Positions 1 through 64,000 of a stretch of 64,000 nucleotides of DNA are shown here, piece by piece. Within the stretch, counting starts at the first letter, position 1; the number at the start of each line of letters is the position of its first letter. Source of the DNA: an uncultured beta proteobacterium. Lineage in GTDB: Bacteria; Pseudomonadota; Gammaproteobacteria; Burkholderiales; Burkholderiaceae_C. The translations under genes were made by a program, and so were the position numbers. The notes under the pieces were generated by a model. That model saw nothing but the letters and a program-made list of their open reading frames with translations, searched no databases and was not told the DNA's origin. The stretch spans positions 1-64,000 of the forward strand of contig CAJBBZ010000120.1 in the NCBI GenBank assembly GCA_903951445.1, in the 5' to 3' direction.

Positions 1-328
1 CTTCAGGCGGCAGGTGTTTGTCCAAAAAGGCCTTGATTTGGCTTTCGGGCACCGCGCCCATGAAGCCGTCGGCCGGCTTGCCGGCGATCAAGAGCACGCA
101 AGTGGGAATGCTGCGGATGCCAAAGGCCTTGGAGAGCTCTTGCTCCTGGTCCGAGTCGATCTTGACCAATTTGAAACGCCCGGCGTAATCGGTTTCGACC
201 TTTTCCAGCAGCGGTCCTATCACTTTGCAGGGCCCGCACCAGGGGGCCCAGAAGTCCAGCAGCACCGGCAGGTCGTGCGAGGCGCGGATGACTTCAGTTT
301 CAAAATTTTCCAGGGTGACGTTGATCAT
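1..328 (-). CDS. Thioredoxin-fold protein (thioredoxin / CnoX-YbbN-like), C-terminus beyond window edge
   Basis: Reverse strand reads MINVTLENFETEVIRASHDLPVLLDFWAPWCGPCKVIGPLLEKVETDYAGRFKLVKIDSDQEQELSKAFGIRSIPTCVLLIAGKPADGFMGAVPESQIKAFLDKHLPPE; WCGPCK active site; runs off the left edge. Confidence 0.93.
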   Translation of the reverse strand, partial: MINVTLENFETEVIRASHDLPVLLDFWAPWCGPCKVIGPLLEKVETDYAGRFKLVKIDSDQEQELSKAFGIRSIPTCVLLIAGKPADGFMGAVPESQIKAFLDKHLPPE

Positions 329-430
329 GAAAAAATACTCGGGGTGAAAACGTAAAATTGGGGGTCTAGCCTTGCGGCACGGCTGCCGTCTGATCCTCGG
401 GCGCAGGTGCCAAGCGCTGTTTCCAACCCT

Positions 431-949
431 ATGAGCACCACACCCATCGCGGTCGTCATGGGCTCCAGTTCCGACTGGGACACCATGCAGCACGCAGTGC
501 AGATTCTCCAACAGTTTGGCATCGCCTTTGAAGCGCGCGTGCTTTCGGCGCACCGCATGCCCGACGATATGTTCGCATTTGCGCAAGCAGCCCAGGGCCG
601 GGGCTTGCGCGCCATCATCGCCGGGGCTGGCGGGGCTGCGCATTTGCCGGGCATGCTAGCCTGCAAAACCACGGTGCCGGTGCTAGGCGTGCCGGTGCCG
701 AGCAAGCATTTGCAAGGTGTGGATTCTCTGCACAGCATTGTGCAAATGCCCAAAGGCATACCGGTAGCCACTTTTGCCATCGGCGCAGCGGGTGCGGCCA
801 ATGCGGCTTTGTTTGCCGTGGCCATGCTGGCGGCACACGATGCGGCGCTTGCCAAACAACTCGATGCCTACCGCGCCGAGCAAACCCGCGCCGCGCGCGA
901 ACAAGATTTGCCGGTGACCGGACTGGCCGACGGGCTGGCCGGTTTATGA
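431..949 (+). CDS. purE: 5-(carboxyamino)imidazole ribonucleotide mutase PurE
   Basis: [22 protein letters not shown]...SAHRMPDDM...[13 protein letters not shown]; start at ATG 431 preferred over 407. Confidence 0.97.
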
Positions 950-2172
950 GCATGGGCGCGGCGCTTCTGCCGGGCGCGCACGCTATCGACGTCCAAGCCG
1001 GGACAGGCGTCGGGCCAAGCGCCGGGCCAAGCGCCGGGCCGGTGACGCTAGGCGTGATGGGTGGCGGCCAACTGGGCCGTATGTTTGTCCATGCCGCACA
1101 AACCATGGGCTACGAGACGGCAGTGCTAGACCCGGATGCCGACAGCCCCGCCGGGCGTGTCAGCCACCACCACATCCAAAGCGCCTACCAAGACCCGCAG
1201 GGCCTGGCGCAACTGGCCGCGCTGTGCAGCGCGATCACCACCGAATTTGAAAACGTGCCCGCCGATGCGCTGGCTACCCTAGCCGCCACGCGCACCGTGG
1301 CACCGGGCGCTCAAGCTGTAGCGATTGCCCAAGACCGGCTGGCCGAAAAAGCCCACTTCGTGCGCTGCGGCGTGCCTTGCGCGCCCTTTGCCGCTATCGC
1401 CACTAGGGCGGACGTGGAGGCGGCGCCTGCGGATTTGTTGCCTGGCATTCTCAAAACCGCCCGCCTGGGCTACGACGGCAAAGGGCAGGTGCGGGTGGCG
1501 GACCGCGCCCAACTGCGCCAGGCTTTTGCCGATTTGAAACAACAAGTTTGTGTGCTGGAAAAAATGCTGCCGCTGGCGCTGGAATGCTCGGTCATATTGG
1601 CGCGCGGTGCCGATGGCGCCATGGTGGATTTCCCGGTGCAGCGCAATTTGCACCGCGCCGGGATTTTGGCGGTGACCGAGGTGTTTGAAGACAATGTCCC
1701 AGCCCCGTTGGCTGCGCAAGCGGTGCAAGCCGCCCGCGCGATTGCCCAAGGTTTGGACTATGTGGGCGTGTTGTGCGTGGAGTTTTTTGTCTTGCAAGAC
1801 GGCAGCCTGGTGGTCAACGAGATCGCGCCGCGCCCGCACAACAGCGGCCACTACACGCTAGACGCCTGCGACCAGTCGCAGTTTGATTTGCAAGTGCGCA
1901 CCCTGGCGGGCCTTCCCCTGACCCAGCCGCGCCAGCACAGTGTCGCGGTGATGCTCAATATATTGGGCGATGTTTGGGGCCCCGGCTCGGACAAGACGCC
2001 GCCCTGGGACGCAGTGCTGGCGCTGCCTGGCGCGCATTTGCACTTGTACGGCAAGCGTGAGGCCCGGCCCGGACGCAAGATGGGCCACCTGACCCTCACC
2101 GCCGACAGCGCGCAGGCGGCACGGGCGACCGCCCTGGACGCGGCGCGTATTTTGGGAATTGAAACGTTTTAG
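946..2172 (+). CDS. purK: 5-(carboxyamino)imidazole ribonucleotide synthase PurK
   Basis: [22 protein letters not shown]...ATP-grasp ...[22 protein letters not shown] overlap with purE. Confidence 0.97.
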
Positions 2173-2218
2173 ATGCTATTGCCGGTATTTGAACGCTTTT
2201 TAGTCTATTTTGACCACT

Positions 2219-2355
2219 TAAGGAAGCTCTGCATCATTGCAAATCCGTCATTGCGAGCGCAGCGAAGCAATCCATTTTGGCTTGCCAATCAAGCATTTAT
2301 GGATCGCCGCGTCGCTGCGCTCCTCGCGATGACGGACTTGTGCAGAACTTCCCTA
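2219..2355. repeat. Dispersed palindromic repeat, copy A (about 137 bp long imperfect inverted repeat)
   Basis: taaggaagctctgca...tccgtcattgcgagcgcagcgaagcaatccat / atggatcgccgcgtcgctgcgctcctcgcgatgacgga...tgcagaacttccct; second copy at 48249. Confidence 0.85.
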
Positions 2356-2420
2356 GCTTGTTTACCCCAAGCGCTCGCCTAGCCTCTTAGCACCGCCTAG
2401 CCCCTTCATCCCTGCCGCCC

Positions 2421-3515
2421 ATGATTTTGCAAGTACACGAAAGCTCCAGCCTACCCCGCTGCGAACAGGTATTGCGCCATGGCGGCTTACTCGGGCTACC
2501 CACCGAAACCGTGTATGGCCTGGCAGCGGACGCGGACAAGCCCGATGCCGTAGCGGCGATTTTTGCCGCCAAAGGTCGTCCGGCGGACCATCCGCTGATC
2601 GTGCACGTGGCCGACATGGACGGCGGCCTGAGCGGCGCGCGCTACTTTACGCGGGAGATTCCAGAATTTGCGATGCGCCTGATGCAAGCTTTTTGGCCTG
2701 GGCCGCTGACACTGATACTGCCGCGCCGCGACGGCGTGGCAGCAGCCGCTGCGGGCGGGCAGGACTCGGTGGGCCTGCGCTGCCCGTCGCACCCCGCCGC
2801 CCAAGCGCTGCTGCGCGCCCTGCGCCACAGCGTGCAAGGCAGCGTGGTCTGGGGCCTGGCCGCGCCCAGCGCCAACCGCTTCGGGCGCGTCAGCCCGACC
2901 ACGGCGCAGCATGTACACAGCGAGTTCAATACCGGGCGGGGCACGGACGACCCTGCTGCCCTGCTGATTTTGGACGGCGGGCCTTGCGAGGTGGGTATTG
3001 AGTCCACGATTGTGGACTGCACGCGCGGCGAACCGGTGCTTTTGCGGCCCGGCGCCATCGGCGTGCATGCGTTGACCGAGGCCTGCGGGCAAACCGTCCG
3101 ACTGCCGCATGAGTTGGTAAGCGGCCAGTCGGCGCCGCGCGCCTCGGGCACGCTGGCTGCGCACTACGCCCCCGAAGCCAAAGTGCGCCTGATGGACGCC
3201 ACAGACTTGCAGCGCGCCTTACAACCGGGTTCGGCGCAGCGGCGGGCAGTGGCCGGGCGCATTGGCGTCTATATGCGCACCCGGCCCGACATTGCGTCGG
3301 AGCAAGCTGCCCAGCCCCAAGATGGCTTGAATGGGCCGCCGCAACTGTTCTTACGCGCTATGCCCCCCGACGCGGCGCGCGCCGCGCAGCATTTGTTTGC
3401 CACCCTGCGCGCGATGGATGACGCGGGCGCAAAGGAAATTTGGGTGGAGTCAACGCCCGGAAGCACGGAATGGGCAGGCGTGGCCGACCGTTTGCAACGC
3501 GCCAGCGTCGCCTAG
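2421..3515 (+). CDS. L-threonylcarbamoyladenylate synthase (Sua5/YciO/YrdC family, Sua5-type with C-terminal domain)
   Basis: LLGLPTETVYGLAADADKPDAVAAIFAAKGRPADHPLIVHV; 364 aa with C-terminal domain. Confidence 0.93.
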   Translation: MILQVHESSSLPRCEQVLRHGGLLGLPTETVYGLAADADKPDAVAAIFAAKGRPADHPLIVHVADMDGGLSGARYFTREIPEFAMRLMQAFWPGPLTLILPRRDGVAAAAAGGQDSVGLRCPSHPAAQALLRALRHSVQGSVVWGLAAPSANRFGRVSPTTAQHVHSEFNTGRGTDDPAALLILDGGPCEVGIESTIVDCTRGEPVLLRPGAIGVHALTEACGQTVRLPHELVSGQSAPRASGTLAAHYAPEAKVRLMDATDLQRALQPGSAQRRAVAGRIGVYMRTRPDIASEQAAQPQDGLNGPPQLFLRAMPPDAARAAQHLFATLRAMDDAGAKEIWVESTPGSTEWAGVADRLQRASVA

Positions 3516-3526
3516 GCGCTAAAAAG

Positions 3527-4795
3527 CTATTTATCTACGGTAAAAACCGTTAAAACGCCGGTATAGCCGTACAAATGCTGGTACGCAATTTCGCCACCGG
3601 CAAAAAATCCGATCAGCGGTACATCGCCCAAGGCGTGGCGAACGATCTGCATTTCGGCGCTGGCGCCGCCAAAATGTGGGCCGCCGCGCCCGGTGCAGCT
3701 GATGTAAATCGCGCCGGTAATACCTTTTTGTACCGGCGCAGACGCGCCAGCACGCGACCCCGTGGCGCCCACTGCTTGCGGCTCCAACATCTCTTCCGGG
3801 CTGAGTTCTTCGCGTATCTCCGCGCAAATGCGCATTAAATCCGCGCGCGCGGCCTGCACGTTGCGCTGGCAAAAAGCCAGTTGGCCACCGACACGGGCAT
3901 GGTCGCTTAAAGCGACACCGCGATGACCGGGGTCCAGACCGATGATGTGGCGCACCAGCACGTCGCTACCAAAATTGCCCGTCTTGCGCACGGCAGCGCT
4001 GTCGCTGCCGGTAGGCGGGTTGGCCAGGCCGACCAGGGTGTTACGCACCGCTTGCAAGGCTTCTTGCGGGCGCTCCAGCGATATGTACAAATCCGACAGC
4101 AGCGCATCCAAGGCCGGTTCGCCGTCCAGGCTGAGCACCAGGTTGTTGTGCGCTTCGGTAATTACCCGGGCGCGCGACACCGGTTTGCAGCCCTGGGTGA
4201 CGCGCGAGACCACCGCGACTTCCGGCCCGAAAGCCACGCCGCTCAAGCCCCCGCTGAACACGCCCTTGGCCAGGCCCTGGCCACTCAGGTTGCCATCAGC
4301 CGCCAGCGCAAACTGCACGCTTTTGCCCCGGCTGCTAGACAGGCCCCCAAACAAATAGCCGGTTTCGGTGCGGCCCGACATTTCGGCCAGCAAATCGGGC
4401 AGATCGGCGGTAGCGCCATCCGCATGCACCAGCGCGGTGTGGGCTTCAAAGCCCAGGTTTAGGGGCGATACGCCGGAAAACACGCGGTATTGGTCCGATG
4501 GCAGGTCTAGGAGCATGACCGCCATGGCAGGCTCGTCAAAGTACTCCACATTGTTGGCCGCGATGCCAATGCCCACGGTGCCCGACCAGTCGGTGACCGA
4601 GGGCAGCTCGGCGCTGAGGTGGTCCAAAATTTCTTGTGCGTCTTGGGCGTAATGGTCGGTGATGTAGAGCAAGGCCAGCGTGGGCGTTACCGCATGCAGC
4701 GAGCTCGACATCTGGCCGCGCAACTGCGCCAGCACCAAAGCGCTGGCGCTTTGCCACTGGGGGTGCGTCGCGTGCGCGTAAGAAAAAGTTTGCAT
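3527..4795 (-). CDS. FIST N- and C-terminal domain protein (stand-alone)
   Basis: TPTLALLYITDHYAQDAQEILDHL...VGIGIAANNVEYFDEPAMAVML...ISCTGRGGPHFGGASAEMQIVRHALGDVPLIGFFAGGEIA. Confidence 0.88.
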   Translation of the reverse strand: MQTFSYAHATHPQWQSASALVLAQLRGQMSSSLHAVTPTLALLYITDHYAQDAQEILDHLSAELPSVTDWSGTVGIGIAANNVEYFDEPAMAVMLLDLPSDQYRVFSGVSPLNLGFEAHTALVHADGATADLPDLLAEMSGRTETGYLFGGLSSSRGKSVQFALAADGNLSGQGLAKGVFSGGLSGVAFGPEVAVVSRVTQGCKPVSRARVITEAHNNLVLSLDGEPALDALLSDLYISLERPQEALQAVRNTLVGLANPPTGSDSAAVRKTGNFGSDVLVRHIIGLDPGHRGVALSDHARVGGQLAFCQRNVQAARADLMRICAEIREELSPEEMLEPQAVGATGSRAGASAPVQKGITGAIYISCTGRGGPHFGGASAEMQIVRHALGDVPLIGFFAGGEIAYQHLYGYTGVLTVFTVDK

Positions 4796-4828
4796 AGTGA
4801 GTAATTGAGCGGGCGCGTGGGCGCCGTT

Positions 4829-5488
4829 TTAACTGGCGCTGCGGCGCGGCTTGGTGCTGCGCTTGGCAGCCGTGGTTTTGCGTGGCGCCTTGCTTGCGGT
4901 TTTCGCGGCGGTGCGCTTGGCTTTGGTGACGCCGGATTTGCCAGCTGCTTTGGCACTGCCGACCACTGCGGCGCTGTGCTTGGCCACGTCTTGCAGCGCC
5001 GTGCTGGCGATGTGTTGGAACTGTTGGGTCAGCGCGCCCCATAGCTGCATCGGGTCTATGACCTTGCTGGCCTCGGCCTGCGCTTTGGTTTTGCGCTTGG
5101 GGGCGGGGTCGGCGGCGGCCTCGGGTTCGGGTGTAGGCGGTGGTGCTGCGGGCGCTGGCTGGGCGGGTTTGGGGGCAGCAGCAGAGCCGGGCATACCCAT
5201 GGTGAAGTTCATACCCTTCAAGGTTTCCATGGTCATTTTTTGCACTTCCAGCGCCTGGATGGTGGCGCTCAGAGCGCGGGCGTTTTGGTCTAGCCAGAAC
5301 TGCACATGCTTGAGTTCTTCGATGCGCTTTTCCAGGTCCTCGACTTTGAGGCTGGGCACCAGCCACTGCGCCATATTGGGCATGGCCGAGGGGCTGGCGC
5401 CCGCGCCACCTGCCGCCTTGGCCAGGTTTTGCAAAAAGTCAAAACCGGGCACAAATTTGCCGAATCCTGCGGTGTCTGAAGTGCTCAT
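4829..5488 (-). CDS. PhaM-like polyhydroxyalkanoate granule-associated regulatory protein
   Basis: FGKFVPGFDFLQNLAKAAGG...LVPSLKVEDLEKRIEELKHVQFWLDQNARALSATIQALEVQKMTMETLKGMN, Lys/Ala-rich C-terminal tail. Confidence 0.85.
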   Translation of the reverse strand: MSTSDTAGFGKFVPGFDFLQNLAKAAGGAGASPSAMPNMAQWLVPSLKVEDLEKRIEELKHVQFWLDQNARALSATIQALEVQKMTMETLKGMNFTMGMPGSAAAPKPAQPAPAAPPPTPEPEAAADPAPKRKTKAQAEASKVIDPMQLWGALTQQFQHIASTALQDVAKHSAAVVGSAKAAGKSGVTKAKRTAAKTASKAPRKTTAAKRSTKPRRSAS

Positions 5489-5707
5489 GGGCGGGGCTCC
5501 TGGGTTGTGCTGCGCGCGCTGCGTGAAGCGGCCCTTAGCTTAACTGAAGCCAAGAAAAAGCGCGCCGAGTAGTCGCCCATTGGAACAGCATCAAACTACC
5601 GCGCATATGCAGTCACAGCGCCTGCTACTTACCAACCGCCCCATGGCATTCGCCGTAAGTGCTTGCAAAGAGGCTTGCAAACCACCGTCCCGCAGACAAT
5701 ACGGTTT

Positions 5708-6343
5708 ATGTGCAGCCATTACCAAGGCATCCAAGGGCGCGAACGTTTTGAGCGCCATTTCGGCATCGGCCTGCCCGAGGACGCGGGCCAGGCCGATGTA
5801 TGGCCGGGCTACCGGGCGATGTTTATACGCAACACACCGCCGGGTGCGGCACCGGCTGCGGGCCGCTTGCAGGCGCTGACGGGTTTGTTCGGCCTGGTGC
5901 CGCATTGGTCCACCGACTTGCGCATCACGCGCAGCACCTACAACGCGCGCAGCGAAACCGCGATGGAGAAACCCAGTTTTCGCGATGCCTGGCGGCGCGG
6001 CCAGCATTGCATCATTCCCGCTGAGGCTTTGTTTGAGCCAGATTGGCGCAGCGGGCGGGCGGTGGCAGCGCGCATGGGCAGCGCAGACGGCGCGCCGCTG
6101 GGGGTGGCCGGTTTGTGGTCCTGCTGGCGGGAACAGGAGCAAGAAATTTTTAGCTTCACCATGCTGACGGTGAATGCTGATCACCATCCCGTGATGCGCG
6201 AAATGCACAAGCCCGGCGACGAGAAGCGCATGGTGGTGGTGGTGCCGCCTGCGCTCTATGCACATTGGCTGCACTTACCCGCCCGCGAAAGTCTTGGGTT
6301 TTTACAGTCGCAACCCAGCGCCGCACTTGCGCAGCTAGCCTAA
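5708..6343 (+). CDS. SRAP-family (SOS response-associated, HMCES/YedK-like) protein
   Basis: MCSHYQG with catalytic Cys2; NARSETAMEKPSFRDAWRRGQHCIIPAEALFEP. Confidence 0.92.
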   Translation: MCSHYQGIQGRERFERHFGIGLPEDAGQADVWPGYRAMFIRNTPPGAAPAAGRLQALTGLFGLVPHWSTDLRITRSTYNARSETAMEKPSFRDAWRRGQHCIIPAEALFEPDWRSGRAVAARMGSADGAPLGVAGLWSCWREQEQEIFSFTMLTVNADHHPVMREMHKPGDEKRMVVVVPPALYAHWLHLPARESLGFLQSQPSAALAQLA

Positions 6344-6398
6344 AAAACGGAGTTAGCTGAACCAGCAGGCAGCTCAGGAAGAGGCCTGCAGCTACGCT

Positions 6399-6797
6399 TT
6401 AGATGTCCTGGTTACGGGCCTTGGCTGCGCGCAATTCCTGCAGCATGCGCGGGTCATGCAACGCCAAATCCCACAAAGCAGCTTCACGGCGTGACTGCAC
6501 CAGTGCTGTCACGCGGGTTTGAAGCCAGAGCGCACTGGCGGTACTGGCGCGGCGCATGGGCCGGGTCAAGAGGGCCAGCCCTCCGAAAATCGACAACCAC
6601 AACATCACCCAGGCGAGCAACATATGCCCGTCGGCCCAGCTGTCGATCACCTGGTCTGCTACGGCGAGCAAAGCGGCAAAGACCGAAGCTGACAGCAGCC
6701 CGGCCAAGCCCTGGGAGGGCGCAATGCGCCTGATTGGACGCTGCGACGGCGCCCGGACGTGCTGAGAAACGGTTTGGAAAAGCATGAAATTGGACAT
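6399..6797 (-). CDS. Hypothetical protein with two hydrophobic segments
   Basis: MSNFMLFQTVSQHV...LLSASVFAALLAVADQVI...LLAWVMLWLSIFGGLALL; aaggag Shine-Dalgarno upstream of ATG at 6797. Confidence 0.7.
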   Translation of the reverse strand: MSNFMLFQTVSQHVRAPSQRPIRRIAPSQGLAGLLSASVFAALLAVADQVIDSWADGHMLLAWVMLWLSIFGGLALLTRPMRRASTASALWLQTRVTALVQSRREAALWDLALHDPRMLQELRAAKARNQDI

Positions 6798-6918
6798 AGC
6801 AAACTCCTTAGAAAACATGAGCACGCCGCAATAGCGGTGTGACATTGGTGATACTAGGGTTTACACTAATGCGAGTCCACTTTATATTTTTGATTTCACA
6901 CATTCATAAAATCTATTT

Positions 6919-7899
6919 ATGACCCTGCCCGTATTGCAACTGCGCAACTTCGACCTGAACCTCCTCAAAGTCTTTGATGTGGTGATGGCCGAGCGCAGCC
7001 TGACGCGGGCGGCGCAAGTGCTGTCGCTAACGCAGCCGGCGGTAAGCAATGCCCTACGCCGTTTGCGCGATGCCTTGGGAGACGAGGTGCTGGTGCGCCA
7101 AGGACGCAGTTTGCAGCCCACGCCCAAGGCGCTGCTGCTGTGGCCGCAGGTGCGCGAAACACTGGCCCGCTTGCAAACTGCGTTGGCGCCGCATCCGTTC
7201 TCGCCCGCCGATACGGTGTGCAGCTTTGTGCTGACCATGGCCGACGCCACCGCGTCGCAGCTGATGCCGGGCTTGGTGCAGGGTTTGCTGCAGCAGGCGC
7301 CCGGCGTGTCTTTGCGCACCGTGCCGCTGACCACGCGCGACCCGCGGCGCATGCTGGAAGACGGCGAGGTGGACCTGGCATTGGGCCATTTCCCAGCTGC
7401 CCTGGCAGCCATCGGACAGCAACGGCAAAACGGGCAAGCGGTGCGATTTGGCCAGCAACGGCTGTTTTCAAGCGACTATGTATGCGTCATGCGCAAAGGC
7501 CATGCTTTGGCCAAAGTACCGCTCAGCCTGGACGCGTTTTGCCAGGCGCAGCATGCACTGGTCAGTTTTTCGGGTCGCGCCTACGGGCTGATTGATGAGG
7601 CCTTGGCCTCGGTCAACCGCTCGCGCCGCGTGGTGTTGACGGTGAACCAGTTTTTTACTACCGGCAGCGTGGTGGCGCACTCGGATTTGTTGGCCGTGAT
7701 GCCACGGCATTTTGTGCAAGTTACTGGCTTTGCGCCGCAACTGGCGGTGCATGAATTGCCTTTTGATGTGCCGCCGATTCAGGTGGATGCACTGTGGCAC
7801 CAACGCCATGATGCAGACAGCGCGCAAAGCTGGTTGCGCGCCCAAGTGCATGCGGTGGCGCAAGCCGTGCCTTTGGCTGGCGCAAGGGGCAGGGCATGA
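6919..7899 (+). CDS. LysR-family transcriptional regulator
   Basis: LRNFDLNLLKVFDVVMAERSLTRAAQVLSLTQPAVSNALRRLRDALGDEVLVRQGR. Confidence 0.95.
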   Translation: MTLPVLQLRNFDLNLLKVFDVVMAERSLTRAAQVLSLTQPAVSNALRRLRDALGDEVLVRQGRSLQPTPKALLLWPQVRETLARLQTALAPHPFSPADTVCSFVLTMADATASQLMPGLVQGLLQQAPGVSLRTVPLTTRDPRRMLEDGEVDLALGHFPAALAAIGQQRQNGQAVRFGQQRLFSSDYVCVMRKGHALAKVPLSLDAFCQAQHALVSFSGRAYGLIDEALASVNRSRRVVLTVNQFFTTGSVVAHSDLLAVMPRHFVQVTGFAPQLAVHELPFDVPPIQVDALWHQRHDADSAQSWLRAQVHAVAQAVPLAGARGRA

Positions 7900-7966
7900 A
7901 GATGCAAAGTTACAAGCTTGCCATGCGGGCCGCGACCAGGCTGGCAAAGGGACGGGGCGCTGCCGC

Positions 7967-8884
7967 ATGAAACTGCAATTGTTGTCCGATGTGCATTTGG
8001 AATCGCAACCCGATTTTGTGGCGCAGCCAGCCCCGGACGCGGACTTCTTGGTGCTGGCCGGAGATATTGGCTCCTACCAAAAGGGCTCGAAATTGCAGGA
8101 TGCAGATTTCGGCCTGGCGCAGTTTTCGCCGCTGAATGGATGGCCGGTGCCGGTGTATTTTGTACCGGGCAACCATGAATACGACAGCCTAGACTTTGAT
8201 GCCGGCCACGCCCGCTTGCGCGAGACCTGTGCGCGCTTGGGCATCACTTGGCTAGACCGGCAGGTGCTCTCGCTGCCTGGGCTTAGTACGGATGGCCAGG
8301 CGCTGCGCTTGCTGGGCACGACGCTATGGACTGATTTTGATGCGCTGGCAACTTCGCCGCGTCCGTGGCCAGAAAACACGGTCAACGCGGTCAACCAGGA
8401 TGCACCGCGTGATGCCCAAGCCTTGGAATCATCGGAAGCGCTCGCCGCGTGGGAAAGTAATCCAGACAACCGCAAGGCACGCGAAAAAGCGTTTCGTGCG
8501 GCTGACTACTACTTGAAAAAAACCGGCACGCTGCGCCATGGCTTGCCTTTTTTATCTGAAGCGGTACGCGAAGAAGGCTTGCAGTGCCAAGCCTGGCTGC
8601 GCAATGCCTTGAACCAACCCTTTGAAGGCAAAACCATCGCCGTCACGCACTTTGCACCTAGCCTGCACAGCGCCGATCCGCGCTATGGCCGCGTGCCCGG
8701 AACCGCCGGATTTTGCAACGCTTTAGATGACTTGCTACCGCAGGCTGCGCTCTGGTTGCATGGACATTTGCACACCGCGCAAGACTATGTGCACCGGGGC
8801 TGCCGCGTGGTGGCCAACCCGCTGGGCTATGCCCGCAAAAAAGAGCAAGCGCACTTTCGCGCCCAAGCGGTGATTGAAATTTAG
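7967..8884 (+). CDS. Metallophosphoesterase
   Basis: MKLQLLSDVHLE...LAGDIGSY...VPGNHEYD...LHGHLHTAQDY. Confidence 0.93.
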   Translation: MKLQLLSDVHLESQPDFVAQPAPDADFLVLAGDIGSYQKGSKLQDADFGLAQFSPLNGWPVPVYFVPGNHEYDSLDFDAGHARLRETCARLGITWLDRQVLSLPGLSTDGQALRLLGTTLWTDFDALATSPRPWPENTVNAVNQDAPRDAQALESSEALAAWESNPDNRKAREKAFRAADYYLKKTGTLRHGLPFLSEAVREEGLQCQAWLRNALNQPFEGKTIAVTHFAPSLHSADPRYGRVPGTAGFCNALDDLLPQAALWLHGHLHTAQDYVHRGCRVVANPLGYARKKEQAHFRAQAVIEI

Positions 8885-9495
8885 CGGGACGCTAATCCAT
8901 CAAAGCAGGTGCTCATGACTAGGTCGATGATTTGTGCATCGTCATGCTGGCCGCCCATTTTTAAAAACTCCAGCACCGGGTCGCAGGCGCGGGCGTACAA
9001 GGTGTAGAGCACCGCAATAGGCGGCAGGCTGGACTGCAAATGGCCTTGCGCTTGCGCCTCTTCAATCCAGCCGCCCAACCGGTCGCTCACTTCAATCAAG
9101 CCATCCATGTACTGCGCATTGGCCATGAGCTTGGCGCGCAAGGTGGAATTGCGGCTGGGCAGCGAGGGCATCTGACCACGCAACTGCAACTCCATGGTCC
9201 AGCGCGCTACAGCGCGCAATTGCGCCATCGGGCTTTGCGGCGGTAAATCGCGCAAATAGGTCTGGGCTTTTTGCATGAGCTTGACCATGGCCGCCGCTGC
9301 GAGGTCTTCTTTGCTGGGGAAATGCTTGTACAAACTGGCTTTGGCAATGCCTACGGTGGCGGCCACTTCATCGACCGTCATGGCTTCAAAACCTTTTTGC
9401 GCCAACAATGCGCTGGCGGTCTGGATGATGGCGTCTTCGCGCGCCTGTAGCATCTGCGTCTTGAAGGACACTTTGGGCAAAGATTTGGAAGGCAT
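8881..9495 (-). CDS. TetR/AcrR-family transcriptional regulator
   Basis: ASALLAQKGFEAMTVDEVAATVGIAKASLYKHFPSKEDL. Confidence 0.95.
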   Translation of the reverse strand: MPSKSLPKVSFKTQMLQAREDAIIQTASALLAQKGFEAMTVDEVAATVGIAKASLYKHFPSKEDLAAAAMVKLMQKAQTYLRDLPPQSPMAQLRAVARWTMELQLRGQMPSLPSRNSTLRAKLMANAQYMDGLIEVSDRLGGWIEEAQAQGHLQSSLPPIAVLYTLYARACDPVLEFLKMGGQHDDAQIIDLVMSTCFDGLASR

Positions 9496-9624
9496 GTCTG
9501 AATTTTAGCCTTTGGGTTGTTTTGTAATCGATTTCGGCCAATTTGCGACTGCGCAGTTCAATCTATGGCCGTATTCTCCAGCGCCCTCTGCCGTTTTCAA
9601 GGCGGGCGCGCAACAGGATTTTTT

Positions 9625-11046
9625 ATGCATATTGTTGTGGTCGGTGCCGGCATCATCGGCACCAGCACCGCCTGGTATTTGGCCGAGCGCGGCCACCAGG
9701 TCACGGTGGTGGAACGCCAGGCCGATGCGGCGCGGGAAACGAGTTTTGCCAACGCCGGGCAAATTTCGGTCAGCCATTGCGAGCCCTGGGCCAACCGCGA
9801 CGCGCCACTCAAAGCGCTGAAGTGGATGTTCAGCAAAGAAGCGCCGCTGTTGTTTAGGCCGCAATGGCCGCTGGGTGAAGGCTGGCAACAGTACCGCTGG
9901 AGTCTGCGCTTTTTGGCCGAATGCAACGATGCGGCATTCCACCGCAATGTGGGCCATATCGTGGCCCTGGGCGCTTATAGCCATGTGGCGCTCAAAGAAC
10001 TGGTGGCGCAAACCGGCATTGATTACCACCGGCTGGAGCGCGGCATCTCGCATTTTTTCGCCGACCAGGCTGCCTTTGACAGCGCCTGCGAATTGGCTGC
10101 CTTGATGCAGCAGTTTGGCGTGGAGCGCAAGGTGATCAGCACCGCTGAATTACTGCGCCTGGAGCCTACGCTGACTCCTTTTAGTGAGCGCATTGTGGGC
10201 GCTACCTTTACCGCCAGCGATGAGTCGGGTGACGCCTGTGTGTTTACACAAGGCCTGGCGCGGGCCTGTGCGGCGCGGGGTGTGGAGTTTTTGTTTTCGC
10301 ACAGTTTGGAAGGGCTGGACGTGGCAGGTGCCATGGTGCGCGGGGTGCGTGTGCGGCCTGTGACGCATGGTGGAGCGGGGGGTGGCTCTGGCCTATCTAG
10401 CGCGGCTGGCGCATATGACGCATCTTTAAGCGCGCGCGCCATTGCTTCCGATGCGGTGACGCCAGGGGCCAAAGCCTCGGGCAGCCTAGGCAGTGGCCGT
10501 ACGATCGCCGCCGATGCCGTGGTGATGGCCTGCGGCTCCTACAGCGCGCCATTGCTGCGCCGCGTGGGCGTGGACTTGCCGATTTACCCGGGCAAAGGCT
10601 ATAGCGCCACCTTCCCAATCTTGCGTCCCGAGCGGGCGCCTTCGGTATCGGTGATCGACGATTCGCGCAAGATTGCCATCACCCGCTTGGGCGACCAGAT
10701 CCGCGTGGCTGGCACCATCGAAGTCGGCAGCTACGACCTGGGTTTGGACAGCGCGGTGTCGCAAGCGCGCTGTCACATGCTGGCGCGCCGGGTAGAAGAA
10801 ATCTGGCCCGGCATGTGCGATACCCGCTTGGCCCATGAAGGCGGTAATCCGCAATTCTGGGCCGGCTTGCGCCCCGCCACGCCGACCAATATTCCCTATA
10901 TCGGCCAAACGCCGGTGCGGGGTCTATGGGTCAATGCTGGCCACGGCACCTTGGGCTGGACGCACGGCGCCGGTTCGGGCAAGGCCTTGGCTGCGCGCGT
11001 GGACGGAGAAGAGGCGATCGCCGGTTTCCCGTTTCTCGGCAAGTAA
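9625..11046 (+). CDS. dadA: D-amino acid dehydrogenase (DadA-like FAD oxidoreductase) with an internal low-complexity insertion
   Basis: MHIVVVGAGIIGTSTAWYLAERGHQVTVVERQADAARETSFANAGQIS...WAGLRPATPTNIPYIGQTPVRGLWVNAGHGTLGWT. Confidence 0.92.
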   Translation: MHIVVVGAGIIGTSTAWYLAERGHQVTVVERQADAARETSFANAGQISVSHCEPWANRDAPLKALKWMFSKEAPLLFRPQWPLGEGWQQYRWSLRFLAECNDAAFHRNVGHIVALGAYSHVALKELVAQTGIDYHRLERGISHFFADQAAFDSACELAALMQQFGVERKVISTAELLRLEPTLTPFSERIVGATFTASDESGDACVFTQGLARACAARGVEFLFSHSLEGLDVAGAMVRGVRVRPVTHGGAGGGSGLSSAAGAYDASLSARAIASDAVTPGAKASGSLGSGRTIAADAVVMACGSYSAPLLRRVGVDLPIYPGKGYSATFPILRPERAPSVSVIDDSRKIAITRLGDQIRVAGTIEVGSYDLGLDSAVSQARCHMLARRVEEIWPGMCDTRLAHEGGNPQFWAGLRPATPTNIPYIGQTPVRGLWVNAGHGTLGWTHGAGSGKALAARVDGEEAIAGFPFLGK

Positions 11047-11154
11047 ACGCGCGCGTTAAAAGTGCTGCTCAGTGTTGGCCAGGCCATAGCAATCCATGGC
11101 TTCCTACCAACGAAGATGGCGTGGCCTGCGTCACAGTAGCGCAGGTTGACCCAT

Positions 11155-12177
11155 TTATGCGGCGTGCGCCTGCTCCAGGCATTGCAAGAACGCGCGGGTG
11201 GCGCGGGATGCTTGCGGTGAGCGGCGGGTGATGGCGAAGAACTCGCAGTCGTAAAAAAACACCTCGGGCCGCACCGCCTGCATCTGGCCTTGCTGTACAA
11301 AACTTTGCGCATAGTGCTCGGGCAAAAAGCCGACAAAGCGGCCCGACAAAATCAAAGTGGCAATCGACTCTTGGTCAAAACCGGTGGCGCTGCGCGTCAG
11401 GCGCAATTGCTGGCTGACCTGCAAATTGGGCGAGTGGTAGCCCAAGCCGGCAAACGGTAAGGTGCGCACCGTTTCCCAATCCAAACCCTTGTGCGGGCTG
11501 CCAAACAAGGCATGACCGGGACCGCAGTACAAGCACATGTGTTCATCAAACAAGCGCGCATAGTGCAAGGCGCCGGAAGTGCGGTGGCCGGGGATGATGC
11601 CCAGGTGGAACTGGCCGTCAAGCACGCCGCGTTCTATCGCGTTGAGCGTGGCGACATGCAGATTGAGCGCGACATCGGGCGCGCGCGCCTGAAAGCGCGC
11701 AATCGCCTGCGCCACGCGGGCCTTGGGGTTGCTGGCGGTTTTGTCAAACACGGCGATTTGCAACTGGCCGCCCATGCGCTGGTGAATTTCATCGACACTG
11801 CTGCGAAACGCATCGGTGGCGGCCATTAGCTGGGTGGTTTGGGCGTAAATTTTTTGGCCCTCGGGCGTCAGGGCAAAACCGGCTCTTCCGCGACGGCACA
11901 GACGCAAGCCCAGGCGGGTTTCCAGGTCTTTGATATGGCGGCTGACGGTGGAGCTGCCGATATTGAGCTCCAACTCGGCAGCGGCCATGCCACCGCAGTC
12001 GGCCACCACCCGGAACACGCGCAGCAAGCGCAGGTCCATGTCGCTAAGCTGGCCTAGCGCCGGACGCGTGGGCATAGCGGCGGCTTGGGCGGGGGCCTTG
12101 CGCGGGGGCAACGCTTTGATGCTTGGCGTGCGCGCTTTGGCCGGTGCATTAGCTGCGATAGGGGACTTTGGTTTCAT
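11155..12177 (-). CDS. LysR-family transcriptional regulator, divergent from the aminotransferase
   Basis: DMDLRLLRVFRVVADCGGMAAAELELNIGSSTVSRHIKDLETRLGLRLCRRGRAGFALTPEG. Confidence 0.94.
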   Translation of the reverse strand: MKPKSPIAANAPAKARTPSIKALPPRKAPAQAAAMPTRPALGQLSDMDLRLLRVFRVVADCGGMAAAELELNIGSSTVSRHIKDLETRLGLRLCRRGRAGFALTPEGQKIYAQTTQLMAATDAFRSSVDEIHQRMGGQLQIAVFDKTASNPKARVAQAIARFQARAPDVALNLHVATLNAIERGVLDGQFHLGIIPGHRTSGALHYARLFDEHMCLYCGPGHALFGSPHKGLDWETVRTLPFAGLGYHSPNLQVSQQLRLTRSATGFDQESIATLILSGRFVGFLPEHYAQSFVQQGQMQAVRPEVFFYDCEFFAITRRSPQASRATRAFLQCLEQAHAA

Positions 12178-12312
12178 AGATTAGCAAGTAAATAGCGATA
12201 ATTCTCACTTTATAAGAGTAACAGAGAAGTTCACAATCTGCTTTTGCCTAAGTAATCCTGCACCTTTTGTGCGGCGCAAAAGGCTTTTTTGACCTACCAC
12301 CAGGAGACCGCC

Positions 12313-13683
12313 ATGAAACCCCATGACACCGCCACCCACGCACCGGTTGTGACCACCACCTCCCCTTACCCGCGCGACCCTGCTTGGATGGACGCGCACT
12401 GGATGGCCTATTCCGGCAACCGCAATTTCAAGGCCAATCCGCGCATGATGGTTAGCGCCAAGGGTGCTTATTACACCGACTCCAATGGGCGCAAAGTGAT
12501 GGACGGCCTGTCCGGCCTGTGGTGCTGCGGACTGGGCCATGGCCGCCAGGAAATCACCGACGCGGTGAGCCGCCAGATCGGCACCATGGAATATTCACCG
12601 GCCTTCCAATACGCGCATCCGCTGTCGTTTGAGTTGGCTAACAAAATCACCCAACTGATGCCCGAGGGCCTGGAGCGCGTGTTTTTTGCCGGCTCGGGTT
12701 CGGAGTGCGCAGACACCTCTCTGAAGATGGCGCGCGCCTACTGGCGTGCCAAAGGCATGGGCACCAAAACGCGCCTGATTGGCCGGGAAAAAGGTTACCA
12801 CGGCGTGAACTTTGGCGGTATCTCGGTCGGCGGCATTGGCGCCAACCGCAAGACCTTCGGCCAGGGCATCGAGGCCGATCACCTGCCGCACACCCAGTTA
12901 CCGCAAAACGTGTTCTCCCACGGCATGCCCGCCCACGGCATGGAGCTGGCCGACGAACTGCTGCGCCTGATTACGCTGCACGACGCATCCAACATCGCCG
13001 CCGTCATCGTCGAGCCGATGTCAGGCTCCGGCGGTGTGGTGGTGCCGCCGGTAGGCTACTTGGCGCGCTTGCGCGAGATTTGCACCGCCAACAACATCTT
13101 GTTGATTTTTGATGAAGTGATTACCGGCTTTGGCCGCTGCGGTGCCTACACCGGCGCTGCGGCTTTTGGTGTGACGCCAGACATCATGAACGTTGCCAAG
13201 CAAGTGACCAACGGCGCGCAGCCGCTGGGCGCAGTGGTGGCCAAGAAAGAAATCTACGACACCTTTATGGAGGCTGGCGGCCCCGAGTACCTGCTCGAGT
13301 TCATGCATGGCTATACCTATTCGGCCCATCCAGTGGCCTGCGCTGCGGGTATCGCCGCGCTGGATGTTTTGGTAAAGGAAAACATGATCGAACGCGTAGC
13401 CGCCATGGCGCCGTATTTTGAGCAAGCGGTGCACAGCCTCAAAGGCAGCAAAAACGTCACCGACATCCGCAATATTGGTTTGGCCGCAGGCTTCACCCTC
13501 GCCGCAGTGCCTGGTGAGCCCGCACGCCGCCCCTATGAAATCGCCATGCGCTGCCTGGAGAAAGGCTTTTACGTGCGCTACGGTGGCGACACCATTCAGT
13601 TGGCGCCGCCTTTCATCATCGAAAAGTCAGAAATCGACAGTCTGATCAATGCATTGGGCGAATCGATGAACGCAACGGACTAA
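12313..13683 (+). CDS. Class III omega-aminotransferase (beta-alanine--pyruvate type)
   Basis: GLSGLWCCGLGHGRQEITDAVSRQ...IFDEVITGFGRCGAYTGAAAFGVTPDIMNVAKQVTNGAQPLGAV. Confidence 0.92.
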   Translation: MKPHDTATHAPVVTTTSPYPRDPAWMDAHWMAYSGNRNFKANPRMMVSAKGAYYTDSNGRKVMDGLSGLWCCGLGHGRQEITDAVSRQIGTMEYSPAFQYAHPLSFELANKITQLMPEGLERVFFAGSGSECADTSLKMARAYWRAKGMGTKTRLIGREKGYHGVNFGGISVGGIGANRKTFGQGIEADHLPHTQLPQNVFSHGMPAHGMELADELLRLITLHDASNIAAVIVEPMSGSGGVVVPPVGYLARLREICTANNILLIFDEVITGFGRCGAYTGAAAFGVTPDIMNVAKQVTNGAQPLGAVVAKKEIYDTFMEAGGPEYLLEFMHGYTYSAHPVACAAGIAALDVLVKENMIERVAAMAPYFEQAVHSLKGSKNVTDIRNIGLAAGFTLAAVPGEPARRPYEIAMRCLEKGFYVRYGGDTIQLAPPFIIEKSEIDSLINALGESMNATD

Positions 13684-13712
13684 GGTCGCACTGCGCTTAG
13701 GCGCAAAGGCGC

Positions 13713-13738
13713 CCGCTGCGCCAGCGCTGGCGCAGCGG
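13713..13738. terminator. Perfect 26-bp GC-rich palindrome downstream of the aminotransferase
   Basis: CCGCTGCGCCAGCGCTGGCGCAGCGG, self-complementary; no T-tract, so terminator function is only possible. Confidence 0.4.
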
Positions 13739-14068
13739 CGCACTGCAACGCGAACCGACCATCCAAGCTACGGCGCGCCTGGCACTTGAAAAAAGCCTGT
13801 AAAGCCGCTGCCTGGGCCGTTGGGCGCCAAGCGCTGCCATCCAGGCTTGCCGGGTATGGGTCAGTCTGCGGCGCCACTAGGCGTCATACCCGATGGTGAT
13901 TTCTTTCAAGTTGACGGCGATTGCCAAACATCTCCACGGTGGACTTACGCACTATTCACGGCCAATACCATCGTCTTAGCGCGCATTTGCGATACTTCAA
14001 CACCACGCGCTTAGGGCACCAGCAAGCTTTTCCCGTATCTCTTTATCTTTAACCCGAGCATTTTTACT

Positions 14069-15574
14069 ATGTCCACACTACCCACTATCGGCCACCTGAT
14101 CGGCGGCCAATTAACCCAAGGCGGAAGCCGCAGCACCGAGGTGTTTAACCCCGCCACAGGCAAAGCCGAGAAAAAGCTTTTGTTGGCGGACAAATTAACC
14201 GTGGAGCAGGCGATTGCCAATGCCCAGGCCGCCTTCCCCGAGTGGCGCAACACGCCGCCGCTCAAGCGCGCGCGGGTGATGAGCAAGCTCAAAGTGCTGC
14301 TCGAAGAACATGCCGATGCCTTGTGTGCGCTGGTAACCGCCGAACACGGCAAAGTGCTGCCCGATGCCATGGGCGAACTGCAGCGCGGCATTGAAAACGT
14401 GGAATACGCCAGCTACGCGCCCGAATTGCTCAAAGGCGAGCACAGCAAAAACGTCGGTCCTTCGATCGACTCCTGGAGCGAATTCCAGGCCCTGGGCGTG
14501 ACCGCTGGTATCACCCCTTTTAACTTTCCCATCATGGTGCCTTTGTGGATGTGGCCTATGGCCGTGGCGTGCGGCAATACTTTTGTGCTCAAGCCCTCGG
14601 AGCGCGACCCCAGCAGCACCATGCTGGTAGCGCAATTGGCGCTGGAGGCAGGCCTGCCACCGGGCGTACTCAATGTGGTCAACGGCGACAAAGAGGCGGT
14701 GGACACGCTGCTCACCGACCCGCGCGTCAAGGCCATCAGCTTTGTGGGCAGCACGCCGATCGCTGAATACATTTACGCCACCGGCTGTGCCCACGGCAAG
14801 CGCGTGCAGGCCTTAGGCGGCGCGAAAAACCATGCGGTGGTGATGCCCGACGCGGATGTGGCCAATGCGGTGAACGCGCTTATGGGCGCGGCCTACGGCT
14901 CTTGCGGCGAGCGCTGCATGGCCATCCCCCTGGTAGTGGCGGTGGGTGACGCCACGGCGGATGCGGTGATTGCAGGCCTGAAGGTCGAGATCGCCAAGAT
15001 GAAAGTCGGCCCCGGCACCACCGCCGGTATGGATATGGGCCCGCTGGTCACCAAGGCGCATTTCGAGAAAGTGAAGGGCTATGTGGACCAGGGCGTGGCC
15101 GAAGGCGCCACCTTGGTAGTGGATGGACGCGGCGTACAGGTACCGGGCCACGAGCAAGGCTATTTTCTGGGTCCCTGCTTGTTTGACAACGTCAAACCCG
15201 GCATGGTGACGTACCAGGAAGAAATCTTCGGGCCGGTGCTGGGCGTGGTGCGTGTCAAGACCTTGCAAGAAGCCATGGACATGATCGACGCCCACGAGTA
15301 CGGCAACGGCACTTGCATCTTTACCCGCGACGGCGAGGCCGCCCGCTACTTCACCGACAACATTTTGGTGGGCATGGTGGGCGTCAATGTGCCCCTACCC
15401 GTTCCAGTGGCTTACCACTCTTTCGGGGGATGGAAGCGCTCGCTGTTCGGCGATTTGCATGCCTACGGACCAGATGCTGCGCGCTTTTATACCAAGCGTA
15501 AAACCATCACCCAACGCTGGCCTTCCGCTGGCGTACGGGAGGGAACCATGTTCAGTTTCCCGTCCAGTAAATAA
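14069..15574 (+). CDS. mmsA: CoA-acylating methylmalonate-semialdehyde dehydrogenase
   Basis: GHLIGGQLTQGGSRSTEVFNPATGK...GAKNHAVVMPDAD...AAYGSCGERCMAI...FGGWKRSLFGDLHAYG. Confidence 0.95.
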   Translation: MSTLPTIGHLIGGQLTQGGSRSTEVFNPATGKAEKKLLLADKLTVEQAIANAQAAFPEWRNTPPLKRARVMSKLKVLLEEHADALCALVTAEHGKVLPDAMGELQRGIENVEYASYAPELLKGEHSKNVGPSIDSWSEFQALGVTAGITPFNFPIMVPLWMWPMAVACGNTFVLKPSERDPSSTMLVAQLALEAGLPPGVLNVVNGDKEAVDTLLTDPRVKAISFVGSTPIAEYIYATGCAHGKRVQALGGAKNHAVVMPDADVANAVNALMGAAYGSCGERCMAIPLVVAVGDATADAVIAGLKVEIAKMKVGPGTTAGMDMGPLVTKAHFEKVKGYVDQGVAEGATLVVDGRGVQVPGHEQGYFLGPCLFDNVKPGMVTYQEEIFGPVLGVVRVKTLQEAMDMIDAHEYGNGTCIFTRDGEAARYFTDNILVGMVGVNVPLPVPVAYHSFGGWKRSLFGDLHAYGPDAARFYTKRKTITQRWPSAGVREGTMFSFPSSK

Positions 15575-15622
15575 CTTTTTTGGTAAATATATCGTTTAAT
15601 TTAAAAATATGGTGTAAGATAA

Positions 15623-15692
15623 CAAAAAATGACGAAAACAATGGATTTGTGCAAAATTCGACAGAACCGTCATTTTTTGAGACAATATTGTC
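15623..15692. promoter_or_regulatory. Inverted repeat CAAAAAATGACG-N33-CGTCATTTTTTG plus palindrome GACAATATTGTC upstream of a winged-helix gene
   Basis: 12/12 arms at 15623-15634 and 15668-15679; 12-bp palindrome at 15681-15692; AT-rich intergenic region. Confidence 0.55.
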
Positions 15693-15756
15693 GGATTTCA
15701 GATGTTGAACTGGAATGCTTCAATAAAAAACCATATTTCAACCGTTGGAGTCGATC

Positions 15757-16119
15757 ATGTCAAAAACTAAGGTAGCGAATTTTTCGCAGATGTACACCAA
15801 GTACCTCAATCTGGTCCAAGCTGTCCGCAGCTTGCCGAGCTTCCCGCAACTCGATGCCGTCGAGTCGCGAATGCTTAATGTTTTCGCGTCCGCGTGGCAC
15901 GAAGACAAACCGATTACGGTGCTGGAGGCCATGGTGATGCTGCCCGAGATTTCGACCACTACTGCGCATCGCCGTTTAAAGGCTTTGCGCAAAAAGGGAA
16001 TGATCGACCTGAACCTGGATAGCCAGGACAACCGCGTCAAGTACGTGGTGCCAACGAAAGCGACGCACCAGTACTTTGCGCAATTGGGGCAGTGCATGGA
16101 GAAGGCACAGGCAGTTTGA
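15757..16119 (+). CDS. Small winged-helix DNA-binding protein (MarR-like)
   Basis: VEAS-like helix...ITVLEAMVMLPEISTTTAHRRLKALRKKGMIDLNLDSQDNRVKYVVPT; wHTH plus wing pattern. Confidence 0.75.
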   Translation: MSKTKVANFSQMYTKYLNLVQAVRSLPSFPQLDAVESRMLNVFASAWHEDKPITVLEAMVMLPEISTTTAHRRLKALRKKGMIDLNLDSQDNRVKYVVPTKATHQYFAQLGQCMEKAQAV

Positions 16120-16208
16120 TGCTGCGCGGCTAAGGCCGCGATGAGCGTCAACTCCCGGGTCTTTTTCCTGTGCTGATGTGCAGGTAAAAATATGCGGGAG
16201 TGTGCGCA

Positions 16209-16754
16209 ATGCAATTGCAAAAAAACCTATGGGTCGTCGCAACGACGGCTCTGGCCTATGTAGGCCTTTTGTCTTTCAATCAATTCATCTTTTCGTCTTT
16301 TAACGCCTCGGGGTTTAGCAGCTTGGTGTTTTTGCCCAGTGGTTTAGGCCTTGTCTGCGTGCTTTTGTTCGTAGAGTGGGGCTCGCTGGGTATGGCGCTG
16401 GGCGCCTTGCTGATGGGCTTGGGCCAGGTCACTACCGGGGACCCGATGACGGTGCTGGGCGCGGCGGTGCTATCGGGTCTGGCGCCACTGTTAGCGCGCG
16501 CGCTGTGTCTGCGCTTGGCCGCCTTTGAAGAAAACCTGCAGGGCCTGACGGCCGCTTGCCTGTTGCGCATGACGGTGGCGTTTGCGGCGGTCAGTGCCCT
16601 GCTGCACCAGCTGTGGTTTGTGGCGAGCGGGCTAGGCGGCGATTTGTGGGGCGGGCTTGCACTGCACTTCACCGGCAATTTGCTCGGCACCCTCGTGGTC
16701 TTGTACAGCGCCAAACTGGTGCTGGACCGCTTGCCGCAGCTCAGCAGGGGATAA
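16209..16754 (+). CDS. Integral membrane protein, possibly MASE1-like
   Basis: Multiple hydrophobic stretches: WVVATTALAYVGLLSFNQFIF, LVFLPSGLGLVCVLLFVEWGSLGMALGALLMG, TGNLLGTLVVLYSAKLV. Confidence 0.65.
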   Translation: MQLQKNLWVVATTALAYVGLLSFNQFIFSSFNASGFSSLVFLPSGLGLVCVLLFVEWGSLGMALGALLMGLGQVTTGDPMTVLGAAVLSGLAPLLARALCLRLAAFEENLQGLTAACLLRMTVAFAAVSALLHQLWFVASGLGGDLWGGLALHFTGNLLGTLVVLYSAKLVLDRLPQLSRG

Positions 16755-16764
16755 TCCGCGCCAC

Positions 16765-18798
16765 ATGGCGCTTATCACCTTACTGGAAGCCCAACTCGCG
16801 TTTGGGCATGTACCCCTGCTAGACCACGCAGGCTTCTCACTAGAAACCCTGGAGCGCGTGGGCTTGATCGGCCGTAATGGCACCGGCAAATCCTCGCTGC
16901 TCAAAATCTTGGCTGGGCTGGAAAAACCCGATGACGGCGTGCTGCAAGTGCAAAGCCATATCCGCATCGCCTATGTCGCGCAAGAGCCGGATTTAGACGC
17001 CCAATCCAGCGTGTTTGATGCGGTGAGCGTGGGCTTGCAACGGGTGCGCGATTTGATCGACGAATACTCGCAAGGCCACGGCGACCTGGACGCGATGCAA
17101 AGCGAAATTGAGGCGCTGGACGGCTGGAACTGGGAGCAGCGCGTGGGCGAGACGCTGCACCGTTTGCATCTGGAGCCGGAGGCGATTGTCAGCACGCTCT
17201 CGGGCGGCACCAAAAAGCGGGTGGCGCTGGCGCAGGCCTTGGTAGCGCAGCCCGATGTGCTGCTGCTCGATGAGCCGACCAACCACCTGGACTTGGACAG
17301 TATTGAATGGCTGGAGGGCCTGCTGGTGGACTTTGGCGGCAGCATCATTACCGTGACGCACGACCGTTCTTTTCTGGACAATGTAGCCACGCGCATTGTG
17401 GAGTTGGATCGCGGCAAGCTCTTGTCTTATCCCGGCAATTTTGCAGCCTATCTGCTGCAAAAAGAAGAACAGTTAGCGCAAGAGGCGGTGATCAATGCGC
17501 GCGCCGACAAGCTGCTGGCGCAAGAAGAAGTATGGATACGCAAAGGCGTGGAAGCGCGCCGGACCCGGGCCACAGCACGCATCGTGCGCCTGGACAATTT
17601 GCGCGCGCAACGCGAAGCGCGGCGCGATGTGCTGGGCAGCGTAAACATGGACATCAGCAGCGGCGCAAGCAGCGGCAAGCTGGTGGCGGAGCTGACGCAT
17701 GTGTCTAAAAGCTTTGCCAATCCAAAAATGGTCCCTGATGCTGGGCAAACCAGCCTCGGCGATGGGGCAACTACGGCCATGGGACGGCACGGCGGGCGTG
17801 TGATCGTTCACGACTTCAGCGCCACGATTTTGCGCGGCGACAAGATCGGCCTGCTGGGCCCCAATGGCGCGGGTAAAACCACTTTGCTTAAATTAATTTT
17901 GGGCGAGCTCCAGCCCGATCCCGCACCTGCCAATGCACCCGCTCCTGAGCCCGGCCACAGCCCCTGGGGTACGGTGCGCCAAGGTGCGAATATTGCTGTC
18001 GCTTACTTTGACCAAATGCGCAATGCTTTGGACTTGGACGCGACGCTGGAAGACTTCATCAGCCCCGGCAGCGAATGGATTGAGATCGGCAATCGGCGCC
18101 AGCACGTGAAAAGCTATTTGGGGGATTTTTTGTTTTCGCCCGCACGTGCAAATTCGCCGGTACGGTCTTTAAGCGGTGGCGAGCGCAACCGCTTGTTGTT
18201 GGCTCGCCTGTTCGCCCGTCCGGCCAATGTGTTGGTGCTCGACGAGCCCACCAATGACTTAGACATCGACACCCTGGAGTTGCTGGAAGACCTGTTGCAA
18301 AACTACGACGGCACGGTGTTTCTGGTCAGCCACGACCGCACGTTTTTGGACAATGTGGTGACCAGCACCATCGCCTATGAAGGCCCGGGCCGTTGGCGCG
18401 AGTTTGAAGGCGGCGTACAAGATTGGTTGATTCAAAGCAAACGCTCCAATGCTATCGCCCAGTCCAAGGGACAAAAAGTCGCGCAAAGTATTAACTACGG
18501 GCGCGATGACAAACCAGCGGCCAGCGCAAAAACAACTGTCGCGCCACCACCGCCAGCCCCAGTGGCACCCGCAGCCAAAGCGCGCAAACTTAGCTACAAA
18601 GAGCAGCGCGAACTCGACGCCCTGCCCGCGCGCATCGCCGCGCTGGAGACTGAACAAGCGGGCATCAACGCGCAGCTTGCCGACGGTACGCTGTATGCCA
18701 GCGACAACGCCAAAGCCCTGCAACTGGCGCAACGCAACGCGGCGATTGACGGCGAGTTGCTGGACGCTTTAGAACGTTGGGAGCTTCTGGGCGCTTAA
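16765..18798 (+). CDS. uup: ABC-F family ATP-binding protein, Uup-like
   Basis: Two ABC cassettes: GRNGTGKSSLLKILAGLEKP, LSGGTKKRVALAQALVAQPDVLLLDEPTNHLD; GPNGAGKTTLLKLILGE, LSGGERNRLLLARLFARPANVLVLDEPTNDLD; C-terminal coiled-coil. Confidence 0.92.
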   Translation: MALITLLEAQLAFGHVPLLDHAGFSLETLERVGLIGRNGTGKSSLLKILAGLEKPDDGVLQVQSHIRIAYVAQEPDLDAQSSVFDAVSVGLQRVRDLIDEYSQGHGDLDAMQSEIEALDGWNWEQRVGETLHRLHLEPEAIVSTLSGGTKKRVALAQALVAQPDVLLLDEPTNHLDLDSIEWLEGLLVDFGGSIITVTHDRSFLDNVATRIVELDRGKLLSYPGNFAAYLLQKEEQLAQEAVINARADKLLAQEEVWIRKGVEARRTRATARIVRLDNLRAQREARRDVLGSVNMDISSGASSGKLVAELTHVSKSFANPKMVPDAGQTSLGDGATTAMGRHGGRVIVHDFSATILRGDKIGLLGPNGAGKTTLLKLILGELQPDPAPANAPAPEPGHSPWGTVRQGANIAVAYFDQMRNALDLDATLEDFISPGSEWIEIGNRRQHVKSYLGDFLFSPARANSPVRSLSGGERNRLLLARLFARPANVLVLDEPTNDLDIDTLELLEDLLQNYDGTVFLVSHDRTFLDNVVTSTIAYEGPGRWREFEGGVQDWLIQSKRSNAIAQSKGQKVAQSINYGRDDKPAASAKTTVAPPPPAPVAPAAKARKLSYKEQRELDALPARIAALETEQAGINAQLADGTLYASDNAKALQLAQRNAAIDGELLDALERWELLGA

Positions 18799-19262
18799 GG
18801 CGCTACCAGCGGCAAAGTGGGGAAGTAGTTGCGGTAGCGCGCCGCATCCCTTGTGAGCAATTGCATTTGCCCGACCAACGCATGCGCGCCGATGTAGAAA
18901 TCGGGCATGGGTGAAGTCTTGCTGCCTTGCGCTTGGCGGTACACCTTGAAGGCTTGCCCGGCCAGAAACGCGGCGTCCCAGGGCAAAGCTTCGCGCACCA
19001 AGGGCAAGCCGGCGAGCGCGGCTTCCAGATCGCTGGCGCGTTCAAAGCGGGGGCTAATTTCGGCCAGGATTAAGGGGTTGATCACCAGGGGCGCTATCGC
19101 AGCGCAGGCTTCGAGTTGGTCTAAAGACCAGGTGGCCCACTGCGGGTCGTCGGCCAGCACGTCGATGAGCACGCAGCTATCGACCAGCGTGGCGCGGGGC
19201 AAGGCCTGCACCAAGTAACGTGCGTTTGGCTCGGCGGCGATGTGCGGTGACGGCGCGGACAT
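18795..19262 (-). CDS. PIN-domain ribonuclease toxin (VapC-like)
   Basis: LVDSCVLIDVLADDPQW...NPLILAEISPRF...MPDFYIGAHALVGQMQLLTRDAARYRNYFPTLP; directly downstream of an AbrB-type antitoxin. Confidence 0.9.
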   Translation of the reverse strand: MSAPSPHIAAEPNARYLVQALPRATLVDSCVLIDVLADDPQWATWSLDQLEACAAIAPLVINPLILAEISPRFERASDLEAALAGLPLVREALPWDAAFLAGQAFKVYRQAQGSKTSPMPDFYIGAHALVGQMQLLTRDAARYRNYFPTLPLVAP

Positions 19263-19264
19263 GC

Positions 19265-19504
19265 TCAGCCGCGCAAAAAGGCCATGAATTCGTCGGTGCC
19301 CATGTGCTTGAACTGCGTGGCGTTGGCGCTGCCGCGTACCCGTGCAAAAGCGGCGCGTACCGAGCTGGCGGGGCGCGCTACCGCGCGGATCAGCACTTCG
19401 CCGTTGTCGCGCACTTCAAACTCAACTTCACTGTGGGGGTGCAAGCCGGCTTTTTCACGCACCGCCTGCGGAATCGTGACCTGCCCTTTGCTCGTAATTT
19501 TCAT
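19265..19504 (-). CDS. AbrB/MazE-type (SpoVT-AbrB) antitoxin
   Basis: MKITSKGQVTIPQAVREKAGLHPHSEVEFEVRDNGEVLIR; a TTG start at 19510 is an alternative. Confidence 0.9.
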   Translation of the reverse strand: MKITSKGQVTIPQAVREKAGLHPHSEVEFEVRDNGEVLIRAVARPASSVRAAFARVRGSANATQFKHMGTDEFMAFLRG

Positions 19505-19512
19505 GCTCAATC

Positions 19513-19538
19513 CTTACTTTTTAAAGTAAGAATCTTAC
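19513..19538. promoter_or_regulatory. Alternating CTTAC/GTAAG half-sites just upstream of the AbrB/PIN operon (candidate autoregulatory operator)
   Basis: CTTACTTT-TT-AAAGTAAG-AAT-CTTAC: perfect 8-bp arms plus a third half-site. Confidence 0.55.
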
Positions 19539-20788
19539 CCAACAACCCCCTGCGAGCGCAAGTGGGCGATAGCAGCGGCGTCCAGGCCCCACTCGCGCAG
19601 CAGCTCGTCAGTATGTTCGCCCAGGGCTGGCGGCGCGCGGTGCAACACCGGCGGGTTGTCGGCTAGGCGCAGGGGGCTGGCGACCGAGCTAATGGAAGCT
19701 ATGGCAGTGGCGGCTTGGACGGCATCGCTGGTGGGCTGCGTGACAGCCAGGCCACGGGCCTGCACCTGGGCGTCGGCAAAGGCCTCGGCCACCGAGTTGA
19801 TGGGGCCACAGGGTACGGCGTGGTGCTCCAGGTCGGCAATCCATTGCGCGGTAGTGCGGGTACGGGTGACGGCCTGCATCATGGGTTCCAGCGTTTCACG
19901 GTGTCGCACGCGTTCAATGTTGGTGTGAAAGCGCGGGTCGGCAGCCCATTCGGGGTGACCGGCGACGGTACAAAAGCGCGCAAACTGGCCGTCGTTACCA
20001 ATGGCCAAAAGCATGGCGCTGTCGTGGGTTTCAAAATCGCGGTATGGCACAAGGCTAGGGTGGCTGTTGCCTTGGCGCTTGGGCGATTGGCCTGTGTTCA
20101 AAAAGCCCGCCGCTTGGTTGGCCAAAATGGCCATGCCCACATCGAGCAAACTCATATCAATATGCTGGCCTTGCCCGGTGCGATGGCGCACCTCAATGGC
20201 CGCCAAGATGGCGCCAAATGCATAGACGCCAGTGAACACATCGGTAAGCGCCACGCCCACGCGCTGCGGTGTACCGCCGGGCGTGCCCTCGGGTTTGCCA
20301 GTGATGCTCATCATGCCGCTCATGGCCTGGATCATCAGGTCATAACCGGCGCGCTCGGCGTAGGGGCCTGTTTGGCCGAAACCGGTGATGGAGCAATACA
20401 CCAAGCGCGGATTGAGCGCCTTCACGCTGGCGTAGTCCAGGCCGTAATGCGCCAGACCACCGACCTTGAAGTTTTCCACCAGGATGTCGCATTGCAGTGC
20501 CAGTTGTTTGATCAGAGCCTGACCTTCGGGCTTGGCAATGTCAATCGCGATCGAACGTTTATTGCGGTTGCAGGCGGTGAAATAGCTGGCGTGCGCGGTG
20601 TCCTGACCTTGCGCATCTTGCATAAAGGGCGGGCCCCAATGGCGCGTGTCGTCACCCTCGCCGGGCTTTTCGATTTTGATGACATCGGCACCCATGTCGG
20701 CCAGCATCTGCGTACACCAGGGGCCGGCGAGCACCCGCGAGAGGTCGAGGACTTTGAGGTGGGCGAGGGCGGGGGTGGTTTGGGGCAT
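19535..20788 (-). CDS. CaiB/BaiF family CoA-transferase
   Basis: LKVLDLSRVLAGPWCTQMLADMGADVIKIEKPGEGDDTRHWGPPFM...GYDLMIQAMSGMMSITG. Confidence 0.95.
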   Translation of the reverse strand: MPQTTPALAHLKVLDLSRVLAGPWCTQMLADMGADVIKIEKPGEGDDTRHWGPPFMQDAQGQDTAHASYFTACNRNKRSIAIDIAKPEGQALIKQLALQCDILVENFKVGGLAHYGLDYASVKALNPRLVYCSITGFGQTGPYAERAGYDLMIQAMSGMMSITGKPEGTPGGTPQRVGVALTDVFTGVYAFGAILAAIEVRHRTGQGQHIDMSLLDVGMAILANQAAGFLNTGQSPKRQGNSHPSLVPYRDFETHDSAMLLAIGNDGQFARFCTVAGHPEWAADPRFHTNIERVRHRETLEPMMQAVTRTRTTAQWIADLEHHAVPCGPINSVAEAFADAQVQARGLAVTQPTSDAVQAATAIASISSVASPLRLADNPPVLHRAPPALGEHTDELLREWGLDAAAIAHLRSQGVVG

Positions 20789-20887
20789 GGTGGGGGCTTT
20801 AGGTCTGCATTTGGGATTGCGCTAGCCTAACGCCTAGCGCGGCGAACTGCTTTGCGCTACATCGAAATCGATACAAGGCCCGAGGCC

Positions 20888-21313
20888 TCAAGCCAGCTGC
20901 ACCCCATCCACATACCACCAGCGCCCGTCTTGCAGCACAAAGCGGCTGCGCTCGTGCAGTCGCCAGGCGCTGGCGCCTTGCGGTTTGAAGCGGGCGATAA
21001 ATTCCACTTCGGCGTCGGTTGGGCTGCTGACTAGCGCTTTGCATACCTCCAAACCCAGCCACTTGCCCGTAGTGTCAAAGCCGACGTGCGCCGGGCGGGT
21101 GCTGGCGTGCCAGGTGCCCAGCAAATAGGCTTCGCGCTGCAAGACAAAAGCGCTGTAGCGCGAGCGCATCAGGGTTTGGGCATCAGGTGCGGGCGTTTCA
21201 CCTTCGAGATACTGCCCGCAACACGCGGAAAACCGCAGCGGCTTTGCGCTTGTGCCAGCCCTCGCACAGGGGCAGGGCAGGTCGCCTTGCAAAGCCAGCG
21301 GGCCCTGGCTCAT
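20888..21313 (-). CDS. YchJ family protein (UPF0225)
   Basis: LPCPCARAG...FSACCGQYLEGETPAPDAQTLMRSRYSAFVLQREAYLLGTWHASTRP. Confidence 0.88.
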   Translation of the reverse strand: MSQGPLALQGDLPCPCARAGTSAKPLRFSACCGQYLEGETPAPDAQTLMRSRYSAFVLQREAYLLGTWHASTRPAHVGFDTTGKWLGLEVCKALVSSPTDAEVEFIARFKPQGASAWRLHERSRFVLQDGRWWYVDGVQLA

Positions 21314-21741
21314 CCGCCTTTGGCGGCTTTAGCTTGCGCTTTGTGCGCTTCCCAGCTTTGCACCGGCGCACCGTCTTTGACCCAAGCAGCAAAGCCACCG
21401 TCGACATGGGCCACATTCGTCATGCCCATTTCTTGCAAGGCTTTGGTGGCCAATGCACTGCGCCAGCTGGCGGCGCAAAACAGCACGTATTCTTTGGCCT
21501 CGTCGCCAAACACCGGTTTGAAGTAGGGCGAGGCCGGGTCCACCCAAAATTCCAGCATGCCGCGCGGCGCGAGCACCGCGCCTTCGATGGTGCCTTCGCG
21601 CTCGGCTTCGCGGATATCGCGGATGTCCACCAATTGCATACGCCCGTCGGCCAGGCGCTCGCGCACTTGCGTCACTGAATAGGTGGTGATGCAGGCGTTG
21701 GCCTCATCGACGAGTTGGCGGAATCCTTTGGTAATCGGCAT
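21310..21741 (-). CDS. Rhodanese-like domain protein
   Basis: MQLVDIRDIREAEREGTIEGAVLAPRGMLEFW...EYVLFCAASWRSALATKALQEMGMTNVAHVDGGFAAW. Confidence 0.93.
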   Translation of the reverse strand: MPITKGFRQLVDEANACITTYSVTQVRERLADGRMQLVDIRDIREAEREGTIEGAVLAPRGMLEFWVDPASPYFKPVFGDEAKEYVLFCAASWRSALATKALQEMGMTNVAHVDGGFAAWVKDGAPVQSWEAHKAQAKAAKGG

Positions 21742-21763
21742 GCTGTCTCCTTGTGTTGTGGGT

Positions 21764-22894
21764 TCACGCCAGGGCGCGTTGGATGATGATTTTTTGCACG
21801 TCGCTGGTGCCTTCGTATATCTGGCAGACGCGCACATCACGATAAATGCGCTCCACCGGGAAGTCGCTCACATAGCCATAGCCGCCCAGGGTTTGGATGG
21901 CTACGGTACATACTTTTTCAGCCATCTCGCTGGCAAACAGTTTGGCCATGGCCGCTTCTTTCAGGCAAGGCCGGCCGGCATCGCGCAAGGCCGCTGCATG
22001 CCAGATCAATTGGCGCGCTGCCTCTAACTGCGTTGCACACTCCGCCAGCCGAAAGCCCACCGCCTGGTGGTTAAAGATGGGCGCACCAAAACTCTGTCGG
22101 TCTTTGGAATAAGCGAGTGCGACTTCAAACGCGCTGCGCGCCATGCCCACGCTTTGCGCGGCGATGCCGATGCGCCCGCCCTCAAGACCACCCAAAGCGA
22201 TGCCATAGCCCTCGCCCTCTTTACCGATCAGGTTGTCTGCCGAAATGCGGCAGTTATCAAAATTGATTTGCGCGGTGTCGCTGCTGTGCTGGCCCAGCTT
22301 GTCCTCCAGCCGTGCGACCACATAGCCCGGCGCCTTTGTGGGCACCAAAAACGCGCTCATGCCTTTTTTACCCGCGCCTTTGTCGGTGACGGCAACCACG
22401 ATCGCCACATCGGCATTTTTGCCGCTGGTGATGAATTGCTTCACGCCATTGAGCACGTATTCATCGCCTTCACGTACCGCCGTAGTGCGCAGGCTAGAGG
22501 CGTCCGAACCCACATGCGGCTCGGTCAGGCAAAACGCGCCCAGCATCTCGCCTTGTGCCAAGGACGTCAGCCACTGTTTTTTCTGCGCCGCATTGCCATA
22601 GCGCATCAAGATGGCATTGACCGGGCAATTGGTCACGCTAATGACCGTACTCGTGCCGCCATCGCCAGCGGCGATCTCTTCCAATACCAAAGCCAGCGTC
22701 AGGTAATCGAGCTGCACGCCGCCGTATTCCTCGGGCACGCAAATGCCATACGCGCCCAGCGCCGCCAGGCCCTTGTGTGCCTCTTTGGGGAACAGGTGTT
22801 CCTTGTCCCAGCGGGCGGCATGCGGCCACAGTTCTTTCTGCGCAAATTCGCGCACCGCGTCGCGGATGGCTTCTTGGTCGGGGGTGAGCAGCAT
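21764..22894 (-). CDS. Acyl-CoA dehydrogenase
   Basis: MLLTPDQEAIRDAVREFAQKELWPHAARWD...GAFCLTEPHVGSDASSLRTTAV...IYEGTSDVQKIIIQRAL. Confidence 0.95.
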   Translation of the reverse strand: MLLTPDQEAIRDAVREFAQKELWPHAARWDKEHLFPKEAHKGLAALGAYGICVPEEYGGVQLDYLTLALVLEEIAAGDGGTSTVISVTNCPVNAILMRYGNAAQKKQWLTSLAQGEMLGAFCLTEPHVGSDASSLRTTAVREGDEYVLNGVKQFITSGKNADVAIVVAVTDKGAGKKGMSAFLVPTKAPGYVVARLEDKLGQHSSDTAQINFDNCRISADNLIGKEGEGYGIALGGLEGGRIGIAAQSVGMARSAFEVALAYSKDRQSFGAPIFNHQAVGFRLAECATQLEAARQLIWHAAALRDAGRPCLKEAAMAKLFASEMAEKVCTVAIQTLGGYGYVSDFPVERIYRDVRVCQIYEGTSDVQKIIIQRALA

Positions 22895-22902
22895 GGCGAG
22901 CT

Positions 22903-24084
22903 TTAAAGCATTTCCACGGCAACCGCAGTCGCCTCGCCGCCACCAATACACAGCGTCGCCAGCCCGCGCTTCAAGCCCCGCGCTTTCAGCGCATGCAATA
23001 GCGTGACCATGATGCGCGCACCAGACGCGCCAATCGGGTGGCCCAAGGCGCAGGCGCCGCCGTTGACGTTGACTTTTTCGTGCGCGATGCCCAGCTCTTT
23101 CACCAGCGCCATGGGCACGACGGCAAAGGCTTCGTTGACTTCCCACAAGTCCACATCGCCCACGGCCCAGCCGGCTTTGGCCAAGGCTTTCTGCGTTGCA
23201 CCTACAGGTGCAGTGGCAAACCATTCTGGCGCTTGCGCGTGGGTGGCGTGGCTGACGATGCGGGCCAGGGGTTTACAGCCCAATTGCGCTGCGGTGCTGG
23301 CGCGCATCAAGACCATGGCGGCTGCGCCGTCGTTGATCGACGAGCTGGACGCGGCGGTAATCGTGCCGTCTTTTTTGAACGCGGGCTTGAGGCCGGGGAT
23401 TTTGTCGAGCTTAATCTTGCCCGGGCCTTCGTCCATGCTCACCACGCGCTCGCCGCTGCGGTCTTTGACGGTGACGGGTGTGATTTCGGTAGCAAAAGCG
23501 CCGCTGGCAATGGCTGCTTGCGCGCGCTGCACACTGGCGGTGGCAAATGCGTCTTGCTCGGCGCGGGTGAAGCTGTATTTGGCGGCGCAGTCTTCGCCGA
23601 AGGTGCCCATGCTGCGGCCTGCTTCGTAGGCGTCTTCCAGGCCGTCAAGCATCATGTGGTCATAGACCTTGTCGTGGCCCATGCGGTAACCGCCTCGGCC
23701 TTTGAGCAAGAGATAAGGCGCATTGGTCATGCTCTCCATGCCGCCAGCCACCAGCACGTCCTGGCTGTGCGCGGCCAGCATATCGTGCGCAAACATAGCA
23801 GCGCGCATGCCCGAGCCGCACATTTTGGACAGCGTTACTGCGCCCGCACTTTGCGGCAAGCCGCCTTTAAAGGCCGCCTGGCGCGCAGGGGCCTGACCTT
23901 GGCCGGCCATCAGGCAGTTGCCGAACAAAACCTCACCCACCGCATCGGGCGCAATCCCTGCGCGCTCCACGGCAGCGCGGATCGCGGCGCCACCCAGATC
24001 ATGCGCGGCGAGACTAGAAAAATCGCCCTGAAAACTCCCCATGGGAGTACGGGCGGCGCTAACAATCACGATGGGGTCTTGCAT
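22903..24084 (-). CDS. Acetyl-CoA C-acetyltransferase (thiolase)
   Basis: MQDPIVIVSAARTPMGSFQGDFSSLAAHDLGGAAI...KMCGSGMRAAMFAHD...NVNGGACALGHPIGASGARI...LCIGGGEATAVAVE. Confidence 0.95.
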   Translation of the reverse strand: MQDPIVIVSAARTPMGSFQGDFSSLAAHDLGGAAIRAAVERAGIAPDAVGEVLFGNCLMAGQGQAPARQAAFKGGLPQSAGAVTLSKMCGSGMRAAMFAHDMLAAHSQDVLVAGGMESMTNAPYLLLKGRGGYRMGHDKVYDHMMLDGLEDAYEAGRSMGTFGEDCAAKYSFTRAEQDAFATASVQRAQAAIASGAFATEITPVTVKDRSGERVVSMDEGPGKIKLDKIPGLKPAFKKDGTITAASSSSINDGAAAMVLMRASTAAQLGCKPLARIVSHATHAQAPEWFATAPVGATQKALAKAGWAVGDVDLWEVNEAFAVVPMALVKELGIAHEKVNVNGGACALGHPIGASGARIMVTLLHALKARGLKRGLATLCIGGGEATAVAVEML

Positions 24085-24113
24085 GGTGGGGCTCCTCAAA
24101 TTAGCAGGGTTCA

Positions 24114-25928
24114 TCAATCGGTTTCAAAACGTTTTTCCCGGTCATAGGGAAATACGTCGTGCACATAGCCTTGGGCGATGCGATCTTTGTGGCCTTGCCA
24201 AAAGTCCGCGTCCAGCAAGTCAGCATGGTGCTCCATAAACACTTTGCGCACGGCCGGGTTACCCAGCAAAAACGGGGTAAAAGTTTCCGGGAAGACGTCT
24301 TTGGGGCCTACGCTGTACCAAGTCTCGCCGGACATTTCTTCCTCTTCATTGCGCGGCGCGGGCACACGGCGGAAATTGCAATCGGTGATGTACTCGATTT
24401 CGTCGTAGTCATAAAACACCACCTTGCCATGGCGCGTGATACCGAAGTTTTTCCACAACATATCACCGGGGAAAATATTAGCAGCTACCAGGTCTTTGAT
24501 GGCGTTGCCGTACTCCACCACGCCGCGCGCAATCTGCCCGCGTGCGCGCTCAGCGTTGGGCGAGGTATTGGATGCATCGGCACCACCGGCATCAAAGGCT
24601 TCCTGCAAATAGATGTTGAGCGGAATCATGCGCCGCTCGATGTAAACATGCTTGATGATGACTTCCTGGGTGCCATCGCTGCGGGTATTTATTTGCAATT
24701 GGCTGGGCGCAAATTTTTCGATCTCGGCCAGCAACTCCAGCTCAAAACGATCCAAGGGAAAGCCCACACCGCTGTATTCCAGCGTGTCGGCCATACGCCC
24801 GACCCGATCGTGTTGCTTGACCAGCAAATATTTGCCTTTGATTTGCTCGCGCGAGGTGTCTTTGGGCGGCGGATAAAAGTCTTTGATCACTTTGAACACA
24901 TAGGGGAAGCTAGGCTGGTCAAACACCAGCATCACCATGCCTTTGATGCCGGGCGCGATGCGGAATTTATCGGTGGAGTGGCGCAGGTGGTGCAAAAAGT
25001 CGCGGTAAAAAAGCGTCTTGCCTTGTTTGGCCAGGCCCAAGGCGTTGTAGATTTCATTGCGCGGCTTACGCGGCATTAAGCTGCGCAAAAATTGCACATA
25101 GGCCGAGGGCACTTCCATGTCCACCATAAAGTAAGCGCGCGCAAAGCTAAACAGCATCAACAAATCGTCTTCGCCAAACAAAGCCGCGTCGATACGCAGC
25201 AGCCCGGTTTTGCCATGCAACACCGGCAGCGCAAAACCCAGCTCCTGAAAACCATTGATCAGCTTGCCGACGATATAGCAACCCTTGTTACGAAAGAACA
25301 AGCCCGTCAGCACCTGCACTTGGAAGTTAGCGCGCAAAGCAAAGTCGCCTAGTTGCTCGCGCATCACTTGCGCTACCAGTGCCGTGTCGCGCTCCAAATC
25401 TTCAAAGCCCAGGCGCAGGTCAAAGTCCTGCACCATGCGCAGCGCCGTGGCTTGCATAGTTTCGCGGGTGGGGTAATAGGCGCGATAGGTGGGCCGCGCA
25501 TCCGCCTCACTGTTTTCTATGTATTCGGTGCTAACCGCAGGGCGCACAAAAATAAAGTCATTCTGAAAATAACTGCGGTGCAAAATTTTCGTGGTGACCG
25601 AGTTAAAAAACGTTTCGGCCAACTCGGGTTGGTGGTGGTCCACCAGCAGGCCGATGTAAAGCAGCTTCACTTGCTGCCAGACTTCCATGGGCTGCTCACC
25701 GGCCTTGAACTCGCGCTCTAGCCGGTTGGAGCATTCCAGCACGCGCAAGTCATAAAACTCGATGCGCTCGCGCTGCGCGCGCTGCTGGCCGTGCCAGTCG
25801 GCAGTTTCAAAGCGGTGTTTGGCGCGCGCGGACTCGGTGCGAAACAAGCGGTAGTGGCGGTTAAAGCCGTCCATCATCGCTTTGGCGATGTCAAAGGCCA
25901 GCGGCGAGTCCAGGCGGGTGGGAAACAT
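24114..25928 (-). CDS. aceK: Bifunctional isocitrate dehydrogenase kinase/phosphatase
   Basis: 604 aa; [14 protein letters not shown]-like [36 protein letters not shown]...[30 protein letters not shown]. Confidence 0.96.
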
Positions 25929-25940
25929 GGCAGGGCCTGA

Positions 25941-26594
25941 TTAACGCGGCGCGGCAGCGATGGCGGCAATCGCGGCGCGGTAGATCGCGGCAATATCGTC
26001 TTTGCCACCCAGATGCATTTGCAAATCTTTGAGCAAACCGTCGTGCAAGCCATAGACGCAGGCGTGTAGCGTCACTTCCTGGTCGCGCGCCCAGGCGTCT
26101 TGCAACACCGTACTTTGGGCCACGTTGAGCACTTGTTCCACCGCGTTGAGTTCGCACAAGATATTGGCGCGCGCCGACTCGGGCGCAGCGTCGATCAATG
26201 CTTGGTGCCGGTCGCGCACGTCCTGGATGTGGCGAAGCCAGTTGTCTGCCAGGCCAATGCGCGCGCCTTCTAGCGCCGCCTGCACGCCCGAGCAGCCGTA
26301 GTGGCCGACCAGCAAAATATCGCGTACCTTGAGGCGCTCTACGGCAAATTGGATAGTGGACAAGGCATTCAAATCCGAATGCACCACCACATTGGCCACG
26401 TTGCGGTGCACAAAAATCTCGCCCGGCGCCAGGCCAATGATCTGGTTGGCAGGCACGCGGCTGTCAGAGCAGCCGATCCACATATAGCGCGGCTTTTGCT
26501 GGGCCGTCAGGCCAGTAAAAAAGCCCGGCTGCTTGCGCTCCATTTCAGCCGCCCAAGTGCGGTTACGGGCAAATAAATCATGTAGCTGGGTCAT
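25941..26594 (-). CDS. can: Beta-class carbonic anhydrase
   Basis: YMWIGCSDSRVPANQIIGLAPGEIFVHRNVANVV...LLVGHYGCSGVQAAL. Confidence 0.95.
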   Translation of the reverse strand: MTQLHDLFARNRTWAAEMERKQPGFFTGLTAQQKPRYMWIGCSDSRVPANQIIGLAPGEIFVHRNVANVVVHSDLNALSTIQFAVERLKVRDILLVGHYGCSGVQAALEGARIGLADNWLRHIQDVRDRHQALIDAAPESARANILCELNAVEQVLNVAQSTVLQDAWARDQEVTLHACVYGLHDGLLKDLQMHLGGKDDIAAIYRAAIAAIAAAPR

Positions 26595-26620
26595 ACAAAT
26601 TTTGCGGTGCGCAAGCAGGC

Positions 26621-27799
26621 TTAAGCAGTCTCGGAAAACAATTCACGACCAATGAGCATACGGCGAATCTCGCTGGTGCCAGCGCCGATTTCATACAGCT
26701 TGGCATCGCGCCACAAACGGCCCAGCGGGTAGTCATTGATATAACCGTTGCCGCCAAATATTTGCACGCCTTCGCCGGCCATCCAAGTGGCTTTTTCGGC
26801 GGTCCACAAAATCACGCTGGCGCAGTCTTTGCGCACGCGGCGCACATGCTCGGTGCCCAGTGAATCCAAGTTTTTTGCCACCATATACGCAAACGAGCGA
26901 CCTGCTTGCAACACGGTGTACATATCGGCCACCTTGCCCTGAATTAGCTGGAACTCGCCAATGCTTTGCCCAAACTGCTTGCGCTCGTGGATATAGGGCA
27001 TGACGTTGTCCATCACCGCTTGCATGATGCCCAAAGGCCCGCCGCTCAATACCGCGCGCTCATAGTCCAGGCCGCTCATCAGCACCTTGGCGCCGTTGTT
27101 GATGCCGCCCAGCACGTTGGCCAGCGGCACTTCCACGTTGTTAAACACCAGCTCGCCAGTGTGGCTGCCGCGCATGCCCAGCTTGTCCAGCTTTTGCGCC
27201 ACCGAGAAACCCGGCATGCCTTTTTCAATCAAAAACGCCGTCACGCCGCGCGCGCCTAGCTCCGGGTCGGTTTTGGCATAAACCACCAAAGTGTCGGCAT
27301 CCGGGCCATTGGTAATCCACATCTTGCTGCCGTTGAGCACGAAGTAACCGCCCTTGTCTTGCGCGCGCAGTTTCATGGACAGCACATCGCTGCCCGCGCC
27401 GGGCTCACTCATGGCCAGGGCGCCCACGTGTTCGCCGCTGATCAGCTTGGGCAGGTAGCGCTGGCGCTGCTCTGGCGTGCCGTTGCGACGAATTTGGTTG
27501 ACACACAAGTTGCTGTGCGCGCCGTACGACAAACCCACCGAGGCGCTGGCGCGCGAGATTTCTTCCATGGCCACCATGTGGGCCAGATAGCCCATGGCAG
27601 CACCACCATATTCTTCTTCTACCGTGATACCCAGCACGCCCAGATCGCCCATCTTGCGCCACAAGTCCATGGGGAACTGGTCGTCGCGGTCGATAGCGGC
27701 GGCGCGCGGCGCGATTTCGGCTTGCGCAAAAGCATGCACCGCTTCGCGCAGCGCATCCACGTCTTGGCCTAGTTGAAAGTCCAGCCCTGGTAATGTCAT
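26621..27799 (-). CDS. ivd: Isovaleryl-CoA dehydrogenase (acyl-CoA dehydrogenase family)
   Basis: [48 protein letters not shown]...[20 protein letters not shown]...[20 protein letters not shown]. Confidence 0.92.
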
Positions 27800-27824
27800 T
27801 TTTTTATCCCCTAAGAAAAATGGT

Positions 27825-28283
27825 TCACGCGCTGGCAGACACCGTGGTCAGGGTTTGCTGCATTAGTGCACAGGGGCTGATCTGCCCTTGCGCATCGACA
27901 TGCAGCACCTCTACCGATGCCACCGTCACCCGCTTACCGGCGCGCACTACTTTACCGGTAGCGCGCAACTCGCCATCGCTAAAAGCGGCCAAAAAATTAA
28001 TTTTGTATTCCACCGTGGTGACCTCAAGCCCATCTGGCGCAAGCGTGAGCGCGGCATAGCCGCCTGCGATATCTGCCAGCATGCCGGTAGCGCCGCCATG
28101 AAAGCCGCCTTGCTGCTGCGTTACCTTATCGGAGTAAGGCAGGGCCAGCTCCACACATCCGGGCTCTGCGCGCAGCAGGCGCACGCCCATGGCCCGCGAC
28201 ATGCCCTGGCGCGCCAGGCTGTTGGCAATGCGCTCCCACAGCGCAGGATAGGGCGCGGCCTGGGGAGCGGTATCAGCGGACAT
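27825..28283 (-). CDS. PaaI-family (hotdog) thioesterase
   Basis: [36 protein letters not shown]. Confidence 0.88.
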
Positions 28284-28710
28284 GCGCGACCTGGGCTTTG
28301 GGTTTTTTGCTTTTGGGCGCGCTAGCGGCCACTTTACCCAACAAGGTGCGGGCTTCGCGCTGATGCACTTTGATCTCGTCCAGATTGGCCTGCAAATCGG
28401 CCATCTGGTCTTCGATACGGCTGCGGTGTACGTCCAGCACCTCCAAAAACTTGGTCAATTGGATGCCGGTATCACGCGGGCTTTCATAGGTATCGATGAT
28501 GTCTTTGGCCTCGGTCAGGCTCAGGCCCAGGCGTTTGGCGCGCAAGGTGAGCTTCAGGCGTGTACGGTCTCGCACGCTATACACCCGGTTACGCCCACCC
28601 GGGCCGGTACGCTCGGGTTGCAACAAACCCAGGTCTTCGTAAAAACGAATGGCCCGGGTGGTGAGGTCAAACTCGCGCGACAAGTCGCTGATACTGAAGG
28701 TACTGCTCAT
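28273..28710 (-). CDS. liuR: MerR-family transcriptional regulator, LiuR-like
   Basis: MSSTFSISDLSREFDLTTRAIRFYEDLGLLQPERTGPGGRNRVYSVRDRTRLKLTLRAKRLGLSLTEAKDIIDTY; heads a run containing ivd; LiuR-type palindrome upstream. Confidence 0.85.
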   Translation of the reverse strand: MSSTFSISDLSREFDLTTRAIRFYEDLGLLQPERTGPGGRNRVYSVRDRTRLKLTLRAKRLGLSLTEAKDIIDTYESPRDTGIQLTKFLEVLDVHRSRIEDQMADLQANLDEIKVHQREARTLLGKVAASAPKSKKPKAQVAHVR

Positions 28711-28791
28711 AGTCGGTGGCAACAAAGGGGCGAGGTGCAAGATACAAACCCATGCGACACAGGCCAAGGGCCTTACTGTCTAGAATCAAGG

Positions 28792-28813
28792 TTGACGTTT
28801 ACGTAAACGTCAA
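28792..28813. promoter_or_regulatory. Perfect 22-bp palindrome, candidate LiuR operator
   Basis: TTGACGTTTACGTAAACGTCAA is exactly self-complementary and lies between divergent liuR and an MBL-fold gene. Confidence 0.85.
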
Positions 28814-28815
28814 TT

Positions 28816-29907
28816 ATGAACCATAAGCTGTCCACCATGAACGCCCTCGAATCCCACTTGCACTATCCCCTGGGCAACGCCCTACCGGCGCCGGGGGGCA
28901 GCATCGAAGTGGCGCCCGGTATTTTGTGGCTACGCATGGTGCTGCCCTTTGCGCTAGACCATATCAACCTCTGGCTTTTGCGCGATTGCATGGAAGGTGA
29001 AAACGGCCCGGTAGAGGGCTGGAGCGTGGTGGACTGCTGCATCCACCGCGACGAAGCCAAGGCCCAATGGGAACAAATATTTAGCAATGAGTTACAAGGC
29101 TTGCCGATCCTGCGCGTGATCTGCACCCATATGCACCCAGACCACATCGGCCTGGCCCATTGGCTGTGCGAGCGCTGGAAGGTGGACTTGTGGATCAGCG
29201 CTGCCGACTACCAAGTGGCGCGCTTTGCTTGCATGGGCGCCAACGGCTTTGGCGGCGAACGCTCGGCCGCTTATTTCGCGGCCCACGGCATGAACGACGA
29301 GGGCTCGGTAGAACAAGTGCGTGCGCGCACCAACTACTTTCCCAACCTGGTGCCCTCCATCCCTGACAGCTACCACCGCCTGATGGACGGCACGCTGCTG
29401 GACATCGGCGGGCGCAGCTGGCGCTGCATCAGCGGCTACGGCCACGCGCCCGAACATATTGCGCTGTACTGCGATGACTTGCAAGTGCTGATCGGCGGCG
29501 ACATGATGCTGCCGCGTATTTCCACTAACGTGAGCGTCTACGAGCAAGAGCCCGAGGCCGATGCGCTCAAGCTGTTTTTGGACTCGATAGACAAGTTCAA
29601 ACCCCTGCCGGTAGATACCTTGACGCTACCGGCGCATGGCAAGCCTTTCACCGGCTTGCATGTGCGCATCGAGCAACTGCACTCCCACCACCGCGATCGC
29701 TTGGCCGAAGTGATGCAAGCCTGCGCCGCCGGTCCGCAAAGCGCGCGCGATGTGGTACCAGTGCTATTCACCCGCGCGCTAGATTTGCACCAAATGACCT
29801 TTGCCATGGGCGAGGCGGTAGCCCATTTGCATATGTTGTGGTTCCAGAAAAAACTGCGCCGCAGCCTGGGCGCCGATGGCGTCTACCGCTTTAGCTTGCC
29901 GGCCTAA
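28816..29907 (+). CDS. MBL-fold metallo-hydrolase
   Basis: VICTHMHPDHIGLAHWLCERW...SGYGHAPEHIALYCDDLQVLIGGDMMLPRIS...LPAHGKPF; start could be 28837. Confidence 0.92.
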   Translation: MNHKLSTMNALESHLHYPLGNALPAPGGSIEVAPGILWLRMVLPFALDHINLWLLRDCMEGENGPVEGWSVVDCCIHRDEAKAQWEQIFSNELQGLPILRVICTHMHPDHIGLAHWLCERWKVDLWISAADYQVARFACMGANGFGGERSAAYFAAHGMNDEGSVEQVRARTNYFPNLVPSIPDSYHRLMDGTLLDIGGRSWRCISGYGHAPEHIALYCDDLQVLIGGDMMLPRISTNVSVYEQEPEADALKLFLDSIDKFKPLPVDTLTLPAHGKPFTGLHVRIEQLHSHHRDRLAEVMQACAAGPQSARDVVPVLFTRALDLHQMTFAMGEAVAHLHMLWFQKKLRRSLGADGVYRFSLPA

Positions 29908-29916
29908 GGCGCCTGC

Positions 29917-30900
29917 TTACCAAAGCGGTGCGGTCGGGTCTTTGAGCTTTTTGCGCCGCTGCGGGTAGTCGGGCATTACGCTGCCCACGGTTTGCCAAAA
30001 GCGCGGGCTGTGGTTCATGACACGCAAATGGCTCAGCTCATGCGCCACCACATAGTCGATCACCGGTAATTCAAAATGCATCAAGCGCCAGTTCAGGCGG
30101 ATAGAGCCGTCGCTCTTGGCGCTGCCCCAGCGCTTGTCGGCATTGCTCAGCGACAAGCGCGTCCAGCGCACTTGCAATTGCGGCGCAAAGTGGTTGAGCC
30201 GCTCTTCAAACAAGGCCTTGGCCTGGCGCATCAGCCAGGCCTGCGTGGCATCGCGGATTTGCGCTGCGCTGGCGTCCACAGGCAACGCAATACGCAACTC
30301 GCGCAGCAGCGGCCGGTCTTGCTCACTATGTGCCTCTGCCAAGGCCGCACCCACCGCGCTAAAACCATGCGAGGGGTCAAGGCGCAAACGTAGCAAGCCG
30401 CCCAGGTAGGGGAAAACCGCGCCATCGCACCAGTCGATACGGGTTTGCAGTAATTGCGTATGTCGCTCCCGGCTTTCGTGCAATTTGCGCACGATCCACT
30501 CGGCGCGCGCTTGTAAAACCTGGTCAATTTCATTAAGCGAGGTCCAGCGCGGCGCACGCACACTGAGACCATCGGGCCCGATACTCATGCCAATGCTGCT
30601 GCGGCGCGCCCGCACCAGCGAAAACCCCACCTGCACGCCTTGCAAACGCAGACTGCGCGTAGCTTGGGGATGGATAAAGCCAGTATCTGTTGTCAAAGGG
30701 GGCGCCGGGGTGCTTTGGCTGATTGCGCTGGAGCCAATTGCTTTGGGGGCTACTGCTTTAGGCCTTGGTACCTTAGGCGTATCGGGTGTTGCAGCGCGGC
30801 GTGGTGCGCGGGCGGGCGGCTTTGGCGCCGCAGTTTGAGCCGGTGGCGCAGTGCCCAGCGATTCAAACAAATCCAGGGTGTAACGCAGCAGCGGATGCAT
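29917..30900 (-). CDS. M48/DUF45 family (YgjP-like) metallopeptidase
   Basis: RWTRLSLSNADKRWGSAKSDGSIRLNWRLMHFELPVIDYVVAHELSHLRVMNHSPRFW; HELSH zinc motif. Confidence 0.92.
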   Translation of the reverse strand: MHPLLRYTLDLFESLGTAPPAQTAAPKPPARAPRRAATPDTPKVPRPKAVAPKAIGSSAISQSTPAPPLTTDTGFIHPQATRSLRLQGVQVGFSLVRARRSSIGMSIGPDGLSVRAPRWTSLNEIDQVLQARAEWIVRKLHESRERHTQLLQTRIDWCDGAVFPYLGGLLRLRLDPSHGFSAVGAALAEAHSEQDRPLLRELRIALPVDASAAQIRDATQAWLMRQAKALFEERLNHFAPQLQVRWTRLSLSNADKRWGSAKSDGSIRLNWRLMHFELPVIDYVVAHELSHLRVMNHSPRFWQTVGSVMPDYPQRRKKLKDPTAPLW

Positions 30901-30920
30901 GGCCCGAGTGTTCTGGGGCG

Positions 30921-31664
30921 CTAGGCTTGGGGCGGGTAAGCGTCCGGGTCTAGCCGGCGCATTTCGGCCTCGATCCAGGCCTCCACCTCGCGCATCATTT
31001 CCTCCGGGCTGCGGCCTTCGCTGTCTATCGCCGGGCCTATGGATACATCCACTAAGCCGGGGTATTTGATGAATGCTTTGCGCGGCCAAACGCGGGCCGA
31101 GTTGACGGCGATGGGAAACACCGGCGCGCCGGTCTCAATAGCCAGCCGCGTACCGCCAGCTTTGTACACGCCCTTCTCGCCGCGCGGTATGCGCGTGCCC
31201 TCTGGAAACATGATGATCCAGACCCCACGGGCCAGCAATTCTTGGCCTTGCGACACCACCTTGTTAAAGGCCTGCGAGCGCTGGCTGCGGTCGATATGGA
31301 TCATGTCCAAGCGGCTCATGGCCCAGCCGAAAAACGGTACATAGAGCAACTCTTTTTTGAACACAAAAGCCAGCGGATGCGGCATCAGCGAAGGCAGCAA
31401 AAAAGTCTCTAAGGTGGACTGGTGCTTTACCAGCAGCACAGCGGCGCTGTTTTCGCCGGTGGGCAAATGTTCCCAGCCGCTGACGCGCACCCGGATGCCC
31501 AAAATCACACGCGCACCGGCAATGGCAGTGCGCAACCAAGCGCGCGCCATGGCCCACAGCAGATTGCCCCGGATGAATATCGATGCGCCTAAAATCGCAA
31601 ACGCAAAAGGCACTACCGTGAGCATCATCCACAGCATGTGCAAGACCGAGCGGATGAAAGACAT
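30921..31664 (-). CDS. plsC: 1-acyl-sn-glycerol-3-phosphate acyltransferase (PlsC-like)
   Basis: LLVKHQSTLETFLLPSLMPH...FVFKKELLYVPFFGWAM...IIMFPEGTRIPRGEKGVYKAGGTRLA. Confidence 0.92.
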   Translation of the reverse strand: MSFIRSVLHMLWMMLTVVPFAFAILGASIFIRGNLLWAMARAWLRTAIAGARVILGIRVRVSGWEHLPTGENSAAVLLVKHQSTLETFLLPSLMPHPLAFVFKKELLYVPFFGWAMSRLDMIHIDRSQRSQAFNKVVSQGQELLARGVWIIMFPEGTRIPRGEKGVYKAGGTRLAIETGAPVFPIAVNSARVWPRKAFIKYPGLVDVSIGPAIDSEGRSPEEMMREVEAWIEAEMRRLDPDAYPPQA

Positions 31665-31691
31665 AGATCGGGTACGCAAATGAAAGGGGCG

Positions 31692-32240
31692 CTAGCTGCG
31701 CGCCACCAGGTAGTCCGCAAAGGCAGAAAGGTCCGTATGCACCATGGTTTGCGGCGGAAAGTCGGCTGGCAGTGGCTGGCCGCGCCAGAGCGCACCTTTG
31801 CCGGTTTGCACCACATGCGGCGTGCAGCCTGTGCCTATGGCGGCAACCATGTCACGCGCCGTGTCGCCTACCGCGGGCATGGTGGCCAGGCCCATGCCGT
31901 AGCGCTCGGAAATTTGCTCAAACAAGCCCGAGGCGGGTTTGCGGCAGCGGCAATTTTCAGCCGGACTGTGCGGACAGTAAAACACCGCGTCGATGCGCCC
32001 ACCCACGGCGGCCAACATGCTGTGCATTTTGGCGTGCATGGCATTGAGCGCCGCCACATCAAACAGCCCGCGCCCCAGGCCCGACTGGTTGCTGGCCACC
32101 ACCACATGCCAACCGGCGTGGTTAATGCGCGCAATGGCCTCCAACGCGCCGGGCAGCGGTATCCATTCGTCAGCGGACTTGATGTAGTCGTCGCTGTCCT
32201 CGTTAATCGTGCCGTCGCGGTCGAGGATGCAAAGTTTCAT
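31692..32240 (-). CDS. gmhB: D-glycero-beta-D-manno-heptose-1,7-bisphosphate 7-phosphatase
   Basis: MKLCILDRDGTINEDSDDYIKSADEWIPLPGALEAIARINHAGWHVVVASNQSGLGRGLFD...CPHSPAENCRCRKPASGLF. Confidence 0.95.
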   Translation of the reverse strand: MKLCILDRDGTINEDSDDYIKSADEWIPLPGALEAIARINHAGWHVVVASNQSGLGRGLFDVAALNAMHAKMHSMLAAVGGRIDAVFYCPHSPAENCRCRKPASGLFEQISERYGMGLATMPAVGDTARDMVAAIGTGCTPHVVQTGKGALWRGQPLPADFPPQTMVHTDLSAFADYLVARS

Positions 32241-32255
32241 GATGCTAAAAAGAAT

Positions 32256-34451
32256 TTAAGCGGCCAGCTTGGACAAATCGGCCACGCGGTTCATGGCGCT
32301 GTGCAGTTGCTGCAAAAGCGCCAGGCGGTTGGCCTTGAGCGCCGGGTCGTCGGCATTGACCATCACGCCATCAAAAAACGCGTCTACTGGCGCACGCAAG
32401 GCAGCCAGGGCTTGGAGGCTGGCGGTGTAGTCCTTGGCGACGTACAAAGCGTCCGCCTGCGGGACGATGCTTTGCATGGCGGCGAACAAGGCCTGCTCGG
32501 CGGCTTCGTGCAACAAGGCGGCATTGACCTGGCCTTGCGCGGCGTCGGATTTTTTGAGAATGTTGCTAATGCGCTTGTTCGCAGCCGCCAGCGCGGCGCT
32601 TTCGGGTAGGGCGGAGAAGGCGCGTACGGCTTCAAGCCGGCGCGGCACTTCTCCCAAACGCTGAATACGCAGCGCCAATACCGCTTCAACTTCTTGGGAA
32701 GAGTAACCCTGTTCACGCAATGAACCCGCAAGACGGTCAAATATAAATTCGCGTATTGCAGGGCTGGCGTCTTTAATCAACTGTCCAAAGACCGGTGCTG
32801 CATCGGACAACATTTCATCTGTATTCAACGGCAGATTGCGATCCAGCAGCATTCGAATGACGCCTAGAGCGTGCCGCCGTAATGCAAAGGGATCTTTATC
32901 GCCCGTTGGCAAATTGCCAATCCCAAACATACCCACCAGCGTTTCCAGTTTGTCGGCCAATGCCACAACAAGTCCCACGTCACTGCGTGGCAGACTGTCA
33001 CCTGCGAAACGTGGGTTGTAATGATGTTCAATTGCCTCCGCTACCAATACATCTTCGCCATCGTGTAGGGCGTAATACCGTCCCATGACTCCTTGAAGCT
33101 CAGGAAATTCTCCAACCATGTCTGTGACCAAGTCGGTCTTTGCAAGCCGCGCAGCGCGCACAACAAGCTCGATAAACGGCCCCGGCTCCTGTGCGTAGGG
33201 TTGAAACCCATTTTTGACCAAGGCACCAGCAATGCCGCACGCAATTGCACACACCCGCTCCATACGCTCGCCCTGCGTACCCAATTGATTGTGATAAACC
33301 ACTTTGGACAAACCTTCAACGCGCGACTCTAAGCTGCGCTTGCGATCCTGGTCGAAAAAGAATTTGGCATCTGCCAGTCGCGGGCGCACCACGCGTTCAT
33401 TGCCGCCGATCACGAAGCTGGGGTCTTGCGGGTTGATATTGCTAACGATTAAAAACTGGTTGCTCAGCTTGCCATCGGCATCGAGTAGCGGGAAGTATTT
33501 TTGATTCGCCTTCATGGTCAGAATCAAACACTCTTGGGGCACTTGCAAAAACACTTCGTCAAAGTTGCAGACCATCACGGTGGGGCGCTCCACCAGCGCG
33601 GTCACCTCTTGCACTAGCGCGTTCTCCAGCAAAACTTCTTCGGCCTCTGCGTCGGTCAGCAAGGCAGGCTCTACTTCCAAACGGCGGGCCAGGCGTTTGG
33701 CCGCGCTGCGCAGTGCTTGCACCATGGCGCGGCTGCGTTCGTCAAAGCTGGCAATCACCGCGCCATCGCGCGCCAGGGTGGCGGCGTAGTCATCGGCATG
33801 GGCTATCACCACGGGCGAAACCACTGCTTCAAAACGATGGCCTTGGGTGCTGTTACCCGCCTGTAAGCCCAGTGCCTGCACCGGCACCACCGCGCTGCCG
33901 TGCAGAGCCAGCAAACCATGCGCCGGGCGCACAAAGCTGACGGTGCTCCAGCCGGGCAATTCGCAATCGCGCTCCAGCTGGTAGCTCATTACTTTGGGGA
34001 TAGGCAGTTTGGCAATCGCATCGAGCAAGGCTTTTTGTAAACCTTCAGCCAAGCTGGCGCCGCGCACCATGCTGTCAAAGTACAAGGCCTCAGCTTTGCC
34101 GTCCATGCGTTTTTGCAAACCGGCGATAGCCTCAGGCCCCGCGCCCAGGGCTTGCAGTTTTTTCAGCAGGGCCGGTGTGGCTTGGCCGCTGGCATCTAAG
34201 CCCACGGTTACGGGCATCAGTTTTTGCGACACCGCTTTGTCAGGCGCTTGCGCGCTAACCCCAGCCACATGCACTGCCAAGCGGCGGGGTGATGCGTAAT
34301 CCATGACCGCTGCATCAGCAGCGGCCAGTCCTTGCGCTTTCAGGCTGTCGGCCAGCACGGTGGCAAAAGCCAGCCCCAGCTTTTTCAAGGCCTTGGGCGG
34401 CAGTTCTTCGACAAAGAGTTCGACCAGCAAGTTGTGCGTATTCATGCTCAT
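32256..34451 (-). CDS. glyS: Glycine--tRNA ligase beta subunit
   Basis: [23 protein letters not shown]...[26 protein letters not shown]...[26 protein letters not shown] overlap with glyQ. Confidence 0.97.
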
Positions 34452-35353
34452 GCCGCCTTCTTCGCCATTTGCGCAATCCATGCGGGCGGGGCCATCGGAA
34501 AGCCCAATCGTTCGCGGCTCTCAAAATAGCACTGCGCCACGCCGCGTGCCAGATTGCGGATGCGGCCCATGTAAGCAGCGCGCTCGGTCACGCTGATGGC
34601 GCCGCGTGCGTCCAGCAAATTAAAAGTATGCGCCGCTTTGAGCACTTGTTCGTAAGCCGGTAGGGCCAGGGGCACGTCGATCAAATGCTTGGCTTGTTTT
34701 TCATGCGCGGAAAAGGCGGTGAATAAAAAGTCGGTGTCGCTGTGTTCGAAGTTGTAGGTGGACTGTTCTACTTCGTTTTGCTTGTACACGTCGCCGTAGG
34801 TCATATCGGCGGTCCATTGCAAGTTATAGACGTTGTCCACGCCTTGCAAGTACATGGCCAGGCGCTCCAGACCGTAGGTAATTTCGCCGGTGACCGGCTT
34901 GCAGTCGATGCCACCCACTTGCTGGAAATAGGTGAACTGCGTCACCTCCATGCCATTGAGCCACACTTCCCAGCCCAAGCCCCATGCGCCCAGGGTGGGG
35001 TTTTCCCAATCGTCTTCGACAAAGCGGATGTCGTTTTGCTTCAGGTCAAAGCCCAGCGCCTGTAGTGAACCGAGGTACAAGTCCAGAATATTGGCCGGGG
35101 CCGGTTTCATGACCACCTGGTATTGGTAGTAGTGTTGCAAGCGGTTGGGGTTTTCGCCGTAGCGCCCGTCTTTGGGGCGGCGGCTGGGTTGCACATAAGC
35201 GGCCTTCCAAGGCTCGGGGCCGATGGCGCGTAAAAAGGTGGCGGTGTGCGAGGTACCGGCGCCCACTTCCATGTCGTAGGGTTGTAGGAGCGCGCAACCT
35301 TGCTGGTCCCAATAGGACTGCAAGGTCAAAATAATTTGCTGGAATGTCAACAT
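34448..35353 (-). CDS. glyQ: Glycine--tRNA ligase alpha subunit
   Basis: [77 protein letters not shown]. Confidence 0.98.
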
Positions 35354-35592
35354 GGAGTGGCTGGGCGCAGCACTGGCGCCGTCGTTCAGGGTGCTTACAA
35401 GGTCTTGTAGCGTAAGCGCTCAATTTTACGGGCCATTGCCTGGACTACCCAAGGCTTACGCAATTGCAGTTGCAAAAGCCGACATATTCCTTTTGCGTCG
35501 ACGGCTCACGCAGCCTGTACCGTGATCCGAAACGCGCACATGCGCTTTGGAGGTTGGCACGATGCGCACCTGGCGACGCAGGTCTTGACGAT

Positions 35593-37158
35593 TCAGTCTT
35601 GGCGCCTGCGCGACCATGCCGCCCAGGACAAGGCTGCCAAACCCGCTAGCCACAGCGGCCACAAACCCCAGCGCGCGGCCCACCAGGCAAACGGCGTCAG
35701 GCCCATGCGGCCTTGCACCTTTCCTTTTAAGACACCGGCAGGGCCATAAGGCAATTGCGCTTGCACTGCGCCGGTGTGCGCAACGATGGCGGTGGCGCCC
35801 GTATTGGTAGCGCGCAGCACCGGCAAGCCAAATTCCAAAGCCCGCATGCGCGCGATGCTTAAGTGCTGGTCGATTGCCAAACCATCGCCAAACCAAGCCA
35901 GATTGCTGACATTGACCAGCGCCGTGGGCGCGGTGCTTGGGTCGGTAAAGCGCGTCGCCAGTTCTTCGCCAAACAAATCTTCGTAACAAATATGCACTGC
36001 CAATCGTTGACCTGGCATGGCAAACGAGGCCTGACCCAAAGGCCCGCGGTTGAAGTCTCCCAAAGGGATGTGCATCAGGTTGGTGAACCATCGAAATAGG
36101 GGCGGGATAAATTCTCCAAAAGGCACCAGATGGTGTTTGTCGTAACGCTGAATTTGCGCTTGGCCGGGCATGAAGCCGATAACCGAGTTGGTATAGCCCT
36201 GTTGGCTGTCACCTAGCGGAATTCCGAATATGGCCGCATGGCTTTTGGCGCGCAATCCGCTGCTCAAGCGATCCCAATAGCCTTCGGGCAATTCCTGAGG
36301 CAGCAAGGGGACAGCGGTTTCAGGGGCAACAACTAAATCGCTGCTGGCAGCGAGCAATTGCGCTTCATACCATCGCAGCGCCTGCGGCACGCCGCTGGAT
36401 TGTTCAAATTTTTCGTCCTGCGCGATACCGCCTTGCAAGAGTGTGACGCTAAAAGTACCTGCATCACGCGTCCACTGGTTCCAAGCCGCTGGAAGCAACA
36501 AGGGCGCGATCAGTAGCGTCAAAGCCGTCAGCAAAGCTGCCGTGCCAGAAGGGCGCACGCCACCTGGCGCGCGTCGGCCCATGGCGCGCATGCAGGCCTG
36601 GGCCACAGCCATGCCGATAAACGCAGCCACCGCGCCAATGCCATACGCGCCCAGCAAGGGTGCGAAGAAAGACAAGGGGCCATCGACATGCGCATAACCG
36701 CCCGCGCCCCAGCCAAAGCCGGTAAGCCAGGTGCCGCGCGCCAGCTCGGCCATCATCCACAACAAGCCAAACAGCAGCGCGCCTGAAAAAGCACCGCGCT
36801 GCGCAAAGCGCCACCACAGGCCACCGGCTAGCGCAAAGTACACCGCTAGCAAGCCGGCCAGCAGCCACTCGGCCAGCGCCGCTAGGGGTGCGGGCATGCC
36901 GCCATAGGTATGCATCGCGGTATAGAGCCAGCCAAAGGTGCAGCCTAAATAAGCCGTGGTGAAAACCCAGGCGCGCCATGCGGCTTGGCGGGCCGAACTG
37001 GCACCCAACAAAGCGCCGGCCAATAGGGCCATGGACAGCAAGTGCAGCGCCCATTGCGGCTGGCCGTAGTCCAGCAAAAAACGAAAAGGCCAAGCCGCAC
37101 CGGCTGCGTGCAGCACGCCCGCCAGCAAAGGCATAAGCAGCTGCGCAGACGGGCGCAT
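35593..37158 (-). CDS. lnt: Apolipoprotein N-acyltransferase
   Basis: VTLLQGGIAQDEKFEQ...VAPETAVPLLPQELPEGYW...YDKHHLVPFGEFIPPLFRW...ICYEDLFGEE...LVNVSNLAWFGD. Confidence 0.95.
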   Translation of the reverse strand: MRPSAQLLMPLLAGVLHAAGAAWPFRFLLDYGQPQWALHLLSMALLAGALLGASSARQAAWRAWVFTTAYLGCTFGWLYTAMHTYGGMPAPLAALAEWLLAGLLAVYFALAGGLWWRFAQRGAFSGALLFGLLWMMAELARGTWLTGFGWGAGGYAHVDGPLSFFAPLLGAYGIGAVAAFIGMAVAQACMRAMGRRAPGGVRPSGTAALLTALTLLIAPLLLPAAWNQWTRDAGTFSVTLLQGGIAQDEKFEQSSGVPQALRWYEAQLLAASSDLVVAPETAVPLLPQELPEGYWDRLSSGLRAKSHAAIFGIPLGDSQQGYTNSVIGFMPGQAQIQRYDKHHLVPFGEFIPPLFRWFTNLMHIPLGDFNRGPLGQASFAMPGQRLAVHICYEDLFGEELATRFTDPSTAPTALVNVSNLAWFGDGLAIDQHLSIARMRALEFGLPVLRATNTGATAIVAHTGAVQAQLPYGPAGVLKGKVQGRMGLTPFAWWAARWGLWPLWLAGLAALSWAAWSRRRQD

Positions 37159-38030
37159 CACGGGGCGGGCGGGGCGACCAGGGGTGACACTTTGAACCAA
37201 CGCACCGCACCGCCGCGCGTGTGCAGCACCACAAACTGCAAGCCCAACATGGTGTGGCGTTCGCCGCGCTGGGGCACATGGCCCATTTCGTGGGCTACCA
37301 GGCCGCCTATGGTGTCAAAGTCGTCGGCGTCTTCGCGCGCCAGCAGGTCCACGCCAAAGGCGCTGCTCACGCGCTCCAGCGTGGCGTCGCCGTTTACGCG
37401 GAAGCTGCGGTCGGGCAGCGCGAACACATCGCCCTCGTCGTCGTCGATATCAAACTCATCCTCAATCTCGCCAACGATTTGCTCCAGCACGTCCTCGATG
37501 GTGATGAGCCCTGCCACACGCCCAAACTCGTCGATCACGATGGCCAGGTGGTTGCGGTTGCCTTTGAAGTCGCGCAGCAAATCGTTCAGGCCCTTGGTCT
37601 CGGGCACAAACACGGCAGGGCGCAAAAGTGCGCGGATGTTGAGCTCGGGGGCGCGCTGGAGTTTGAGCAAATCCTTGGCCATCAGGATGCCGATGATGTT
37701 TTCCCGCTCGCCCTCAAACACCGGAAAGCGTGAATGCGCGGTGTCGATCACGCTGTGCAGCAATTCATCCATGGGCGACTGAATATCCAGCAAGTCCATG
37801 CGCGTGGCCGCCACCATCACATCACCCGCCGTCATGTCGGCCATGCGGATCACGCCTTCGAGCATGGCGCGGGACTGGGCGCCTATGATTTTGTTGTCCT
37901 CGGCCTCGGCCAAGGTCTCCATCAATTCCTCAGCCGAGTCCGGGCCGGGGTGCAGAAACTCTGCCAGGCGTTGCAGAAACGTTCGCTTGTCTTCTTTGTC
38001 GTGGGAATGCGCGGGGTGGGGGTCGGACAC
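37158..38030 (-). CDS. corC: CorC/HlyC family CBS-domain protein (magnesium/cobalt efflux)
   Basis: TLAEAEDNKIIGAQSRAMLEGVIRMADMTAGDVMVAATRMDLLD...NHLAIVIDEFGRVAGLITIEDVLEQIVGEIEDEFD; likely GTG start at 38030; stop overlaps lnt start. Confidence 0.92.
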   Translation of the reverse strand: MSDPHPAHSHDKEDKRTFLQRLAEFLHPGPDSAEELMETLAEAEDNKIIGAQSRAMLEGVIRMADMTAGDVMVAATRMDLLDIQSPMDELLHSVIDTAHSRFPVFEGERENIIGILMAKDLLKLQRAPELNIRALLRPAVFVPETKGLNDLLRDFKGNRNHLAIVIDEFGRVAGLITIEDVLEQIVGEIEDEFDIDDDEGDVFALPDRSFRVNGDATLERVSSAFGVDLLAREDADDFDTIGGLVAHEMGHVPQRGERHTMLGLQFVVLHTRGGAVRWFKVSPLVAPPAP

Positions 38031-38119
38031 TGGCGTGGGGCAAAGCTGCCGTTTTTGCGAAGCCTCAAGGATAGCCCATTGCCAAGGCAGCGCCCTACGG
38101 CAATCTACCCTGGCAAACC

Positions 38120-38860
38120 CTAAGAGCCAGAGCTGCCGCTGGCATCCCGAATCGCCTGCCGCGTTTCCTGAATTCCAGCTAGCAAAGCCCAGACATGCCG
38201 GGCTTGTGATTTGAGTTGGTAATCCGTGTCGGCGATCTGCGCGTCCACCGCCTCGTGCCAATGCGATTGCAAGGTGGGCGAAGGCAGACTTAAGTAGGCC
38301 TCGGACTCCGAGCCCAGGCGCTCGACGGTGGCGCCTGCGCGCTGCGCGATATGCAGCATGGCCGTGTTTTCGCTCAGGGCATGGATGAACATTAGGGAGA
38401 TATGCTCGTTGCGCGCATGCAAAACCGCCCGCGCAAACAGCTCGGTGCCAAAACCACGGCCACGCCAGGCCGGCAACACGGACACACCAAACTCGGCGGA
38501 GCTAGCCGCCTCTGGCTCGTGGATATAGGCCAGATGCGCCATGGCGATCAGGCACAGTTTGCGGTTGTAAATACCAAACACCCGGTCACGCCCGAAGTCC
38601 AGATTGGCGACATAGTGCTCGATTTGTGCGTCCTGGGCGGCATAGCCAAAGCGCAGGTAGCGGTCCGCCCCGTCCAGCGCCAGCAGGTGGGTCAGCACAT
38701 CTTGGCGGTCCTGCACATGCAGCTCGCGCACCGGTACAAAGCTGTCTTGGCTCTCTGAGGTGGACTTGGCGCTAAAGGCCGTCATCGCAAATTGCCACGG
38801 GGCCAGCAGTTTGGCGAGGAACCAGTAAAACCCGGAAGTGATTGCGTGCATGTGACCCAC
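38120..38860 (-). CDS. GNAT-family N-acetyltransferase
   Basis: AEFGVSVLPAWRGRGFGTELFARAVLHARNEHISLMFIHALSENTAMLHIAQRAGATVERLGSE. Confidence 0.87.
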   Translation of the reverse strand: MGHMHAITSGFYWFLAKLLAPWQFAMTAFSAKSTSESQDSFVPVRELHVQDRQDVLTHLLALDGADRYLRFGYAAQDAQIEHYVANLDFGRDRVFGIYNRKLCLIAMAHLAYIHEPEAASSAEFGVSVLPAWRGRGFGTELFARAVLHARNEHISLMFIHALSENTAMLHIAQRAGATVERLGSESEAYLSLPSPTLQSHWHEAVDAQIADTDYQLKSQARHVWALLAGIQETRQAIRDASGSSGS

Positions 38861-38926
38861 TATAAGGGTTTTCCCTAGGTTGCGCGGTATTTACGGCCAA
38901 TAGCGGTGGACCTTTACTGTAATGTG

Positions 38927-38994
38927 CATACGGACGTACATCTTTTGATGTCTATTCCTTGAGTTTTAGGATTAACATACACACGTCGTACATC
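38927..38994. promoter_or_regulatory. Direct repeats CATACGGACGTACATC / CATACACACGTCGTACATC flanking the presumed vapBC promoter
   Basis: 38927-38942 and 38976-38994, upstream of the VapB start. Confidence 0.4.
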
Positions 38995-39010
38995 CATCAA
39001 GGGGCTCCAC

Positions 39011-39247
39011 GTGCAAGCAACCAAAGCTTTCAAAAACGGGAATTCGCAAGCCATCCGCATACCCGCCGCGCTGGCCTATGCGCGCACAGATATCGACCTG
39101 GAAATCGAGCGGCTTGGCGATGAAATACGCATCCGCCCGGCGCGCCGCTCTCTGTTGGGCGTGTTGTCCAAGTTTGCGGCTTTCTCCCCCGACTTTATGC
39201 AAGAAGGGCGCGAAGACCAGGAACAAGCCGAAAGAGAGGCGCTGTGA
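39011..39247 (+). CDS. vapB: VapB-type antitoxin (AbrB/MazE fold)
   Basis: MQATKAFKNGNSQAIRIPAALAYARTDIDLEIERLGDEIRIRPARRSLLGVL. Confidence 0.9.
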   Translation: MQATKAFKNGNSQAIRIPAALAYARTDIDLEIERLGDEIRIRPARRSLLGVLSKFAAFSPDFMQEGREDQEQAEREAL

Positions 39248-39669
39248 TGGCGCTCTACATGCTCGATACCAATATGTGTATCTACCTCATGAAAAATCAG
39301 CCTCCCGAAGTGGCTGAGCGCTTTGCTGCGTGCCAGGTGGGCGATGTGCTGATGTCGGCGATTACCCACGCCGAGTTGGAATACGGCGTTCGCGGCTCGG
39401 CCGATCCCTCGCGGGAACGCGTGAATCTGGCGAGCTTGGTACAAGACATTGTGGTGGTGCCATTCGACAGCGCCGCCGCCCTGGCCTACGGCCCGATTCG
39501 CTTGGCAACGCGGGACACCAAAAAAGACCACCTTGACAAACTCATCGCTGCGCATGCGGTGTCGCTGGGCGCCACAGTGGTCACCAACAACCTCCGAGAC
39601 TTTGCTAAATATCCTGGCTTAAACGTGGAGAATTGGCTCCAGAGCACCGGTCATAACCCAGCGCATTGA
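39247..39669 (+). CDS. vapC: VapC PIN-domain toxin
   Basis: MALYMLDTNMCIYLMKNQPPEV...ITHAELEYGV...DKLIAAHAVSLGATVVTNNLRDFAKYPGLNVENW; TGATG overlap with vapB. Confidence 0.93.
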   Translation: MALYMLDTNMCIYLMKNQPPEVAERFAACQVGDVLMSAITHAELEYGVRGSADPSRERVNLASLVQDIVVVPFDSAAALAYGPIRLATRDTKKDHLDKLIAAHAVSLGATVVTNNLRDFAKYPGLNVENWLQSTGHNPAH

Positions 39670-39732
39670 ACACCTGATCGGCCGCTTGAAGCACAACACA
39701 CGCATTGGCAATCAGATAAAAACGCAGCTCAG

Positions 39733-40182
39733 ATGCGCCACCGCCCATCTTCCCGTTTATTGGTTTTATCACCAGACGGCCGGATATTGCTTTTCTATTT
39801 TGAACATGCTTCAGGCCCACTGGCGGGCAAATCGTTTTGGGCTACGCCTGGAGGAGCGGTTGGGCCTGGCGAAAACTATGAAACTGCGGCGAGGCGCGAA
39901 TTGCGCGAAGAGGTAAATCCTCTTAGCCACCACATGGGGGCTGAAATTGCGCGGCGAGCGTTCGTTATGCAGATGCCTGACGGCGAAGAGGTGCTGGCAG
40001 AAGAAGCCTATTTTTTGGTGCGTACCGGCGTAACGGAGCCTTCCAAAGCAGGCTGGACTCCTTTGGAATTAGAGGTCATGAAAAAGTACAAATGGTGGTC
40101 GCGGTCTGACATTGCAGCGACTAAAGAATCGATCTACCCGGCGGACATTCTTGCTATCTTGGATATGGCGAAAGTCGCGTAA
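39733..40182 (+). CDS. NUDIX hydrolase
   Basis: MRHRPSSRLLVLSPDGRILLF...WATPGGAVGPGENYETAARRELREEV; Nudix box. Confidence 0.93.
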   Translation: MRHRPSSRLLVLSPDGRILLFYFEHASGPLAGKSFWATPGGAVGPGENYETAARRELREEVNPLSHHMGAEIARRAFVMQMPDGEEVLAEEAYFLVRTGVTEPSKAGWTPLELEVMKKYKWWSRSDIAATKESIYPADILAILDMAKVA

Positions 40183-40309
40183 TTTGCTTGGCTAAATGCC
40201 GCTCAAAGGCAGCACCCTATTTTGCCAACGGGGGTTTAGTGTCCTAGGACAAAAATCAATCGTTGGCAAGTATGTCCGCATACTCGCCAACGCAGCGTCG
40301 TGCGAAAAC

Positions 40310-41227
40310 TCAGGCCGGCAAAAAGCCCTCAATCGACAAATAGCGCTCGCCGGTGTCGTAGTTAAAGCCCAGCACTTTCGCGCCTGCGGGCAGTTCAGGC
40401 AACTTTTGGGCAATCGCAGCCAGGGTGGCGCCGCTGCTAATGCCGACCAGAATGCCTTCTTGCGCGGCGCTGCGGCGGGCCATTTCGCGGGAAGCTTCGG
40501 CTTCGACCTGGATCACGCCATCGAGCAAATCGGTGTGCAGGTTTTTCGGGATGAAGCCTGCACCAATGCCTTGGATCGGGTGTGGAGAGGGCGCGCCGCC
40601 GGAGATCACCGGGCTTTGCGTGGGCTCGACTGCAAACACCTTCAGGCCCGGCCACTTGGCTTTGAGCACCTGCGCCACGCCGGTGATGTGGCCGCCAGTG
40701 CCCACGCCGGTAATGATGGCGTCCAATCCCTCAGGAAAGTCGGCCAGGATTTCCAGCGCGGTGGTGCGGGTGTGGACTTCCACATTGGCGGGGTTTTCAA
40801 ACTGCTGCGGCATCCAGGCGCCGGGCGTGGCGTCGACCAGTTCCTGGGCGCGGGCGATGGCGCCTTTCATGCCTTTTTCGCGCGGCGTCAGGTCAAAGCT
40901 GGCGCCATAGGCCAGCATCAGGCGGCGCCGTTCGATGGACATGCTGTCGGGCATCACCAAGATCAGTTTGTAGCCTTTGACGGCTGCCACCATGGCCAGG
41001 CCGACGCCGGTATTGCCCGAGGTGGGCTCGATGATGGTGCCGCCGGGCTGCAACACGCCGGACTTTTCAGCATCTTCCACCATGGCCAGCGCGATGCGGT
41101 CCTTGATCGAGCCGCCGGGGTTGCTGCGCTCGGACTTGATCCAGACCTGCGCATCCGGCCCGAACAGGCGGTTGATGCGGACGTGCGGCGTGTTGCCAAT
41201 GGTGTGCAGGATGTTGTCGGCTTTCAT
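40310..41227 (-). CDS. cysK: Cysteine synthase A
   Basis: [82 protein letters not shown]. Confidence 0.96.
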
Positions 41228-41408
41228 GGTGTCTCCGGTGTGGGGTGATGGCAGCCGCGAGGCGGCCTCGTAGGGCTGCCATTTTGGGGCAGATTGGGCG
41301 CTTTGGGGGTTATAAGGATATGCAATGCGCCGCCCCAAAGCCGCCTTCCGCAAAGGTTCCTTTTTGGTCCTTCATGGACTAAACTGGCGCTTTCTAATGG
41401 AGTTTTGT

Positions 41409-41618
41409 ATGGCCATCAACGTCAAACTGCCCGAGGCCTTGGTCGAAACGGCCAAACGCTACGGCAGCATCGAGCACCGCTCGGTGCCCAAGCAAATCGA
41501 ATACTGGTCGCAAATCGGCAAAATCGCGGCAGAAAACCCAGACCTTCCGTTTAGCGTCATCCGCGACATCTTGGTTGCCGACCAAGAAGCGCCGGTAGGC
41601 GAATACCAGTTTGGCTGA
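41409..41618 (+). CDS. ParD-like antitoxin
   Basis: MAINVKLPEALVETAKRYGSIEHRSVPKQIEYWSQIGKIAAENPDLPFSVIRDIL; followed immediately by a RelE/ParE toxin ORF. Confidence 0.85.
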   Translation: MAINVKLPEALVETAKRYGSIEHRSVPKQIEYWSQIGKIAAENPDLPFSVIRDILVADQEAPVGEYQFG

Positions 41619-41896
41619 TGCGCCTACTTGTTACCCCGACGTTTCAGCGGGCAACCAAAAAGCTGCATGCGCCACAAAAGGCGGCGCTTGACGAGGCGGT
41701 CCGCACCATTGCCGGCCAGCCCGAAACCGGCGAAACCAAAGTGGGTGATTTGGCGGGCGTGCAGGTGTATAAATTTCGCATGGCTAACTTGCAATGCCTT
41801 TTGGCCTACCGCGTGTTGGATGAAACCACCATCAAACTACTGATGGTCGGGCCGCACGAAAACTTTTACCGCGACCTCAAACGCAGCGATAACTGA
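41618..41896 (+). CDS. RelE/ParE-superfamily toxin
   Basis: MRLLVTPTFQRATKKLHAPQKAALDEAVRTIAGQPETGETKVGDLAGVQVYKFRMANLQCLLAYRVLDETTIKLLMVGPHENFYRDLKR. Confidence 0.87.
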   Translation: MRLLVTPTFQRATKKLHAPQKAALDEAVRTIAGQPETGETKVGDLAGVQVYKFRMANLQCLLAYRVLDETTIKLLMVGPHENFYRDLKRSDN

Positions 41897-41920
41897 GGCG
41901 CAAACGATAATCGCCCCCGT

Positions 41921-42293
41921 GAAGCCCGCCAGACCACCGCTGGTGCAATTTGGGAAACCAAGCACTGGAGGAACGTCCGGACTGCATAGGGCGGCGTAGC
42001 AGCTAACGGCTGTCCACTGAAAACCGTGCCCGCAAGGGCGCGGCATAAGGTGAGGATTAGAGCAACAGAGACGAGTTTTGGGTCCGGGGGCAGCGCAAGT
42101 TGTGCCCAGACCCGAAGGTGAAACGGGCAATCTCTACGCGCAGCAATACCAAGTAGGCCAACGTTGACGGGGCCCCCGGAGTTGGCGGGTAGGTAGCACC
42201 GAGCTTTTGAGTGATCAAAGGCCCAGAGTAATGGTGGTCACACATTGGGGCAACCCGGCGTGCACAGAATCCGGCTTATCGGTGGGCTTCACA
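41921..42293 (+). ncRNA. rnpB: RNase P RNA, bacterial class A
   Basis: gaagcccgccagacca 5' end; gaggaacgtccggactgcatagggcggcgtagcagctaacggctgtc; gagcaacagagacgag; ggcaatctctacgcgcagcaataccaagtaggccaacgttgacggggccccc; acagaatccggcttatcggtgggcttcac 3' end. Boundaries approximate. Confidence 0.95.
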
Positions 42294-42306
42294 CTTTTTC
42301 ATACCT

Positions 42307-43278
42307 TCAAGCCGCCAGCGCCTCCCGCGCCGCTTGCACCTGCGGGCGCAGATGCGCCAACATATCAGCCACCATGGCGTCCAGGTCAAAGCGCGGTGAC
42401 CAGCCCCAATCGGTGCGGGCTACGCTGTCGTCGATGGACTGGGGCCAACTGTCGGCAATCGCCTGGCGGTAGTCAGGCGCGTAGTCCACGGCAAAGCCGG
42501 GTATTTGGCGCGCAATCGCAGCGGCCAGTTGCGCCGGGGTAAAGCTCAGCGCGGCCAGGTTGTAGCTGTGGCGCTCAGCGATGCAGTGCGCGGGTGCGTC
42601 CATCAGTTCGAGCGTGGCGCGGATAGCGTCGGGCATGTACATCATGGGCAGCGCGGTATGCGGCGCCAAAAAGCTGGTGTATTGGCCCTGGCGCAATGCG
42701 GCGTGGAATATCTCGATGGCGTAATCGGTGGTGCCGCCACCGGGCGCGGTTTTCCAGCTGATGAGGCCGGGGTAGCGCAGGCTGCGCACGTCCACGCCAT
42801 GCACGCGGTGGTACCAGGCGCACCAGCCTTCGCCAGCGAGCTTGGAGACGCCATACACCGTGCCCGGGTCCATGACGCAATGCTGCGGCGTATACAGCTT
42901 GGGGCTACCCGGCCCGAAGGCTGCAATCGAGCTGGGCCAGAAAACCCGCAAGTGGTACTGGCGCGCCAGCTCCAAGACATTGAGCAAACTGCGCATATTC
43001 AAGTCCCAAGCCCATGCCGGGTGCTGCTCTCCGCGCGCGGACAAAGCGGCGGCCAAGAGGTAAATTTGCGTGACGCCTTGCTGCACCACTAGGTGCCGCA
43101 AAGCATCCGCATCAGTGGCGTCCAGGATGTGGTGCGTCATGCCCGCAGGCAGTGCGGCAGGTGGCACGGCAATGTCGCTCAGCACGACGGCGTTTGCGCC
43201 ATAGCGCGCAGCCAATGCGTGGCCTAAGTCGGTGCCGATTTGGCCATTTGCGCCGATGATCAAAATGCGCGGCTTCAT
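42307..43278 (-). CDS. NAD-dependent epimerase/dehydratase, SDR-type L-threonine 3-dehydrogenase
   Basis: [27 protein letters not shown]...[54 protein letters not shown]; overlaps kbl. Confidence 0.9.
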
Positions 43279-44504
43279 GCTGCGGCTCCTTCGCGCAAGA
43301 TGCCTAGTTCGCGGCCTGCTTGGGCAAACGCGGCGGCAGCGAGTTCCAAATCAGCACGGCTATGCACTGCACTGACTTGCACCCGAATACGCGCTTTGCC
43401 GCGCGGCACCACGGGAAAGAAAAAACCCACCACGTACACGCCCAACTCCAGCAAGCGTGCCGCCATGCGCTGCGCCAACACCGCATCGCCCACCATCACC
43501 GGGATGATGGGATGCTCGCCCGGCGGCAATTCGAAACCGGCATCAAGCAATGCGCTGCGGAAATAGCGCGTGTTGTCTGCCAGCGTGTCGCGCAACGCGG
43601 TACTGGCCGCTAGCAAATCGAGCACGGAAATCGACGCACCGGCGATTACGGGCGCCAAGGTGTTAGAAAACAAATAAGGCCGCGAGCGCTGGCGCAGCAG
43701 CGCAATCACCTCTTTGCGCCCACTGGTAAAACCGCCGCTGGCGCCGCCTAAGGCTTTGCCCAAAGTGCCAGTGATGATGTCCACGTTGCCGAACACGCCG
43801 CGATGCTGCGCCGTACCGCGTCCGCTGGCGCCTACAAAGCCGGTGGCGTGGCATTCGTCCACACCTAAGAGCGCGCCGTACTGGTCGCACAAGCGGCGCA
43901 TCACATCGAGCTGCGCAATCGTGCCGTCCATAGAAAACACGCCGTCGGTAAACACCAGGGTGTGGCGCACACCGGCGCTTGCGGCCTCTTGCAGGCAGCG
44001 CTCCAAGTCGACCATGTCATTGTGCCGGTAGCGCCAGCGCTGCGCTTTGCACAGGCGTATACCGTCGATGATGGAGGCGTGGTTGAGCTCGTCGCTGATG
44101 ATGGCGTCTTGCTCGCCCAACAGCGGCTCGAACAAACCGCCATTGGCATCAAACGCAGCGGCGTACAAAATCGTGTCTTCGGTGCCTAAAAACGCTGACA
44201 AACGCGCCTCTAAATTTTTGTGCAAGTCTTGCGTGCCGCAAATAAAGCGCACCGAACTCAAGCCATAGCCATGGCTGTCCAGCGCCGCATGCGCGGCTGC
44301 CAGCACCTGCGGGTGCGACGACAAGCCCAAATAATTGTTGGCGCACAAATTAATCACCTCGCGCCGCTGGCCGTCTGCGCCCAAGGTGTGGATGTGCGCG
44401 CCTTGCGGGCTGCCCAGCACGCGCTCTTGTTTGAACAAACCGGCCTCTTCGATGCCCGCTAATTCGTGCTTTAGGTGTTGATAAAAATCGCTGCTTTTTG
44501 CCAT
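43275..44504 (-). CDS. kbl: Glycine C-acetyltransferase (2-amino-3-ketobutyrate CoA ligase)
   Basis: [38 protein letters not shown]...[18 protein letters not shown]...[44 protein letters not shown]. Confidence 0.96.
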
Positions 44505-44621
44505 GTGGTTTTTCCTTTCCCTGAGGTGTGCTGGCCGGTTCGTGGACAATCGAATCCACCATGTTCGGTAATATTGCTATTTGTGCAGTATATCGAACAC
44601 ATTTCGGTATAAAGGAATTTT

Positions 44622-45236
44622 ATGGTCTCTCGTAGTGCAAAAACCACAAGCGCGCCCGCGCGCCATCCGCTCCCCGCCGAGCCGCCCCGCGTCGGCGATA
44701 CGCTGGCCGCACTGCGCCAGGCGCGCGCGTTGTCGCTGGACGAGCTGTCCCGCCTGGCGGGCGTGTCCAAATCCATGCTTTCGCAAATTGAGCGCGCCCA
44801 GGCCAACCCGACGGTAGCCGTGGTCTGGCGCCTGGCCAATGCCCTAGGCGTGCCGCTGGCCGATTTGCTGCACCAAGCCCCCGCGCCCCAAGCCCCGGCT
44901 ATCGCCCTGGTGCACGCCCACGCCACGCCGTCGCTGCGCAGCCCAGACGGCCTGTGCGAGCTGCGCATCCTGGGCCCGATCGAGCTGGCCGGGCAATTTG
45001 AGTGGTACGCGCTGACGGTGCAGCCCGGCGGCTCTTTGGAGTCACAAGCGCACGAAGCAGGCACCCGCGAACACCTTACAGTGCACAGCGGCGCGCTGCA
45101 AGTGCAAGCAGGTGATGTGCAGCAAAAACTGCAATCCGGCGAAACAGCGCGCTACGCCGTGGACTGCCAGCACAGCATCCGCAATCTGGGCAAAAGCGTG
45201 GTCACCGCTTGGCTGGTGGTGGTGCATCCGGCCTAA
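44622..45236 (+). CDS. XRE-family regulator with C-terminal cupin domain
   Basis: LAALRQARALSLDELSRLAGVSKSMLSQIERAQANPTVAVVWRLANALGVPLADLL...AGTREHLTVHSGALQVQAGDVQQKLQSGETARYAVDCQHSIRN. Confidence 0.92.
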   Translation: MVSRSAKTTSAPARHPLPAEPPRVGDTLAALRQARALSLDELSRLAGVSKSMLSQIERAQANPTVAVVWRLANALGVPLADLLHQAPAPQAPAIALVHAHATPSLRSPDGLCELRILGPIELAGQFEWYALTVQPGGSLESQAHEAGTREHLTVHSGALQVQAGDVQQKLQSGETARYAVDCQHSIRNLGKSVVTAWLVVVHPA

Positions 45237-45380
45237 GTACCGCGGATGCAAAGGCTTTCGTATTGGGCCAAATACCTTAAGGCGCCATAGCCAAGGCGGT
45301 TGCAAAGCGGGGGTTAGACAAGGAATCTAGGTGGTAGGCGCAGCCAGTTGCTTGCATCGCAAAAGCGCTACACTTTGCGC

Positions 45381-45662
45381 ATGAAAACTGCCACCTTGCC
45401 ATCGATTCGCGTAGAGCCCGCTTTGCGTTCTACGGTGGAGTCGGTTTTGGGTGAAGGGGAGTCGCTGTCCCAATTCGTGGAAAACGCAGTGCGCATTACG
45501 GTACAGCACCGGCAGCACCAAAGCGCTTTTGTGGCGCGCGGCCTTGCATCCTTGGCAGCGGCGCAGCAAAGCCAAGACTATGTGGACGCGGACCAAGTCT
45601 TGTCCGATTTGCGCAGCCGCTTGGCAAAGGCCCGCGCCAAAATCCCAAAGCCTGGTGCATGA
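45381..45662 (+). CDS. Antitoxin of a type II TA pair (YlcI/YnfO-like)
   Basis: MKTATLPSIRVEPALRSTVESVLGEGESLSQFVENAVRITVQHRQHQSAFVARGLASLAAAQQSQDYVDADQVLSDLRSRLAKAR; ATGA overlap with the toxin. Confidence 0.8.
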   Translation: MKTATLPSIRVEPALRSTVESVLGEGESLSQFVENAVRITVQHRQHQSAFVARGLASLAAAQQSQDYVDADQVLSDLRSRLAKARAKIPKPGA

Positions 45663-45979
45663 CGTTTCAGGTTCGGCTGACGCGCGAGGCGCAGGAGGAT
45701 GTGCGCGAGCTTTTTGACTTTTTACTGCATCGCGAACTGAGCCGCCCCGGCGGCGGTGATTTAAGCCTTGCCGATAAAGCGGTTGCGGCCTTGGAAAGTG
45801 GTTTTGCCACTTTGCAAAGCTCGCCTTTTACTTGCCGCAAAGCTTCCGGCAACCCGCTGTTGCGCGAGCTAATCGTTCCCTTTGGTGCGACCGGCTATGT
45901 GGCCTTGTTTGAAATTTCCGATGCGCAGACAGTGACGGTTGCGGCAGTGCGGCACCAGCGGGAAAGTGACTATCACTGA
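45659..45979 (+). CDS. ParE-type RelE-superfamily toxin
   Basis: MTFQVRLTREAQEDVRELFDFLLHRELS...ALESGFATLQSSPFTCRKASGNPLLRELIVPFGATGYVALFEISDAQTVTVAAVRHQRESDYH. Confidence 0.9.
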   Translation: MTFQVRLTREAQEDVRELFDFLLHRELSRPGGGDLSLADKAVAALESGFATLQSSPFTCRKASGNPLLRELIVPFGATGYVALFEISDAQTVTVAAVRHQRESDYH

Positions 45980-46013
45980 AGAGGATTTGCTGGCGTTCAT
46001 GTCACTTTTCTTG

Positions 46014-46089
46014 CTGAGCCCGAGGCCACGCAGGCCAAGGCCGGGCTCCTCATACGCAAGCGAAAAATCGTCACCCGGCCTTGGCTTGC
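46014..46089. other. Overlapping potential hairpins downstream of the ParE toxin gene
   Basis: GCCAAGGCCGGG (46034-46045) with CCCGGCCTTGGC (46074-46085); competing GAGCCCG (46016-46022) with CGGGCTC (46042-46048). Confidence 0.5.
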
Positions 46090-46230
46090 ATGTCCTCTGC
46101 GACGGGGCTTAGTGATTACATCAAGCTGGGCTAGACGTTTGGGTTTGCCGATGCACGCCTGTAGTTTTTTGGTTTCACCAGCGGTAAAAGGGGCTATCGC
46201 TACGCAAAAAACCTACTCGGGCCGAGTGGC

Positions 46231-47238
46231 TCAAAAACGCTCGTAATCCGCCAAATAGCGCCATTGCCCTGGCGCAACATCGCCTAGGCTGACGCGGCCC
46301 AAGCGGATGCGGCGCAGGGCTTGGATTTCTAAGCCAGCTAGCTCGCACAGAAACGCCGCCAAGCCTGGATGCGCGCCTTTGACCGCCAGGCGCAGAATGC
46401 TGCGGGCCTCGCTGGCGCTGCTGATACTGATTTTGGCGACGGGCAAACGTTGGCGCGGGTCGCGCAGCGCGCGCTCTATGGGCATCAGCGCGTCGGCTTG
46501 TACTTCGCCGCGCACTTCCACCATCAGTTCATGTTCCATCTGCGCCATGTCTTCTTGCAGTTTGCGCTGCACGCGCCAGTCCTGGGTGAACACCACTAGG
46601 CCGCTGGCCGCCGTTTCCAGCGGCACGCTGGCCTGTAGTTGCTTGAAGTGGCGTAGCAAAGGGCGTTGGCCGCTGGCATCATGCGGGCTGTGCTTGGCGG
46701 CTGTCACCAAATCGCGGGCAGAACGTAGTGCCGGTGCACGCGCCTGGCGTCCGCGCCCGGCGTGCGGGGCGGTCTGGCGCGGCTGGCCGCTTGAACTTGT
46801 CGGGTCGCTCTGGCGGCGCCCAAGGGCAGCGCCGGCATGGGGGTTTGAATCCATTGGGCCCGCTTCAGGCCTGGCCTCGTCTTGCACGCCATCTGGCAAG
46901 TTGGGCGGTTTATGCAAGATCAGCGTCACTTCGCCCAGCGCCATCAAGCTGGCATCTGGGTCCACGGTCACCGTCTGCGTCAGCACGCGTTGCTGCGGGA
47001 TTTCGACCACTTGGCCGTCCACGCGCACCCAGCCGCCTTCGATGGTTTGCTCGGCCTCGCGGCGCGAGCAGCCCAGCATTTGTGCCACGCGTTTGGACAG
47101 GCGCTCGCCTTCGCCAAAATTGTCGACACCGGAAGCGCTTGCCTGAGTGCGGTTGAACAACTTATCAGGACGCTCGCTATGGCCCGAGGCCTTGCCACCC
47201 TTGCTGGGGACGGCGCGTTTTGCCGGGGCCGCGCTCAT
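46231..47238 (-). CDS. S4-domain pseudouridine-synthase-like protein (RsuA/RluF-like fold) with a non-canonical catalytic motif
   Basis: ERLSKRVAQMLGCSRREAEQTIEGGWVRVDGQVVEIPQQRV (S4) and VPLETAASGLVVFTQDWRVQRKLQ...RIRLGRVSLGDVAPGQWRYL. Confidence 0.85.
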   Translation of the reverse strand: MSAAPAKRAVPSKGGKASGHSERPDKLFNRTQASASGVDNFGEGERLSKRVAQMLGCSRREAEQTIEGGWVRVDGQVVEIPQQRVLTQTVTVDPDASLMALGEVTLILHKPPNLPDGVQDEARPEAGPMDSNPHAGAALGRRQSDPTSSSGQPRQTAPHAGRGRQARAPALRSARDLVTAAKHSPHDASGQRPLLRHFKQLQASVPLETAASGLVVFTQDWRVQRKLQEDMAQMEHELMVEVRGEVQADALMPIERALRDPRQRLPVAKISISSASEARSILRLAVKGAHPGLAAFLCELAGLEIQALRRIRLGRVSLGDVAPGQWRYLADYERF

Positions 47239-48170
47239 GGCAGGCCGGCTTGGCTTTGCGCTAGCAGTTGGATGCGTTCCACATGCGCCAGCAGCGAGCG
47301 TTTGGCCACCGGCCATAGCCGCGCATCGACATCGTCATAAGCTAGGGGCAGCCATTGGTCCGGGTCGCCCGCGGGGTTGGCTTGCATCACGGCGGCGATC
47401 TTGGCCTCGCGCTTGAGGCGGTGGGCTTTGAGATGGGCAATCGCGCCCAGTGCGTCGGGCATCGGGTGGCCGTGGGCAGGCAGGATGAATTCCACGCTGT
47501 GCTGCACGCAAGCGGTATGCAGCAAGTCCAGCGAATCGAGGTAATTCGCCATATTGCCATCCGGCGGGTCGATCACGGTGGTGCTGCCGTTGAGGATATG
47601 GTCGCCCGAAAACAGCATGCCATCTTGCGTCAACAACAGACACACATGGTTGGCCGCGTGGCCCGGGGTGTGCAGCGCCAGCAAAGTATGTTGCGGCGCG
47701 CCATTGGCTTGCAATTGCAGCAATGCGCCATGAGCCAACACCTGGTCGGGCACAAAGTGGCTGTTGGCGCGTGCAGTGGGCGCCGAGGGCAGACCCCAAA
47801 TAGGCGGCGTATGGCCGCTGCGCTGCGTGCACAAGGCTTGCAGCGGCGCGGCGCCTGGCGAGTGGTCGGCATGCGAGTGGGTGCAGACAATGGCTTGGAT
47901 ATGGCCGCCGCTTCCATCCGCATGGCGCGCCGCGTCCCACAAGCGCGCGATGTGCTCGCCGTCGGCAGGGCCGGGGTCGATAACGAAATAACCGGTGGCC
48001 GCATCGCCCACCAAATAGCTATTGGTGCCCGGCCCGGTCATGAAGCCGGGGTTGGGCGCGGTCAGGCGTTGCAGGTTGGCGAGCAAAGGCACGGGGCGCG
48101 CGCTTTGCCATTCGCCGGGTGCGGGCAGCGCGCCAGCGGCATGGGCAAGGATCTGGGAACTTCGGGGCAT
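47235..48170 (-). CDS. MBL-fold metallo-hydrolase
   Basis: GPGTNSYLVGDAATGYFVIDPGPADGEHIARLWDAA...VCTHSHADHSPGAAPL...LFSGDHILNGSTTVIDPPDGNMANYLDSLDLL; start 48170 preferred; ATGA overlap with 46231..47238. Confidence 0.92.
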   Translation of the reverse strand: MPRSSQILAHAAGALPAPGEWQSARPVPLLANLQRLTAPNPGFMTGPGTNSYLVGDAATGYFVIDPGPADGEHIARLWDAARHADGSGGHIQAIVCTHSHADHSPGAAPLQALCTQRSGHTPPIWGLPSAPTARANSHFVPDQVLAHGALLQLQANGAPQHTLLALHTPGHAANHVCLLLTQDGMLFSGDHILNGSTTVIDPPDGNMANYLDSLDLLHTACVQHSVEFILPAHGHPMPDALGAIAHLKAHRLKREAKIAAVMQANPAGDPDQWLPLAYDDVDARLWPVAKRSLLAHVERIQLLAQSQAGLP

Positions 48171-48248
48171 GGCGGCATTGTGCAGGCAAATACGCAGGCC
48201 GCTTGCGCCTTGCCGCATCAGCAGCCCGGGTTCGCTCAAAGTTTTGCC

Positions 48249-48385
48249 AGGGAAGCAATGCATAAATCCAAACCCGTTCATTGCGAGCGCAGCGAAGCAA
48301 TCCATTTTTACCTGCCAATCTTGCACTTATGGATCGCCGCGTCGCGGCGCTCCTGCGATGACGGACTCGTGCATACGCCCCCTAG
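48249..48385. repeat. Dispersed palindromic repeat, copy B
   Basis: agggaagcaatgcataaatcc...cattgcgagcgcagcgaagcaatccattttta...atggatcgccgcgtcgcggcgctcctgcgatgacggactcgtgcat, colinear with copy A. Confidence 0.85.
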
Positions 48386-48421
48386 CCGCAAGCCACCCGC
48401 GCACGGCTGATAATCGGGGCT

Positions 48422-49288
48422 ATGCGAATTCCGTTTACCAAGATGCACGGCGCCGGCAATGATTTTGTGGTGCTCGATGCAACACGCGGACCCTTGGGCC
48501 TGAGCCCGGCGCATTACCGTTTTTTGGGCGACCGCCATAGAGGCGTGGGCGCGGACCAGATTCTGACGGTGGGCCCTTCGCCAGCGGCGGGCATTGATTT
48601 TGAATACAGCATCCACAACGCCGACGGCAACCAGGTAGAACAATGCGGCAACGGAGCGCGCTGTTTTGCGCGTTTTGTGCGCGAGCAAGGCCTGAGCGAT
48701 AAGACACGGCTGCGCGTCAAAACCATGAAGGGCGTGATCGAGCCCGAACTCCATGCCGATGGCCGCGTGACGGTGGACATGGGGCCACCTTCTTTTGATC
48801 TGCACGCCATCGGTTTTGACGCGCAGGGTTTAGAGGCACAGGCGCTGGGCGATGGGCAGTATTGGCCCTTGAGCCTGAACGCCACCGATAGCGTACGCAT
48901 CGGCGCGGTGTCCATAGGCAACCCGCATGCGGTGCAACTGGTGGACGATGTGGACAGCGCGCCCATTCCTGCGCAAGGGCCTTTGATTCAGCAACATGCG
49001 CGTTTTATCCACCAGGTCAATGCCGGTTTTATGCAGATCGTGAACCGCCAACAGGTGCGTTTGCGCGTCTATGAGCGCGGTGTGGGCGAGACCCTGTCGT
49101 GCGGCAGTGGTGCCTGCGCTGCGGTGGTAGCGGGGATACGCTGGGGCTTACTCGATGCGCAGGTCGATGTGCACACGCGCGGCGGCGTATTGACGATTGC
49201 CTGGGCCGGTGGCGATGCACCGGTGCTGATGACCGGCCCGGCCACTACGGTGTACCGCGGCGAGATTGAACTGCCCGAACATTTTTAA
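48422..49288 (+). CDS. dapF: Diaminopimelate epimerase
   Basis: [23 protein letters not shown]...[21 protein letters not shown]...[21 protein letters not shown]. Confidence 0.98.
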
Positions 49289-49313
49289 CCAAGTCTTTCA
49301 CTACAAGAACACC

Positions 49314-50012
49314 ATGAGCACACCTAGCGACCCCGATTTGAACAACCCGATTACCGAAGACGACATCGCCAATTACCTGGCCAACACGCCAGACTTTTTT
49401 CTGCGCCATGCAGACTTGCTAGCTGCCGTGCAAATCACCAGCCCGCATAGCCACCGCGCCGTCAGCCTGCAAGAGCGCCAGGCCGAAATGCTGCGCGAGA
49501 AAATCAAATTGCTCGAATCGCGCATCATGGAAATGATTCGCCACGGCAATGACAATGTGCTGCTCTCGGACAAGATACTGCGCTGGGCGCGCGGGCTCTT
49601 GCTGGTGCCACAGGCGCAAACCTTGCCAGGCATGATTAGCCAAGAAATCCGCGAGCAGTTTTCGGTGCCGCAAGTGGCGCTGCGCTTGTGGGGCCTGGAC
49701 AGCGAATACGCCGATAGCGCGTTTGTGCAAGGCGTGAGCGACGAGGCCAAGTTATTTGCCTCGTCCTTGAGCGAGCCGTTTTGCGGTCTGAACACCGGCT
49801 TTGAAGTGACCGCCTGGCTGGACAAGCCGGACACCGCTGCCTCGATCGCCATCATCCCCTTGCGCAGCGGCGATGCGGGCAGCAGCGCACCGGCTTTTGG
49901 CATGCTGGTGCTGGCCTCGATGGATGCGCAGCGCTTCCATGGCGGCATGGGCACCGACTTTTTATGCCGCATCGGCGAGGTGGCCAGCGCCGCCTTGAGC
50001 CGCTTGCGTTAA
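49314..50012 (+). CDS. DUF484 family protein
   Basis: ITEDDIANYLANTPDFFLRHADLLAAVQI...SLQERQAEMLREKIKLLESRIMEMIRHGNDN; dapF-DUF484-xerC order. Confidence 0.93.
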   Translation: MSTPSDPDLNNPITEDDIANYLANTPDFFLRHADLLAAVQITSPHSHRAVSLQERQAEMLREKIKLLESRIMEMIRHGNDNVLLSDKILRWARGLLLVPQAQTLPGMISQEIREQFSVPQVALRLWGLDSEYADSAFVQGVSDEAKLFASSLSEPFCGLNTGFEVTAWLDKPDTAASIAIIPLRSGDAGSSAPAFGMLVLASMDAQRFHGGMGTDFLCRIGEVASAALSRLR

Positions 50013-50033
50013 AGCGCCCCGGCGGCACAGCGC

Positions 50034-51083
50034 GTGGCCACCGACAGCGAACTGGTCGAGCGCTACCTGGAATACGTGCGCACCGAAAAGCGGCTTGCGC
50101 AGCGCACCGTCGAGTTGTACGCCTTGGATCTGGGCAAGTTACAAGACTTTGCAGCCGGTGCGACGCCGGCTAGCGCCAGCCCCGCCTCGGCGGGCGGGCG
50201 AGGCAAAAGCGGCAATGAAGCGAAAGGCTCAGGCGCACCGGCACTGGCGCTGTGCGAAGTCAGCCACCACCACATCCGCCGCTGGATCGCCATGATGCAC
50301 AGCGGCGGGCGCAGCGGGCGCGGCATTGCCTTAATTTTGAGCGGCTGGCGCGGCTTTTATGTGTGGCTGGGCCGCCAGGGCCTGGTCGCCAGCAACCCGG
50401 TGCAAGACGTGCGCGCCCCCAAAGCGCCCAAGCCCCTGCCCAAAGCCATGGGCGTCGATGACGCGGTGCAGTTTGCAGACTTTCAGAGCGAAGACGGCGC
50501 CTGGTTTGAAGCGCGCGACGCGGCCATAGTGGAGCTGCTCTACGGCAGCGGCCTGCGCGTGGGCGAGTTGGTGGGGCTGGATGTGCAGCCCGGCCCGCAG
50601 GCCAAAGGCTGGATAGACCTGCAAGAGGCGCAAGCCCATGTGCTGGGCAAAGGCGCCAAGCGGCGCGCTGTGCCGGTGGGCAGCGCGGCCTTGCGCGCGC
50701 TAGAGCGCTGGCTGGCACTGCGCGCCGCGCCGCCCGGCTTGGCCTCAGGCAGTGGCGCGCCAGTCCAGGCGCAGGCCGCTTTGGCCACCGCGCCGCAAGC
50801 AGCACTATTTACTGGGCGCAATGGCACGCGCCTGAGCGCGGCCTCGGTATGGCAACGCCTGCAACGACGCAGCCAGTTGGCGCACACCAGCGCCCCGGTG
50901 CATCCGCATATGCTGCGCCATTCCTTTGCAAGCCATGTGCTGCAATCGAGCAGCGACCTGCGCGGCGTGCAGGAATTGCTCGGCCACGCCAATATCAGCA
51001 CGACCCAGGTCTATACGCGGCTGGATTTCCAGCATTTGGCCAAGGCCTACGACGCGGCCCATCCGCGCGCCAAGTCCAAGTAA
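50034..51083 (+). CDS. xerC: Tyrosine recombinase XerC
   Basis: VERYLEYVRTEKRLAQRTVELYALDLGKLQDF...VELLYGSGLRVGELVGLDV...VHPHMLRHSFASHVLQSSSDLRGVQELLGHANISTTQVYTRLDFQHLAKAYDAAHPRA; start uncertain. Confidence 0.95.
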   Translation: MATDSELVERYLEYVRTEKRLAQRTVELYALDLGKLQDFAAGATPASASPASAGGRGKSGNEAKGSGAPALALCEVSHHHIRRWIAMMHSGGRSGRGIALILSGWRGFYVWLGRQGLVASNPVQDVRAPKAPKPLPKAMGVDDAVQFADFQSEDGAWFEARDAAIVELLYGSGLRVGELVGLDVQPGPQAKGWIDLQEAQAHVLGKGAKRRAVPVGSAALRALERWLALRAAPPGLASGSGAPVQAQAALATAPQAALFTGRNGTRLSAASVWQRLQRRSQLAHTSAPVHPHMLRHSFASHVLQSSSDLRGVQELLGHANISTTQVYTRLDFQHLAKAYDAAHPRAKSK

Positions 51084-51227
51084 ACCGCAAGCCGATTACC
51101 CGCAAAAATTGCATAGCACGATTTGCCGCGTTTTTGTCTATTTTTTTAGACTTGTTCACAAAAATTATTGGCTTGCATGATTGCAGGCCTGAAGCCGTCG
51201 AAAACCGTGCCAGGCTGCGCGATGTAT

Positions 51228-51394
51228 GCTAAGTCATTGATTTTTATAGCTAAGCGAATTTGCTTTTTTTCAAGGCATCGCGTCGAAAGCCTTGATTTTC
51301 CGAGGATTTTTGCCCGCGACGGACAGATATCAACAAAGTTATCCACAGATTGCGCGAATAGTGGGCCAAGTTGTTTCAAATCAATGACTTAAGC
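51228..51394. repeat. Inverted-repeat-bounded ~167-bp module, copy 1, with an internal DnaA-box-like TTATCCACA
   Basis: gctAAGTCATTGATTT...AAATCAATGACTTaagc (perfect 13-bp arms 51231-51243/51378-51390); CAAAGTTATCCACA at offset 106. Confidence 0.75.
51339..51347 (+). promoter_or_regulatory. DnaA-box-like TTATCCACA (module 1)
   Basis: Exact match to the TTATCCACA consensus. Confidence 0.55.
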
Positions 51395-51658
51395 GCATTT
51401 TCGACAGTCTGCTTCAGATGCGAGGGCTAAGCGGGATTTTCACTTCACAGCGTGAAAAATGCTGCTTTTTTGCGCCAAATCGGCAGGCACAATGCATGGG
51501 CGGTGCAAAAGTGCGCCAAAGCGCCCAAGGGGAAACCTAGGGCCCGACACAGTGGGCTTGCTAGAGGGCAAAGCCGCTAGAGTTATGCACATCAGCGGGC
51601 GCGCTCTGGGCTGGCCAAGCAAGCGCTGCAGCCAAGCCGCCTCGCAGGGGAGAAGTAC

Positions 51659-51824
51659 GCTAAGTGCTTGATTTGTAATAAATAAAATTTATGCTCAATT
51701 TTTAAGCAGGGTAAAGATATGCTGATTTTTCGAGGGCGGAAGGGGTTTAAATGGGGCATATCCCCAAAGTTATCCACAAAATCTGGGCATAAGGCAGCGG
51801 TGCTAATCAGATCAAGGGCTTAGC
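51659..51824. repeat. Inverted-repeat-bounded ~166-bp module, copy 2, with an internal DnaA-box-like TTATCCACA
   Basis: GCTAAGTGCTTGATTT...GATCAAGGGCTTAGC; CAAAGTTATCCACA at offset 106, the same as in copy 1. Confidence 0.75.
51770..51778 (+). promoter_or_regulatory. DnaA-box-like TTATCCACA (module 2)
   Basis: Exact match to the TTATCCACA consensus. Confidence 0.55.
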
Positions 51825-51904
51825 CCGTTTTCCTTCTGCTTTTTATGTACAAGACGTCCTATGTGTGATTTTCCTGTTGTGGTGCGCGCCGCGCCGCTTT
51901 GCCC

Positions 51905-54184
51905 ATGAGTGCCTGGCTGCCCGTACTGGTCCACACCCCGGCCCATGCGTCCATGGGCCCGGTGCTGACTTACCGGCACCGGGAGTTGCTGCCCGCCGGT
52001 ACGCTGGTGCGGGTGCCGCTGGGCGCGCGCGAAACACTGGGCGTGGTGTGGGACGCTAGTGACGAGGATGCCAGCGGCGAAATTGACCCCGGCAAGGTGC
52101 GCGACATCAGCGAAGTGCTTGACACGGTCTTGCCCCTGGCTGGCGCCTGGCAGCAATTGGTGCGCTTTGCGGCGCGCTACTACCAGCGTTCAGCGGGGGA
52201 AGTGGCGCTGGCCGCGCTGCCGCCGCAATTGCGCGAGCTATCTAGCTTGCAACTACAGCGCAAAGCCGCCCGGCTGCAAAAAGCGCTGGACAAGCCCGCA
52301 CCTGAGGCGAAGCAATTCAGTGCAGCGTGCGAATCAAGCGCCGATGGATCGCCACGTCGCTTCGCTCCTCGTGATGACGGCGCTACGCTAACTTCCTCCG
52401 ACGCAACTGGCGAAGTTTTAAGCCCTGCTCAGTCTCAGGCGCAAGCCTCAAGCAAAGCCCTTAGCGCCGAGCAAACCGAAGTCCTGGCACAAATAGAAGC
52501 GCAGAGCGGGCCGTTTTTGCTTTTTGGCGCCACCGGCAGCGGCAAGACTGAGGTGTATTTGCAAGCGGTGGAACAGCTGCTGGCACGCGAGCCACAGGCG
52601 CAAGCGCTGGTCATGGTGCCCGAGATCAATCTGACGCCACAACTGGAGGCCCGTTTTGTGGAGCGCTTTGCGCCGCAATGGGGGCCGCAGTCGGTGGTCA
52701 GCCTGCACAGCGGTATGACACCGGCGCAGCGCCTATCGGCCTGGCTGGCGGCGCACCAGGGCGGCGCGCGCATTGTGCTGGGCACGCGCATGGCGGTGTT
52801 TGCCTCTATGCCGGGTTTGCGCCTGATTGTGGTGGACGAAGAACATGACCCAAGCTACAAAAGCGGCGAAGGCGCGCGCTATTCGGCGCGCGATTTGGCG
52901 GTGTACCGGGGTCGGCTAGAGGGCGCCAAAGTGGTTTTAGGCTCGGCCACGCCCTCGCTGGAATCGTGGTTTCACAGCCGCCCGGCCAGCGAAGGCGGGC
53001 GCTACCTGCGCCTGCACATGCCCAGCCGCATAGGCGCCGCCGGACGCAGTCTGCCGCTGGTGCGCCGGGTGGACATGACGCACCAGCCGCGCAACGCGGT
53101 CGTGTCGCCACCCTTGCTGGAGGCGATTAAAGAACGCATCGCACGCGGCGAGCAGTGCCTGGTGTTCCTGAACCGGCGCGGCTATGCGCCGGTGCTCCAT
53201 TGCAGCGACTGCGGCTGGAAAAGCGCCTGCGGGCATTGCAGCGCGTTTAGGGTGTTTCACAAAAGCGACCGCACGCTGCGCTGCCACCACTGCGGCCACA
53301 GCGAGCGCGTGCCGCGCACCTGCCCCGGTTGCGGCAACCCGGATATCCTGACACTGGGGCGCGGCACCGAGCAAATTGAAGAACTGCTCGCCACGCTCTT
53401 AGCCGATGTGCGCCGCCCCGGCACGCCAACTGCGGATCAACCCGATGGCGAGCCGGTGCGCATTGGCCGCATTGATGCCGACACTACGCGGCTCAAGGGC
53501 GCGCTGCAAAGCCAGTTGGCGGCGGTGCATGCGGGAGAAGTGGATGTGCTGGTAGGCACGCAAATGATTGCCAAAGGCCATGATTTCCGGCGTATCACGC
53601 TGGTGGCGGCCGTCAACCCGGACAGTGCTTTGTTTTCCAGCGACTTTAGGGCGCCCGAGCGCCTGTTTTCGCTGTTGCTGCAAGCAGCAGGGCGGGCCGG
53701 GCGCGATGCCGAGCTCGGCGCGCACAGCGAGGTGTGGGTGCAAACTTTTCAACCCGCGCACCCGGTGTATGCGGCGCTGAAAAATTACGACTATTCCAGC
53801 TTTGCACACAGCCAACTGCAAGAGCGCGAACAAGCAGGCATGCCGCCCTTTAGCTACCAAGCCCTGGTGCGCGCCGACGCCCGCAGCCAAGAGGCGGCCC
53901 AGGCTTTTTTGAACACGGCGCGTAAGCGCGCCAGCTCCGATATGGGCGAATGGTCCGGCTGGGCACGGGTGCTGGAGCAAGTGATGCTCTACCCCGCCGT
54001 GCCCATGGCCATGCAGCGCGTGGCCAATGTGGAGCGTGCGCAAATGCTGGTGGAAAGCCCTTCGCGCAATGCCTTGCAAAGTTTTTTGGCGGCGTGGCAA
54101 GAGGTGCTGCACGCCAGTCGTAGCGACCCGGCTTGCAAAGGCCTTATTCGCTGGGCTATTGATGTGGATCCTCTGGCGATCTGA
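51905..54184 (+). CDS. priA: Primosomal protein N' (PriA helicase)
   Basis: FLLFGATGSGKTEVYLQAVEQLL...VVDEEHDPSYK...CSDCGWKSACGHCSAFRVFHKSDRTLRCHHCGHSERVPRTCPGCG...GTQMIAKGHDF. Confidence 0.97.
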   Translation: MSAWLPVLVHTPAHASMGPVLTYRHRELLPAGTLVRVPLGARETLGVVWDASDEDASGEIDPGKVRDISEVLDTVLPLAGAWQQLVRFAARYYQRSAGEVALAALPPQLRELSSLQLQRKAARLQKALDKPAPEAKQFSAACESSADGSPRRFAPRDDGATLTSSDATGEVLSPAQSQAQASSKALSAEQTEVLAQIEAQSGPFLLFGATGSGKTEVYLQAVEQLLAREPQAQALVMVPEINLTPQLEARFVERFAPQWGPQSVVSLHSGMTPAQRLSAWLAAHQGGARIVLGTRMAVFASMPGLRLIVVDEEHDPSYKSGEGARYSARDLAVYRGRLEGAKVVLGSATPSLESWFHSRPASEGGRYLRLHMPSRIGAAGRSLPLVRRVDMTHQPRNAVVSPPLLEAIKERIARGEQCLVFLNRRGYAPVLHCSDCGWKSACGHCSAFRVFHKSDRTLRCHHCGHSERVPRTCPGCGNPDILTLGRGTEQIEELLATLLADVRRPGTPTADQPDGEPVRIGRIDADTTRLKGALQSQLAAVHAGEVDVLVGTQMIAKGHDFRRITLVAAVNPDSALFSSDFRAPERLFSLLLQAAGRAGRDAELGAHSEVWVQTFQPAHPVYAALKNYDYSSFAHSQLQEREQAGMPPFSYQALVRADARSQEAAQAFLNTARKRASSDMGEWSGWARVLEQVMLYPAVPMAMQRVANVERAQMLVESPSRNALQSFLAAWQEVLHASRSDPACKGLIRWAIDVDPLAI
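52311..52397. repeat. Dispersed palindromic repeat copy C, in frame inside priA
   Basis: gcgaagcaattcag...gaatcaagcgccgatggatcgccacgtcgcttcgctcctcgtgatgacgg...aacttcc aligns to copies A and B. Confidence 0.8.
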
Positions 54185-54195
54185 TCGAGCATGAA

Positions 54196-54265
54196 GTCAT
54201 AGATTGCCGCGGCCTGCGGCCTCGCAATGGCGGCTTTGGGCTTGATCGCTTGGCTACGCTTGGAA
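54196..54265. repeat. Degenerate member of the palindromic repeat superfamily, copy D
   Basis: catagattgccgcggcctgcggcctcgcaatggc...tgatcgcttggctacgcttggaatgacagg. Confidence 0.5.
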
Positions 54266-54293
54266 TGACAGGTTTGGGCTTATGCAGCCCCGC

Positions 54294-55286
54294 CTAGCCC
54301 GTCATCATCGCCACCGCAGCGGCGAAAGTAAAAAACGCCATGGCAGTGGACACCAAAATAATGCGGGCAATGCGCCCGTTATTCGCGCCAAAGCGTTCGG
54401 CCAACATGGACACATTGCTGGCACTGGGCAGCGCCGCCACCAGCACCATCACGGTGAGCGCCGAGTCCGCCAGGGGCGCGTCCATGGCTTGCGCGAACAA
54501 ACCCGCCGCCAGCACCAGCAAAGGATGGATAAGTAGTTTGATCGCCACCACCGGCAGCACATCGGACCAAGGCACCACGGGGGCCTGGCCTTCTTGCGCC
54601 ATGATTTGCGAGCGCGCCAGCACTGCGCCGATGGTGAACAAAGCCACGGGCGAGGCGCAATCGGCCAGCAGGCCCAAGGTGGCGTCCACCGGGGCGGGCA
54701 AGACCAGGCCAAATGCCGAGGCCAAAGCGCCGGTCAATATGGCCCAGAGCATGGGATTGGTAGCCACGCCGCGCAAGGCATTGCGCGCGGCCTGCGCTGG
54801 GCTGACGCGCTGTTCATCGTCACCCGCCGTCGTGCCCAACCCTCCTAGGCGCGACAGTGCAATGCACAAAGAGGTGGTGACCAACAGATCCACCAAAATC
54901 GTGACGATGGCCGTGCCCGCTGCCTGCTTGCCCAAAATCGCCACCAGTAGCGGTACGCCTAAAAATCCGGTATTTGGAAAGGCGCCTACCAGCGCACCAA
55001 AAGCCGCATCGTTCCAGCCGATGTGATCGCGCAAGGTAATGCCAATGACCAGTGCGACGATGCTCAAACCACATACCAAATAGGTGATGCTGGCGGCGGG
55101 GTCCAGCAACTGCGCGATCGGCGTATTGGCCCCAAAGCGGTACAGCATGCAGGGCAGGGCGAAAAACAGCACAAAGGAATTAAGGCCGGGGATTGCGACC
55201 AAGGGCAGCATCTGGCGCCTCGCGGCGGTGTAACCGCATAAAACCAAAGCAAAAAACGGAAAGGTGACTTCAAAGATTTCCAGCAT
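54294..55286 (-). CDS. AEC-family transporter (auxin efflux carrier-like)
   Basis: LEIFEVTFPFFALVLCGYTAARRQMLPL...GLNSFVLFFALPCMLYRFG...AFPNTGFLGVPLLVAILG. Confidence 0.93.
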   Translation of the reverse strand: MLEIFEVTFPFFALVLCGYTAARRQMLPLVAIPGLNSFVLFFALPCMLYRFGANTPIAQLLDPAASITYLVCGLSIVALVIGITLRDHIGWNDAAFGALVGAFPNTGFLGVPLLVAILGKQAAGTAIVTILVDLLVTTSLCIALSRLGGLGTTAGDDEQRVSPAQAARNALRGVATNPMLWAILTGALASAFGLVLPAPVDATLGLLADCASPVALFTIGAVLARSQIMAQEGQAPVVPWSDVLPVVAIKLLIHPLLVLAAGLFAQAMDAPLADSALTVMVLVAALPSASNVSMLAERFGANNGRIARIILVSTAMAFFTFAAAVAMMTG

Positions 55287-55381
55287 GCCCCGATTGTCAA
55301 GGCAAATGCACGCGCGGCCTGCCGTTAAGATGCGCGGCCTTTTGAGTTTGCCTATTACCGGCCTTTGCCGACGCCTCGCGC

Positions 55382-57550
55382 ATGTCTTCCCCCCACAACG
55401 CTATGAACACCGCCCAGCAAGAGGCGGTGAACTTTATGCACGGCCCCTGCCTGGTGCTCGCTGGTGCCGGTTCGGGCAAAACCCGCGTGATCACGCACAA
55501 AATCGCGCGCCTGATTCAAGTAGGCATGCCGGCGCAAAAAATTGCCGCGATTACCTTTACCAACAAAGCCGCCGCCGAAATGCGCGAGCGCGCCAAAACG
55601 CTGATTGGAAAAGAAGCGCAAGAAGTCTTAATCTGTACTTTTCATGCGCTGGGCGTACGTATGTTGCGCAGCCATGGATCGGTGCTGGGGCTAAAACCCC
55701 AATTCAGCATTTTGGACACCTCGGATGTCACCAGCATCTTGAAAGATGCCGGTGGCAGCACCGACTCGGCTACCGCGCGTAACTGGCAATGGACGATTAG
55801 CGCCTGGAAAAGTGCAGGCCTCAATGCCGAGCAGGCCTTGGCCCAGGCCGCCGATGAAGACCAGCGCCAAGCCGCCGTCATCATGGGACGCTATGAAGAG
55901 CGCTTGAGCGCTTACCAAAGCGTGGACTTCGATGATTTGATCAGCCTGCCACTCAAGCTCTTGCGCGAGTACCCCGAGGTGCGCGCGCAATGGCAGGCTT
56001 TTGCTGGGCATGTGCTGGTCGATGAATACCAAGACACCAATGCCACGCAATACGCCATGCTCAAGCTGCTGGTCGGTTGCGAGCCCGACGGCAGTCTGGC
56101 ACCAGGGCGCGATGCCGCGCGCTTTACAGCGGTGGGCGATGACGACCAAAGCATTTATGGCTGGCGCGGTGCCACCTTGGACAACCTGCGCTTGCTGCCG
56201 CAGGATTTTCCGGCGCTAAAGGTTATTAAGCTGGAGCAAAACTACCGCTCCACCGCCGCCATCTTGCGTGCCGCCAACAACGTGATTGCGGCCAACCCCA
56301 AGCTGTTTCCAAAAAACCTGTGGAGTGATCTGGGCGAAGGCGAGCCGGTGCGCGTGGTCGATGCCGATAGCGAAGACCATGAGGCCGAACGCGTAGTAGC
56401 GCGCATCCAAAGTTTGCGCGCCGAGGGCACGTTAGCCCAAGCGGGCATGCAATTCAAAGAGCTGCGCGATTTTGCGGTGCTCTACCGCGCCAACCACCAG
56501 GCCAAGCCATTTGAAAAAGCGCTACGCAAAGCGGGTATCACTTACAAGGTGTCTGGCGGGCAAAGCTTTTTTGAACGCGCCGAAATCCGCGACCTGTGCG
56601 CCTGGCTGCGCCTGTGGGCCAATAACGACGACGACACGGCGTTTTTACGTGCCGTCACCACGCCCAAGCGCGGTATAGGCCACCAGACTTTGGGTAGCCT
56701 GGGTACCTTTGCCAGCCGTTACAAACTCAGCCTATTTGAAGCCTTGTTTTCATCGTCATTAGGCTCGGTTTTGTCCAGCCGCGCGGTAGGCAGCTTGCAT
56801 GAATTTGGCCGCGCGATAAACGACTTGCAATTCCGCGCCAAACACACCGAGGGCGCGGAAAACGCTTTGCTGTTTCTCAAAGCCTGGCTACTCGATATCG
56901 CCTACGAAAAACATTTGTACGACACCGAAGACAGCCCGCAAATCGCCGCCGCCAAATGGACCAATGTGATGGAGTTTTGCGAATGGATGGCGCAGCGCTG
57001 CGGCGGGCAGATGGACGACGACATCTTGATCACGCAGCGCGCCAGTAAAAATTTGCTGGACGTGGCGCAAAACATCGCGCTTTTATCTACTTTGACCGAG
57101 CGTGAAAAAGACCAAAACGTGGTGACGCTATCTACCCTGCACGCCGCCAAAGGCCTGGAGTGGCCGCATGTGATGCTGGTGGGCGTGACCGAGGGCATGC
57201 TGCCCTTCAAAATGGAAGAAGCCGGCAAAGCCAGCGCGGATAAAGCAGGCGATGAGGCGCAAGACGATGCCGCCGCTGCGCTGGCGAACGCGGACCTAGC
57301 GACGCGCTTGCAAGAAGAGCGGCGTTTGATGTACGTAGGCATCACCCGGGCGCAGCGCACACTATCGGTGAGCTGGACGCGGCGGCGCAAAAAAGGCCGC
57401 GACACGATTGCCGCGCAACCGAGCCGCTTTATTGCTGAGATGGCCCTGGACAAAGCCACGATCAAAGAAGACCCACGCGAAAAGCTACGCGCCTTGCGCT
57501 CTGAATTTGCCGCGCGCGCTGCGGCAGCAGCAGAAAAGAAACCGGCGTGA
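55382..57550 (+). CDS. rep: UvrD/Rep-family DNA helicase (Rep)
   Basis: [38 protein letters not shown]...[14 protein letters not shown]...[12 protein letters not shown]...[13 protein letters not shown]...[15 protein letters not shown]. Confidence 0.95.
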
Positions 57551-57590
57551 TGTTTTATCCGACTTGTTTAATTTAACCAGCGGCATCCCT

Positions 57591-59435
57591 TTGTCTTATT
57601 TGAGCATCCTGCAAGAAGTATTTGGCTACGACTCGTTTCGTGGGCCGCAGCAGGCCATCATTGAGCATGTAGGCGGCGGCGGCGATGCGCTGGTGTTGAT
57701 GCCCACCGGCGGCGGCAAGTCGCTGTGTTACCAAATTCCAGCGATTGCGCGCCAGCGTGCGGGCCACGGCATCACGGTCGTGATTTCGCCGCTGATCGCG
57801 CTCATGCACGACCAAGTAGGCGCGCTGCATGAAGCGGGCGTGAGCGCGGCATTTCTCAATTCCACGCTGTCGGGCGAGGAGGCTTACCAAGTCGAGCAGC
57901 GTTTGCTGCGCGGCGATGTCACGCTTTTGTACGCCGCGCCCGAGCGTGTGACCACTGCGCGTTTTTTGGCGCAGCTCGATTCGCTGTTTGAACGCGGTCA
58001 ACTGAGTTTGTTTGCCATCGACGAGGCGCACTGCGTGAGCCAATGGGGCCACGACTTTAGGCCCGAATACCGGGCGTTAACCGTATTGCACGAACGCTAC
58101 CCCGGTGTGCCACGCATGGCTTTGACGGCGACTGCCGATGACCTGACGCGCGCCGATGTGCTGGAGCGTTTGCAACTAGAGCAAGCGCGCGCTTTTATCA
58201 GCAGCTTTGACCGACCCAATATCCGCTACACGATTGTGGAGAAACGCGAAGGCAGCACGCAATTGCTGCGCTTCATCCAGCGCGAACACGCGGGTGATGC
58301 AGGCATTGTGTATTGCCAGTCGCGCAGAAAAGTAGAGGACATTGCCGATATGCTGAGCCAGGCCGGTATCAAGGCCTTGCCCTACCACGCCGGTCTGGAC
58401 AGCAAAGTACGCCAAACACACCAGGACCGTTTTTTGCGCGACGAGGGCATGGTGATGGTGGCGACGATTGCGTTTGGCATGGGCATTGACAAACCCGATG
58501 TGCGCTTTGTGGCGCATCTGGACATGCCCAAAAACATCGAAGGCTATTACCAAGAAACCGGGCGCGCCGGGCGCGATGGACTCAGCGCCAACGCCTGGAT
58601 GTGCTACGGCCTGCAAGACGTGGTGAACCAGCGGCGCATGATTGACGAAGGCCCCGCCGAAGAAGACTTTAAGCAGGTCATGCGCGGCAAGCTCGAGGCG
58701 CTCTTAGGCCTGGCCGAAGCCACTGATTGCAGGCGGGTTCGCTTGCTGGCCTACTTCGGCCAGGCTAGCTCAGCCTGCGGCAATTGCGACAACTGCCTGC
58801 ACCCGCCCGCGGTGTGGGACGGCAGCGAGGCGGCGCAAATGCTGCTGTCCACCATCTATCGCATCCAGCAGCGCAGCGGTATCAGCTTTGGTGCCGGGCA
58901 CTTGATGGACGTTGTGCGCGGCAAGCGTAGCGAAAAAGTGCTGCAACACGGCCACGAAAGCTTGAGCACTTTCGGCGTAGGCCAAGCTTTGACCGAGCTG
59001 CAATTGCGCGGCGTGTTGCGTCAATTGTTGGCGCTGGGCGCCGTCATGGTCGATGTACAGGCATTCAATACCCTGGTGCTGACGCCCCAGGCGCGCCCGA
59101 TACTGAAGGGCGAGCAAGCAGTGCGGCTGCGCCAATCGCTGTCCACGCCCAAAGTCGCCAAGGTCAAAGTGCCCAGCGGCGCATCGGTCCAGAAGGCGCC
59201 GGTAGACCTGGACGCTGCCGGTCTGGCGCGCTACGCGGCCCTCAAGGCCTGGCGCGCCGAGGTGGCGCGGGAACACAATTTGCCGGCCTATGTCATCTTT
59301 CACGACGCCACGCTAGCGACGATTGCCCAACTGGCACCCCAGTCGATTGGCGACTTGCAAGGCATTAGCGGCATGGGGGTGAAAAAGCTGGAGGCGTACG
59401 CCAGCGAGGTCTTACGCGTGGTGGCGCAGGCGTAA
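57591..59435 (+). CDS. recQ: ATP-dependent DNA helicase RecQ
   Basis: [21 protein letters not shown]...[19 protein letters not shown]...[17 protein letters not shown]...HRDC-type Zn region [27 protein letters not shown] domain; start is uncertain (TTG 57591). Confidence 0.94.
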
Positions 59436-59437
59436 AA

Positions 59438-59457
59438 AAACCCCGCAGTGCGGGGTT
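59438..59457 (+). terminator. Rho-independent terminator after recQ
   Basis: AAACCCCGCAGTGCGGGGTTT hairpin with flanking A/T residues. Confidence 0.8.
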
Positions 59458-59614
59458 TGGCGGGCTTGGTCAGCGAGCTATCCCTTGAAAACTGCGCTTT
59501 GCCGTGGATGGAACGCGGCGCTGGGGACTGGAATTTGGGGCGGGAGCTTGCAGCTTCGGTACTTTAAGGGTTTGGGTTAGGGGCTGCGCACCGCGCCCGA
59601 GCAGGCGCCGGGAC

Positions 59615-59896
59615 TTAATGGCGCTGAAAGCTGCTTTCGTACGCCACGGCGGCGCCGCTCAAGGTGTTTTGCAAGCGGACGATGGCTTTGTGATGGCGCG
59701 GATCGGCGGCGTGTTGGCGGTGGTGTTGCAAAAGAGTTTGCACTTTGGCGCGGCAGACATCGAGCGCGCCAGCGAAGTTCAGGGCAATATAGGCCGAGTG
59801 GTCGGCCCGGGTTTGGCGGTATTCATCCGACCAGTAATTGAACAACTGCCACTGGTAAGTGCCTTTTTCGGGCATTTGGATTGCGGTTTTTTGCAT
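59615..59896 (-). CDS. Hypothetical protein
   Basis: MQKTAIQMPEKGTYQWQLFNYWSDEYRQTRADHSAYIALNFAGALDVCRAKVQTLLQHHRQHAADPRHHKAIVRLQNTLSGAAVAYESSFQRH; clean ORF between a terminator and the next gene. Confidence 0.65.
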   Translation of the reverse strand: MQKTAIQMPEKGTYQWQLFNYWSDEYRQTRADHSAYIALNFAGALDVCRAKVQTLLQHHRQHAADPRHHKAIVRLQNTLSGAAVAYESSFQRH

Positions 59897-60109
59897 AAGA
59901 GCCAAAAAGTGGAAGCCCCTGAGGGCGCAAACGCCACAAGAAAAGTGGCGCCCACCTATCACGCGCCAGCCCTGCAGGCGGTTGACAGCGTCTGTGTAAA
60001 TTTTTGCATCCTGGGCGCGTGAGACCGTTTTTGCGCCCGCACAGAGCAGCTTGGCACTAAAATCCGCCTTCTCTCCCGGCCCTGTCGGCCCTTATTTGAA
60101 AGTCTTTGT

Positions 60110-60253
60110 ATGTCCAGCGCTCCCCCCCAAGCCCCTGAAGACCACGAACACGACGCCATCGAAGACATCGTCCCTATGATGCCTATCGTTTTGCCCCTCG
60201 CCGGGGCAGTGCTCATGTTTTTGCTGGCCTTTATCGCCGTCAGCATGGCCTAA
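60110..60253 (+). CDS. Small (47 aa) predicted single-TM protein, absent from the supplied ORF track
   Basis: MSSAPPQAPEDHEHDAIEDIVPMMPIVLPLAGAVLMFLLAFIAVSMA; acidic N-terminus followed by one hydrophobic helix. Confidence 0.55.
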   Translation: MSSAPPQAPEDHEHDAIEDIVPMMPIVLPLAGAVLMFLLAFIAVSMA

Positions 60254-60320
60254 GCAGGCCTTTCTGCTGGGCCCCTCCGCCGGGGCGCAGCGCATTAAAT
60301 AAATAGCTTTTGCATTATTT

Positions 60321-60917
60321 ATGGCCTTATCCACCCTTTTTTCCCTCCCCTGGGGCCGCGCTCTGGCCGTGATCACCGCCCTGAGCTGCGCCTGGAGCGG
60401 CCCGGCTAGCGCTGCTGAAACCGCCCCCGCCGCCTGTCCGCCGCTGCTGCAAAAAAGCTTTAAGCGGCTGCAAGACGACGCCCCCCAAAACCTGTGCCAA
60501 TACGCCGGCAAGGTGTTGTTGGTGGTCAATACCGCCAGCTATTGCGGCTTTACGCCACAGTACGAAGGCCTAGAAAAAATCTATGCCCAGTACGGTAGCA
60601 AAGGATTGGTGGTGCTGGGCTTCCCTTCCAACGACTTTGGCGAGCAAGAGCCCGGCAAAGGCAAGGACATCGCCGACTTTTGCTACAACACCTATGGCGT
60701 GAAGTTCCCGATGTTCGAAAAAACCGTGGTCAGCGGCAAAGCCGCCAACCCCCTGTTTGCCGAGCTGTCCAAGGCCGTTGGCGGCAGCCCGAAGTGGAAT
60801 TTTTATAAATACTTGGTCGGGCGCGATGGCAAGCTCATCGATAGTTACTCCAGCGTTACCAAACCCGACAGCAGCGGCTTGGTCAAAGACATCCAAAAAG
60901 CCCTGGCCCAGCCCTGA
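60321..60917 (+). CDS. Glutathione peroxidase, with an N-terminal signal-like segment
   Basis: VLLVVNTASYCGFTPQYEGLEKIYAQYGSKGLVVLGFPSNDFGEQEPG...WNFYKYLVGRDGK. Confidence 0.93.
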   Translation: MALSTLFSLPWGRALAVITALSCAWSGPASAAETAPAACPPLLQKSFKRLQDDAPQNLCQYAGKVLLVVNTASYCGFTPQYEGLEKIYAQYGSKGLVVLGFPSNDFGEQEPGKGKDIADFCYNTYGVKFPMFEKTVVSGKAANPLFAELSKAVGGSPKWNFYKYLVGRDGKLIDSYSSVTKPDSSGLVKDIQKALAQP

Positions 60918-61159
60918 GCGGGCCCAGCAGCTGGCGCTGCAAGTTCCAAGGTTCCGACCCGCAGCTTGCGCAGCCTGAACTCGCTCTGGCTCAGGGAATG
61001 CGCCAGGCGATGCAAGGTTTTTGCGAGCACCAGACCGTGCCCGAATGGGCGTCAAACAGGCCTTTCCCCCTTTCTCGGCCCTTGGAACTATGCGCTTTAA
61101 GCATAACTATCGGCTGTAACCGCCTTGTAACTTGGGTACCCCTTCCTAGAATCTATTCC

Positions 61160-61226
61160 CCGCAGTCAGACCTGCGGCGGTTTGCCAGAGCTCCGGTCAC
61201 CTGCACGGCGGGGGTTGTGGCAAACC
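61160..61226 (+). promoter_or_regulatory. pckG 5' leader with two potential hairpins
   Basis: CCGCAG-TCAGAC-CTGCGG followed by GGTTTGCCA (61179-61187) ... TGGCAAACC (61218-61226). Confidence 0.5.
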
Positions 61227-61253
61227 AGATTTTTAACTTTAGGAGCCCCTTCC

Positions 61254-63134
61254 ATGAATGCAATCTCCACGCCAGGACTGGACCTCAAAGTCCCTGCCTA
61301 TGTGAAAAACCCACGCCTGATCGCCTGGGTAAGCGATATGGCGACTTTATGCAAACCCGCCGCCATCCACTGGTGCGATGGCTCGCAAGAGGAATACCAA
61401 ATGCTGTGCCAACGTCTGGTCGATGCCGGCACTTTTACGAAGCTCAATGCAGCTAAACGCCCGAACAGTTTTTTAGCTTTGTCCGACCCCAGCGACGTGG
61501 CGCGCGTGGAAGACCGCACCTATATCTGCAGCGAGAAAAAAGAAGACGCCGGCCCCACCAATAACTGGATGGCACCCGCCGAGATGCGCGCCACTTTGCA
61601 GCCATTGTTCGATGGTTGCATGCGCGGACGCACCATGTATGTGGTGCCTTTTTCTATGGGCCCGCTGGGTTCCCACATCGCGCATATCGGTATTGAATTG
61701 AGCGACAGCGCCTATGTCGCAGTCAACCAGCGCATCATGACGCGCATGGGTCGCGCGGTCTACGAGGTGCTGGGCACGGACGGCGACTTCGTGCCTTGCA
61801 TGCACACCGTGGCCGCACCCTTGGCCGAGGGCCAAGCTGATGTGAAATGGCCGTGCAACACAAGCAAGTACATCGTGCACTATCCGCAAACACGCGAGGT
61901 CTGGTCTTACGGTTCGGGCTACGGCGGCAATGCTTTGCTGGGCAAAAAATGTTTTGCACTGCGCATCGCTTCCACCATGGGCCGTGCCGATGCCAGCGCC
62001 AACAGCACCGGCTGGCTGGCCGAGCACATGCTGATTTTGGGCGTGACCAATCCGCAAGGAAAAAAATACCATGTAGCGGCGGCCTTTCCCAGCGCCTGCG
62101 GCAAAACCAATTTCTCCATGCTGGTACCGCCTGCCGGTTTCGAAGGCTGGAAGGTCAGCACCATTGGTGATGACATCGCCTGGATCAAGCCGCACAGCGA
62201 TGGCCGCATGTACGCCATCAACCCCGAGGCGGGTTATTTCGGCGTCGCGCCCGGCACCAATTACCACACCAACCCCAACTGCATGGCTTGCCTGAATCAC
62301 GACGTCATCTTCACCAATGTCGCACTGACCGACGACGGCGATGTGTGGTGGGAAGGCATGGAAAAAGACGACGGCAAATTGCCCGCGCATTTGATCGATT
62401 GGCAGGGCAAAGACTGGACACCGGCCATCGCCAAAGAAACCGGCGCCAAAGCCGCGCACCCGAACTCGCGCTTTACCGTGGCCGCCACCAACAACCCGGC
62501 GCTAGACAGCGCATGGGACGATGCCAACGGCGTGCCCATTGACGCCTTTATCTTTGGCGGTCGCCGTTCCACCACCGTGCCGCTGGTCACCGAGGCGCGC
62601 AACTGGGTAGAGGGCGTGTACATGGCGGCCACCATGGGCTCAGAAACCACGGCAGCCGCTGCGGGCAAGCAAGGCGTAGTGCGGCGCGATCCCTTTGCCA
62701 TGCTGCCGTTTACCGGCTACAACGTGAGCGACTATTTTCAGCACTGGCTCAACATCGGCCAAAAAATGGGCCAGGCCGGCGCCAAGCTACCGGCGATTTA
62801 CTGCGTCAACTGGTTTCGCAAAGATGCTGAGGGCAAGTTTGTGTGGCCCGGCTATGGTGAAAACATGCGCGTGCTCAAGTGGATGATTGAGCGCATTGAA
62901 GGCAAAACCATGGGTGTGGATAACGGCTTTGGTATCAGCCCGGCTTTTGACGAAATCACCTGGACGGGACTGGAGTTCACCAAGGCGCAGTTCGCGACGG
63001 TGACGAGTCTGGACAAGGCCGATTGGAAAACCGAAATCGCTTTGCATACCGAGTTGTTCAAGCAGTTGGCCTACCACCTGCCGGCGCAACTTGAAAGTAC
63101 TAAAGCGCAATTGGAGCAGCGCCTGGCGGCTTAA
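61254..63134 (+). CDS. pckG: Phosphoenolpyruvate carboxykinase (GTP)
   Basis: [30 protein letters not shown]...[61 protein letters not shown]. Confidence 0.98.
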
Positions 63135-63137
63135 AAC

Positions 63138-63170
63138 CATCGCTGCGGCGAGGAATACGCCGCAGCGATG
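63138..63170. terminator. Strong hairpin downstream of pckG
   Basis: CATCGCTGCGGCG-aggaata-CGCCGCAGCGATG, perfect 13-bp stem with a 7-nt loop; no U-tract. Confidence 0.6.
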
Positions 63171-63460
63171 CCAGAGAACCCGGGAGCTTTGCTGGCGGGC
63201 GTCAAGTCGTCGCCAAAAGGGAAAAGGTGTTCGGCCCCGATACCTTCAAAAGTGCAGCTAAAGGCATTTGCACGCCGTCCTGCACCTTGTGGCCGCCCTG
63301 GGAAACGAAGCCACCGACTGGAAATTATTTTGTTGCGAGCTGAAATATTTATCAACAAAACGAGGGTTTTCACTAGGCTCCGTCAAAATCAGCGAATCCA
63401 TAATGGGGTTTAGGTAATAATTTAGCGCCTAGTTTTATCAAATATTGATTGGAGCCCATC

Positions 63461-64000
63461 TTGACTGACAACAAAATCCCACGCCGTCGCAATCTACTTA
63501 AAGGTATGGCCATTGCCGCTGGTGCAATGTCTGCCCCCATGATTGCCAAGGGGCAAACTGGCCCGATTTCCATGCGGTGGCAGAGCACTTGGCCTGCCAA
63601 AGACATTTTTCATGAGTACGCCCAAGATTACGCCAAAAAAGTCAATGACATGACGGGTGGCGATCTGAAAATTGAAGTGTTGCCAGCAGGTTCTGTGGTA
63701 CCCGCCTTCGGTTTGCTCGAAGCAGTGTCCAAAGGCACATTGGACGGCGGTCACGGCGTGTTGGGCTACCACTACGGTAAGCAAAACGCTTTGGCTTTGT
63801 GGAACTCGGGCCCGGCCTTCGGCATGGATGCCAATATGCTGTTGTCATGGCACAAGTACGGCGGCGGCACTGAGTTGCTAGCCAAGTTGTACGCCTCGAT
63901 CGGCGGCAACGTGCAGTCTTTCTTGTACGGCCCCATGTCCACACAGCCCTTGGGCTGGTTTAAAAAGCCCATCACCAATTCAGCTGACTTCAAAGGTTTG
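63461..64000 (+). CDS. TRAP transporter substrate-binding protein (DctP family), Tat-type signal, truncated by the window edge
   Basis: TTG start: (M)TDNKIPRRRNLLKGMAIAAGAMSAPMIAKGQTGPISMRWQSTWPAKDIFHEYAQDYAKKVNDMTGGDLKIEVLPAGSVVPAFGLLEAVSKGTLDGGHG. Confidence 0.9.
   Translation, partial: MTDNKIPRRRNLLKGMAIAAGAMSAPMIAKGQTGPISMRWQSTWPAKDIFHEYAQDYAKKVNDMTGGDLKIEVLPAGSVVPAFGLLEAVSKGTLDGGHGVLGYHYGKQNALALWNSGPAFGMDANMLLSWHKYGGGTELLAKLYASIGGNVQSFLYGPMSTQPLGWFKKPITNSADFKGL

Follow-up and report, generated by a model that had tools for sequence, protein, structure and literature searches.

DnaA-reactivating sequences (DARS) and the datA locus are the described systems closest to the locus presented here. 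DARS function was worked out in E. coli. These sites are defined by a core in which DnaA box I opposes boxes II and III with a shared spacing, and DARS1 has this same three-box core spacing (PMC5742627). In E. coli DARS2, located near 2.97 Mb of NC_000913.3 between rppH and mutH, boxes III, II and inverted I are found at -12, 0 and +14 relative to box II. Both of its IHF sites are on one side of the core, at -99 (IBS1) and -83; they are 3 bp apart, which matches the published IBS1-IBS2 gap (PMC4245941). The datA locus appears in the literature as same-facing DnaA boxes with IHF between them.

Many proteobacteria contain conserved DARS-like sequences (PMC10380432), and their presence in the E. 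coli-proximal beta- and gamma-proteobacteria has been mentioned in passing (PMC5742627). Thus, the kind of element is already known from these two papers. A literature search for beta-proteobacterial or Burkholderia DARS yielded no description, and none of the papers retrieved contained a distal DnaA box, an inverted IHF site at +40, linkage to priA, or a spread over some 160 family-level groups.

Two modules upstream of priA

The window, i.e., the whole stretch of 64,000 nucleotides analysed, contains two modules upstream of priA. Two sequence-only models of the element were used: R1, built from 35 copies, and R2, built from order-wide copies. The modules and the genes next to them are as follows.

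50034-51083, + strand: xerC, the upstream neighbour only in the host species and its closest relatives
51148-51400, + strand: module 1, whole element from distal DnaA box to right IHF site (R1 144 bits, R2 119 bits)
51579-51831, + strand: module 2, whole element (R1 128.8 bits, R2 103 bits)
51905-54184, + strand: priA, the immediate and conserved downstream neighbour (ATG taken at 51905)

An earlier note on this DNA had described two modules with inverted ends. Both are present where it had placed them, with their ends and with GATTTTYCGAGG and CAAAGTTATCCACA, but the length it gave was too short. Each module measures ~253 bp, since comparative data add ~80 bp upstream, up to a DnaA box that precedes TTATCCACA by exactly 187 bp. 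The same note had taken GATTTTYCGAGG for a conserved motif; it is not widely kept as such, and the stretch retained throughout the family is CTTGATTTtCAAGG.

The two modules share 124 of 253 positions in an ungapped comparison, as compared to 66 +/- 7 (maximum 90) in 2000 shuffles. A profile built from related elements, with the two modules among the contributors, scored them at 144 and 123 bits, whereas 2000 shuffles of the host intergenic region, and shuffles of the window as well, stayed at or below 11.3 bits. The modules are therefore far more similar than shuffled intergenic sequence, and core and arms are conserved in relatives; the earlier note had named the opposite of either result as evidence against its proposal. 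In the host genome, R2 finds the two modules only (119 and 103 bits), the next-best match having 17 bits. Likewise, CAAAGTTATCCACA occurs twice in the whole 3.6-Mb genome, once per module and nowhere else. The window contains three exact matches to TTATCCACA, where 0.16 would be expected. The third one (62915-62923, minus strand) lies in another sequence context with no element around it and is unrelated.

Site arrangement and comparison with E. coli loci

The putative sites in both modules are listed below, with offsets from core box II. They are predictions, from which we infer binding by DnaA, IHF and Fis.

51152-51160, + strand: module 1 distal DnaA box TTGTTCACA, -187
51230-51242, + strand: module 1 left IHF site TAAGTCATTGATT, perfect consensus, -109
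51262-51276, + strand: module 1 Fis-like site GCTTTTTTTCAAGGC, 2 mismatches, -77
51285-51297, + strand: module 1 additional IHF-like site GAAAGCCTTGATT, 1 mismatch, -54; includes the start of the earlier note's motif, GATTTTCCGAGG
51327-51335, + strand: module 1 core DnaA box III ATATCAACA, degenerate, 2 mismatches, -12
51339-51347, + strand: module 1 core DnaA box II TTATCCACA, offset 0
51353-51361, - strand: module 1 core DnaA box I, inverted, degenerate, 4 mismatches (CGCGAATAG on the + strand), +14
51379-51391, - strand: module 1 right IHF site AATCAATGACTTA, perfect consensus, inverted, +40
51583-51591, + strand: module 2 distal DnaA box TTATGCACA, -187
51661-51673, + strand: module 2 left IHF site TAAGTGCTTGATT, perfect consensus, -109
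51693-51707, + strand: module 2 Fis-like site GCTCAATTTTTAAGC, perfect GNNYANNNNNTRNNC, -77
51758-51766, + strand: module 2 core DnaA box III ATATCCCCA, 2 mismatches, -12
51770-51778, + strand: module 2 core DnaA box II TTATCCACA, offset 0
51784-51792, - strand: module 2 core DnaA box I, inverted, 2 mismatches (TGGGCATAA on the + strand), +14
51810-51822, - strand: module 2 right IHF site GATCAAGGGCTTA, 1 mismatch, +40

When compared with the IHF consensus TAAnnnnTTGATW (PMC8682772), three of the four arms are perfect and one has a single mismatch. The inverted ends are real and consist of two facing IHF consensus sites; given the lack of covariation between their free positions, they are not the arms of an RNA stem. 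It is very improbable that the modules form a structured RNA or a priA leader with pairing ends, as the earlier note had considered for an RNA. The arms of module 1 are indeed complementary over 14 bp, but covariation between arm pairs amounts to 0.071 vs. 0.073 in shuffles, and the free positions inside the IHF arms vary independently. Furthermore, two central arm columns are unpaired in 18-20 of the 35 sequences, RNA-folding z-scores are near 0 and no better than those of shuffles, and an Rfam scan at a relaxed threshold gave no relevant match. A third IHF-like site, GAANNNNTTGATT, is located at -54, and 41 of 137 elements carry it with no more than one mismatch. It overlaps GATTTTYCGAGG and is part of a hairpin CAAAGCCTTGATTTTCAAGGCTTTG in many relatives.

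Offsets from box II, measured over 135 distinct elements, revealed a near-fixed order: distal DnaA box, left IHF site, Fis-like site, the core of boxes III, II and inverted I, and the inverted right IHF site. The distal box lies at -187 in the host family, with a spacing of 186-189 in all 40 elements of the genus. It is 187-193 from box II across the class. In other families of the order, its distance is 176-179 or 184-188, two clusters about one helical turn (~10 bases) apart, and such ten-base steps imply that rotational phase matters. The left IHF site is at -109 or -110 in 113 elements, and the right, inverted one at +40 in 78 of 137 (at most two at any other offset). Perfect matches to the Fis consensus number 24 at -78 and 16 at -77; the mean for the remaining offsets is 0.03. 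Outside the host family, box I is located at +14 in 62 of 62 elements and box III at -12 in 60 of 62.

In these other families and in the class at large, the core reads (T)TCCACA-AAG-TTATCCACA-n5-TGTGGATAA, which is the layout of the E. coli DARS core. Thus, at the level of class and order, box I opposes boxes II and III at fixed spacing, as in DARS. In the host family, the outer core boxes are weaker than in this class-wide form, box III being ATATCAACA and box I being degenerate; in the window, the positions of the three boxes are kept, with two mismatches in box III and four and two in box I. Even so, host-family box I has on average 3.9 mismatches at +14, as compared to at least 5.5 at all other offsets between 9 and 35. 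Because +14 is the best-matching offset, the position of box I appears constrained even where the box itself is degenerate. The right IHF site is near-perfect in the host family, which has the further IHF-like site at -54.

When R2 was run on three loci of E. coli, so that any match is local, the DARS2 region scored 29.7 and 28.0 bits at two places, and datA 16.6 bits at one box only. DARS1, in the uvrB-moaA region, was not matched by the element models; it has the same class of function as that proposed for the host element, but it requires neither IHF nor Fis. Like the host element, DARS2 is intergenic, has its core boxes at the same offsets and is detected by the models; it involves Fis, as is predicted for the host element. 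In both, IHF sites are found at a fixed distance from the core, although the host site at -109 is about one helical turn farther away than IBS1. The Fis consensus, concentrated at -77/-78, lies between the IHF site and the core, whereas the functional Fis sites of DARS2 are located outside the IHF sites. DARS2 also differs in not being at priA and in having a stronger core box I than module 1, and neither a distal box at -187 nor an inverted IHF site at +40 was found in the E. coli copy.

With moderate confidence, we regard each module as a DARS-type site of the DARS2 sort. Arrangements of both DARS and datA are present, and the III-II-I core together with the Fis-like site favors DARS2. The earlier note's suggestion of a DnaA-titrating or -reactivating locus is, in this broader form, strongly supported: throughout the class, DnaA and IHF sites and a Fis-like site keep near-fixed spacing, and the element resembles E. 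coli DARS2. Several observations are at odds with a DARS. With boxes I and III degenerate in the host family, what is left is a datA-like arrangement of two strong, equally oriented DnaA boxes on either side of IHF, and the distance to dnaA is nearer to that of datA than to those of DARS1 and DARS2. In addition, the order of Fis and IHF sites deviates from DARS2, DARS1 was missed by the models, and the Fis-like site of module 1 has two mismatches.

A datA-like function is possible but doubtful. IHF would then join the same-facing boxes at -187 and 0, and ATP-DnaA oligomers would hydrolyse their ATP, or DnaA would simply be titrated; either way, initiation would be lowered after passage of the fork. 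In datA, too, strong boxes of equal orientation enclose IHF (box 2 - IBS - box 3). The IHF site of datA has the same orientation as here, and its distances are 65 bp from box 2 and 97 bp to box 3, vs. 78 and 109 bp in the element. Also the distance of the element to dnaA and oriC resembles that of datA. In the window, distal box, left IHF site and box II face the same way, but the modules also contain additional IHF sites, and their box I is inverted. However, in the class-wide form, box I is canonical and inverted and a Fis-like site is present, both features being absent from the cited descriptions of datA. The datA locus has no III-II-I core at the model position and no Fis site, its R2 score of 16.6 bits covers the core only as against 29.7 for the DARS2 region, and the persisting constraint on the position of box I in the host family argues against the datA-like reading.

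The element was also considered as a candidate oriC and rejected, as the GC skew flips near dnaA, 527 kb away, in the one complete relative sampled. The oriC of the host lineage, in the dnaA-rpmH intergenic region, resembles the element in its DnaA boxes and TATCAAnnnnTTATCCACA motifs, but the two loci are separate, ~0.5 Mb apart, and in a relative it is oriC that coincides with the GC-skew switch.

Distribution, neighbourhood and duplication

The search of relatives proposed in the earlier note, covering copy number, synteny with priA and conserved positions, revealed a widespread, priA-linked element with conserved spacing. BLASTN detected the locus in 35 of 37 genomes of the same genus, the host included. 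R1 detected the element in 294 of 300 host-family genomes, which represent 138 of 141 genera, and in 138 of 150 genomes from the host order. Throughout the gammaproteobacterial class, R2 matched 168 of 185 genomes, often twice per genome and at full length, with best E-values outside the host order down to about 1e-23; E-values from sequence-only models are rough, and a separate nhmmer run was in agreement. In the sampled phylum, R2 matched 95 of 120 genomes, i.e., most but not all, and several families were blank. In a family-level group outside the class (f224, e.g., G697, G700 and G704), up to nine R2 matches per genome were found, many of them spanning most of R2; this number of DARS-like elements per chromosome is unusually high.

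In every host-family locus tested and in many other families, priA directly follows the element. This position speaks for a regulatory region through which DnaA, IHF and Fis would control priA transcription, an explanation that we nevertheless consider improbable. Copies occur in tandem, two and three deep, one copy in G015 is downstream of priA, many second copies adjoin unrelated genes such as xseA, ksgA and uvrB, and no promoter-like site above chance was found. Elsewhere, second copies are located beside xseA, ksgA/aroE, hemE and rapA. In one genome (L168), a copy lies downstream, at the 3' end of uvrB, the gene beside E. coli DARS1. The G015 locus (L177) has one full-length copy directly upstream of priA and one directly downstream. 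In 23 of 24 genomes, element and dnaA are separated by about 7.5-18% of the genome, and in the remaining one by 1.3% (some genome sizes were rounded). The element is nearer to oriC than DARS1 and DARS2 are in E. coli.

Module-2 copies from eight species, including the host and distant members of the genus, form one clade, whereas those of module 1 cluster with elements from other species that have a single copy. Judged from this grouping, the two modules are paralogues from an older duplication, both products of which kept their layout. Other genera contain independent-looking tandem pairs or triplets. The second copies at two loci (L012 and L017) have kept the DnaA core and lost the right IHF arm, and are apparently decaying.

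A non-autonomous mobile element, another role offered in the earlier note, would here be one with terminal inverted repeats; the two copies with inverted ends and the tandem copies in relatives speak for it. This reading is very improbable, given the two copies per genome, the fixed place upstream of priA, the conservation of the inner spacing over the class, the single clade of module-2 copies from distant species, and the lack of element matches in plasmid and phage records. A palindromic-repeat-like sequence, TGGATCGCCACGTCGCTTCGCTCCTCGTGATGACG, is present in frame inside priA (window 52345-52380), where it adds residues like DGSPRRFAPRDDG to PriA; it is found again at 2300-2334 with two mismatches.

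Possible role in the timing of initiation

The host genome encodes IHF-alpha, IHF-beta and a 77-residue Fis-family protein, whose Fis score is slightly under NCBI's cut-off. If the modules are indeed DARS-type sites, IHF and Fis would bend the DNA, and ADP-DnaA bound head-to-head on boxes I and II would be strained by this bending, resulting in the release of ADP. The freed DnaA would bind ATP and thereby raise the capacity for initiation at oriC, about 0.5 Mb away. Nucleotide exchange on DnaA and a role in the timing of initiation are predictions from the layout of the sites. The host variant is best read as a DARS-type site that was duplicated once and in which an inverted IHF site was added and the outer core boxes were weakened.

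Owing to the near-fixed geometry and the recovery of the element by one model, the recharging of DnaA becomes testable in non-model bacteria, and the twin modules offer a natural duplicate for dissecting it. As a speculation to which we attach a low probability, the class-wide element might be an ancestral DnaA-state switch from which both datA and DARS2 of E. coli were derived. The combined locus in Burkholderiales families could then discharge as well as recharge DnaA, depending on its occupancy by IHF and Fis, with the twins beginning to split these jobs. If so, a single locus with the arrangement of datA and the core of DARS would serve both directions of the DnaA state at one site.
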